A DNA stretch of 36,733 nt, from positions 1 through 36,733 of the IMG/VR virus record IMGVR_UViG_3300022187_000006, one strand, 5' to 3'. This stretch comes from a virus. Shown here piece after piece: positions 1 through 36,733 of this stretch. The notes beneath the pieces were generated by a model, which was not told the DNA's origin, searched no databases, and worked only from the letters and a program-made list of their open reading frames with translations. The translations under genes and the position numbers were made by a program. Positions within the stretch are counted from its first letter, which is position 1; each line of letters begins with the position of its first letter.

Positions 1-127
1 TCAATGACGATTGGTCTCATTTCCAACATTTCTGGAAAATCGATGATCGATTGTTTTAACTTATCGAACTTATCGGCTGAAAGGATCCTTGGATTTTCAG
101 GATTCGCTTTTAATAAATCAGTTGAAT
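1..127. repeat. Terminal direct repeat, left copy
   Basis: Bases 1-127 are identical to 36607-36733. An exact 127-base overlap at contig ends is what a de Bruijn assembler leaves when it closes a circle, so this more likely reflects a circular or circularly permuted genome than a biological terminal repeat. It lies inside the ParB-like gene, which is only complete when the ends are joined. Confidence 0.95.
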
Positions 128-137
128 AATATTCCAT
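1..137 (-). CDS. ParB-like protein, N-terminal part (gene continues at window end)
   Basis: This is the start of the ParB-like protein whose remainder is at 36222-36733. The ATG at 137-135 shares its A with the TAA stop of the upstream 64-aa gene (TAATG), a coupling used throughout this genome. The segment encodes about 45 residues beginning MEYYSTDLLKANPENPRI. The 'NPRxLS..KFDKLKQSI' pattern is typical of the first helix and strand of ParB/sulfiredoxin-like domains. Joined across the circle the protein has 173 residues. Confidence 0.85.
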   Translation of the reverse strand, partial: MEYYSTDLLKANPENPRILSADKFDKLKQSIIDFPEMLEMRPIVI

Positions 138-331
138 TACTTATCTTTAGTCGCAGATGCATTTTTTTCGGCTTCGTGTTCACCTACTTTTTCCAACATT
201 TGTTTAACGACCATCGAAATCAGATTTACTTTGTGATGTAATTCGATTGTAAGTTCTTCAAGATGCGCCACACGTTTCTTTAATTTCAATTCGCGTCTGT
301 CACTTGGTTTTGTGTTTGATTTCTTATCCAT
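137..331 (-). CDS. Small coiled-coil protein, unknown function
   Basis: This 64-residue, highly charged protein is rich in Lys and Glu. A heptad-like Leu/Val pattern in its middle (roughly residues 15-45) suggests a short coiled coil. There is no signal peptide or membrane segment and I recognise no family. It overlaps the upstream 65-aa gene by 8 nt and its stop overlaps the start of the ParB-like gene (TAATG). The three genes are therefore probably translated in sequence from one message, downstream of the sigma factor. Confidence 0.75.
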   Translation of the reverse strand: MDKKSNTKPSDRRELKLKKRVAHLEELTIELHHKVNLISMVVKQMLEKVGEHEAEKNASATKDK

Positions 332-521
332 TTATTTTTTTGTTATAAAGTTCATCTAAATTTTTTTGTATTCTTACCAACAAACGAAAAGTTATTTCGC
401 CTTTATGTGGTTCAAATAGTCTGCTATACATTTCGATTAGCGACATTTGATCTGAGAAGTTAAGTCGCATCGTTCTACGTTGCATGAATTTTCTGTACCA
501 ATCCAAATCTTCTGGCGTCAT
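324..521 (-). CDS. Small hypothetical protein
   Basis: A 65-residue basic, predominantly helical protein beginning MTPEDLDWYRKFM. No recognised domain. Its ATG lies 4 nt inside the end of the sigma-factor gene (ATGA overlap at 518-521), so it is probably co-translated with it. Tight overlaps on both sides support it being a real gene. Function unknown; the sigma factor next door hints at a regulatory or accessory role, but that is only context. Confidence 0.7.
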   Translation of the reverse strand: MTPEDLDWYRKFMQRRTMRLNFSDQMSLIEMYSRLFEPHKGEITFRLLVRIQKNLDELYNKKING

Positions 522-997
522 TTCTTTTTGTATTTTAAGCGTTTATTGTCAAATTCTTCTATTCGATCCTGCAGAACATATTTTAACGAACTGAGGACGC
601 GTCGATAAGCATACATATAATTCACCATTGGGAATTTCTTTTGAATTTCGCGGAACGACATTTCATAAGATTCTTTAACCAAATCCTGATCTGTCCAATA
701 TAATTGTTCGAACCTATCAAACAATAATTGTTCTTCGTCGGTCGGTTCAAATGTCGAGCGTTTATCTTCAAAAATAAGATGATATTGGTCAATTGAAATC
801 GGTTTCTCGATTCGTTTGTCTGCTAGAAATAAATTCATTAGCGTCTTATAAACAAAAGAAGAATTGACAGATTCGTAGTCGAAACAAGCAAGATACATAT
901 TTTGAACCATGTCTTTTGCAAAATCTGGGTCACCACAAATTTTAAGCGCTACCATTTGCCATCGATCATTTTGTTTTGCCAATTCTTCTATATTCAT
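518..997 (-). CDS. ECF-like RNA polymerase sigma factor
   Basis: This 159-residue protein has the layout of a short sigma-70 family (ECF-type) factor. Residues about 10-60 resemble region 2, with a helix containing DPDFAKDMVQNMYLA, matching the conserved 'xAEDLVQxxFL' of sigma region 2. Residues about 95-145 resemble region 4, with MSFREIQKKFPM followed by a helix ending in SLKYVL, the 'S.REIA..l....V..r...al..L' helix-turn-helix pattern. It would direct host RNA polymerase to phage promoters. It sits downstream of the SSB-like gene in the operon, which fits a factor made early to switch on later genes. Target promoters are not known. Similarity is judged by eye and is divergent. Confidence 0.7.
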   Translation of the reverse strand: MNIEELAKQNDRWQMVALKICGDPDFAKDMVQNMYLACFDYESVNSSFVYKTLMNLFLADKRIEKPISIDQYHLIFEDKRSTFEPTDEEQLLFDRFEQLYWTDQDLVKESYEMSFREIQKKFPMVNYMYAYRRVLSSLKYVLQDRIEEFDNKRLKYKKK

Positions 998-1007
998 AGT
1001 TTATTTC

Positions 1008-1373
1008 TTAAAACGGTAAGTCATCGTTTGAATCGTCGTTTGCCTCAAGTGCCGGTTCGAAAGTTTCAGCATCCGGAATTTCAGGCATTTCACCGTTTTC
1101 AACCGGATCTATTTTCCACCCAGTAATTGAATTGAAATACTTAACAACTCCTTCTGGATTGATCCATTCGCGTCCACGAAGATTGATCCCGACGTTTACA
1201 GATTCGCCTACTTTTTTGTCATTCAACAGATCAACTTTGTCTTGCACAAATTCTATTAAGATGTGCTGAGGATATTTGTCGTCCGTCGTTATCACTAATT
1301 CTCGTTTCCGAAAACCTTTTGCTCCGTGTTCGGTAGTTTCGCCTACCATTTTGATTGTTCCTTCTAAATTCAT
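1008..1373 (-). CDS. DUF3127-like single-stranded DNA-binding protein
   Basis: This 121-residue protein matches the DUF3127 OB-fold-like family of Bacteroidota: an N-terminal strand (MNLEGTIKMVG), 'FRKRELVITTDDKYPQHILIEF', then 'GESVNVGINLRGREW' and a 'GWKID' strand, ending in an acidic tail. The last residues, NDDSNDDLPF, mimic the DDDIPF tip that bacterial SSB uses to recruit replication and repair proteins. Likely role: coating single-stranded DNA during replication and annealing, and recruiting partners. The primase-helicase upstream ends in a very similar tip (DEVPF). The start is supported by A-rich leader sequence and by lack of alternatives. Confidence 0.8.
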   Translation of the reverse strand: MNLEGTIKMVGETTEHGAKGFRKRELVITTDDKYPQHILIEFVQDKVDLLNDKKVGESVNVGINLRGREWINPEGVVKYFNSITGWKIDPVENGEMPEIPDAETFEPALEANDDSNDDLPF

Positions 1374-1402
1374 TTCATTTGTATTTAATTAATAATTAAT
1401 AT

Positions 1403-1534
1403 TTATTTTTTTTTGATCCTTCGCTGTCGTCTTGATTTGCGTGGTTCGATGAAGTGCGGTCGATTGTATTGAGCGCCTAACACCGGGTCGTAAGCTATCA
1501 TTGGCAACGGTTGTTTCGTGTGGTCGTATTTCAT
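1403..1534 (-). CDS. Small basic hypothetical protein
   Basis: A 43-residue protein beginning MKYDHTKQPLPMIAYDPV and ending in a very basic tail of Arg and Lys (about residues 32-43). Its ATG shares one base with the stop of the 46-aa gene upstream (TAATG at 1534), the same coupling seen at bona fide gene pairs here. The basic tail suggests nucleic-acid binding, but nothing more specific can be said. Confidence 0.6.
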   Translation of the reverse strand: MKYDHTKQPLPMIAYDPVLGAQYNRPHFIEPRKSRRQRRIKKK

Positions 1535-1674
1535 TATGGTAATGGATTATCATAGCAGCCTACACAAGCTGCAGAATTTACATGAACTCGATTTCTTACT
1601 ATATTGAAATCTAAACCCAATCGTCTAAATTCGATTCGTTTTCTTATTGCAAATGTAGTTAGTCTTTGTTTCAT
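1534..1674 (-). CDS. Small hypothetical protein with CxxC
   Basis: A 46-residue protein beginning MKQRLTTFAIRKRIEF, with an ACVGC motif near the C-terminus (two cysteines at about 37 and 40). It lies 18 nt downstream of the 77-aa gene and couples by TAATG to the 43-aa gene. Basic N-terminus plus CxxC may indicate a half zinc-binding site that needs a partner. No family recognised. Confidence 0.6.
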   Translation of the reverse strand: MKQRLTTFAIRKRIEFRRLGLDFNIVRNRVHVNSAACVGCYDNPLP

Positions 1675-1692
1675 AAGTCAAATGTATTAGTA

Positions 1693-1926
1693 TTATTTAA
1701 TTTGTTTCGTGTTTTTATCAACATCTTTAAATAAGTTATTGTAATAATAAACCCACGTTGATTCGATTGCCTTGTCTAATTCTTTACCATTGGCAGATAC
1801 AGCCGTCGGAAACGTTTTCTTTTTTCCGTTGAAGTTCGATTGTATGAACCATTCATGATTCCTTAAAACAGGGTAAACTGTCAATCCGTTTTTTATGCAA
1901 ATTTGCATTATTTTTCCTATATCCAT
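1693..1926 (-). CDS. Small hypothetical protein
   Basis: A 77-residue soluble protein. Its ATG overlaps the stop of the primase-helicase gene (TAATG at 1926), implying coupled translation. The middle contains 'NHEWFIQSNFNGKKKTFPTAVSANGKELDKAIEST', a strand-turn-helix arrangement resembling small phage proteins that take an amino acid or nucleotide context, but no named family can be assigned. Adjacency to the helicase suggests an accessory role in replication. Confidence 0.7.
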   Translation of the reverse strand: MDIGKIMQICIKNGLTVYPVLRNHEWFIQSNFNGKKKTFPTAVSANGKELDKAIESTWVYYYNNLFKDVDKNTKQIK

Positions 1927-3731
1927 TAAAAAGGTACTTCGTCGTTATTGTTTAAGTCATCGAATGCATCTTCAACTGATATAACAGGTAAAGGTGCTGT
2001 GGTCGTTTTAGCGGGTTCTACCGCGTCTATCATATTATAATAAGGTTCAATATCATCGCCATAAAATCTCCCGTTAGTTTCGCAGTATTTGAATTTAACG
2101 GATTCCGTCATTTTACCTTGAAATGAAAATTTAGTTTTCATGTTTATAAATTCCGTTTCAGCTTCGATCCCGTTTTCAAAATCTTCAAAGTATCTGTGAA
2201 TCGTAAATCCATTGTGAGTCATGTTTCTGAAATCAGCAGATCCGCTTACATCGTACAACGTAGGTACAGAATAAAGACCCGCGTCGTTTTTTTGCATTTT
2301 CGTAGGGTGAGCGATTAGAAATATTATGACATTATTCGCTTGTGCAAAGTGAGTTAATTTCGTCAGCACTTTATTGATCTCATCTAACCTATTTCCTTTA
2401 GGCAATAAAACTTTATTAAATGCATCGATGACAAATATATCTATTCCATACGAGAACATTTGTTCGTTAAATTTTTCAAGTAACCAGTCCCATGTAGGTA
2501 GATCCCCATTGACTGCATCGGTCAAATAAATTTTCTCATTAGCCCATTCTTCGTATTGTGTTATTTCTGTTTTGTTAATTCGCTTTTGTCCGTTCTTGTC
2601 TTTCCAAAAATTTCGACCAATTACTTTTTCAATGATATTCGTTTGATATAAAGACATTGGTGAGTGTTCAGGCGTAAACCATGAAGCCTTCATTTTGTAA
2701 TCATTCACTAAATTAAGAACGTACCAATCAACAAAATTAGATTTTCCATGTGAAGGGATCCCGGTACCGACGTTTAATTGTCCACGCATGGTTGAATAAA
2801 CGTTTTTCAAATTCGCGAAGCTACTGTGTTTTGGATATATCGTAGACGGCAATCCATTATCGTATAAATTCAAAATGTCAGGCATCAAATCAGAAACTTG
2901 AAATGTACCTGAAACAGGGAATCTTTGTCGTTTCAATATCGTTTGTTCTAAAATTCCTGCAATCAGATCACCGTTCGCATCTTTATTCTCCCATTCAATA
3001 AATTCACAACGATATCTTCCTAAACGTTGAGCGATTCGTTCTTTTAACGCTTCACCTTTTTCATCGTTATCGACAGCAATTATAAATTTTTTGACGTTCT
3101 TTAGATACCATTCGCTATTCGCCCAATAGTCATCGTTGTCATTTGCGCCGTTCGGTACTGATATCGCGTTTTTAACTCCGACGGAATGCAGGGCAGCTAC
3201 ATCAAATTCGCCTTCAACAATCCATGCTTCGTCTTGCCCAATTATAGAATTCAAATTATAAAACGTCGTCTTAGTTCCAGCTGATTGAGTGAATTTTTTA
3301 CCTCCTGATCTATATTTTTTATTGATTAATTTTTCGCCGTCGAAATAATTGAAGACAAGATTATTTGTTTCTTTTTTAATTGATGGTTGATACATTAATT
3401 CTTCAGTCCACCCCAATTCGATTGCAGTTGATTGCGGTATTTTTCTCACATTTTCAATGTAATTAACCATCGCATCAGAAAGCTGGGTGTAATTTTTCCA
3501 CGTTTGAACCGGCATTTTATATTCAATCGATGCAATTCGATCCTTTTCTGCGTCGGGTTTAAACACTAATGCTTCACAATAAAAACATTTCCCAAAGCCT
3601 TCATTGTGATTTATTACCAACGAGCGATCTGTTTTGTCAGTTCGTCGTTCATCACATTCAGGACAGCGCAGCTTTTCTTTGCCACGCTGTTTTTTGAATT
3701 GTAAAGAGTCCCAGTTTAAGAATTGATACAT
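1926..3731 (-). CDS. Bifunctional primase-helicase (T7 gp4-like)
   Basis: This 601-residue protein has the domain order of T7 gp4. An N-terminal zinc ribbon has cysteines at 23, 26, 49 and 52. A Toprim primase core follows, with EGEFD at about 173-177 and a DND acidic pair at about 221-223. The C-terminal RecA-like DnaB-family helicase has a Walker A loop ending SHGKS at about 327-331 and a Walker B IFVIDA at about 432-437. It would synthesise RNA primers and unwind the fork as a ring. Length is close to gp4 (about 560-570 aa). The C-terminus is acidic and ends DEVPF, similar to the phage SSB-like protein. No phage DNA polymerase is seen, so the partner is probably host Pol III. Confidence 0.93.
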   Translation of the reverse strand: MYQFLNWDSLQFKKQRGKEKLRCPECDERRTDKTDRSLVINHNEGFGKCFYCEALVFKPDAEKDRIASIEYKMPVQTWKNYTQLSDAMVNYIENVRKIPQSTAIELGWTEELMYQPSIKKETNNLVFNYFDGEKLINKKYRSGGKKFTQSAGTKTTFYNLNSIIGQDEAWIVEGEFDVAALHSVGVKNAISVPNGANDNDDYWANSEWYLKNVKKFIIAVDNDEKGEALKERIAQRLGRYRCEFIEWENKDANGDLIAGILEQTILKRQRFPVSGTFQVSDLMPDILNLYDNGLPSTIYPKHSSFANLKNVYSTMRGQLNVGTGIPSHGKSNFVDWYVLNLVNDYKMKASWFTPEHSPMSLYQTNIIEKVIGRNFWKDKNGQKRINKTEITQYEEWANEKIYLTDAVNGDLPTWDWLLEKFNEQMFSYGIDIFVIDAFNKVLLPKGNRLDEINKVLTKLTHFAQANNVIIFLIAHPTKMQKNDAGLYSVPTLYDVSGSADFRNMTHNGFTIHRYFEDFENGIEAETEFINMKTKFSFQGKMTESVKFKYCETNGRFYGDDIEPYYNMIDAVEPAKTTTAPLPVISVEDAFDDLNNNDEVPF

Positions 3732-3749
3732 TTATTTATTATTTATTAA

Positions 3750-4139
3750 TTATTCAGAAATGTAATCAGGCGTATATTTCGCGTCCCATACGTCAAGCAA
3801 AGCTGCAAGGATCGCTTTATCAGCTTTAAGTTTCCAATTAGCACATAAATTTGAAACAGCATTAGAAGATTCTTCAGGGCAAAAATTGTAGATCATTTGT
3901 TTGCGATCTTCAATTGAGTTATGCAACGACGTTTCAAAAAATGTTTTTTTACCCGTAAGGCGTAAAATTAAAGAATTGATTTGAGCGATTTTATAATCTG
4001 CGATGTACAAATCTTCCGCCAACCATGATAAATGATAAGACGCGTTCTTTGTAAGTTTTTCAATGCAATGTGATTTTTTTGCGATTGATCTGTCTAATAA
4101 AAATGTAAGCGATTCGATTGTATTGTTTTGTTCTTTCAT
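3750..4139 (-). CDS. Hypothetical helical protein
   Basis: A 129-residue soluble, mainly helical protein with four cysteines, beginning MKEQNNTIESLTFLLDRS. It lies between the 47-aa gene and the primase-helicase. The leader AAACAATATC directly before the ATG is the same as that before the 47-aa gene upstream, which supports this start. No family recognised. Position suggests a replication accessory, but that is context only. Confidence 0.75.
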   Translation of the reverse strand: MKEQNNTIESLTFLLDRSIAKKSHCIEKLTKNASYHLSWLAEDLYIADYKIAQINSLILRLTGKKTFFETSLHNSIEDRKQMIYNFCPEESSNAVSNLCANWKLKADKAILAALLDVWDAKYTPDYISE

Positions 4140-4152
4140 GATATTGTTTTTT

Positions 4153-4296
4153 TTATGTTGTTACTGTAAAATTATCGATTCCGTTCCACAAACTTCCCGC
4201 ATATTCACGAGCACAATGGAAAGTAGCTTGAAAACTACTAGGTAAGCATCTGTAAGTTCGAATTGTTTTGTTGTTTTTTTTGACAAGTATTTTCAT
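4153..4296 (-). CDS. Small hypothetical protein, first gene after the 4.3-kb promoter
   Basis: A 47-residue protein beginning MKILVKKNNKTIRTYRCL and ending VTT. The ATG is 23 nt downstream of a consensus flavobacterial -7 box and has the leader AAAAAACAATATCATG, repeated almost exactly before the next gene (ATG at 4139). Being first in the transcript that carries the primase-helicase suggests an early function. No domain recognised. Confidence 0.65.
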   Translation of the reverse strand: MKILVKKNNKTIRTYRCLPSSFQATFHCAREYAGSLWNGIDNFTVTT

Positions 4297-4318
4297 GATA
4301 TTGTTTTTTAAAGATATT

Positions 4319-4348
4319 CAAATCTACAGAACATTTTTTACATGGCAA
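4319..4348 (-). promoter_or_regulatory. Bacteroidota-type promoter (TTG-19-TAGATTTG)
   Basis: On the minus strand TTG (4348-4346) is followed by a 19-nt spacer and TAGATTTG (4326-4319), a perfect TAnnTTTG -7 box. The block ATGTTCTGTAGATTTGAATATC and the following TTTAAAA leader recur near 6.5, 10.4 and 24.4 kb. It overlaps the end of the DUF4373-like gene and precedes the 47-aa gene and primase-helicase operon. Confidence 0.8.
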
Positions 4349-5036
4349 TTTTTTTTCTTATTTTATTTCCAGAATTGTTTTTTTTGTGCCACCTCAAAAA
4401 GTGAGTACAGTAATCAACAAACGTTTTCATTTCCACGCCTGATTCAATTAAATGTTTATTAAATGCATTCAAACGAATAGGTATTTGCTTAACCGTAATT
4501 ACATTTTTAGGATTATTGGCAACCGCTTTTATTATTCGATCATTTTCTAAATACATTTCTTTGCATCGATTGATTGGAATAATTGACGCCGGATCTGGTA
4601 AAGTAGTCTTATCTTTTATTATATTATCTACTGTACTCTTATCTACTATTATCTTATCCTTTGTATTAGCTTTTGGTTTAGCTTTATTTCCGCGACCACC
4701 TTTGGCTCCATTTGCTTTTTTCGATTCCCAATTTTTCATGTTCGAAACTAACGGAGCGCACCAAAAATAATCATCATCGAAATCGAAGAGGCCTACTTTC
4801 AAACAATAATCGAACCAAACTAAAAAACGCGATTCATCTTTAAAGCCTACAATATCGCACAACAATTCTAAAGATTCATTATTGCGTTCAAATTTATATT
4901 CGTTAGTATCCCTTAGGATTTCGACTACGTCCCAATAGAGGCCTTTTCCTTCGTGTCCAAATTTATGTGACATCTTACGCATCTTCAATCCACGACCTGC
5001 GCTAGAATCGTGTCTAAACCAATAACTATCTTTCAT
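4338..5036 (-). CDS. DUF4373-like replication-initiator protein
   Basis: This 232-residue protein starts with a domain like DUF4373 (Lin1244/Lin1753-type): MKDSYWFRHDSSAGRGLKM, then a winged-helix-like segment with GKGLYWDVVEIL. A low-complexity linker (about residues 115-145, rich in Lys, Asp and Asn) is encoded by GATAA-rich DNA repeats. The C-terminal 80 residues may be a second helical domain. Such proteins are usual replication-initiation or DnaD-like factors in Bacteroidota phages. It overlaps the DnaA-domain gene by 11 nt. I infer that it binds the repeats within its own gene, as lambda O does. Confidence 0.7.
   Translation of the reverse strand: MKDSYWFRHDSSAGRGLKMRKMSHKFGHEGKGLYWDVVEILRDTNEYKFERNNESLELLCDIVGFKDESRFLVWFDYCLKVGLFDFDDDYFWCAPLVSNMKNWESKKANGAKGGRGNKAKPKANTKDKIIVDKSTVDNIIKDKTTLPDPASIIPINRCKEMYLENDRIIKAVANNPKNVITVKQIPIRLNAFNKHLIESGVEMKTFVDYCTHFLRWHKKNNSGNKIRKKIAM
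4634..4690. repeat. GATAA-rich iteron-like repeat inside the initiator gene
   Basis: The minus strand holds several GATAAGA-type units (for example GGATAAGATAATAGTAGATAAGAGTA). A close, expanded copy lies between genes at 24268-24355, including the shared AAATAAAGCTAAA and AAAGGATAAGATAA and GTAGATAAGAGTA blocks in the same order. Conservation at DNA level, inside a coding region and outside one, suggests protein-binding sites, possibly the origin. Confidence 0.55.
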
Positions 5037-5628
5037 TTAATTGAGTATTTAATTCGCGTTCTTTAAAAATGTCTGAATAATGTCTTTCACAACTAAGCAT
5101 CTTCAAATAAGGTTTGCATCTGCTTTCAATAAATTCACCTCGTTTTTCTTCAGGAATTTTATTTAATTCATGATAAAAGTTCTCATCCGTCGATTTGTTT
5201 CGCGATCTTTCTAATCTCAATTCTTCTTGTAATCGAAGGATCAATAAAGTTAGTTTGCCAACATTTTCAGTTTCTGCAGAAATTATTTTTGTATCGATAA
5301 CTTCTAATGCATCGACTTCTTCCGGACTCATGTACTCAATTACTAATTTTGATTGCTCATAAATTTTATTGACTTCAGGGATCTTAATATATTCTTCGAA
5401 TTGAACATTGATAGAATGGATCACAGTCGCGTGGTTTAGGCCTTTAGCTCCGTCTGGTACGATTAACTTTCCAATTTGTTGTAAGGATATGAACTCGCTA
5501 CTATCTTTCAGCAGCCGCATCGCTACGGATCTAGCCCAGACGTATTCTATTTTTCGCGTTTTTTTTCTGCAATCAAGCCCTGCGATTGTATTGACTACTT
5601 CAATGATATCTTGTGGTGTATAATTCAT
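5026..5628 (-). CDS. DnaA domain IV-containing protein (DnaA-like DNA binding)
   Basis: Residues about 25-95 of this 200-residue protein resemble DnaA domain IV: 'YVWARSVAMRLLKD' matches the 'R.IAMYL.RE' helix, 'SLQQIGKLI' the 'SL..IG..F' helix-turn-helix, and NHATVIHSI the signature DHTTVIHAI. There is no AAA+ ATPase domain: this is only the DNA-binding part plus a charged helical C-terminal half. It may recognise DnaA-box-like sites at the phage origin or compete with host DnaA. It sits between a 68-aa gene (4-nt ATGA overlap) and the DUF4373-like initiator (11-nt overlap), which supports a role in initiation. Confidence 0.8.
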   Translation of the reverse strand: MNYTPQDIIEVVNTIAGLDCRKKTRKIEYVWARSVAMRLLKDSSEFISLQQIGKLIVPDGAKGLNHATVIHSINVQFEEYIKIPEVNKIYEQSKLVIEYMSPEEVDALEVIDTKIISAETENVGKLTLLILRLQEELRLERSRNKSTDENFYHELNKIPEEKRGEFIESRCKPYLKMLSCERHYSDIFKERELNTQLNER

Positions 5629-5831
5629 AATTGTCTTATTTTTCGGTGTAATTTTCTTAAATTTAATATTTGATTAGCTTGTTCTTCTGTCACGCTGTTC
5701 GAAGTTCTAGAAAACGCGACAAGCGTCTCTAACCTTTGATACGTCACTTTCATAGCGATAATCTTCGCGGTCAAACGGCAACAACCAGCTATTTTTTGCC
5801 AATAATCGATTATTTCTTGTGCGTTTTCCAT
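5625..5831 (-). CDS. Small helical hypothetical protein
   Basis: A 68-residue, basic, helical protein beginning MENAQEIIDYWQKIAGCC. Residues 15-65 could form two or three helices, perhaps a small DNA-binding bundle, but no family is recognised. It overlaps the DnaA-like gene by 4 nt, so it is probably translated together with it. Confidence 0.65.
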   Translation of the reverse strand: MENAQEIIDYWQKIAGCCRLTAKIIAMKVTYQRLETLVAFSRTSNSVTEEQANQILNLRKLHRKIRQL

Positions 5832-5836
5832 GTGTT

Positions 5837-6007
5837 TTACCGGTCGTTTAGATTTTTTGATCGATTCACGTTTAAGTCTCTTTTATAATTCGCGACTGTG
5901 ATTCCTAAAAACACGCCTTCCTTGTTATAAACTGATAGCGGGCCCGATGCGTCGATATAACTGTGACTGTCTAAATCTTCTAAAGTATATTGAATATTAT
6001 TTTCCAT
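5837..6007 (-). CDS. Small hypothetical protein
   Basis: A 56-residue protein beginning MENNIQYTLEDLDSHSYI, acidic at the N-terminus and basic at the C-terminus. 'GPLSVYNKEGVFLGIT' suggests a beta hairpin. Its ATG shares a base with the stop of the 58-aa gene (TAATG at 6007). No family recognised. Confidence 0.6.
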   Translation of the reverse strand: MENNIQYTLEDLDSHSYIDASGPLSVYNKEGVFLGITVANYKRDLNVNRSKNLNDR

Positions 6008-6183
6008 TATTTTCTGAGTTCAAAGTATTTAATTCCTTTCAATCCCATAAAAGAATTGTAATTTATTTTAGCATCGTTATCATTCATTTTCTTAGAAATG
6101 TATTGTGCAGATACGTATTTTTTCCCATTCATTACAAGGATGTTTCCGATAATTGATTTTTCAATAAGCTTAAATGTTTTCAT
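6007..6183 (-). CDS. Small basic hypothetical protein
   Basis: A 58-residue basic protein beginning MKTFKLIEKSIIGNIL; the middle 'GKKYVSAQYISKKMN' looks like a short strand followed by a helix. The stop overlaps the next start as TAATG. It lies 31 nt downstream of the 84-aa gene. No family recognised. Confidence 0.6.
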   Translation of the reverse strand: MKTFKLIEKSIIGNILVMNGKKYVSAQYISKKMNDNDAKINYNSFMGLKGIKYFELRK

Positions 6184-6214
6184 GTTTTTTGTTTTTAGTG
6201 ATAAAATTTTTGAA

Positions 6215-6469
6215 TTAATAAGTCATTGGAGGCAAAATTACTTCTAAATCGTCGTTGTTAAATCTTCGTGCAATCGATCTAGCGTGTTTTTCATAGTGTC
6301 GCAACACTTCGTCCACTTCGGCGTCCGTTAAATCTTCGCAACCGAATCTTTCTTGTACGGCACACATACTGTCCATCATATCGAGGATCATGTATTTTGC
6401 GATTTCGTTCGGGGTCGCTTTTCTGTTTTTTGTATTATTTCGAATGTAAGTTTTTTTCGTGTTTTTCAT
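6215..6469 (-). CDS. Small hypothetical protein, first gene after the 6.5-kb promoter
   Basis: An 84-residue protein with a very basic N-terminus (MKNTKKTYIRNNTKNRK) followed by helices containing MILDMMDSM and an acidic stretch. It is the first gene behind a promoter of the shared phage family (6493-6522), with a 23-nt leader. The basic arm suggests nucleic-acid or protein binding. No family recognised. Confidence 0.7.
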   Translation of the reverse strand: MKNTKKTYIRNNTKNRKATPNEIAKYMILDMMDSMCAVQERFGCEDLTDAEVDEVLRHYEKHARSIARRFNNDDLEVILPPMTY

Positions 6470-6492
6470 TTTGTTTGTGTTTTAAAGATATG

Positions 6493-6522
6493 TAAACTTA
6501 CGGAACATTGTTGATAAAACAA
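6493..6522 (-). promoter_or_regulatory. Bacteroidota-type promoter (TTG-19-TAAGTTTA)
   Basis: TTG (6522-6520), a 19-nt spacer and TAAGTTTA (6500-6493; one mismatch to TAnnTTTG) on the minus strand. The spacer carries CAACAATGTTC as at the 10.4-kb promoter, and the region after the -7 box (CATATCTTTAAAA) matches the other copies. It starts directly after the nuclease gene's stop. The TTGTT...AACAA inverted repeat between the two boxes may be an operator. Confidence 0.65.
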
Positions 6523-6804
6523 CTATTTTTTCTTAATTTTTTCAAAAAATTCTGTAGCGCTTGTGATAACGAGGTATTCCACGCCTGCTGATTTCATTCC
6601 GTCGGCGCATTTTTGTTCACCTTTTGTTAATTTCTTCGAAGCATCGACCTTTATTTCTACAGGATATAAGGATCCTTTATACGCTACCAATACGTCGAAA
6701 GCTTCTTTAAGTGTATAAGTATGCACAATGAAGCAACCACGTTTCCGCAGTTGCCTTACTATTTCTGGTTGATTCGAATCGATTCTAGCGAAATATTTAC
6801 TCAT
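6523..6804 (-). CDS. PD-(D/E)XK (VRR-NUC/Holliday-junction-type) nuclease
   Basis: A 93-residue compact nuclease-like protein. N-terminal 'ARIDSNQPEIVRQLRKRG' is the usual first helix of VRR-NUC and phage resolvase-like folds. D37 (in FDVLVAY) and the ExK pair E50-K52 (PVEIK) give the D...ExK active site. 'LTKGEQKCADGMK' matches the conserved 'LTpaE..F' helix. I choose the ATG at 6804, which makes a 4-nt ATGA overlap with the ASCH-type gene; an ATG four codons earlier exists. Likely role: branched-DNA or recombination intermediate processing alongside the Rad52-like protein, or a step in DNA packaging. Confidence 0.7.
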   Translation of the reverse strand: MSKYFARIDSNQPEIVRQLRKRGCFIVHTYTLKEAFDVLVAYKGSLYPVEIKVDASKKLTKGEQKCADGMKSAGVEYLVITSATEFFEKIKKK

Positions 6805-7076
6805 AATGATTTGCAACGTTTAGGATCGGAAATCGAAATTACTTTAATACAAAAAATGCAATGCCCTTCTTTTAACCCATGAATTGATTTGTTCAAAACG
6901 TAAGTAATTTGGGCTTCAATCAAACGTCCGGTATAATTTTTCGAATCCAAATTGTATTCCATTAATCTGACCCGATCGCCTTCCTTGAAATTATCGTGTT
7001 TTCTTAGTTCAAAAGTTTTAATCCCGTCTGCAATCAGATCAAACGGGATTGGATTTATTTTTAGGTGATGTATCAT
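6801..7076 (-). CDS. ASCH/PUA-like DUF3850 protein
   Basis: This 91-residue protein matches DUF3850, an ASCH-type PUA-like RNA/nucleotide-binding fold. It starts 'HHLKINPIPFDLIADGIK', followed by the signature 'TFELRKHDN' (the G.K..ElR motif), 'GDRVRLMEY' and 'LKEGHCIFCIKV'. ASCH proteins bind RNA or modified nucleosides, and some act as nucleases or deaminase-like enzymes. It lies 2 nt from the ABC-ATPase/GNAT fusion and overlaps the nuclease gene by 4 nt, so the three are translated as a set. Its substrate is not visible from sequence. Confidence 0.8.
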   Translation of the reverse strand: MIHHLKINPIPFDLIADGIKTFELRKHDNFKEGDRVRLMEYNLDSKNYTGRLIEAQITYVLNKSIHGLKEGHCIFCIKVISISDPKRCKSL

Positions 7077-7078
7077 AG

Positions 7079-8254
7079 TTAAAACATTTCAATTTGGTTT
7101 TGAGCTACATCTTTGTAAATCTCATTTTTAAACAAAATTAATTTAGTATCATCTTCAGAAGGAGGCCCGACCCATTTATAAGATTTGGTAATCGCGTTTC
7201 GATAAGACAACATTCCGCCTTTGTCGGCGTCTTGCATTTTTTTCATCCAATCGCTATTAATCATTTCTGCAGTAACTTCTGTCGTTTTATGCCAATTAGG
7301 TGATTTGTCACGATGCGACCACAATGCCGGGTTAGAAGTTTTCACGTACATTGTTCTACCCTCCGCCTTGTAAAGTGACGCTAAATAATCAGTTACTCGC
7401 GAACCAATGCCTAATCCTTGATAGTCGGGTAATACGACGGTTCGGCTCATTCGATACCCGTTCTTAATATTCCCATGAGGGAAAGGTAGTACCGCGTTAA
7501 ATGAAATCGGTTTACCATTCATAACCGTCACGTAGCAAATGCAAGCTTTATTTAGGTCTTCAGTTAAATAGTGATGTTGTTTGAATATGTTCCAAGTTTC
7601 ATATCTACATCGAAATATCTGAAGGTCGAGGTCTGGTCTTGTTCGCCTTTGACGTGACGCTCTCTCAAGACGCCCTTTTAATGGTGAATAAGTCCAATCA
7701 GGCAATAACCATTCCATGATATCAAAATGACATGAAGCAACAATGATCCTTTTATTATTTCGTCTGATATATTTTTGCAAAGCATTCGACATCGCTTTCG
7801 CAACGTCGCGATCTACAACTGAGGTAAACTCATCGATCAGAATAACTTCATTATCTTTTGCTTTTCCGACTTTGTAAGCTAACGCAGCTCGATATTGTTC
7901 GCCGTTCGATAATAAATGAAATGGGCGTAACCATGTAGGTACAGACGCTAACCCCATAGCTGAAAGCAAAAATGTCGCTTCCTTTGGTTCTAACCAATCA
8001 AAATTAGAAATTAAAGGTTTGTTTTCATCGAATGAATCTTCTTTTAGGGCCCCAAATTCTTTTAGCAACGTAGTTTTTCCTGTACCGGATCCGCCATAAA
8101 TTACTCCAATATTCCAATCGAATTGTTTTGCTCCTTCGAAATTGATTGGGATTTTTACTGTCGTTTCGTCTTTGTTTTGAATGTCAAATGCTGAATAAAT
8201 ATACTCAGTGTATTTGTCATTTATTATCTTGTTTGTTCGTGTTAAGTATCTCAT
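7079..8254 (-). CDS. ABC-type ATPase fused to GNAT acetyltransferase (COG2401-like)
   Basis: This 391-residue protein joins two domains. Residues about 45-200 form an ABC-family ATPase with Walker A GGSGTGKT (54-61), an ABC signature-like LSNGEQ (115-120), Walker B VILIDE (137-142) and an H-loop histidine (H176). No membrane partner is nearby, so it is not a transporter. Residues about 210-390 form a GNAT-like domain with the acetyl-CoA loop QGLGIG (279-284) after 'SRTVVLPDY', then a conserved 'TSNPALWSHRD' segment. The architecture is that of COG2401, whose function is unknown. Because phage Mu Mom is a GNAT-fold DNA-modifying enzyme, a role in DNA base modification is an attractive but untested guess. 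It overlaps the HNH gene by 4 nt. Confidence 0.82.
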   Translation of the reverse strand: MRYLTRTNKIINDKYTEYIYSAFDIQNKDETTVKIPINFEGAKQFDWNIGVIYGGSGTGKTTLLKEFGALKEDSFDENKPLISNFDWLEPKEATFLLSAMGLASVPTWLRPFHLLSNGEQYRAALAYKVGKAKDNEVILIDEFTSVVDRDVAKAMSNALQKYIRRNNKRIIVASCHFDIMEWLLPDWTYSPLKGRLERASRQRRTRPDLDLQIFRCRYETWNIFKQHHYLTEDLNKACICYVTVMNGKPISFNAVLPFPHGNIKNGYRMSRTVVLPDYQGLGIGSRVTDYLASLYKAEGRTMYVKTSNPALWSHRDKSPNWHKTTEVTAEMINSDWMKKMQDADKGGMLSYRNAITKSYKWVGPPSEDDTKLILFKNEIYKDVAQNQIEMF

Positions 8255-8538
8255 ATTAGTTTATCTTTTATTTGATGACATTTTCTGCCAAGGATTTCTA
8301 AATTATCTAAATTCCAAATCTGTTCGACACATCCGTTTTCTTTCGCTTCTTTGCGTGAAATAGTATGTGAAACGTCGATAGGTTTGCAATCGTTTCTCAT
8401 GCATTTTTGACAGAAATTATAACCAGAATTTATGAATTGAAGTTCAAGCAATAATTTAGCCGCTTTGTCAGACTTGCGGTTGATTTGTTCTGTCGTATAG
8501 CGTTCGCCTGACGAAGTTCTGTAAGTTGGTTTTCCCAT
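8251..8538 (-). CDS. HNH endonuclease-like protein
   Basis: A 95-residue protein with the parts of an HNH finger. CQKC at about 43-46 supplies two zinc ligands, 'DVSHTISRKEAK' the first His region, and 'WNLDNLEILGRKCHQIKD' the Asn and final His (N...C..H). The N-terminus is basic. Possible roles are a nicking endonuclease, a recombination endonuclease (NinG-like) or a homing-type nuclease. Coupling on both sides (TAATG at 8538, ATGA at 8251-8254) argues it is a resident operon member rather than a mobile intruder. Confidence 0.7.
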   Translation of the reverse strand: MGKPTYRTSSGERYTTEQINRKSDKAAKLLLELQFINSGYNFCQKCMRNDCKPIDVSHTISRKEAKENGCVEQIWNLDNLEILGRKCHQIKDKLI

Positions 8539-8729
8539 TACAAAAATGATTCAAACGCTTTTGTCATAATTACTTCTGGGTAATCATGTGTTAGCTGATT
8601 TAGTTCGTCGTCCGTCAATTCGCGTCCGTTAATTTCACCTGAACAAAAAAACGCGTCTGTAAATTCGGGTGATTGGTCTGGAACGACCCCGTCTAATTTC
8701 AATTTGGTAATTTTAGTAATATCTAGCAT
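8538..8729 (-). CDS. Small acidic hypothetical protein
   Basis: A 63-residue acidic protein beginning MLDITKITKLKLDGVV, with 'INGRELTDDELNQLTHDYPEV' near the C-terminus, a helix-turn pattern often seen in small phage proteins. Its stop overlaps the HNH start (TAATG). No function can be assigned. Confidence 0.7.
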   Translation of the reverse strand: MLDITKITKLKLDGVVPDQSPEFTDAFFCSGEINGRELTDDELNQLTHDYPEVIMTKAFESFL

Positions 8730-8731
8730 AA

Positions 8732-8944
8732 TTAAGAGTTGTTTTCTTTAATATATCGATTCATGTCTGATTTTGTTTGTGCGTGTTTCCATTCAAGATA
8801 TCGAAACGCCGGGTCTGCTTTAAGTTTGTTTGTGATTGTTGGCAGAACTTTCACTTCTTTAATAGTGTATCCGCGTTCTAAAAACTTTTCTAAATGATGA
8901 GCTTCGTGTTCGTCTTTTAATTCAAATTGCATTTGTACTATCAT
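8732..8944 (-). CDS. Small hypothetical protein
   Basis: A 70-residue protein beginning MIVQMQFELKDEHEAHHL, strand then helix, probably a small alpha/beta fold. It overlaps the Rad52-like gene by 4 nt (ATGA), so it may act with it. No family recognised. Confidence 0.7.
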   Translation of the reverse strand: MIVQMQFELKDEHEAHHLEKFLERGYTIKEVKVLPTITNKLKADPAFRYLEWKHAQTKSDMNRYIKENNS

Positions 8945-9732
8945 GATTTTTTGTTTTGTTCGTTTGTTCTTTCAAGCGCTTTCGTAAGTGTCGTTCTTTG
9001 CCCAACTGACATTCTAAAATTTTTCAAATAACCAGCGATGTATTTATGATTTTCTGGTTCCATTATCTTATCGAATTGATCAGAAGATAAGGCCTGTTTT
9101 CTGTCTGAATCAACAGGAGCAATTTTCACTTCGATTTTAGGTTCTGATACAGTTTTAGATTCAGTAATTCGCGCCGCTTTCCAATTGAATCTTAATACTG
9201 CATTTTGATCCCATGCAGCTAATTGGATTATTTCATTTTTATCATTGAATTTAGAAGTCCATGTCCAATTCTTTATTTGTAAATCAAAAGTAGCAACGAC
9301 GCGTGCTTTATAATTCCCAGATGCAGGAATCACTTTAAATTCATTCGCGTTAAGTTTCACCTGTATTGTTGGGTAGTCGTATAATTCGCGACCGATACCC
9401 CAGTTAAACGCAGCTCGCTTAAATGAATCACTTGCTTGTCCTTTTTCTTTAGACGCACTAGATTCCGCCCCAGCGTCCCATTTCCATACCCAATCGTTAT
9501 ATTGATCCGTAGGTTTCGAAACGTTGATCCCGATCCCACAATAAACAACGTCGTTTATTTCTTTGTGGTCACGTTGCCAATTTTGAGGCCCACAAACATC
9601 GTCTAAAACATTCATGTCTACTCGAGCGTTTTTATAAGACAAAATTGTCGCATAACCGCCTTTGTTAATTGATTGCACCCTGAAATCCACATCTTTTATG
9701 TCGATTGGGGTTTGTAATTTTTTTAAATTCAT
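8941..9732 (-). CDS. Rad52/Rad22-family single-strand annealing protein
   Basis: This 263-residue protein carries the Rad52_Rad22 core in residues about 15-140: 'FRVQSINKGGYATILSYKNARV', then 'WKWDAGAESSASKEKGQASDSFKRAAFNWG' broken only by usual substitutions, then IGRELYDYP. In known members the run of D-G-x-E, K-G-x-A-S-D and K-R-A lines the DNA-binding ring. Such proteins (Sak-type) anneal complementary single strands in phage recombination and repair. The C-terminal third (about 180-263) is less conserved and contains basic helices. The SSB-like protein and the PD-(D/E)XK nuclease are likely partners. Confidence 0.88.
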   Translation of the reverse strand: MNLKKLQTPIDIKDVDFRVQSINKGGYATILSYKNARVDMNVLDDVCGPQNWQRDHKEINDVVYCGIGINVSKPTDQYNDWVWKWDAGAESSASKEKGQASDSFKRAAFNWGIGRELYDYPTIQVKLNANEFKVIPASGNYKARVVATFDLQIKNWTWTSKFNDKNEIIQLAAWDQNAVLRFNWKAARITESKTVSEPKIEVKIAPVDSDRKQALSSDQFDKIMEPENHKYIAGYLKNFRMSVGQRTTLTKALERTNEQNKKS

Positions 9733-9734
9733 AA

Positions 9735-9929
9735 TTAAGAGTGTTTTTTGATTCGTTTAGATTTAATTTTTTGACTTCGCGTCTGAAAATAAATAGGTCC
9801 TGTTGAACTGTTTTTATTGTTCGATGAAACATTTGTTTCAATTGTCGCTTTTTGATTGTTAGCGATATTTCCGCCAAACAACATTCCAAGCGTTAAAAGA
9901 CTGAGCACTCTGTGCGTTTGTTTTCTCAT
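9735..9929 (-). CDS. Small protein with N-terminal hydrophobic segment
   Basis: A 64-residue protein. MRKQTHRVLSLLTLGMLFGG looks like a signal peptide or single membrane anchor; the remainder is polar and ends in a basic tail (KIKSKRIKKHS). Its ATG lies 2 nt upstream of the Rad52-like gene's region and 14 nt after a stable GAAA-loop hairpin. A membrane or periplasmic role is likely; nothing more can be said. A competing frame overlapping it is less coherent. Confidence 0.6.
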   Translation of the reverse strand: MRKQTHRVLSLLTLGMLFGGNIANNQKATIETNVSSNNKNSSTGPIYFQTRSQKIKSKRIKKHS

Positions 9930-9943
9930 TGTTAAAGTATTAT

Positions 9944-9959
9944 GGGGACTTTCGCCCCC
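9944..9959 (-). other. RNA hairpin with GAAA tetraloop
   Basis: The minus strand reads GGGGGC-GAAA-GTCCCC: four G-C pairs, one G-U and one C-G around a GNRA tetraloop. It lies in the 44-nt gap between the 62-aa and 64-aa genes, in an AT-rich region where such a GC-rich stem stands out. There is no U-tract after it, so it is more likely a processing, stability or translation element than a terminator. Confidence 0.6.
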
Positions 9960-9973
9960 GATTAATTATTATT

Positions 9974-10162
9974 TTAAATTTCGTCAAGAAAAGTTTTATT
10001 ATCGATTCGACGTTGAAGCTCGTAGATTATTGCATCAACGCGAGCGGATTCCTTTTTTTCAAGGTTGTTTTGTAAATTGTAAGGAATTTGGCGAATTGAT
10101 TTAGCAGGTTCACAAGACATTATTTTGTTAATTCGTTTGTACCATTGATTTTGATTTTTCAT
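9974..10162 (-). CDS. Small basic hypothetical protein
   Basis: A 62-residue protein beginning MKNQNQWYKRINKIMSCE, helical and positively charged at first, then charged with mixed sign. It lies between two other small early genes, 11 nt downstream of the 67-aa gene. No family recognised. Confidence 0.65.
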   Translation of the reverse strand: MKNQNQWYKRINKIMSCEPAKSIRQIPYNLQNNLEKKESARVDAIIYELQRRIDNKTFLDEI

Positions 10163-10173
10163 AATTGTATCGA

Positions 10174-10377
10174 TTAAAATAAGTTAGTAAAAAATTTAGA
10201 AATTTCTTCAGTTCCGTTGTCAGCAGTTACCCAAATATCGCCATTTGATTCGCGTCTTACACTTCCACCTTCCCAAATTTCAATATCGAAAAGGATTTGT
10301 TGTAGTTCATCGTTTCCAGTTTTTGCGTTGAACATTTCAAGTAATAATTCGAGTATCGCGTTTTCCATTTTAGTCAT
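10174..10377 (-). CDS. Small acidic early protein
   Basis: A 67-residue acidic protein beginning MTKMENAILELLLEMFNA. An N-terminal helix is followed by a possible beta hairpin ('WEGGSVRRESNGDIWVTAD'). It is the first gene after the 10.4-kb promoter, so it is probably among the earliest made. A second ATG three codons in is possible. Function unknown; first-gene position suits a host-takeover protein. Confidence 0.7.
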   Translation of the reverse strand: MTKMENAILELLLEMFNAKTGNDELQQILFDIEIWEGGSVRRESNGDIWVTADNGTEEISKFFTNLF

Positions 10378-10399
10378 AATTTTGATGTTTTAAGATATG

Positions 10400-10429
10400 T
10401 AAATCTACAGAACATTGTTGACTAAAAAA
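10400..10429 (-). promoter_or_regulatory. Promoter-family element upstream of the early genes
   Basis: TAGATTTA (10407-10400, one mismatch to TAnnTTTG) sits in the same block, CAACAATGTTCTGTAGATTT, as the 4.3- and 6.5-kb promoters. The expected -33 position holds TTT rather than TTG, so it may be weaker or need an activator. It follows the 10.45-kb terminator and precedes the 67-aa gene. Confidence 0.6.
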
Positions 10430-10451
10430 AGGATTTACTAAAAAAAAAGCT

Positions 10452-10492
10452 AAAAAAAAGCGTATTCACATGATTTTCACATAAATACGCTT
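10452..10492 (-). terminator. Intrinsic terminator at the end of the late operon
   Basis: On the minus strand AAGCGTATT and AATACGCTT form a perfect 9-bp stem with a 17-nt loop, followed by a run of eight T residues. Two further T tracts follow downstream. It ends transcription after the metallophosphoesterase gene and insulates the early promoter at 10.4 kb. Confidence 0.85.
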
Positions 10493-10513
10493 AAAGAATT
10501 TTATCGACATTTT

Positions 10514-11227
10514 TTATAAATGCATAGGCTCGAGGTGTGGCGTTCCGTCTAAATCGACACCGCAACCAATGATAGGTTTAGGGAAGTTTTTACCATAAGC
10601 AAAAGCATATTTCTCATGATCTATTCCGCAGCCCGATTGTACGCCGTATATTTTGAAACGTTGCCCAACCATGTAATCGATGTAAAATTGGGAATGTAAA
10701 TGCCCTTGCCACGTGGACATCAACTCTTTTTTGTATCGCGTTCTAGCCGTACCGCCTTCGCCGTGGTGATATAATGTATCTCCTATGATTGTTTTCTCTT
10801 TGAATTCCCAATTTGGTGTTTCTAGCACTTCATGATATTCGCGGATCCATTTTTTAGGAATCCCTGCAGAAAACGCTTTTCGACTTACAATTCTGTCATG
10901 GTTTCCAATCATAACTTCAGCAGGCCCAAATTCAGTGTGCCAACGTTCCAATCTGCGAATCGCTAAATCTAATTCGTCACCTCCTCCCATCCCGTCTGGA
11001 TCTGTTTCATGATAAGACGTATGGTGAGAATCTATTACGTCGCCCATAAAAACAACTCTGTTACATTGATATCTGTCGCGAACTTTTCTAACGTGGTCGA
11101 AATATGAATCCAAAGAAAATGGTTCGTGCAAATCGCCTATGACTAAAACGCGACAAGAATCTTTGTCGTTTAAGTATTTCAAATATTCTCTTAATGCATC
11201 GTTCCCAATGCGTACTCTATTTTCCAT
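10514..11227 (-). CDS. Calcineurin-like metallophosphoesterase
   Basis: This 237-residue protein has every metallophosphoesterase motif in order: GDLH (31-34), GDVID (62-66), GNHD (108-111), a His in LYHHGE (about 154) and GHLH (175-178). These residues ligate two metal ions for phosphoester hydrolysis. Phage members may cleave cyclic nucleotides, RNA ends or nucleoside phosphates; the substrate cannot be told here. It is last in the late transcript, after lysis genes and just before the strong terminator, with a 57-nt gap that may hold its own weak promoter. Confidence 0.9.
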   Translation of the reverse strand: MENRVRIGNDALREYLKYLNDKDSCRVLVIGDLHEPFSLDSYFDHVRKVRDRYQCNRVVFMGDVIDSHHTSYHETDPDGMGGGDELDLAIRRLERWHTEFGPAEVMIGNHDRIVSRKAFSAGIPKKWIREYHEVLETPNWEFKEKTIIGDTLYHHGEGGTARTRYKKELMSTWQGHLHSQFYIDYMVGQRFKIYGVQSGCGIDHEKYAFAYGKNFPKPIIGCGVDLDGTPHLEPMHL

Positions 11228-11284
11228 AAGATGTAATTAGGTGAGCAATATAAACGCTTTTACTGATCTGGCAAGGAAAAAGTG

Positions 11285-11743
11285 CTATTTTTTAGTTTTG
11301 CCGTATTCTCGAAGAGTGAAATACCCGCCTACTGCTGTTACTCCCATTGTCATTAATATCGGTAAATAATCTTCACCCAACGGTCTACCCCACATCGAAG
11401 AAATTATAACCACATCGATCAGAATAGTGAAATTAGCTACGACTAGTGGACGAATTAATTTAGGCAACCAATGTTCAGATTTTGAATCTAATTCCCAACG
11501 TTTCGTTCTTTCAACTTCATGATCTACATCTGCTTTTAGTTTTGCTAATAAATATTCTTTGTCATTCGAATCTAAATTTTCATCTCCACGAATAACATCT
11601 GCCAACTTTTCAAGACTTCCCAATCCATTAATATTTGACGCTAAATCTAAAATAACAGGTGAAATAGCTTTTCCAGATTTGGTTAACCATCGAAGCGCGT
11701 CACCTATCATTGTAGTTCCGTTTTGATCCTTGTAATTTCCCAT
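11285..11743 (-). CDS. 3TM-type holin (GTA_holin_3TM-like)
   Basis: This 152-residue protein (from the ATG at 11743, 1 nt after the endolysin stop) has the pattern of the GTA_holin_3TM family. A helical N-terminus and charged 'DVDHEVERTKRWELDSKSE' precede 'HWLPKLIRPLVV', the conserved 'W..r.iRP..l' motif. Two hydrophobic segments follow (about residues 100-122 and 128-145). It probably permeabilises the inner membrane to release the endolysin. An upstream ATG at 11794 would overlap the endolysin gene by 50 nt and adds residues unlike the family, so I reject it. Confidence 0.78.
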   Translation of the reverse strand: MGNYKDQNGTTMIGDALRWLTKSGKAISPVILDLASNINGLGSLEKLADVIRGDENLDSNDKEYLLAKLKADVDHEVERTKRWELDSKSEHWLPKLIRPLVVANFTILIDVVIISSMWGRPLGEDYLPILMTMGVTAVGGYFTLREYGKTKK

Positions 11744-11744
11744 T

Positions 11745-12197
11745 TTATAAGTTTTTGAAATATAATTTTGCTTCTTCATCTCTGCGACGTACAAGACCTT
11801 CTAATTTAATCCCATTTGCACGAACCCAACGCTTGAATTGATAAGCGATATCTGGATCACAAGGATCAACATTTATTTTCTTTAATAATGTTGAACTTTT
11901 AAAAGCGCCCAATCCTAAATTATACGCAAATGAAACCAATGCGTCGAATTGATTTTGATTGACCTCAACTTGCAGGTATCGTTCTACGCCTTGTTCGTAT
12001 CGCTCGACCATTTTCTTTAAAAGGTCTGTAGCCTGCGATTTACTGATAGATCCGTCTGTCATTGATACATTAGTACCATTTAAGTAATAAGTCGCGCCAT
12101 ATCCGATAGTAGGCACGTTAGCTGGGCAGAGGTATGGTTTCGCTCTGAAGCCTTCGTGCTTTTTAATCATTTCTAACCCTGAAATGCTTGTTTTCAT
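11745..12197 (-). CDS. Endolysin, GH24 lysozyme family
   Basis: This 150-residue lysozyme cuts peptidoglycan. Catalytic pattern: E15, C24 and T30 in 'KKHEGFRAKPYLCPANVPTI', i.e. E-8-C-5-T, the Cys variant of the GH24 E-8-(D/C)-5-T triad. 'TIGYG' and 'NQFDALVSFAYNLGLGAF' are family hallmarks. I place the start at 12197 (MKTSISGLEMIK), 13 nt after the preceding gene; an in-frame ATG at 12281 would overlap that gene by 71 nt and adds 28 unrelated residues. There is no signal peptide, so release should depend on a holin. Confidence 0.92.
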   Translation of the reverse strand: MKTSISGLEMIKKHEGFRAKPYLCPANVPTIGYGATYYLNGTNVSMTDGSISKSQATDLLKKMVERYEQGVERYLQVEVNQNQFDALVSFAYNLGLGAFKSSTLLKKINVDPCDPDIAYQFKRWVRANGIKLEGLVRRRDEEAKLYFKNL

Positions 12198-12210
12198 GTT
12201 TTTTTGTTTT

Positions 12211-12474
12211 TTAAAGTTCATGTTCTTTTTTAAAATCTTTCCACATTCCGATTGTTTCTGGGTAATCGCGCTCATATGCATCGAAGCAAATAGAAAAGGA
12301 TCGTTTCAATCCTTCAAGCTCTGTTTTAGCTTTATTCAATTCAGCTTCCAAAGCGCTTCTTTTTGTAGATCCTTTGAGATTCATCCACGCTATAATAATG
12401 CCCGAAATAGACCCGACCGCAATGCCAATTAATTGATTGACATTTTCCATTCCAAGTACTAAATATTTAATCAT
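12211..12474 (-). CDS. Membrane-anchored coiled-coil protein, possible spanin or lysis component
   Basis: An 87-residue protein with one N-terminal hydrophobic segment (about residues 14-30: LIGIAVGSISGIIIAW) followed by a charged coiled coil (about 35-60, 'SALEAELNKAKTELEGL') and a polar end. The layout resembles an inner-membrane spanin or small holin accessory. It sits directly before the endolysin. The start at 12474 overlaps the preceding gene by 8 nt; an ATG at 12450 is an alternative. Identity as a spanin is inference from position and topology. Confidence 0.6.
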   Translation of the reverse strand: MIKYLVLGMENVNQLIGIAVGSISGIIIAWMNLKGSTKRSALEAELNKAKTELEGLKRSFSICFDAYERDYPETIGMWKDFKKEHEL

Positions 12475-12700
12475 TTTTCTTCTTAATATAATTTCTAATT
12501 CCGTCTATAAAATTCATCATCCCAAACGATGCGAATCCAGCATAAATTCCGGTTCCAAACATAACCAACGAATCAGCTAAGCCTACGATAGAATTTCCGT
12601 TTAAAAAAAACGTTACTCCTACAATTCCAAAAACTCCTATAACTAAATTTTTTACTAATCTTGGGACCCAAAAATGAGGATCATTTACTTGCGTGTTCAT
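12467..12700 (-). CDS. Small two-TM membrane protein, possible holin
   Basis: A 77-residue protein with two hydrophobic segments (about 15-35 and 42-65) separated by 'LNGNSIVGLAD', and a basic C-terminus (RNYIKKKND). This is the topology of a class II holin. It is coupled to the upstream membrane protein by TAATG at 12700. As a 3TM-type holin is also encoded, this may be a second holin, an antiholin or a pinholin. Confidence 0.6.
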   Translation of the reverse strand: MNTQVNDPHFWVPRLVKNLVIGVFGIVGVTFFLNGNSIVGLADSLVMFGTGIYAGFASFGMMNFIDGIRNYIKKKND

Positions 12701-13266
12701 TATCTGTCTGAAAATTTATTTTTATAAATGTATCGGACGCTTGAAGATCCGAATTGTACTATCCATTGTTTTTTGATCCCGAATATTTTGACTGGTTTTG
12801 AAATTGAAAATCTAAAATAACGAGTTCCTTCAATCGTAAAAAATGCAAATTGCTTTCCAAATAACGTGTGATTTCTAAAAGTTGTAGCTCCACCCGTTCC
12901 TTCGTCGGTAATCACTTGCAATTTTTTCATTTTACCAGTCTTCGGTTTAACTGTTAATTTCAAATTCCAATGAGGATTTCTTAAGGCGATCCAACGAAAA
13001 CCAATGTACCATTTTTGTAAGTAATTTAGTTTATCAATGTCAATATTGTTTGAAGTTCTCCAACCTTCATCTCCATACAAATTAGAAGTCTTATCTTTTT
13101 CGTCGCGGTTTACAAACCACCACCCTAAGGAATACGTAGGCCATCCCCATTTTACTTCGATTGGATAAACGATAGGAAATAAAAGTACTCCCACTAAAGC
13201 CGCGATTCCAAACATAGCTCCCAATAATAACCATCTAATAATTGACCATGCGTTTTGTAATATCAT
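12700..13266 (-). CDS. Membrane-anchored phage protein, unknown function (DUF7338-like)
   Basis: A 188-residue protein with an N-terminal membrane segment (residues about 8-35, hydrophobic), then an aromatic-rich region ('WWFVNRD', 'YGDEGWR', 'FRWIALRNPHWNL'), typical of a phage family with conserved 'LRNP.WN' and no known function. The C-terminal half looks like a beta-rich soluble domain. It stands between the receptor-binding protein and the lysis genes, so a role in lysis or entry is possible. It overlaps the 53-aa gene by 4 nt. Confidence 0.65.
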   Translation of the reverse strand: MILQNAWSIIRWLLLGAMFGIAALVGVLLFPIVYPIEVKWGWPTYSLGWWFVNRDEKDKTSNLYGDEGWRTSNNIDIDKLNYLQKWYIGFRWIALRNPHWNLKLTVKPKTGKMKKLQVITDEGTGGATTFRNHTLFGKQFAFFTIEGTRYFRFSISKPVKIFGIKKQWIVQFGSSSVRYIYKNKFSDR

Positions 13267-13424
13267 CCGTTTTGTCTTTTATATACGTTAAATTTATTCA
13301 TTATCCATTCGATACATTTGATATCAGAAGGTTCTCTATATATTTTTTGCTCCAACGCTTCGTAGTTCGCGTGTGCGTGTAATTCATCGTGAAATCTTTG
13401 GTAAAATTCTCTAGGGTATTCCAT
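13263..13424 (-). CDS. Small hypothetical protein
   Basis: A 53-residue soluble protein beginning MEYPREFYQRFHDELHAH, with two short helices. It is coupled on both sides: TAATG with the preceding receptor-binding gene at 13424 and a 4-nt ATGA overlap with the membrane protein. Short, so it is easily missed; the double coupling is the main support for it. Function unknown. Confidence 0.65.
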   Translation of the reverse strand: MEYPREFYQRFHDELHAHANYEALEQKIYREPSDIKCIEWIMNKFNVYKRQNG

Positions 13425-14845
13425 TAGTTAATTGGGTATATTTTTAAGTCGTCAATCGATCCTATAAAGTCATCTGCGCTATTATTTTCAAAAAGAAAAT
13501 CGGTTGAAGTTGCACAAGTTATTAAAAACGTTTTCGTTCCTGTTTCTGCTGTATCAACGCTCACTGAGTTTGAACCGGCTTTGCAAATTAAATCTCCTCC
13601 GTTTGTTTCTTTTAAATCTAATACAACCAAATATTCAACACCAATGGTTAAAAGCGTTTCGAGTGTCGCTGAATCAGATGCACCTGCTCCTGTGCAATTT
13701 AATAATCCACCTGAAATAGAAAATGCTGTGCCTGAATAAACCCAATCTGTATCGGTCGTGAAGTCGCCATTTATAGCAATATCGCCTAAATTATATTTTA
13801 CATCTTGCGCTACCGCATACGTTCTAAAATTAACAATATCTGCATCTTCACCACCCGCGTTTGATGTTTCATGAACTAATGGGACGATCAATGTACAACC
13901 TAAACTTCCGTTGTTACACGTCCTAAAATTATTTCCATTTACAGCAACGCTTGTTCCAATTGGTGACGTCAATTCAGGTAGAGCAATCATTGGTACAGAA
14001 TTAACCAAATAAAATGCACTATCGGCTGTTAAATATTTTATTGATGGCGGTACATTAAGAACGGCGCATTGTTGCAAACTTGCACTTCCTAATGTTTCTA
14101 GTTTTGGTGCATAAAAAGTCGTTAGTAATGAATTTAATTTCATACCACCAGTACCTATCGCAACCAATTCGGGAGCATCAACTCTTGTTATTGACGTCGC
14201 ATTCCTCATAAAGTTAGAAGGCATATTTGTCATCGAATCGATGTTTAAATTTTGCAATGCATAATTATAAGCAATAGTTGACGTATTTCCGCCTGTTATT
14301 CCGTCCCAACTTCCTAAGTCAACTGTTACGTTTTTATGACAACCAGACATCGTGGTGTGGGTTGTTATCGATGTCACTAATGGATAAATTGCTTCAATCA
14401 TTTCAGCACATTGGTAAAAAGTACGATAATTTAGATTTTCCAATTTAGGAGCGCGACACCAAATCAAATCTGGACAAGCAGAGAACTGTTGTTGGCTATT
14501 AAATTCGGTGCATTCAGGAAATTCAGCATAAACGATTGTAGAACCGGCAAAACAATTTCTATCAACACGCAACACCATTCCTTCAAAATCATAAAATGCA
14601 AGAATATCGGTTGCATTTACCCACGCATAAGATTTAATTGTATAAGTCTTGTCGATTCTAGCATAAACATCCGTTCCGTCATTCAAGAAATACGAAATAT
14701 CACCGGCAACCAATGTTGTGTTATTTAACTTAAACGCTAAATCCGTTTCGTTTGAAATAGATGCACCGACGCCTTCAATCAATGTGTTGTATAAGGGCTG
14801 ACGCGAATAGGTATTAATTGCTCCAAGTACCGCTAATGGGATCAT
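13424..14845 (-). CDS. Receptor-binding tail protein with LRR (BspA-like) and carbohydrate-binding-like domains
   Basis: This 473-residue protein has a short N-terminal virion-attachment region. Irregular leucine-rich repeats of the BspA/LRR_5 type follow (about residues 100-290, with recurring 'L..l..p.l..l' such as 'VDAPELVAIGTGGMKLNSL' and 'FYAPKLETLGSASLQQC'). The C-terminal jelly-roll (about 355-473, 'NGDFTTDTDWVYSG' ... 'IDDLKIYPI') looks like a carbohydrate-binding module. LRR plus sugar-binding module suits recognition of a surface protein or glycan on the host. It is last of the fibre genes and first before the lysis cassette. Confidence 0.75.
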   Translation of the reverse strand: MIPLAVLGAINTYSRQPLYNTLIEGVGASISNETDLAFKLNNTTLVAGDISYFLNDGTDVYARIDKTYTIKSYAWVNATDILAFYDFEGMVLRVDRNCFAGSTIVYAEFPECTEFNSQQQFSACPDLIWCRAPKLENLNYRTFYQCAEMIEAIYPLVTSITTHTTMSGCHKNVTVDLGSWDGITGGNTSTIAYNYALQNLNIDSMTNMPSNFMRNATSITRVDAPELVAIGTGGMKLNSLLTTFYAPKLETLGSASLQQCAVLNVPPSIKYLTADSAFYLVNSVPMIALPELTSPIGTSVAVNGNNFRTCNNGSLGCTLIVPLVHETSNAGGEDADIVNFRTYAVAQDVKYNLGDIAINGDFTTDTDWVYSGTAFSISGGLLNCTGAGASDSATLETLLTIGVEYLVVLDLKETNGGDLICKAGSNSVSVDTAETGTKTFLITCATSTDFLFENNSADDFIGSIDDLKIYPIN

Positions 14846-16041
14846 GCTGTATAGCCGTTTAAATTAACAATGTTCGTCGCTTCAACTAATGTACAGGCAA
14901 CCGCGTGTAGCTTTGCGGTTTTCGTATGTCCATCTGCATTAACCATAGTCATTGAGCCACTTGTAGCAAATGTAACTTGAACCGAACCCTTTTGAATGTG
15001 CAAACAAGTAAATCCTTCCAATAATGTATCAGGAATAGTTACTGTGCAACCACTTAAACTTGTGTATCGAATTGTTTTGCCAGAATCAGTTTCTGATAAC
15101 GTTCTAGTTGAACCACCTTCGATAATTATATTTGAATATCTTAAGTTAGTGTCATTTACGTAAACATCTCCGTCAGAATCGATTTTTAAAGCATTTGTGC
15201 TTCCCGAATTATTATAAGAAAATAGAGCGAATCCACTTTCCGCGTTTACATTTGCAAAGTAACTATTACTCCCAAAAGATCGAACTACAAGGCCGTAAAA
15301 AGCATTTTGTCCGTTTTTTATCGCTAAATATCCCCCGTTAGTTTTTAATTGGGTCGATGCGGCTGCTGGCGTTATTTCTAAATTATCCGTAGGCGTACCT
15401 ATTGTAACTTTGTTTTGAATCGTCAAACCATCACTTTGTTCCAACTTCATTATTTCATTCTCACTATCATCTTCCCATGTATAATACGAATCAGCGTGCC
15501 TTAAATACGATATAAAATGATCCAATGCACCGCCTCCATAAGGTGCGAACTTTTTAGAGAATACTGTGTTCGTTGCATAAGTATACGTTGAATATGAACG
15601 ATTCGACGTGATGTTGTTCGTAAATTCAACATCAGAACCGTCGAAAGTAAATGCCCCAATCATCGTTAGTAATTCGGTTACTGTCATAGCTACAGGCGTC
15701 GATCCAAACCCACCGAAATTGTTGCCCAAAATCGTCAATGGAGCGATTGGTGTAATTCGACCCAATGGTAGTGCTCCTGTAGTAGTTGAATCAATATCCT
15801 GTTCGCCCGTATGATTGCTCCTAGCTAATAAATAAGCTTGCAAAAAAGCCAACGTGAATCCACCAAACAGATCAGAGTCGTCTGCCTTATCAACTTGCCC
15901 ATTGTTGTCTGTATCATATATGGCTTTTCTCATATCGCCTACAGGCGTCAATCCGATATTAATCATTTCTTGCTGATCTTCAATCGTGACAGCAATCGTT
16001 TCTTGAGAATCGCTAATTTCTACATTTATTATTTCACTCAT
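14842..16041 (-). CDS. Tail fibre protein with Ca-binding-like loop
   Basis: This 399-residue protein has an N-terminal adaptor-like region, then a dockerin-like loop, YDTDNNGQVDKADDSD, with D-x-D-x-N/G-x-x-D spacing suggesting calcium binding. Beta-rich Gly/Ser/Thr-heavy sequence follows, ending in a C-terminal module ('SDSGKTI', 'CTVTIPDTL', 'VQVTFATSG') seen in many phage fibres. Probably a distal tail fibre or spike, acting with the LRR protein whose gene it overlaps by 4 nt. Confidence 0.7.
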   Translation of the reverse strand: MSEIINVEISDSQETIAVTIEDQQEMINIGLTPVGDMRKAIYDTDNNGQVDKADDSDLFGGFTLAFLQAYLLARSNHTGEQDIDSTTTGALPLGRITPIAPLTILGNNFGGFGSTPVAMTVTELLTMIGAFTFDGSDVEFTNNITSNRSYSTYTYATNTVFSKKFAPYGGGALDHFISYLRHADSYYTWEDDSENEIMKLEQSDGLTIQNKVTIGTPTDNLEITPAAASTQLKTNGGYLAIKNGQNAFYGLVVRSFGSNSYFANVNAESGFALFSYNNSGSTNALKIDSDGDVYVNDTNLRYSNIIIEGGSTRTLSETDSGKTIRYTSLSGCTVTIPDTLLEGFTCLHIQKGSVQVTFATSGSMTMVNADGHTKTAKLHAVACTLVEATNIVNLNGYTA

Positions 16042-16044
16042 TTT

Positions 16045-16410
16045 TTAAATGTTTGACGTGTCTTGTTCTATTTCAACTGTGCCTTTAACAGGTGTTTTTA
16101 TTTTTCCGGTTGTACCTGCAAAAGTTATTTGCAAATCGTAATAGTAAGTGCCTATTTCCCACGTGATTGGTTCCCATGAATCTAAAACTACAATTCCATT
16201 TGTAGGCGTCGCTACCGTCAAGCCTGACCCGTCAGTCACTTGTAAAGCGATTGCTCCAAGTTCACTTCCGCGTCTGAATTGAAGCAACAATGTCGCTCCG
16301 GTCAAATCCGTCGGATCTCCTAAAGAATCCGTTAAAGTGAAAGTGACTGATGGAAACGTATCTCCTTTCAGACGATTCTCTAAATTTCTAATTGCTATAA
16401 TTTGTGCCAT
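16045..16410 (-). CDS. Baseplate/fibre structural protein (BppU-N-like)
   Basis: A 121-residue beta-rich protein. 'GDTFPSVTFTLTDSLGDPTDLTGATLLLQFRRG' broken at usual positions, with later 'GTYYYDLQITF', resembles the N-terminal domain of BppU-like baseplate upper proteins. I choose the ATG at 16410 (MAQIIAIRNL), 4 nt after the preceding stop; an earlier in-frame ATG at 16464 lies inside that gene. Likely role: connecting fibres to the tail tip. Confidence 0.65.
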   Translation of the reverse strand: MAQIIAIRNLENRLKGDTFPSVTFTLTDSLGDPTDLTGATLLLQFRRGSELGAIALQVTDGSGLTVATPTNGIVVLDSWEPITWEIGTYYYDLQITFAGTTGKIKTPVKGTVEIEQDTSNI

Positions 16411-16414
16411 AATT

Positions 16415-18004
16415 TTATAAAGTTGTATCGATGTAATTAGCGTAAATTGCGACATCACTGTCACCGGTTAAAGCTGAATCAGTTCCGTCAATAACTAGTT
16501 TTTCTGTCACTACAATATCATCATCTGCAGAGGCGTCCCATTCAAATCGTTTTGTAGTATCTTTTGTCGCGTCAATCAATGATATTACTCGACCTATTGG
16601 ACCGGTTGCGGAATTATATTTCAAAGTTAATGGATTGTCTGTAAAAGGAGTTGAGCCGTATGTCAGCACCGCAAATGGTCGTCCAATAATCGTTCGCATG
16701 ATTCCGGCTGCCGGGGCAGGGATGAAATCGATGTTTGTCGTTCCGATCGCCTTAACTTCTGCAGCTGTTAGCGTCAATTTCGCCTGAGTTATTAGCCCAC
16801 TCGTCAAAGTTGTAGAATAAACAGGTCGAAGCGGGTCGGTTTTATCGATTGTTATTCCAGTTCCTGCTTGTGGTTGCACTACTTCTGATAAATTTTTGCC
16901 TTCAGGTGCATTTATTCCTTCTTGAATAACGATGTAATCGAAATCCATCGCGGGAGTATTGTCGAAAGTATACCTTAAAACGTCGTATTGGTCGAAATCT
17001 ACGGACGATTTAACAAAATTATTGAACGGAATTCGTAATAATTGCCACCCGGTGTCCGTTAAATCTACACCAAATTTACCTAAATTGTTCTTATTTAAGG
17101 TGCAACTCATGTAAAGATCGGTATCTGTCGAATCCTCTAATCTAATTTCAATTAATGCATTGCCCCAATCAGCTCCCGGTATTTTTATCGATTGAAAGAA
17201 TACATCTTCAGCCGTGTAAGGATATAAAGCGTCTTTTGTGAATTCTAAAACATCAGAAACATAAGTCGGTAGATCGATGCAATAAGTCCCAACATCTGGT
17301 AAAGTTGTGCTTCCAAGATTTGCAGCTGCCGGAGTGTCGGTAACGTCCCACTCAGCGGTTTCGCCGGTGTTTTCGTTGTAAATTGCTTCGGTAACTATTG
17401 AAGTATCAGTCGTTGATCCTGCAGGAACCAATCGCGACGTAATTACGCATTGAGTTCTTAAATCAGGTACCGGAATAAATAAAGACCCATCTTCAACACC
17501 TTTTAAAACTACAATTGATGCAACGGGCGGATCTGCTGAAACGTCATCTATCTCAACTACGATAGTATCAAATCTATCGAAAGTAGCATGACCGTCATCA
17601 AGCGTCTTATCCTCGGTAATTGGAGCATCGTCATACAGTCGTCCGTTGATTACATATTCTGAAGCTGTAAACCTAAATGTCCAATTTGATCCTAATAATT
17701 TAACCAATCCACCGCGAATCAATCCATTTGCTCCAACGTTATCTGTGTAAGACGGCAATTGTTGAAACTTTAATTTTTTTGTACCTGACGTTTCTGAAAC
17801 ATAAGGTACTTTTCCTAAATGCCCGTCCAACGTATTTGGTTCAACGTCTGTTAAAGTAACAAAAGTAGTTGATCCTGCACCGGCTGTCGGAATATTTCCT
17901 GCTTGGGTTTTCTTAGTTACACCATTCGCATCGACGTAAGGCACCATATCATTCGATGCGGGAGTTCCTTCTGTTAATTCAGATATTCTTTTCTTTCCAC
18001 TCAT
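16415..18004 (-). CDS. Tail fibre/structural protein
   Basis: This 529-residue protein starts with the fibre-type attachment motif 'KRISELTEGTPASNDMVPYVDANG', common at the N-terminus of Bacteroidota phage fibre proteins. A beta-rich body follows. The C-terminal 150 residues ('LTAAEVKAIGTTNIDFIPAPAAG') look like a conserved virion fibre module. Between the portal-side genes and BppU-like protein, so it is probably a tail-tip or side fibre. It couples by TAATG (18004) to the preceding gene. Confidence 0.7.
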   Translation of the reverse strand: MSGKKRISELTEGTPASNDMVPYVDANGVTKKTQAGNIPTAGAGSTTFVTLTDVEPNTLDGHLGKVPYVSETSGTKKLKFQQLPSYTDNVGANGLIRGGLVKLLGSNWTFRFTASEYVINGRLYDDAPITEDKTLDDGHATFDRFDTIVVEIDDVSADPPVASIVVLKGVEDGSLFIPVPDLRTQCVITSRLVPAGSTTDTSIVTEAIYNENTGETAEWDVTDTPAAANLGSTTLPDVGTYCIDLPTYVSDVLEFTKDALYPYTAEDVFFQSIKIPGADWGNALIEIRLEDSTDTDLYMSCTLNKNNLGKFGVDLTDTGWQLLRIPFNNFVKSSVDFDQYDVLRYTFDNTPAMDFDYIVIQEGINAPEGKNLSEVVQPQAGTGITIDKTDPLRPVYSTTLTSGLITQAKLTLTAAEVKAIGTTNIDFIPAPAAGIMRTIIGRPFAVLTYGSTPFTDNPLTLKYNSATGPIGRVISLIDATKDTTKRFEWDASADDDIVVTEKLVIDGTDSALTGDSDVAIYANYIDTTL

Positions 18005-18561
18005 TATAATAATATTTCAAAGTTATTTTCTTGTAATAATAAACACCCATTTTCTTGAGCTAACATTTCTGAAAGATCAATTGTAAATCCGACATCTGAC
18101 AAATCATCAATGTAATAAGCCTGATTTTCTTCGACGGCTTGCAAAGTGACAGAATAACCATTCAAATCAACCAATTCTGTGCCTGTATCCATTTTGTACG
18201 AAACTTTCATTCCGTTTCGTAATCCAAGGATCCTAATATTTCCAAGGTTATCGACATAAATAGCCCTGTAATTTTGCTTTAATAATTTCCACACTTCAGA
18301 GGCCTGATTAGATTTAGGAATCGTAAAGCTTAAATTTTGCGTGAATTTAATAGACCCGCTATCTTCGCCTGGTTGTTCGCTAAAATTAATTGAATGCCCT
18401 TCGACCTTAAATATATTAGTCGCCGGGAAATCCGTTAGGAATTGATCGCTGACAGTTATTAAAGATCTAGCATGCCTTACGTAAGGAAATAAATACAAAG
18501 ATTTGATTCCTCCGAGGCTGTCAAAAGCGCTTCTATAAATGCTGTTAGTCAATACGTCCAT
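18004..18561 (-). CDS. Structural protein of the head-tail region or tail (unassigned)
   Basis: A 185-residue, soluble, beta-rich protein, with 'GGIKSLYLFPYVRHARS' near the N-terminus and a hydrophobic C-terminus. Overlaps the DUF6712-like gene by 17 nt. Its place between head-completion and fibre genes suggests a tail or neck component. I cannot name the family. Confidence 0.6.
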   Translation of the reverse strand: MDVLTNSIYRSAFDSLGGIKSLYLFPYVRHARSLITVSDQFLTDFPATNIFKVEGHSINFSEQPGEDSGSIKFTQNLSFTIPKSNQASEVWKLLKQNYRAIYVDNLGNIRILGLRNGMKVSYKMDTGTELVDLNGYSVTLQAVEENQAYYIDDLSDVGFTIDLSEMLAQENGCLLLQENNFEILL

Positions 18562-19087
18562 TGAAATCTATTTTTTCTTCGTTGATGTCATCTCCGAAAT
18601 ACCAACCAGACGCGACATTAATATCTTTCTCAGCATTGATCTCGTCTTGAGATGTTTTGTATTCTGGAATATTATTATTCAACATGAATTTATAAAATTG
18701 TTGAATGTATCCGTCTGCTACATTTATGTATTTTTGAGCAAGAAAATCAATTTCATCTTTCTCAACTATTTCTAAATTGTCAGGAGAACGTTTAAAAATA
18801 CCGCCGTTACCTAAACGATAATTTGCTATTGATATGTATTCTGCTAACCCTAAGTTTTTAACTATCGGTTTAACGTATTTAGTATAAATTGTCAAATAAT
18901 CACCGCTTAAATCATCATCTTCAGCTGCTGCATAAATTACGTCATACAATTCTGTGCCTAATAAAGATCGAACTATAGATAATTGTACCTTTTCAATAGA
19001 AAAAATATACCTGTTTGGATCGACGTTTGCTCCTAAAAGCGTTTGCGATGTCAACTCTGCTTGAGTAGTAAATAAAAATATAGCCAT
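18545..19087 (-). CDS. DUF6712-like head-tail connector protein
   Basis: A 180-residue helical protein beginning MAIFLFTTQAELTSQTLLGANVD. The 'L.....GANVD......i...e...i...lG..lyd.l' pattern and the position next to portal match DUF6712 proteins of Bacteroidota prophages, thought to be head completion (adaptor) proteins. Coupled by TAATG to portal at 19087. Assignment rests on context and pattern, not on a search. Confidence 0.65.
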   Translation of the reverse strand: MAIFLFTTQAELTSQTLLGANVDPNRYIFSIEKVQLSIVRSLLGTELYDVIYAAAEDDDLSGDYLTIYTKYVKPIVKNLGLAEYISIANYRLGNGGIFKRSPDNLEIVEKDEIDFLAQKYINVADGYIQQFYKFMLNNNIPEYKTSQDEINAEKDINVASGWYFGDDINEEKIDFNGRID

Positions 19088-20814
19088 TACTTTTTCTTTT
19101 TTAACCTCCAGAAATTATTCTTTTCGTCAGCTGCTTGAGCAACTTCTTTTGGGTTTTGTTCCCATTTCGCTTTTCGACGCTCAGACGGTTCCAATAAATT
19201 AATCATTTTTATAGCGCTGTTCACTGAGATTCGCTCGTTATTTTTTTTCAAATAGATTTCCCTTTTCCAGAAATGGTTGCAATTGACCCCGCCCTTGTAG
19301 AGAAAGACATTGTAAGTGTCTGATCCGTTTGGACCCATTTTTGGAGCTGTCATAATATTTTTATCAAGATCTTCTGCTTTATAAACTAAATTTGCTTTTA
19401 GCATTTTATTGCAAAAATTACGCTCTCCTTTTTTGTTGCCTGAATATCTATATCTGACTTTAAAAAGCGAAGTGTCTTGCTTCGAATCATCTTTAATATT
19501 TGAATCTTTAGGCAATGCAAATTCCATTAATTTTACCGCTTGATTCAATGCATCTTCTGTCAAAGTAATCTCCTTAGAATCGTCTTCAGCGATGCAGATC
19601 CAATCATTTTCAAGCTCTTCGCCTAACGCGATTAGGCTGTCAGTAGTTGCATCATCTACTTCTTGACGTGTATTACCTTCACTTTTTAAAGATAATGGAA
19701 TTTCCACGCTGGCTTGCAACGGATCGACCTCCTCAGTTAAGGGTAAGAAATCTAGTTCTAACATGATTTCGAACTGATTTAACACATCTTCGAAAGAATT
19801 AAGCAACAATTTTCTCTTAGGTTGAATAACTCTTTTGATCAATTGAAATTCTGCAGTATCCATCTCGTCTGCGGTATTCGAAAATCCAGATGAAGATACG
19901 ATTCCGGCAATTGAAGGAGATGTACATCGAAAACCAGTTAATATTTTTTGAGCGCAAGTGTTGTTAAGCGATTCCCACTGCTTGTGGATATTTTCATTGA
20001 CTGGAAAAGGAGTTACTTTTATTTCAACATCGACGCCGTTATATGAAATGATAAATTGAGAAGTATTTGAGGACCCCGTTAAGCGCTCTTCAACTTTTTT
20101 CTTAAATTCTTTTTTCTGATCAGCAGTCCAATTAATCGCGTTTGGCACATTAATAATATAGCCCGCAGAAAGCCCATTTTTTACCGAAGTTAAATTCATG
20201 TTCGAAATTTCTTCTTCTGCTTCCATGTATTGAAGAGCTGCCTGATAATCTGGATTAAAGAAGTATGTTTGCTCAGGAGAATATATTCCTGTTTTGTAAA
20301 CTTGAATTTTACCTTTTGATCCTGATCCAAATGCAGGATATCTTATTGGTGTATTTTTACGCGTGTTAGACCAATCTTTGCAATACCAATAAGCTTCAAT
20401 CACTCCATCGGCGTTTTCTTTTTCAGGAACAACCAAATGATTTGGGACGTGAGTGATTGATTTTAATCCATTGTTATTTTTTTTCGTTACAAAAAAAGTA
20501 AATTCGCCAAATATTTGAAAATCATAAGCGATATTCTCATAATCTTGTTGTCTTAATTGATTTTTTAGATTCGCATTATCTTCGACGTTTTTATGGGCGT
20601 TTTTAGCATACAAACCTTTCCCTACAATTAACTCTGCATAAGTTCGATTCACTGACGCTCCTGTAGGAGATCCGGTGTTTCGATCCATTATGTAATTATA
20701 GTAAGAATTATTGCGTCCGTTTAAAACCCAATCTTTAGAATTTATTTGCAACTTCGGTTTTCCGTAATTCGAAAAAGAAAGAGTTACTAAATTAATTATT
20801 GAAGCGTTTTCCAT
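19087..20814 (-). CDS. Portal protein
   Basis: This 575-residue protein has the usual portal layout. An N-terminal clip/wing region includes 'YAELIVGKGLYAKN', and 'AYDFQIFGEFTFFVTKKNN' with 'SITHVPNHLVVPE' is the strand-rich core. A helical stem follows, then an unusual C-terminal module (from about residue 447: 'RYSGNKKGERNFCNKMLKAN', 'LYKGGVNCNHFWKREIY') with Cys and His residues suggesting metal binding. It forms the dodecameric ring for DNA passage. The C-terminal module is also found in other Bacteroidota phage virion proteins and may be MuF-like. It couples by TAATG to the preceding gene. Confidence 0.85.
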   Translation of the reverse strand: MENASIINLVTLSFSNYGKPKLQINSKDWVLNGRNNSYYNYIMDRNTGSPTGASVNRTYAELIVGKGLYAKNAHKNVEDNANLKNQLRQQDYENIAYDFQIFGEFTFFVTKKNNNGLKSITHVPNHLVVPEKENADGVIEAYWYCKDWSNTRKNTPIRYPAFGSGSKGKIQVYKTGIYSPEQTYFFNPDYQAALQYMEAEEEISNMNLTSVKNGLSAGYIINVPNAINWTADQKKEFKKKVEERLTGSSNTSQFIISYNGVDVEIKVTPFPVNENIHKQWESLNNTCAQKILTGFRCTSPSIAGIVSSSGFSNTADEMDTAEFQLIKRVIQPKRKLLLNSFEDVLNQFEIMLELDFLPLTEEVDPLQASVEIPLSLKSEGNTRQEVDDATTDSLIALGEELENDWICIAEDDSKEITLTEDALNQAVKLMEFALPKDSNIKDDSKQDTSLFKVRYRYSGNKKGERNFCNKMLKANLVYKAEDLDKNIMTAPKMGPNGSDTYNVFLYKGGVNCNHFWKREIYLKKNNERISVNSAIKMINLLEPSERRKAKWEQNPKEVAQAADEKNNFWRLKKKK

Positions 20815-21122
20815 TATTCAAAAGTATAAACATTAGTTGTGGGATTGTATGTTTGAGGATCTTGTGACGTCACATAAATCTTCCCGCGATATATTTCGTC
20901 GTTAAATGCATCGATGATTAAAAGCTGATATGATTCAGCTTCTACAACCGTTTTAGTAAAAGTTAAATACAAATAACCATTTTTGATGAAATAAGTATTA
21001 GCAATCGTTTCGTTTGTACGGGCGAACTCGTCGAATAGGCTGACAGTTAGCGCAGTTACTGGATATTTCCGAGGTATTAATCGAATTTGGTGTTCGCTGT
21101 CGGCAGGTTGCAGTATTTTCAT
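20814..21122 (-). CDS. Small structural protein
   Basis: A 102-residue beta-rich protein starting 'MKILQPADSEHQIRLIPRKY', with 'YRGKIYVTSQDPQTYNPTTNVYTFE' in the C-terminal half, a pattern seen in small structural proteins next to the portal in Bacteroidota phages. I place the start at 21122: the in-frame ATG at 21212 would run through the terminator stem at 21158-21191. It couples to portal by TAATG at 20814. Confidence 0.65.
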   Translation of the reverse strand: MKILQPADSEHQIRLIPRKYPVTALTVSLFDEFARTNETIANTYFIKNGYLYLTFTKTVVEAESYQLLIIDAFNDEIYRGKIYVTSQDPQTYNPTTNVYTFE

Positions 21123-21157
21123 ACTATAGGAATGCTTTTCTACAGATATTGTTTCAC

Positions 21158-21191
21158 AAAAAAACCTCTGAGCGAAGTCACCCAGAGGTTT
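21158..21191 (-). terminator. Intrinsic terminator after the capsid/tail-tube genes
   Basis: Minus strand: AAACCTCTG ... CAGAGGTTT form a stem that can extend to 13 bp with two G-U pairs and a 4-nt loop, followed by a 7-T run. It falls between the 170-aa structural gene and portal, so it should limit portal expression relative to capsid and tube. Confidence 0.88.
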
Positions 21192-21227
21192 AATATCAAA
21201 AAAAACAATCAAAAAACTATTTTTATT

Positions 21228-21740
21228 TTACACTTCTAAAGCTGTGTAAGCGGTCGTAGTCGCAGAATCAAGAATGGCTCCAAGAGCGTTTGTTCGTGCA
21301 ACACCTACAACGGTATATCCATTGAAGTCACCGTGAGCACCTCCGCCGGCATGAGTAATCGTCCATCGCATTCCGTCGAAATCGCCTAAGGCAATATAAT
21401 TTCCATTTCGATCTTTTACGACAGCTTGAGCCATCGAAGAAGCTAATAAGCTAAATTCGACGTTATCAGCAGCTGACATTGCTTTCAAAGATAAAGTTAA
21501 AGTTTGGACACAAACAGAAGTACCTGAGTTTTCGTCACCGGTCAATACTTGTTCTAAAGTATTATTGTCACCTTCTAATTCATATCCGTAGCATTCTGTT
21601 AAACCAACATTTACTGCGGTGGCTTCACCGGCCACTATCGTAAACGGATCTTCTATAAAGTTATTCAAATAAACTTTAGAATTCCCGCCCATTGTGTTGA
21701 AACAAACTCTAGATCTACTTTTTGTTAAGTCGCAAGGCAT
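21228..21740 (-). CDS. Probable tail tube or head decoration protein
   Basis: A 170-residue, beta-rich, compact protein beginning MPCDLTKSRSRVCFNTMGG, with 'LTLSLKAMSAADNVEFSLLASSMAQAVVKDRNG' and 'THAGGGAHGDFNGYTVVG'. Similar proteins in Bacteroidota phages follow the capsid gene and behave as abundant structural proteins, so tail tube or decoration is likely. It sits between a UUCG hairpin upstream and a strong terminator downstream, an arrangement that should give a short, stable, high-yield transcript. Confidence 0.65.
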   Translation of the reverse strand: MPCDLTKSRSRVCFNTMGGNSKVYLNNFIEDPFTIVAGEATAVNVGLTECYGYELEGDNNTLEQVLTGDENSGTSVCVQTLTLSLKAMSAADNVEFSLLASSMAQAVVKDRNGNYIALGDFDGMRWTITHAGGGAHGDFNGYTVVGVARTNALGAILDSATTTAYTALEV

Positions 21741-21765
21741 AATTGTATTGAGTATTTAGTTAAAT

Positions 21766-21787
21766 AGCGTGAGCCGAAGCCCACGCT
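21766..21787 (-). other. RNA hairpin with UUCG tetraloop
   Basis: Minus strand AGCGTGGGC-TTCG-GCTCACGCT folds into 9 bp (one G-U) closed by a cUUCGg tetraloop, the most stable loop class. It lies in the gap between capsid and the 170-aa gene and is not followed by a U-tract. It could protect the capsid mRNA 3' end or the next message's 5' end. Confidence 0.75.
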
Positions 21788-21809
21788 TTCAACGTGATTA
21801 AATTATTTT

Positions 21810-22853
21810 CTATCCTCCGTAAAGAGTGATATACTTCTGTCCAACTACCCAGCAAGCCATTGTAGAGATATTTTTGATATATCTTTGGCGAGCGCCGTTT
21901 GCCATTTGACCAATATTAAGGTTTTGTTCGTCAGCAGCAAGGTCCATAAGAACTTTTAAGTAAGACGGAATTGCAAGGATCATGAATCCAACCAAAGGAA
22001 CGAAATTAATTTTGATTCCATTGTAGTATATCTTTTCACTTTCTCCCGATCCTTCAACGACAAAGTTTAATTGTTGTGCAGCCCCAACTGTATTGTTCGC
22101 CGATTTAATAAATTGACGATGAGACAACGGTGCGTAAATTTCACATGGTTCAGATCTGTGGTTGATAGTTTTAGAATGCGAAGCAAGATACATTTTCCCG
22201 TATTCAGCTGCGATTGTAGCGGCAGTTACCGTAGCAATCGATAAAACCTTACGATAATCTCCAAGACCCGCTCCAGGCGTTTGTTTCGCGTTAGAAGCGT
22301 TTTCAAGTATTACAGCAGGTAAAGATGAAATTAAATTCGTCGGCATTGCAGCAACAAGTGTTTGAGCACCTGCAGAAATTGATCCTTGAGCAGCACCCGG
22401 CGTCAAAGCAGCAATTAATACTTTATGAGCAGTTGTAGCTCCGTCCCAAATCATACCTTCAACTGTTTCACCTATCGCAGGTGCGAATTGAATTAATACT
22501 TTTTGGTCAAATTCGTCGGATACATTTTCAAATGCTCCTTTCTTCATTGAACGCTCGAATCGAGTACCTTTCAATGAATCTTCATCTACAACATCTTCGA
22601 ATTGAAACGAAACAAGAGATACTCCCGTTTTGTTTACATTCGCGACCATGTCGCCAGTTGCAGTTACGCCCGCAGTTGTAGCTGCGCTTGCTGTTACAGT
22701 TGCAGAAGATTCGTAAACATCTGCTCCGTTTTTATGCCCTTCATTCACCTCAACGAGACCTTCTCGAAGGGTAAAAGATTCTGCATACAACTCCTGAAGA
22801 ATTTCTTCTAATTCAGTTTGGTTTGAGGTTCCCCCCGAGTAATTAATAGCCAT
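21810..22853 (-). CDS. Major capsid protein
   Basis: This 347-residue protein has an HK97-type capsid feel. A helical N-terminus ('ELEEILQELYAESFTLREGL') leads to a strand-rich body with 'SVLEFEDVVDEDSL'-like E-loop/spine residues and a 'RYIKNISTMACWVVGQKY' C-terminal strand. It follows the XkdF-like protease and a 70-aa gene and precedes the probable tube protein. Length is near the norm for mature capsids (300-350 aa). A leader of about 30 N-terminal residues may be removed by the protease. Confidence 0.8.
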   Translation of the reverse strand: MAINYSGGTSNQTELEEILQELYAESFTLREGLVEVNEGHKNGADVYESSATVTASAATTAGVTATGDMVANVNKTGVSLVSFQFEDVVDEDSLKGTRFERSMKKGAFENVSDEFDQKVLIQFAPAIGETVEGMIWDGATTAHKVLIAALTPGAAQGSISAGAQTLVAAMPTNLISSLPAVILENASNAKQTPGAGLGDYRKVLSIATVTAATIAAEYGKMYLASHSKTINHRSEPCEIYAPLSHRQFIKSANNTVGAAQQLNFVVEGSGESEKIYYNGIKINFVPLVGFMILAIPSYLKVLMDLAADEQNLNIGQMANGARQRYIKNISTMACWVVGQKYITLYGG

Positions 22854-22858
22854 AGTAA

Positions 22859-23071
22859 TTAAGGATTTATTTGTGGTTTATTATTTGTTAAATAGTTCGA
22901 AATTTCGTTATTGAGCCAAACCAATTCTTCGTCTGTTACAATCCCAGAAAGATATTTTTCGATAGGCGTGTCACCTAATTCATTTAAAAACGCTTCATAA
23001 GAAACGCCGGGATTTAATGGGTTCAGAACTTTTTGTTCTAACGTTTCTTTTTTGTTTGTTTTTTTCGCCAT
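22859..23071 (-). CDS. Small acidic protein between protease and capsid
   Basis: A 70-residue protein starting with a basic stretch (MAKKTNKKETLEQKV) and ending acidic and polar. It stands 5 nt upstream of the capsid ORF and 1 nt after the protease gene. Size and position suit a capsid-assembly accessory (head decoration or scaffold aide), but it has no recognised family. Confidence 0.65.
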   Translation of the reverse strand: MAKKTNKKETLEQKVLNPLNPGVSYEAFLNELGDTPIEKYLSGIVTDEELVWLNNEISNYLTNNKPQINP

Positions 23072-23072
23072 C

Positions 23073-24194
23073 TTATCTATTTTCTTTGTTATACTTCATT
23101 CTTTCGATGTTTGACATCTCGCTGTATTTCAAAGTTTTCGCGGGCGTTGGTGGTGCCTGTTCGCCAAAAGACAATACTTTTGCTTCAATCACTTTGAAAC
23201 GTTCTTCTAATTTTTCTTCAGATGACAAACGTAATGCATTATTTTCTTCTTGGAATTTAACCATCAAAGATTTGATCCCGTCAATTATCGAAGCTGCAGA
23301 AGTTTCAGCTGACATTTCTTCGCTTACTTCTTTTTCAACTTTACCGTCACCTTCTAAAATTTCACCAACAATTCCTTCTTCAGCAACGATTAGCTTTCTG
23401 TCGCCTTCAAGTCCTGGGTATTCACCGACCGGTAATGGAATTTTTTCGCCGTCAATTTCTGTCCAAACTGGTTCGCCAACAACTAAGGCCTCGCCGTCAA
23501 ACATTATTTTCAAATCGCCTGCGTTAATTTCACCTAACGTAACTTCGTAAGATTTAACTTCCGGCGTTTCCGGCGTTTCTGGTTTTGCAGGAAATAGAGA
23601 TAATTTAATATCTGCGAATCCTTTGACAATAGCGTCTACAATCTCTTGTTTCATATTAATTTCATTTTTATTTGTTACAGGTTTAAGATCTACAAGCGCA
23701 TCGATTGAAAAACCTAGAACAGCGCCAGTTTTGACGTATTGATCCCAAATTTCTTTATCGTGAATTTTCATTTTGACCAACCATGATCCAACCGGATATG
23801 AAAAACCAAAATGGGTTTGCTTATCATTTTTTTCATCTTCAACGACCCAAGATTCTACAACGGTGATCCCGTCGATTTTTGTTTGATGTTCGATTGTTGA
23901 ATTATTTTGAGAATGTTGAACAAGAAAGTTGTGCGCTAATTGTTCAATCGTTTCGTTTGTAAAAGATACTTCGAATTGTTCACCATTATCATCTGTTCGA
24001 CTTACCCACAAATTGGGTTGCAATGCTAAACCAACCAAAATTTGTTTATCTTCGTCGACTGTTTGGAATTGCAATAATTGTTCTTGTTCGCTTAACGCAA
24101 GGAATTGACCTTTCATTGCCGGTTGTTTAACCAAACTTAAGGCATAAACGCCTTTGTGAATTTCAGGATCGAACACTCCAAGATATCTTTTCAT
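23073..24194 (-). CDS. XkdF-like prohead protease with C-terminal scaffold
   Basis: This 373-residue protein has an N-terminal domain (1-175) resembling the XkdF putative serine protease family: 'LVKQPAMKGQFLAL', 'NETIEQLAHNFLV', a His in 'STIEHQTK', and 'GSWLVKMKI...GAVLGFSID'. A compact beta-rich linker follows at about 190-265, then an acidic helical stretch (EEVSEEMSAETSAAS, coiled coil) typical of scaffolds. Protease-scaffold fusions assemble and then mature the procapsid. An internal in-frame ATG at 23654 with an A-rich leader would give a 193-aa scaffold alone, like lambda C/Nu3. Confidence 0.75.
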   Translation of the reverse strand: MKRYLGVFDPEIHKGVYALSLVKQPAMKGQFLALSEQEQLLQFQTVDEDKQILVGLALQPNLWVSRTDDNGEQFEVSFTNETIEQLAHNFLVQHSQNNSTIEHQTKIDGITVVESWVVEDEKNDKQTHFGFSYPVGSWLVKMKIHDKEIWDQYVKTGAVLGFSIDALVDLKPVTNKNEINMKQEIVDAIVKGFADIKLSLFPAKPETPETPEVKSYEVTLGEINAGDLKIMFDGEALVVGEPVWTEIDGEKIPLPVGEYPGLEGDRKLIVAEEGIVGEILEGDGKVEKEVSEEMSAETSAASIIDGIKSLMVKFQEENNALRLSSEEKLEERFKVIEAKVLSFGEQAPPTPAKTLKYSEMSNIERMKYNKENR

Positions 24195-24267
24195 AATGTA
24201 TTAATGGACGATGTCGTCTTTTGTTTCACTTTTTCCTGGATTTTTTTTTTGTACTAGCCATAGTATT

Positions 24268-24355
24268 TTTTTTACTCTTATCTACTCTTATCTTATCTTA
24301 TCTTATCTTATCCTTTATTCTAGCTACAATTTAGCTTTATTTTAGCTTTATTTGT
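24268..24355. repeat. Expanded GATAA repeat outside any gene; copy of the initiator-gene repeat
   Basis: Plus strand has five tandem TTATC units at 24288-24312, plus another TTATC at 24278-24282 and TTTAGCTTTATTT blocks. On the minus strand it aligns with 4634-4690: AAATAAAGCTAAA ... AAAGGATAAGATAA ... GTAGATAAGAGTA, expanded by extra GATAA units. It lies in the 240-nt gap between the plus-strand cassette and the protease gene and does not encode a protein here. Candidate initiator-binding sites or origin remnant. Confidence 0.6.
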
Positions 24356-24383
24356 GCGAGAAATCGATCTTTTTTTGGTTAAA

Positions 24384-24415
24384 TTTGGTGGGATGAAATA
24401 TAATCCATAGATTTG
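24384..24415 (+). promoter_or_regulatory. Consensus Bacteroidota promoter for the plus-strand cassette
   Basis: TTTG (24384-24387), 20-nt spacer and TAGATTTG (24408-24415): a perfect match to the TTTG/TAnnTTTG consensus. The sequence after the -7 box, AATATCTTAAAACAATAT, matches the 4.3-kb promoter's start region. It drives the five plus-strand genes. Confidence 0.85.
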
Positions 24416-24436
24416 AATATCTTAAAACAATATATC

Positions 24437-24694
24437 ATGACAATTACAAACGAAATTAAACGAATTACTAAAAACAACATCACCGTATTAATGTATAAAA
24501 ACGACTTCGGAAATGTACATATCGCTACATGGAGATCGAATCCTGATTTTGACGGTTCAACTGGTTTGCCTTGGGATTTCACTCAAACTGGATCTTATGG
24601 AAAAGAAACAAACGAATGGGCTGAACAAAAATTTGAAAACATCGTATCGATGACAAACGTCGAAAACGTTGCACTTTGGAAATTGACAAAATAA
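24437..24694 (+). CDS. Small hypothetical protein (plus-strand cassette, gene 1)
   Basis: An 85-residue protein beginning MTITNEIKRITKNNITVLMY. The start at 24437 has the leader CTTAAAACAATATATC; an earlier ATG at 24413 would lie in the -7 promoter box. Two tryptophan-bearing segments and a strand-turn pattern suggest a small alpha/beta protein. No family recognised. First of a five-gene plus-strand operon. Confidence 0.7.
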   Translation: MTITNEIKRITKNNITVLMYKNDFGNVHIATWRSNPDFDGSTGLPWDFTQTGSYGKETNEWAEQKFENIVSMTNVENVALWKLTK

Positions 24695-24702
24695 TAAATA
24701 AT

Positions 24703-24720
24703 ATCTTAAAAATCAACATC
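24703..24720 (+). promoter_or_regulatory. Repeated A-rich translation leader, copy 1
   Basis: TCTTAAAAATCAACATC directly before the ATG of the 52-aa gene. The same string, TTAAAAATCAACATCATG, recurs before the next two genes, acting as the ribosome site in place of Shine-Dalgarno. Confidence 0.6.
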
Positions 24721-24879
24721 ATGAAAATCATACCACTCACCCCAACAAAAATCAAACATTTAAAAGACAAATTCGGTATTATCGCCACGCATGAACGATA
24801 TTTAGACCCTGTAGATTTAGGGTTTGGTACGTGTTCACATTCTGAATACATTGTAATTCAAGAAAAAAATAATCAATAA
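24721..24879 (+). CDS. Small hypothetical protein (plus-strand cassette, gene 2)
   Basis: A 52-residue protein starting MKIIPLTPTKIKHLKDKFG. The repeated leader (24703-24720) marks this ATG; an upstream ATG at 24676 lies inside gene 1. C-terminus carries a Cys-His pair (GTCSHSEYIV). No family recognised. Confidence 0.65.
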   Translation: MKIIPLTPTKIKHLKDKFGIIATHERYLDPVDLGFGTCSHSEYIVIQEKNNQ

Positions 24880-24897
24880 CTTTTAAAAATCAACATC
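24879..24897 (+). promoter_or_regulatory. Repeated A-rich translation leader, copy 2
   Basis: ACTTTTAAAAATCAACATC before the ATG at 24898; identical to copy 3. Confidence 0.6.
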
Positions 24898-25023
24898 ATG
24901 TCTATCGAAGAAAAAAACAACAATTTTCAAATTCAAGCAACTGAATTCTACATTGAAGAATTGGAACGTAAAATTGAAAAAGAAAAAGAAAAACTAGAAT
25001 ACTTATACAACAAATCCTTTTAA
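24898..25023 (+). CDS. Small coiled-coil protein (plus-strand cassette, gene 3)
   Basis: A 41-residue protein (MSIEEKNNNFQIQATEFYIE...), nearly all Glu/Lys-rich helix, compatible with a single coiled coil. The repeated leader (copy 2) is directly upstream. Shorter than a usual length cut-off, but the leader and packed neighbours support it. Confidence 0.6.
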   Translation: MSIEEKNNNFQIQATEFYIEELERKIEKEKEKLEYLYNKSF

Positions 25024-25032
25024 ATTAATTTA

Positions 25033-25051
25033 ACTTTTAAAAATCAACATC
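25033..25051 (+). promoter_or_regulatory. Repeated A-rich translation leader, copy 3
   Basis: ACTTTTAAAAATCAACATC before the ATG at 25052; identical to copy 2. Confidence 0.6.
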
Positions 25052-25351
25052 ATGGAAATCACTTTAAAATCTCAAACTGATCAATTGTTAAGAAACATGA
25101 AACTTTCTCCACGCGTACATATCGCAACCGGATCTCCTTACATATCGCCATCAACCGATTGGGTACATTATTTCGCTCTAACGGGCTGGTTGGACGATAT
25201 TTATTTCTCTTTGACAATATATCAACCAAGTGATTGGGCCCGGGAAAACTGCCCTAAAGTCGTTAAGATCGACGGCGTAGTAACTAAAAACAGACGTGCA
25301 TTAAAAAAATTCTTGCACGAAAATTCAACTCTTAAATTTGTGACAGCATGA
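25052..25351 (+). CDS. Hypothetical protein (plus-strand cassette, gene 4)
   Basis: A 99-residue protein beginning MEITLKSQTDQLLRNMKL, with a Trp-rich central section ('TDWVHYFALTGWLDDIYF') and basic C-terminus. It overlaps gene 5 by 4 nt (ATGA). Probably soluble. No family recognised. Confidence 0.7.
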   Translation: MEITLKSQTDQLLRNMKLSPRVHIATGSPYISPSTDWVHYFALTGWLDDIYFSLTIYQPSDWARENCPKVVKIDGVVTKNRRALKKFLHENSTLKFVTA

Positions 25352-25626
25352 TTACAAACAGATATTCTGAAACCACGCCTGAAGCCTATTTGGAACTCAG
25401 GCGTGATGTTTCACCTGCTAAATGTGTTTTTATTTTATTTGCGCTATCATCTGTATTTGGAAAAGAAACGCGAATTTCAGACCTTGCAAAAGTAGATTTA
25501 GATTTCGAATGGATAAATTCCGCATCATTTTATTTTTCGGTGAGACATTGGGCAACACCTGACAAACGAGAACTTTACTTCGTTGATTGTGCAAACGAGG
25601 ATCATCGAATAGAAGTTATATCATAA
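25348..25626 (+). CDS. Hypothetical protein (plus-strand cassette, gene 5)
   Basis: A 92-residue protein beginning MITNRYSETTPEAYLELR, helical then strand-rich ('FYFSVRHWATPDKRELYFVD'). Its end overlaps the end of the tape-measure gene tail to tail by 6 nt. No hairpin terminator is visible between the converging units. No family recognised. Confidence 0.7.
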   Translation: MITNRYSETTPEAYLELRRDVSPAKCVFILFALSSVFGKETRISDLAKVDLDFEWINSASFYFSVRHWATPDKRELYFVDCANEDHRIEVIS

Positions 25627-27420
25627 AGAAGAATTTGCTTCTATGTTCGCGTCCATTTCTTGCTGAGATGTCATCTGTGTCGATGTCACAAAAGCTTGAA
25701 TTGGGCGGGCATTATTATTAGCTAATCCTGTCGCGATCTGATTCGATTCCGTACCTTGAACTAAATTAAAGCTAGGCGGAGGCGGAGGAGGTGCGCTATC
25801 ACCTGACGGCGCAGAATCAGAAACAGGTTTTGTTGCTAATATTTTCTTCACATTTATTGCTCCGGAAATTCCAATCGCGGCTGCATTTGCAAATTTTAAG
25901 ATCGTTCCAAACGGTTCAGGAATTACCGACGTCGCTGACAAAGCTGCAGTAACACCTTGGAAGGTATTGATTGTAGCCTGAGAAGCTGCGATTCCTTTCG
26001 CTAATGCCGACCCTTCTTTTGCTAATGAAGATAATGCATTTAATCCTTGAGAAGCGATTGCAATTTTAGCGTTTTTTAATCGATCCTCGTCCGCTTCTTT
26101 TTCTTTGTTTGCGTTTTGTTCATTCGCAGTAATTTGATTGTCTATATTTTGCTTTTTACTCAAATATTCTTGCTCTGCGTCTTCACGTTGCTGAGTTCCG
26201 ACAAGATATAATTCCCGCTTTTTAGCGATGTCCTCTTCAATCAATTGATTTTCCAATTCCAATCGTTCACGTTGTTTTTCTAATTTTCCAGCTGCAGTAA
26301 TTTCTTGAGCCTCTTCAAATTCTAATTGGGCAAGACGTCGTTCCATTTCGCCGTCGGCTGCTGTTTGGTTGAGGTCGTTTAATTCTTGTTGTAAAGCAAT
26401 TTGGTTAACAATTTGCTCAGATTTGAATCCATTTACTTGAGCGAGGATCCCTTCCTGATTTGTAAGCGCTTCAATCAACGCTACTTGGTTTTCAATATTG
26501 TCGTTTAAGTTAACTTGTGCCTGTGCAGCTGCAACTTGAGCAGCTCCTTGAGCTAACATTGCTGTTTCTTGATCTAATAAAATTTGTTTCAACTTGTTAT
26601 TCGCATCGATCCTTTCTTCAATCGTTAAAGCGATATTGTCTCTGATCTGTCTTTGAGATTCAGCTTGTCGGTCGTATTGTTCAACCAATCTTGCTTGTGC
26701 GGCTACGGCCAACAAGGAGTTGTTTTCTAACGCAGTTAGCGATTCAGCTGCGTCCCACGTTGAGGAAGCGTAATTGCTGACAGCCTCGCCCGCTATAACG
26801 GCAATTTCAGCCAATTTATTAACCGAATCATCTACACCTGTCATTACATCGACCCATTCCGCACCGGCTTCTTTTGCCGATTCAAGCGCACCTTTGAAAT
26901 CGCCTTCAAAAAATTTCATAGCTGCATCACCTAAATACCCAAGAACTTCTAACGCAGATTCGAATCGTTCAATAATGTTTTCTTTTATTGCATTTCCTAA
27001 ATCTTTCAACGATTGTACCGGGTCATCAAATATTTGTTTGAAATAATCAACGACAGTTCCGACATTGTTGTCTAAAAAGCTAAACAGATCACTAAAAGCA
27101 ATCGTCAAAAAATTCATTGTATTAGAAAAGAAATCCGCTACTTTTTGATTCGCAGAAAATACAGCAGTAAGTTTCCCTATCAATGCGATTACAATCCCGA
27201 TTCCGATTGCTTTTAAAGCTGCCCCAGCCATTTTGAATGATGCACCTAATCCTTTAGCACCCTTCGTTTGAGCTTTGACAGTTTTTCCCATTTCGTCAAA
27301 TTGATCGGTAGCTTTTTCTGCTTCCTCAGTAACTCGTCCCGTTGCATCGGTTACTTTATCGATGTCTTTTATCGCGTCATCTGTTTGAGCTACTAATTTA
27401 ACCTTTACTTCTTTACCCAT
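25621..27420 (-). CDS. Tail tape measure protein
   Basis: This 599-residue protein has the tape-measure signature: a charged helical N-terminus ('KLVAQTDDAIKDIDKVTDAT'), hydrophobic segments (about 55-80, 'KAIGIGIVIALIGKLTAVFS'; another near 485-530, rich in Ala/Gly) and long Gln/Ala/Glu coiled coils between. It sets tail length; at about 0.15 nm per residue it predicts a roughly 90-nm tail. The ATG at 27420 (MGKEVKVKL) fits better than one 15 codons upstream, which would extend into the 51-aa gene. Its end overlaps the plus-strand cassette. Confidence 0.82.
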   Translation of the reverse strand: MGKEVKVKLVAQTDDAIKDIDKVTDATGRVTEEAEKATDQFDEMGKTVKAQTKGAKGLGASFKMAGAALKAIGIGIVIALIGKLTAVFSANQKVADFFSNTMNFLTIAFSDLFSFLDNNVGTVVDYFKQIFDDPVQSLKDLGNAIKENIIERFESALEVLGYLGDAAMKFFEGDFKGALESAKEAGAEWVDVMTGVDDSVNKLAEIAVIAGEAVSNYASSTWDAAESLTALENNSLLAVAAQARLVEQYDRQAESQRQIRDNIALTIEERIDANNKLKQILLDQETAMLAQGAAQVAAAQAQVNLNDNIENQVALIEALTNQEGILAQVNGFKSEQIVNQIALQQELNDLNQTAADGEMERRLAQLEFEEAQEITAAGKLEKQRERLELENQLIEEDIAKKRELYLVGTQQREDAEQEYLSKKQNIDNQITANEQNANKEKEADEDRLKNAKIAIASQGLNALSSLAKEGSALAKGIAASQATINTFQGVTAALSATSVIPEPFGTILKFANAAAIGISGAINVKKILATKPVSDSAPSGDSAPPPPPPSFNLVQGTESNQIATGLANNNARPIQAFVTSTQMTSQQEMDANIEANSSL

Positions 27421-27560
27421 AATATTCTTTGTATTTTTGCTTTCATCCCTGCAAACGTTTCGCACAGTTCATTCTTGCCTTTCGCGATCTCAATATGAGG
27501 ACCACCGCCTTTGAAATCGTGAGACCTCAATACATCTAAAGTTTGTTTTATATCAATCAT
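27405..27560 (-). CDS. Small hypothetical protein before the tape measure
   Basis: A 51-residue protein beginning MIDIKQTLDVLRSHDFKG. It overlaps the preceding gene by 4 nt (ATGA) and the tape-measure start by 16 nt. 'HDFKGGGPHIEIAKGKNEL' suggests a small alpha/beta fold. Function unknown; position suggests a tail assembly aide. Confidence 0.6.
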   Translation of the reverse strand: MIDIKQTLDVLRSHDFKGGGPHIEIAKGKNELCETFAGMKAKIQRILWVKK

Positions 27561-28150
27561 ATATCTCCTTTAAAATCTCTTTTAATAAATATTGCGAAGT
27601 CGGAACAAATCATCGTTCCGGCATCCGTGTTTAAAAATATTTGTCCGCCGTTCGCTAAAAATGTAGCCAAACAAAAAACTGGAAAAGTAAATGCAACCTT
27701 AGCCGGCAATGTTTTGGGTTTAGCTAATTCATTCGTAAAAATCACTGTTGAGGGCCCTAAGCCCCCGCCGATGTCTAATTGTAATATTAAATAGGCAGCC
27801 GACGCTGTTATAGAATCAATCGTCAATTCGATTCGAATGTCATACGCATCTCCTAATGCGATTGGTAAAATTAGATCATTTGTAGTATCCCATAATTCTG
27901 AAACACCGCGAATCTCACGCGGTAAATATCCAGATTCTGAATTTGCATGACCTCCGTCGATTTGTAATTTTGAAGCTGACGTTGTGAATGTTTGAGTTGT
28001 CGGTGTTGTACCTGCGTCTTTGTAATACGCCCACCCAAGTTCCGAGTAAAGTTCAGTTACATTCGTTTCGATTTTCACGAAAGTATCGCGAAATCCATCG
28101 CCGGTTCCGTCATTGTCTATTGTGCCTAATGATAAAGGAGTTTGTGCCAT
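27557..28150 (-). CDS. Structural protein with fibre-type N-terminus
   Basis: This 197-residue beta-rich protein starts 'LSLGTIDNDGTGDGFRDTF', a motif found at the N-terminus of many phage fibre and structural proteins ('NDGTGD.lR.aF'). The remainder is beta-sandwich-like. It lies between the tail hub and the tape measure, so it is probably part of the tail tip. Confidence 0.65.
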   Translation of the reverse strand: MAQTPLSLGTIDNDGTGDGFRDTFVKIETNVTELYSELGWAYYKDAGTTPTTQTFTTSASKLQIDGGHANSESGYLPREIRGVSELWDTTNDLILPIALGDAYDIRIELTIDSITASAAYLILQLDIGGGLGPSTVIFTNELAKPKTLPAKVAFTFPVFCLATFLANGGQIFLNTDAGTMICSDFAIFIKRDFKGDI

Positions 28151-28152
28151 AA

Positions 28153-30528
28153 TTAATAGTTATTGTCTGAAGTTAAAATATTATTGTCTGCGGTTCCTAC
28201 ATTGTTGTCCACAGTTAAAGGTCGTTGGTTTTGTTGCACAAAAATACTAATTGTATTTCCGTTTTTAGTGACGTCTAGGCGTTGATTTCTAGGACTGAAT
28301 GCGTTTGTATATTCATCGAATACGCATTGAATCTGACCGCCTACAATCGTTGGAGTCAACCAACTTGTATCAAACTCAGTTAAACCAACTTGTGCAATCG
28401 ATGATCCTGTTAAATTTGCAACCGTTAAAAATGAAGTTTGAGCTCTATAATCGACGTATAAAGATTCTGAATTTCCTGCAGCTTTCAATTGACCTACAGC
28501 TAAATCAGAAAAGAAATTAAACAATTCGAATTCTGTTTCTCCTGTCGCGATATTCACCGCGTATTTTGAGATCCGATAAACGTTTTCTTTTATTTTCAAA
28601 ACGTCGTTTAACGATAAAAGTAATTGAATCCTCTCAGGCAGAATTGCTGTGAATTTATAAATTCGTTTTTTGATATTAAAAACCTCATCAATATAAGGCC
28701 CGTAATGATTCGTGTATAAATTATTGGTTAAAATCGCTCCGTTGTATGGATTCCTTTCTGCTGAAAATGTAGTCGAATACAAACATGGATTCTCAATCCC
28801 TGAAGCGCAACTGACATTGTTTATTACGTGCAACTGAGATTTAGTTGTGCCGTCGAAAAAGCCTATTTTTTTAACTCCTTGCCCTGTTCTTATTGCATAA
28901 TGGATAAAAGGTTTAGTCACAATCGGCTCAAAATCTTTATCGATCGATGCACCATACATTAGGTTAGAAAAAACTTGGTCGTTTTGATCCTGGATTCTTT
29001 CGATTGGAATTTGTTCGAATGGTAATTTCAATGTAAAAGCTTTTCCGTCTAACGGATCACCGTTTGCATCTTCAAGCGATAGTTTTTCATCTCCAAATCC
29101 TCGAGCGTTTTCGCTTAAATAATTAGCGCCCTGCAACGTTTGACCTTCTTGAAATTCAAAAGCAATTTCATTAAACAATTCTCCTCTGTCAACTGGATAT
29201 TCGTCGAATTTAACGTAGTCAGTTATGTCAATCAAATCACCATTAGCATAATAATTGTCAATCGTATCGACGTAATAAGTATCTTCGCCTGTAGGTAAAA
29301 TTACAAGTTTATAAGCTGAAAAGATCCCCTTCAAGAAATCAATAACTTTTATTTTTGGCAAATTCAAACCAATGTCCATAAAAGCTAATTGAGTATTCGC
29401 AGATGCGTCGGCTGTACCTAAAACTGTACCGGATCCATCTTCGTCGAAATACGTGTATAATTTAGCCGTATATTCGAAATCATAAGGAGACGATACTGTA
29501 AAATAAACTTGATAATTAAAGTTATCGTTTGACCCGTCACCTTGTAAAACACGCAAGGCAGAGTAATTATTCCAATCATTCGTTCCTTCATGCACCTCAT
29601 CTAATTCGTCATTGATGTAAAAGCGAACAGTGAAAGGTACAGTTTCGTATCCGGGTTCTGCAGTTACGCGTAAACCAAGTCGAAAACGTTCTCCTGTACC
29701 AGAATTTACTGTATAAGATCCGACATTTGTAGTTAAATTCATCCAAACATCGTTGCCGTTTTTTGAATCCCAATCGATTATTCCTTCCGTGCCTGTTTGA
29801 TTGCGTTCTACTGAATTGTTGCACCACAAATAAGCGGTACTAAATTCTTGATGTCCGAAGAAATCACGCGAAAAGGTGAACCCATAATAAGCTTCTATCG
29901 CCTCAATGATCTTTATTAAACGAATTGAAGGCAATAAATCAAGCCATTGTAGCCCTGCATTCGCGCCACCGTCAAAAGAAACGTTTACCAATGTATCGGT
30001 TACAGTATTATCTGACGGGTCAGGATTGACGTACAGCTGTTTCTTCATTAAGGCTGTATAAATTACGTCGCGATCTGCAGTAATGCCGTTAGTGAGGCCT
30101 GCTAATACGTTAGCCGGGCTGTAGGAATGATTCAATGTAGTGAAATCTAACACAGATAATTCATCACCTTTAACTTCTTTGTTAATTGATGACAAACGAC
30201 CAAAGAAATTAATCGTATAAGAAACGATCCTTCCTTTTTTTATGTTTGCTTTTTGCAATCGAAATGTACCGACTTTAAATTCTTTCCCTTTCCATGAAAT
30301 GTGTCCAGCTTGTTTTGTACGTGCATCAAAGGAATTATCGATATTAGCATTATACCAATGCCTAAATAAAATATTGTTTGTAGGTGTAGCCGGTACAGTG
30401 AAGGATCGTGTAAAAGCATTTGTGTTTTTAGAAATGTCCTTGATATCAACCACAGACTCGATTACAGAAATATTCTGAAAAGGATATGTATCTACTTTTT
30501 GGTTTTGAATGTAAATTTCTCCAAACAT
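28153..30528 (-). CDS. Tail tip/hub protein
   Basis: The largest gene: 791 residues. 'MFGEIYIQNQKVDTYPFQNISV' and 'TRSFTVPATPTNNILFRHWYN' match a Bacteroidota phage tail family. Residue composition is beta-rich throughout, with a probable hub core in the middle (about 350-560). It precedes the tape measure, as distal tail or baseplate hub proteins may do. It would plug the tail and hold the tail tip proteins. Confidence 0.7.
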   Translation of the reverse strand: MFGEIYIQNQKVDTYPFQNISVIESVVDIKDISKNTNAFTRSFTVPATPTNNILFRHWYNANIDNSFDARTKQAGHISWKGKEFKVGTFRLQKANIKKGRIVSYTINFFGRLSSINKEVKGDELSVLDFTTLNHSYSPANVLAGLTNGITADRDVIYTALMKKQLYVNPDPSDNTVTDTLVNVSFDGGANAGLQWLDLLPSIRLIKIIEAIEAYYGFTFSRDFFGHQEFSTAYLWCNNSVERNQTGTEGIIDWDSKNGNDVWMNLTTNVGSYTVNSGTGERFRLGLRVTAEPGYETVPFTVRFYINDELDEVHEGTNDWNNYSALRVLQGDGSNDNFNYQVYFTVSSPYDFEYTAKLYTYFDEDGSGTVLGTADASANTQLAFMDIGLNLPKIKVIDFLKGIFSAYKLVILPTGEDTYYVDTIDNYYANGDLIDITDYVKFDEYPVDRGELFNEIAFEFQEGQTLQGANYLSENARGFGDEKLSLEDANGDPLDGKAFTLKLPFEQIPIERIQDQNDQVFSNLMYGASIDKDFEPIVTKPFIHYAIRTGQGVKKIGFFDGTTKSQLHVINNVSCASGIENPCLYSTTFSAERNPYNGAILTNNLYTNHYGPYIDEVFNIKKRIYKFTAILPERIQLLLSLNDVLKIKENVYRISKYAVNIATGETEFELFNFFSDLAVGQLKAAGNSESLYVDYRAQTSFLTVANLTGSSIAQVGLTEFDTSWLTPTIVGGQIQCVFDEYTNAFSPRNQRLDVTKNGNTISIFVQQNQRPLTVDNNVGTADNNILTSDNNY

Positions 30529-31608
30529 TTATTTAGTATTTATTAAGTCAAAAGCATATTCGAAATCTAAACTGTATTGTATCAGATCGTTATTCGTTTG
30601 AGTTAAAAAGTTCAACGAGGTTGTTTTACATTCGAGCGGTAAAATAGTATCACCGATTCGTTCCCAACATCTTTTTGACAAAAGTAATTGTTGCAAAGTT
30701 TCGTTGTATGATTCAGGCACCCAGCCCGAAGTGACTTTGAAAGATTGCGATCCGTTTGGATTATAAATTAACGTCTGATGCTTACCTACATTCGACGCGT
30801 CACCTCTATTTTTGTACGATTCATTTTCTATACCAACTTTATTATTTCGTTCTTTGAAAAAAGTAATTGATTGATCCTGCCCATATCGATTGACAAAAAT
30901 AATTTCTACAGGCGTATATCTCTGCTCATCTACAATCTCTAATTCGATTAAAGTTTCACCCCCATCGCCATATAGAATTTCGATGGTTGCATCTTCTGAA
31001 GTTTGTGAACAATCTACATTCAACAGCTGAATAATACCGCTAGAATCCGTGGTAATCGTTTTGGTGATGTTCGCAGAAATTTCATTGTTTGGATACGAAT
31101 AAATACTCAACTTTTCTAAATCTTCATTTGGGCAATAAATCGGCACAATAAAATTCGAGGATCGTGACACTTTAAATTCACGTCCGTCTAATGCAATATA
31201 TCCTGGAACGTCAGTCAAATTTTCAGTTTCATATCCGTAAGAATATCCTTGCCCTGCAAATGTAACTGCTGAAGAATAAAGCACACCTGTATCTGAAGGA
31301 TCTGCTGTCGCATATTCAACAGTAACTAAAAACCAAATACCCCGATCAGAATCAGTTAAAACAGTATTGTTCTGAGGTGTATGATTCAACGAGATATAGT
31401 CGTTGAGGTAAGCATTCAAAGGTATTACTGAATCGCCTGACGATGCAGTCGAATTCTTAATAGTTTCAGAATATGTTTCCGTACCCGGTACGGCTGAAAT
31501 CAATCCTTCCCAAATATAAAGCTTCATCGTGTAAGATGTGCATACCTCACCGGTTAAAGGTGATAGGAACGGCGTGGTGTAATTATAATTGGAAATTGTT
31601 CGTATCAT
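30529..31608 (-). CDS. Tail/structural protein
   Basis: A 359-residue beta-rich protein beginning MIRTISNYNYTTPFLSPLTG. I place the start at 31608, where ATGA overlaps the gp10-like gene by 4 nt; an ATG at 31680 lies 24 codons upstream inside that gene. Sequence suggests repeated Ig-like domains and a C-terminal domain with 'VPESYNETLQQLLLSKRCW'. Position between gp10-like protein and tail hub suits a tail tube, distal tail or major tail-associated protein. Confidence 0.6.
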   Translation of the reverse strand: MIRTISNYNYTTPFLSPLTGEVCTSYTMKLYIWEGLISAVPGTETYSETIKNSTASSGDSVIPLNAYLNDYISLNHTPQNNTVLTDSDRGIWFLVTVEYATADPSDTGVLYSSAVTFAGQGYSYGYETENLTDVPGYIALDGREFKVSRSSNFIVPIYCPNEDLEKLSIYSYPNNEISANITKTITTDSSGIIQLLNVDCSQTSEDATIEILYGDGGETLIELEIVDEQRYTPVEIIFVNRYGQDQSITFFKERNNKVGIENESYKNRGDASNVGKHQTLIYNPNGSQSFKVTSGWVPESYNETLQQLLLSKRCWERIGDTILPLECKTTSLNFLTQTNNDLIQYSLDFEYAFDLINTK

Positions 31609-32117
31609 ATAGCATCTAATATATCTTTGGCAAAACTGTCGCCTAAATCGTTTTCTAATATTTTCAATTGTCGTTCCCAAGGTCGCGTAAAAAACAATGT
31701 CGTTTTTAAACCTGTATGGTAGACGTGTTTTGATAAAGCAAAAGTTAAAGATCTTCGCGTTATAAATCTACCTTTTGAATCGCGTGGGTTCGGTATATTT
31801 TTCTTTGCCCATTGTTCAAATGCTTTAATAGGCGGTTGTTTATTTTTGTACTTATAACTTTTCGTTGTTACTCGTTTTCGCTTCCATTTGGATCCGTCAG
31901 CTTTCGTTCCGCCTTTTCCCTTTACACCCTGATCTACATACATGGCATAATCTGCCATCTCAAAAGGAATTTCATATCCTTCACGCGTCTTAATCACCTT
32001 ACCTTTAATCGATTGCTGTAGTTTGCTAGACGAAGATTTCTTTTTAATATTTCGACGAGCATTCTTTTGAACGCGATTCTTAAAAGTGTAAAGCGATTTC
32101 TCTACATTCGTTAGCAT
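31605..32117 (-). CDS. HK97 gp10-like head-tail joining protein
   Basis: A 170-residue basic protein resembling HK97 gp10 family tail completion proteins: helical N-terminus, then 'YEIPFEMADYAMYVDQGVKGKGG', the family's signature YA..vd.G...., and a basic middle. These proteins help attach the tail to the head. Overlaps the preceding gene by 7 nt. Confidence 0.75.
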   Translation of the reverse strand: MLTNVEKSLYTFKNRVQKNARRNIKKKSSSSKLQQSIKGKVIKTREGYEIPFEMADYAMYVDQGVKGKGGTKADGSKWKRKRVTTKSYKYKNKQPPIKAFEQWAKKNIPNPRDSKGRFITRRSLTFALSKHVYHTGLKTTLFFTRPWERQLKILENDLGDSFAKDILDAI

Positions 32118-32569
32118 AATCTGATTGTAGTGTTAGGAATTGTCACGTCAAAATTTATTGACCAACCATCTAAAATATGTTCTTTTTCATCCATCAACAT
32201 ATCCAACGACGGGCTATCTGATGCAACAATATTAGCTTCACTATAATCGCGATTCATGATTAACCAAATGCGATTCAAACAGGCCTCTGTTTCATTCAAA
32301 TTATCTATCTCGTTGTCGTTTTGGTAAAACTTTTTTCCGTTACCATTCGGATTGAAATCGCGAATAGATAAACAAGACATAGTTACACTGAAAGTTTTAG
32401 TGCTTTGAGACTCGTATGTCGCTCCGGTTATTTCGACATCGAACAAAGGAAATAACGTTGAAACATATTCGTCCGTCTCATCAACTCCTTTATTTGTAAC
32501 TGTAGAAATATAATCATCTGCTTCAGCGAGCGCTTTGATGTGTCGAATGATTTGAGAATATTGATTCAT
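32111..32569 (-). CDS. Tail terminator/neck-like protein
   Basis: A 152-residue alpha/beta protein beginning MNQYSQIIRHIKALAEAD, with 'FDVEITGATYESQSTKTFSVTMSCLSI' and 'WSINFDVTIPN', the pattern of small tail terminator or minor tail proteins. Neighbours are the chaperone gene and the gp10-like gene, in keeping with that role. No certain family. Confidence 0.6.
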   Translation of the reverse strand: MNQYSQIIRHIKALAEADDYISTVTNKGVDETDEYVSTLFPLFDVEITGATYESQSTKTFSVTMSCLSIRDFNPNGNGKKFYQNDNEIDNLNETEACLNRIWLIMNRDYSEANIVASDSPSLDMLMDEKEHILDGWSINFDVTIPNTTIRLC

Positions 32570-33348
32570 TTATAATTTTGTTTTATTTACTCCTGCAGCT
32601 GCATCTTCAGCTTCTTCACGCAAAAAGGATTCTAATTGATCTCGATCTTTTCGATGATCCTCGAAAGTAAGCAATTCATGTATATTCGTATTGAACACTG
32701 CTTCCATATTCAATAAATTCTTACCCGCAAGTTGATATACAGTTGCGTACCATCCCCATTTGTCAAAAAATTGTTCTGCTATACTTCCTTCATCGGTACC
32801 TTTGCCAAATATGTTTGGATACAATCGCTTAATTCTTTCGTTAAATTCGAAAAAAAAAGAACAGCGCCATTCATGATTGACAAGGGTAAGTCTCGCATCG
32901 TTTCGCAATGTTCGTCTGTACCATTATATTTTTCTATTTGATACGTACCTAAAAGTTCTTTTGTAATCGGGCGAAATAATATAGCTGCAGATCGATGTAA
33001 CGTTTCTGCGTTGAATTGATATTCGACTAAATTAATGTATTCACTCGAAGCCATTTTGTCTAAATTCGGGTGAAATCCATATTCGATCCCGTTGAATTTG
33101 AAACGATCCTTGAAAACGCCTGGGCGATTCAATCCCTCGTTTATTAGTTCATTCATCGAATCCACATCCTCTGCCGTTAGAAGCGTTGCTTGTTCGCGAG
33201 ACAATGTAGTAAACACCGCGATCTTCTCTAATTTTAGATCGTGACGCGATTCGATTTCTTCAGCCGACAAACCTGCGATAACTTTCTCCCATTGTTGGTG
33301 TTGTCTAATCGTGACTTCATTCTGATTTTCTGGTACTACAACTTTCAT
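32570..33348 (-). CDS. Tail assembly chaperone, long form by -1 frameshift (gpGT-like)
   Basis: Reading 33348-32851 and, after a -1 slip at the T9 run (T TTT TTT at 32857-32851), 32851-32570 gives 259 residues: 166 from the first frame, ending in NGAVLFF, joined to 93 from the next (FEFNERIKRLYPNIFGK...). The second frame has no good start of its own: the only ATG, at 32908, lies upstream of the slip inside the first gene. Lambda G/GT tail chaperones use the same layout. The long form would bind the tape measure and tube subunits. A sequencing error in the homopolymer is the alternative. Confidence 0.7.
32779..33348 (-). CDS. Tail assembly chaperone, short form (gpG-like)
   Basis: A 189-residue protein beginning MKVVVPENQNEVTIRQHQQWE, alpha-helical, with 'YGFHPNLDKMASSEYINL' and ends 'NGAVLFFSNLTKELSDCIQ'. 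Phage tail chaperones of this type usually precede the tape measure and are produced in a short and a frameshifted long form. Here a T9 slippery run occurs at 32858-32850 and the downstream frame overlaps by 130 nt. Unusually, the pair is separated from the tape measure by five other genes. Confidence 0.7.
   Translation of the reverse strand: MKVVVPENQNEVTIRQHQQWEKVIAGLSAEEIESRHDLKLEKIAVFTTLSREQATLLTAEDVDSMNELINEGLNRPGVFKDRFKFNGIEYGFHPNLDKMASSEYINLVEYQFNAETLHRSAAILFRPITKELLGTYQIEKYNGTDEHCETMRDLPLSIMNGAVLFFSNLTKELSDCIQTYLAKVPMKEV
32850..32858 (-). promoter_or_regulatory. Slippery T9 run for -1 frameshift
   Basis: Minus strand CTT TTT TTT TCG contains a T TTT TTT heptamer in the first gene's frame. 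A -1 slip opens the 93-codon frame of the long chaperone. Confidence 0.65.
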
Positions 33349-33398
33349 AACTAATTAATGTTTTTTAAAGCATTTTGTGACTTGCAAGCCAATTAATA

Positions 33399-34592
33399 TC
33401 ACCAAACTTCTACCTGTTCAGGTGGAGCTAAAACTGTCGATTCATGATATCGGATTCCGTCAATAGCATGATTCCAATTATCTATAGGAATATTCAAATT
33501 CTTGCCCGTGTTTTTATCCTTTTTCCAAATGTATTTCCTTAATTCAATAATCGTTTCTGTCGAATGCCTTGTGACAAGGTAGTTTTCATCTTGCATTAAA
33601 GCTAAACCGTGACGAATTGAATCAGGTCCTTTTTTCGCTCCTACAGCATTAATTCCAAACATGCATAACTCAGCAATCGATTTAGGTTCAGCGCTGTCGC
33701 AATAAACCGGTAATTTTGTTGTAATGAATTTCGACAATTGACGGTTAGATAAACCCGTTTGATATACCAATTGATTCAATATCCGTTTGTCGTTCCATTT
33801 GTAGACTTCAATGATAGTTGAAGGATCGTTTGTATAACCAAAATCCAATCCATATCCCAATAATCTAGCTTCAGGAGGTACTGCATCGATTTCAGCCCAA
33901 TTATTTAATATCGCTCCTTCAATATTTCCTATTTCTCCTTTGATATAAACGCGACACCAATTCGCCCAAAAGGCATTCTTAATATTTGATTCGTCGTTCC
34001 AATCGCCATTGATGTCATAAAATGCCTTCTTCATTTTCAAATCCAAATCGAATAGGATTTCTGGTGTGCAGGCTTCATTATCCAAATAAGTCAAAATCAA
34101 TGATCCTGCAGAAGAATCATTTACAAATTCTGTGTGAGCCCAAAATTCATTGTCTGGATTAAAATCTAAAGTGACGTAAGTTGACCGAGTAATTAACGCG
34201 TCTGCGATTGCAAAAGGAATGTGGTTTGCTTCATTCAAAAATAGGCGGTCACGTTTACCGGCTGCTTTCGCTTTACCTACAGTATCGTAAGCTCTAAATT
34301 CAATGATTGACCCGTTTGCAAATTTATATTCCATCGGGTTCCCTATCCAACGATCCTCGACCCATCTTCCTGTCTCCTGCATTATCTCTTTAAAAACTTT
34401 AGCCGCACCGGCACGTACCGCTGGAATTGATTCAGCGACAAAAGATATTAAGGTGTTTGGAGTTTTGGCTGCGTGGGAAATTTCAATTGGAATAATCGAA
34501 TAAGTTTTACCTGCCCACGTACCGCCTTGAATGATTTTCTTACGATACGGTAACTCAAGTATCTTATCGATTGCTGTCGTCCGTCGGAACAT
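33399..34592 (-). CDS. Terminase large subunit
   Basis: This 397-residue protein has both terminase domains. N-terminal ATPase: Walker A GGTWAGKT (about 23-30), Walker B 'RDRLFLNEA' (about 114-122). C-terminal RNase H-like nuclease: 'YGLDFGYTNDPS', 'VYCDSAEP' and 'NHAIDGIRY' supply the acidic metal ligands. It is the packaging motor and cutter. It overlaps the small subunit gene by 29 nt. Length is on the short side for TerL (usually 400-550). Confidence 0.92.
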   Translation of the reverse strand: MFRRTTAIDKILELPYRKKIIQGGTWAGKTYSIIPIEISHAAKTPNTLISFVAESIPAVRAGAAKVFKEIMQETGRWVEDRWIGNPMEYKFANGSIIEFRAYDTVGKAKAAGKRDRLFLNEANHIPFAIADALITRSTYVTLDFNPDNEFWAHTEFVNDSSAGSLILTYLDNEACTPEILFDLDLKMKKAFYDINGDWNDESNIKNAFWANWCRVYIKGEIGNIEGAILNNWAEIDAVPPEARLLGYGLDFGYTNDPSTIIEVYKWNDKRILNQLVYQTGLSNRQLSKFITTKLPVYCDSAEPKSIAELCMFGINAVGAKKGPDSIRHGLALMQDENYLVTRHSTETIIELRKYIWKKDKNTGKNLNIPIDNWNHAIDGIRYHESTVLAPPEQVEVW

Positions 34593-34923
34593 CGAAGAGG
34601 GGTTGTTCTTTAAATTCAGTCAAATGAGTTTCAGTTCGCTCAATGTAACCACGTTTCTTGCCTTTTGTTTTAAGATAAAAAATCGTTGATGCAGGTACTC
34701 CTTTTTTGATCTGTTTGAATAAAGAAGATTCAGCAAAATCTAACGCGACGTCTTGAATCGATTCAGCTTCTTTTTTAAACTCAGGATCCTTAGCGCACCA
34801 TTTATAATAAGCGCTTCGAGATACCCCAATCGCTTTACAGGCGGTCGTTACAATACCTAACGAAGCTTCGAGAGCTTCCATAAAGGCCTTTTTGTGCAGC
34901 GTAGTTTTGTTCAGTGGCATCAA
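34564..34923 (-). CDS. Terminase small subunit
   Basis: A 119-residue basic protein with a helix-turn-helix in residues about 18-50 ('SLGIVTTACKAIGVSRSAYYKW') followed by helices for ring formation and 'YLKTKGKKRGYIER', a usual TerS feature. It recognises packaging sites. The C-terminus would contact TerL, whose gene it overlaps by 29 nt. A second ATG one codon in is possible. Confidence 0.82.
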   Translation of the reverse strand: MMPLNKTTLHKKAFMEALEASLGIVTTACKAIGVSRSAYYKWCAKDPEFKKEAESIQDVALDFAESSLFKQIKKGVPASTIFYLKTKGKKRGYIERTETHLTEFKEQPLFDVPTDDSNR

Positions 34924-34956
34924 CTAATTAACGGCAATCGTTTGATATTGTTACTT

Positions 34957-35190
34957 TCATAATTCGCTACATTCGAATTCTATAACTGTTCCTAACGATG
35001 TAACGTAATAACTGTAGCTTATTGTGCAATCATCGTTTGCTACTATTTCAGTTGTGATCCCGTCTACTCGTGTTTCGCATTCGCAGATTGATTCATCTGG
35101 TTCGCAACCGAATAAAACAAAGCACAGCGATACAAACAGCGCTATCAGTATTAATTTGTAATATTTTTCATTTTTTTCCATTGATTTCAT
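34957..35190 (-). CDS. Small lipoprotein
   Basis: A 77-residue protein with a basic start, a hydrophobic segment (about 13-27) and a lipobox LFGC at about 26-29, followed by a cysteine-bearing 48-residue mature domain (CEPDESICECETR...). It would be lipidated and anchored in a membrane. Phage-encoded lipoproteins often block superinfection or protect the receptor. It lies 33 nt upstream of terminase genes and below a twin palindrome. An ATG three codons in is a possible start. Confidence 0.72.
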   Translation of the reverse strand: MKSMEKNEKYYKLILIALFVSLCFVLFGCEPDESICECETRVDGITTEIVANDDCTISYSYYVTSLGTVIEFECSEL

Positions 35191-35272
35191 TTAAGTCTAT
35201 ATTTGAATAATAATTGCTTTTGATGTAAAACATCCATTCTGTAAAAGTTTGACATTTTCTTTTTATTTTCAT
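35168..35272 (-). CDS. Tiny ORF upstream of the lipoprotein (doubtful)
   Basis: A 34-residue frame beginning MKIKRKCQTFTEWMFYIK. Its ATG overlaps the stop of a gene fragment as ATGA, but it overlaps the lipoprotein start by 14-23 nt and has no recognised family. Probably a leftover or leader rather than a functional gene. Confidence 0.25.
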   Translation of the reverse strand: MKIKRKCQTFTEWMFYIKSNYYSNIDLNEINGKK

Positions 35273-35349
35273 AGCTTTTCTATTTCTTGTTTTACTTCTT
35301 GTGTGTAATTTATGAGTGAGTTATTATACCTTATCGGGTATAATATAGG
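35269..35349 (-). pseudogene. 3' remnant of a small gene of the 55-aa family
   Basis: The open frame has no start codon and reads ...LYPIRYNNSLINYTQEVKQ-EIEKL. Its end resembles the C-terminus of the intact 55-aa gene at 35574-35741 (LEVKKEIENY), and the DNA GAAGTAAAA(A/C)AAGAAATAGAAAA is shared. It is probably the remains of a duplicated copy. It overlaps palindrome copy 1. Confidence 0.4.
35324..35343. promoter_or_regulatory. 20-bp palindrome, copy 1 (operator candidate)
   Basis: TTATACC-TTATCG-GGTATAA; the arms extend to 9 bp (35322-35345). An identical core recurs 41 bp away, about four helical turns, so both would face the same side of the DNA. No U-tract follows on either strand. Confidence 0.6.
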
Positions 35350-35364
35350 TTAATGTATCATATA

Positions 35365-35384
35365 TTATACCTTATCGGGTATAA
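35365..35384. promoter_or_regulatory. 20-bp palindrome, copy 2 (operator candidate)
   Basis: Identical 20-bp core TTATACCTTATCGGGTATAA, just after the 68-aa gene's stop. Together with copy 1 it precedes the lipoprotein and terminase genes, so a dimeric regulator could act on late transcription. Confidence 0.6.
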
Positions 35385-35386
35385 AA

Positions 35387-35593
35387 CTACCTACGTTCAA
35401 TCTTGTAATTATTTAGTATGTATTTTGCACATTCAAGCATTGGGTCATATATTCCATTTTCAACTTCTTCATTTGCTTCTTTTACTTTAGTCATTATTTC
35501 TTCAAGAAGTTTAAGCGTTTCATCTCGCTTAAAGTTGATAAAAACGTTTATACCTAATAGTTCGGCTTGTTCTTTAATTGTTTCTGATGTCAT
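35387..35593 (-). CDS. Small hypothetical protein
   Basis: A 68-residue charged helical protein beginning MTSETIKEQAELLGINVF, with 'LKLLEEIMTKVKEANEE' as a coiled coil. It overlaps the 55-aa gene upstream by 20 nt. No family recognised. Confidence 0.65.
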   Translation of the reverse strand: MTSETIKEQAELLGINVFINFKRDETLKLLEEIMTKVKEANEEVENGIYDPMLECAKYILNNYKIERR

Positions 35594-35741
35594 AATTTTC
35601 TATTTCTTTTTTTACTTCTAATCTAAATAATTTATCTTTTTCAGATGTATATTCATCTTGCCATAAAATTATATATTCTTCAGCAATAGTAATATCTCCA
35701 AACATATTAACTATTCTTTCTGCCATTTCTTTTGGTGTCAT
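35574..35741 (-). CDS. Small helical hypothetical protein
   Basis: A 55-residue protein beginning MTPKEMAERIVNMFGDIT. The 'MTPKExAExl...F' start and 'EVKKEIEN' end match a small family frequent in flavobacterial phages and prophages, function unknown. Its ATG shares a base with the preceding stop (TAATG at 35741). Confidence 0.65.
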   Translation of the reverse strand: MTPKEMAERIVNMFGDITIAEEYIILWQDEYTSEKDKLFRLEVKKEIENYDIRNN

Positions 35742-35866
35742 TAGCTAAACGTAAATTTGCACTTGCATTTAGTACAATTAACATTAGTATTGTGGTCGAA
35801 GTATCCTAAAAATCTTTTCTTATTCCAATACTTTTTGTGTAATAAGTAACATATTATCTTTTTCAT
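35741..35866 (-). CDS. Tiny CxxCxC protein
   Basis: A 41-residue basic protein beginning MKKIICYLLHKKYWNKKRF with a CTKCKC motif near the C-terminus; with the earlier Cys and His residues it could bind zinc. The TAATG coupling supports it. No named family. Confidence 0.6.
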   Translation of the reverse strand: MKKIICYLLHKKYWNKKRFLGYFDHNTNVNCTKCKCKFTFS

Positions 35867-35882
35867 CGTTCTCTACTCTAGG

Positions 35883-36050
35883 TCAGTTTTTGATTTTAGA
35901 CGACTTTAGTTCGACGTTTATAGCATTGTCAAGCACTTCTATCAAATGTCTGAGATCTGAACGCTCAAACGTTCCTAAGCTAGCTCCATTTATGAAGACT
36001 TCTTTGTGGTTCTTCTTGTCTGTGTTTTTTACTTCAAAATTGTTGTACAT
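35883..36050 (-). CDS. Small hypothetical protein
   Basis: A 55-residue protein beginning MYNNFEVKNTDKKNHKEVF, with a strand-turn-strand ('EVFINGASLGTFE') then helix ('DLRHLIEVLDNAINVEL'). Start overlaps the upstream stop as TGATG. No family recognised. Confidence 0.6.
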   Translation of the reverse strand: MYNNFEVKNTDKKNHKEVFINGASLGTFERSDLRHLIEVLDNAINVELKSSKIKN

Positions 36051-36202
36051 CAGTCTAATTTTTGTTTAATCCATTGTGGATATTCTTCAGAGGTGTTTTC
36101 GAACATTTGCACAGTTTTTTTAAACCATAACCATTGCTCGATTGTTGGTTGTGATTGCGATAAAATTGCAAGTGCTTTCTTTTTGATTTGATTGTTTGTC
36201 AT
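36050..36202 (-). CDS. Small hypothetical protein
   Basis: A 50-residue protein beginning MTNNQIKKKALAILSQSQ, with two helices and a Trp-rich centre ('EQWLWFKKTVQMF'). It starts 19 nt after the ParB-like gene stop. No family recognised. Confidence 0.6.
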   Translation of the reverse strand: MTNNQIKKKALAILSQSQPTIEQWLWFKKTVQMFENTSEEYPQWIKQKLD

Positions 36203-36221
36203 AATTTGGGGTGTTTAATTA

Positions 36222-36733
36222 TTATTCAGTCATTCGAAACCAATCTATAAATTCTTGAGGCGTCATTCCTTTTTTCGCTATTTGAAAGTGACATTCCAAT
36301 AAACGGGTATCGCTGACGTGTACCGGGTCTTCTTTTGGTTCCTTAGTTTGTCTGTCAAAATCTAGATCGGGTTCCTCAGTGTCGATGCTAAACGTATCTA
36401 GCCCCCATTCACTTAGCGGGAGGTCGCTCCATTCATTGTTCAATATATCCCAATCCCATAAACCAAAAGAAACGTTGTCTTTTATTATGAACTCAGCTTT
36501 TTGGTTTTCAGTTAAATCAATTCGTTTTATAACAGGAATTTCTTTTAACCCTAATTCGATACAGGCCCGAAGTCTCATATTACCTCCGAGCACCATATTA
36601 CTTTCATCAATGACGATTGGTCTCATTTCCAACATTTCTGGAAAATCGATGATCGATTGTTTTAACTTATCGAACTTATCGGCTGAAAGGATCCTTGGAT
36701 TTTCAGGATTCGCTTTTAATAAATCAGTTGAAT
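36222..36733 (-). CDS. ParB-like nuclease-domain protein (main part)
   Basis: Joined to 1-137 this makes a 173-residue ParB/sulfiredoxin-fold protein. 'MRPIVIDESNMVLGGNMRLRACIELG' contains the GG.MRl.A motif (the GERRxxA equivalent), and 'IPVIKRIDLTENQKAEFIIKDN' matches ParB-like domains fused to phage DNA methyltransferases. Here no methyltransferase follows: the C-terminal 70 residues are short and acidic, then a helix 'MTPQEFIDWF'. The role may be DNA cutting, adapter or NTP-dependent binding near packaging genes. An internal ATG at 36635 is not the start. Confidence 0.8.
   Translation of the reverse strand, partial: STDLLKANPENPRILSADKFDKLKQSIIDFPEMLEMRPIVIDESNMVLGGNMRLRACIELGLKEIPVIKRIDLTENQKAEFIIKDNVSFGLWDWDILNNEWSDLPLSEWGLDTFSIDTEEPDLDFDRQTKEPKEDPVHVSDTRLLECHFQIAKKGMTPQEFIDWFRMTE
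36607..36733. repeat. Terminal direct repeat, right copy
   Basis: Exact copy of bases 1-127, marking the closed circle. Unique genome length is 36,606 bp. Confidence 0.95.

Follow-up and report, generated by a model that had tools for sequence, protein, structure and literature searches.

Described relatives and the four-gene cassette

A family of ABC-coupled GNAT proteins was predicted by Iyer 2013 to acylate a DNA base, as cited in a passage of PMC7824862 where Tenacibaculum phage pT24 is the named example; the literature apparently reports no experimental test of this prediction. Three other systems offer points of comparison. Mom of phage Mu is a GNAT-type phage enzyme that acts on DNA and has neither an ABC nor a ParB partner. 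The Mom-REase pairs of jumbo phages, as sketched in part of PMC7824862, place a GNAT modifier and a nuclease within one phage, the nuclease being fused to Mom. In the DndBCDE system (PMC10853773), DNA is acted on by DndB, which has a ParB fold, by the ABC ATPase DndD and by an enzyme that carries out the chemistry, with exchangeable nucleases alongside.

We examined a stretch of viral DNA of 36,733 nucleotides, referred to below as the window. The original prediction placed four coupled genes between positions 6523 and 8538, and all four ORFs were indeed found, each on the minus strand:

8251-8538, minus strand: HNH-finger protein, 95 aa (PHROG HNH, 1.6e-5; Pfam HNH, 0.04, under the cut-off)
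7079-8254, minus strand: ABC-ATPase/GNAT fusion, 391 aa (phrog_11143), the putative core of the system and predicted base-acylating enzyme
6801-7076, minus strand: ASCH/DUF3850 protein, 91 aa (Pfam DUF3850, 3.5e-21)
6523-6804, minus strand: small PD-(D/E)XK-like (VRR-NUC-like) nuclease, 93 aa from ATG (PHROG endonuclease, 3e-6)

The HNH and fusion genes share a 4-nt ATGA overlap (8251-8254), as do the ASCH and nuclease genes (6801-6804), and the fusion and ASCH genes are separated by a 2-nt gap (7077-7078). For the nuclease, the ORF caller chose a TTG start at 6816 in place of the ATG that gives 6523-6804. The genes flanking the four are packed equally tightly (8538, 8729/8732, 8941-8944), so the coupling within the cassette is weak evidence. 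A Rad52/Erf-type annealing protein (8941-9732) and a calcineurin-like phosphoesterase (10514-11227) lie upstream on the same strand. The protein encoded at 5026-5628, which carries the C-terminal DNA-binding domain of DnaA (Pfam, 1.6e-7) and has a PHROG replication-initiation match, belongs to a family that is common near the fusion, being present in 43 of 81 loci of relatives. When the cassette was searched with PADLOC, the fusion gave just weak ATPase-type matches and the HNH, ASCH and nuclease proteins gave none.

The fusion is not a chance ORF, since close relatives are encoded in 183 IMG/VR stretches; its PHROG match is to phrog_11143, of unknown function (E 2.4e-137, 458 bits). The ABC motifs that had been read from the letters proved to be intact, and their residues do not vary among 11 diverse homologues: G54/K60 of Walker A, L115-S116-G118 of the signature, D141-E142 of Walker B and H176 of the H-loop. 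The reading of the C-terminal half as a GNAT domain was also confirmed, both by Pfam Acetyltransf_1 (4.4e-6, exceeding the cut-off) and by a structure model with the GNAT fold (pLDDT 87). In the same 11 homologues F224, Y229, R271, P276, G280 and G282 of this half were invariant and H228 was kept in at least 90% of sequences; among 71 GNAT halves, the P, F, H, Y, R, V, Q and G of the F-x3-HY and R-x-V...QG motifs were invariant. The acyl-CoA loop QGxGxG is intact. The best PDB fold matches of the model were RimI and other acetyl-CoA enzymes (about 5e-7), and its best viral matches were the same-family members LE4 and 9184.

The original prediction regarded the fusion as the best candidate for an undescribed system. 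This was too strong, because DNA-base acylation had already been predicted for the family in the passage of PMC7824862 cited above, and because the pT24 protein matches the fusion at 54.5% identity over 318 residues (1-318, BLAST). The window protein thus has ABC and GNAT domains joined, is homologous to pT24 across both, and is a member of the predicted family. The window and the pT24-type system are alike in the joined domains and in the predicted DNA acylation; the passages of PMC7824862 on that system do not mention an ASCH/nuclease slot, ParB, PanD or formyltransferase. The literature searched here contains no mention of COG2401. Cultured phages carrying the family enzyme include Nonlabens phage P12024S, which at 67% identity is the nearest isolate, Gordonia phages Sisko and Jace, Pseudomonas phage Komp_PAO1_1, Lactococcus phage P335 and LE4 of Leptospira biflexa.

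In pT24 the fusion (L083, about 4001-5173) is interrupted by an in-frame TGA and is annotated as two genes; this may represent a sequence error, or it could reflect readthrough or decay. ABC and GNAT are also annotated separately in Lactococcus phage P335, Streptococcus phages Javan141 and MismyG, and Oenococcus phage Vinitor-27 (L088, L090, L093 and L097, respectively), and in L095 and L096. In the split loci the GNAT lies in the -1 frame, which is open already ahead of the ABC stop, and that stop is located on the codons of the HHYL motif. The GNAT frame of Javan141 and MismyG has no NTG start ahead of this motif. Slippery heptamers are present in P335 and Javan141 (GGGAAAT, AAATTTA), with TTTAAAC also in P335. 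This arrangement suggests that programmed -1 frameshifting may yield the fusion in the split-gene phages.

A parallel with Mu Mom had also been proposed. Both proteins are of GNAT type with an early HY motif (KHYS in Mu Mom, HHYL here), which would suit a true Mom relative that makes Mom-type methylcarbamoyl adenine, and to this shared feature the parallel is now reduced. The hhalign comparison of the fusion family with Mu Mom gave 0.2% probability (against a shallow Mom alignment of 9 near-identical rows); the solved Mom structure, 8bv8, was absent among the best 50 PDB fold matches, which GNAT acetyltransferases fill; and the fusion family keeps its acyl-CoA glycine loop, in contrast to Mom, where PRNSES occupies the apparently equivalent place. 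Mom membership was rejected upon these negative profile and fold comparisons, and Mom-type chemistry is considered highly improbable.

ParB-like and acyl-supply genes near the enzyme

At 43 of 66 genome loci, which are mostly from Planctomycetota, Nonomuraea and Endozoicomonas and are outside the lineage of the window, a ParB-like gene is found no more than 400 bp upstream of the enzyme; an identical 22-nt ParB/enzyme overlap recurs 16 times among the genome loci. Scoring of annotated phages placed ParB at this distance upstream in 9 of 17, and by annotation Jace and RHEph10 have an upstream ParB too. One locus (L221) encodes ParB, ABC and GNAT as a single 611-aa protein. In the viral set to which the window's lineage belongs (71 loci, mostly Bacteroidota-like), ParB was adjacent in just 2. 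The window phage does have a ParB gene, split between the ends of the record:

36222-36733, minus strand: ParB-like gene, C-terminal part (ParB_N, 2.5e-5; our own ParB HMM, 7.5e-48)
1-137, minus strand: ParB-like gene, N-terminal part (frame begins MEYYSTDLLKANPENPRIL; ParB HMM, 4.5e-10)

The gene spans a 127-bp direct terminal repeat (1-127 and 36607-36733 of the 36733-base record), and this repeat makes it probable that the record represents a complete phage genome, circularly mapped. The ParB gene is situated about 7 kb downstream of the fusion and does not adjoin it; in two other loci (L008/L009) a gene of the same ParB family follows the fusion, four genes further down. In Porphyromonas and Pseudomonas phages (L089:3852-3980 and L091:3798-3947) the upstream ParB has shrunk to a peptide of 42-49 aa that resembles the ParB C-terminal tail only, and this tail may be the part that contacts ABC-GNAT. 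Phage ParB folds are commonly fused to DUF3850, the ASCH type of the window, and a ParB-acetyltransferase fusion binds GTP (PMC12704722).

Directly behind the enzyme, Jace has an aspartate decarboxylase (PanD) and a type III CoA-transferase, and Sisko and Komp_PAO1_1 have a formyltransferase; Pfam supports the Asp_decarbox, CoA_transf_3 and Formyl_trans_N domains. When IMG/VR was searched with each gene alone, all four PanD relatives and all six formyltransferase relatives were found directly behind ParB-ABC-GNAT, and the 11 closest formyltransferases in phage records were all from phages with an adjacent ABC-GNAT. This linkage of PanD/CoA-transferase and formyltransferase points to an acyl-CoA donor, and the best clue to the chemistry is that two unrelated enzymes both fit an amino-bearing acyl group. 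The window fusion has neither PanD nor formyltransferase adjacent to it, so a plain host acyl-CoA is our default guess for its donor.

GNATs more often act on proteins, small molecules or RNA. The target of the ABC-GNAT might be RNA or protein, such as tRNA, the ribosome, host RNA polymerase or a packaging protein, acylated for takeover or packaging, with ParB and ABC serving only to position the enzyme. In agreement with such a target are the nearest folds to the GNAT half, which are protein and small-molecule acetyltransferases such as RimI, the tRNA-related annotation of the Sisko formyltransferase, and the frequent nearness of the module to terminase genes (within 4.5 kb downstream of the enzyme at 17 of 54 genome loci). 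RNA polymerase is a known target of some phage GNATs (PMC7824862), and single-strand RNase activity is reported for a different ASCH protein (PMC5615036). The ParB partners and the swapping of DNA-type nucleases point instead to DNA, and phage-borne PanD and CoA-transferase favour a special acyl group over ordinary acetylation; a protein or RNA target is rather unlikely on this balance.

ASCH and nuclease partners behind the fusion

Clustering of the ORFs around 81 relatives gave six sizeable families that are restricted to the three positions behind the fusion. Four of them are ASCH or nuclease-like (c7, c10, c29 and c43), c7 uniting ASCH and nuclease by way of L013, where the enzyme is followed by an ASCH-nuclease fusion protein; the remaining two consist of small uncharacterised proteins. 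Scanning all ORFs of the 81 loci with an ASCH HMM gave 18 matches, in the window and 17 others, every one at position +1 or +2. After dereplication to 40 loci, all seven ASCH genes lay at +1 to +3 (expected 1.2; maximum 5 in 10,000 permutations), as did 22 of 22 members of the nuclease families (N10, N29, N43, N7 and the window's own; expected 3.0, maximum 10 in 10,000 permutations). The nuclease statistic is partly circular, because the families were picked after being seen in the slot; the ASCH statistic, unlike it, is free of this circularity. In roughly half of the dereplicated relatives no nuclease was recognised in the slot. On the fusion tree there were 6 changes of ASCH, 13 in the presence of a nuclease and about 17 in partner type. 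The slot downstream of the fusion is repeatedly refilled across the window's lineage. In Javan141, MismyG and Vinitor-27, unrelated ASCH proteins lie directly behind the split enzyme.

The HNH protein had no homologue among the roughly 3,800 neighbouring ORFs of the surveyed loci and was dropped as a component of the system for this want of recurrent linkage. Recurrence of the cassette in other phages, which had been put forward as a check on the original prediction, therefore held for ASCH, held likewise for small nucleases of PD-(D/E)XK-like type, and failed for HNH. The absence of a recurrent HNH gene would also suit an arrangement in which the four genes do not form a single system: the fusion would modify DNA, and the ASCH, nuclease and HNH genes would be independent early genes of a shared replication/recombination operon. 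The entire early region is tightly packed and Rad52/Erf, DnaA-like and helicase genes surround the cassette, as this reading would have it. ASCH and nuclease genes are, however, directly behind the enzyme far oftener than elsewhere, on several branches and from unrelated families, and a control nuclease family in the same loci (N15) had scattered positions, so the slot does not attract every nuclease. Independence of the four genes is accordingly judged improbable, to about the same extent as a protein or RNA target.

Among the nuclease families, only N43 clears a Pfam cut-off (PDDEXK_14). N10 has an invariant D...DHK motif and a confident structure model; it gave no Pfam match and no significant fold match, its top fold matches, all sub-threshold, being mostly PD-(D/E)XK restriction enzymes or resolvases. 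Small nucleases of phage replication regions can be resolvases. The window nuclease has an EAFDVL-x8-PVEIK motif and no Pfam match, and its relatives are annotated phage endonucleases.

The window ASCH protein matches DUF3850 at 75.6 bits (cut-off 22.9) and the solved ASCH structure 3iuw at E 2e-4, and probably binds a modified base, or RNA. Its GxKxxExR motif is kept, and K20, E23 and R25 do not vary among 13 ASCH partners. The N4-acylcytidine amidohydrolase YqfB, which has the same ASCH fold, needs Lys21, Thr24 and Arg26 (PMC6972931); the spacing of its K21 and R26 matches K20 and R25, whereas the place of its catalytic Thr24 is taken by Glu23 in all 13 partners. The Lys-Thr-Glu triad of YqfB is thus lacking in the partner proteins, hydrolysis by the YqfB mechanism is not expected, and a YqfB-like deacylase role is less likely for want of the catalytic Thr. 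From these residues, ASCH is likelier to be a reader of the modified base than an eraser. Used as the sole query in the reciprocal search, the window ASCH protein found no IMG/VR relative.

Proposed working of the system

The genes, their motifs, the GNAT fold, the linkages and the occurrence of ParB-ABC-GNAT as a single protein were observed directly. With ParB, acyl-CoA genes, formyltransferase, ASCH and nucleases surrounding ABC-GNAT, the context fits a modification set; the forecast of a nucleic-acid modification or anti-restriction set is partly supported and loses the HNH gene and the claim of being undescribed. We infer that DNA is the substrate, that the chemistry is acyl transfer, and what the nuclease and ASCH proteins do. 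It is somewhat more probable than not that the fusion forms the catalytic core of a DNA-modification system of the phage, acylating bases under ParB guidance and driven by ATP, and is joined here by a nuclease/ASCH partner. The nearness of terminase genes counts for this reading too.

As proposed, a ParB-type NTP-binding protein would mark or load the phage DNA; the ABC domain would dimerise around ATP and present or distort the DNA; and the GNAT domain would take the acyl group of a CoA thioester and attach it to an exocyclic base amine (adenine N6 or cytosine N4). The acylated base would shield virion DNA against host nucleases, and in the window's lineage the slot nuclease, with or without ASCH, would cut DNA that lacks (or bears) the mark, like a restriction-modification pair. 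Donor or tailoring enzymes (PanD and CoA-transferase, or formyltransferase) occupy the slot instead in certain other phages. This three-part plan resembles Dnd phosphorothioation in logic and not in membership, as the sulfur chemistry, coiled-coil ABC and DndE of that system are all absent here. It also has a GNAT modifier and a nuclease in one phage as do the jumbo-phage pairs, with the difference that separate, swapping nuclease genes lie behind ABC-GNAT in place of the fusion to Mom described in that part of PMC7824862.

A bolder form, which we hold only tentatively and with more doubt than belief, would make this a restriction-modification-like system of a new chemical class, in which ParB-guided ABC-GNAT acylates bases and the swappable nuclease and ASCH reader destroy unmarked host or rival DNA, the marks of sister phages being aminoacyl. 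The sister phages would attach beta-alanyl through PanD and CoA-transferase, or N-formyl-aminoacyl through the formyltransferase.

With these linkages the 2013 prediction becomes narrower: the donor would be a CoA compound, the partner ParB and, in certain phages, the group aminoacyl. A DNA base of unknown kind was predicted then for the ABC-coupled GNAT, and cultured carriers of the enzyme exist. A virus-borne protect-and-cut system is plausible from the gene content, and if the slot is real, phages would own protect-and-cut systems of a chemistry unlike methylation.
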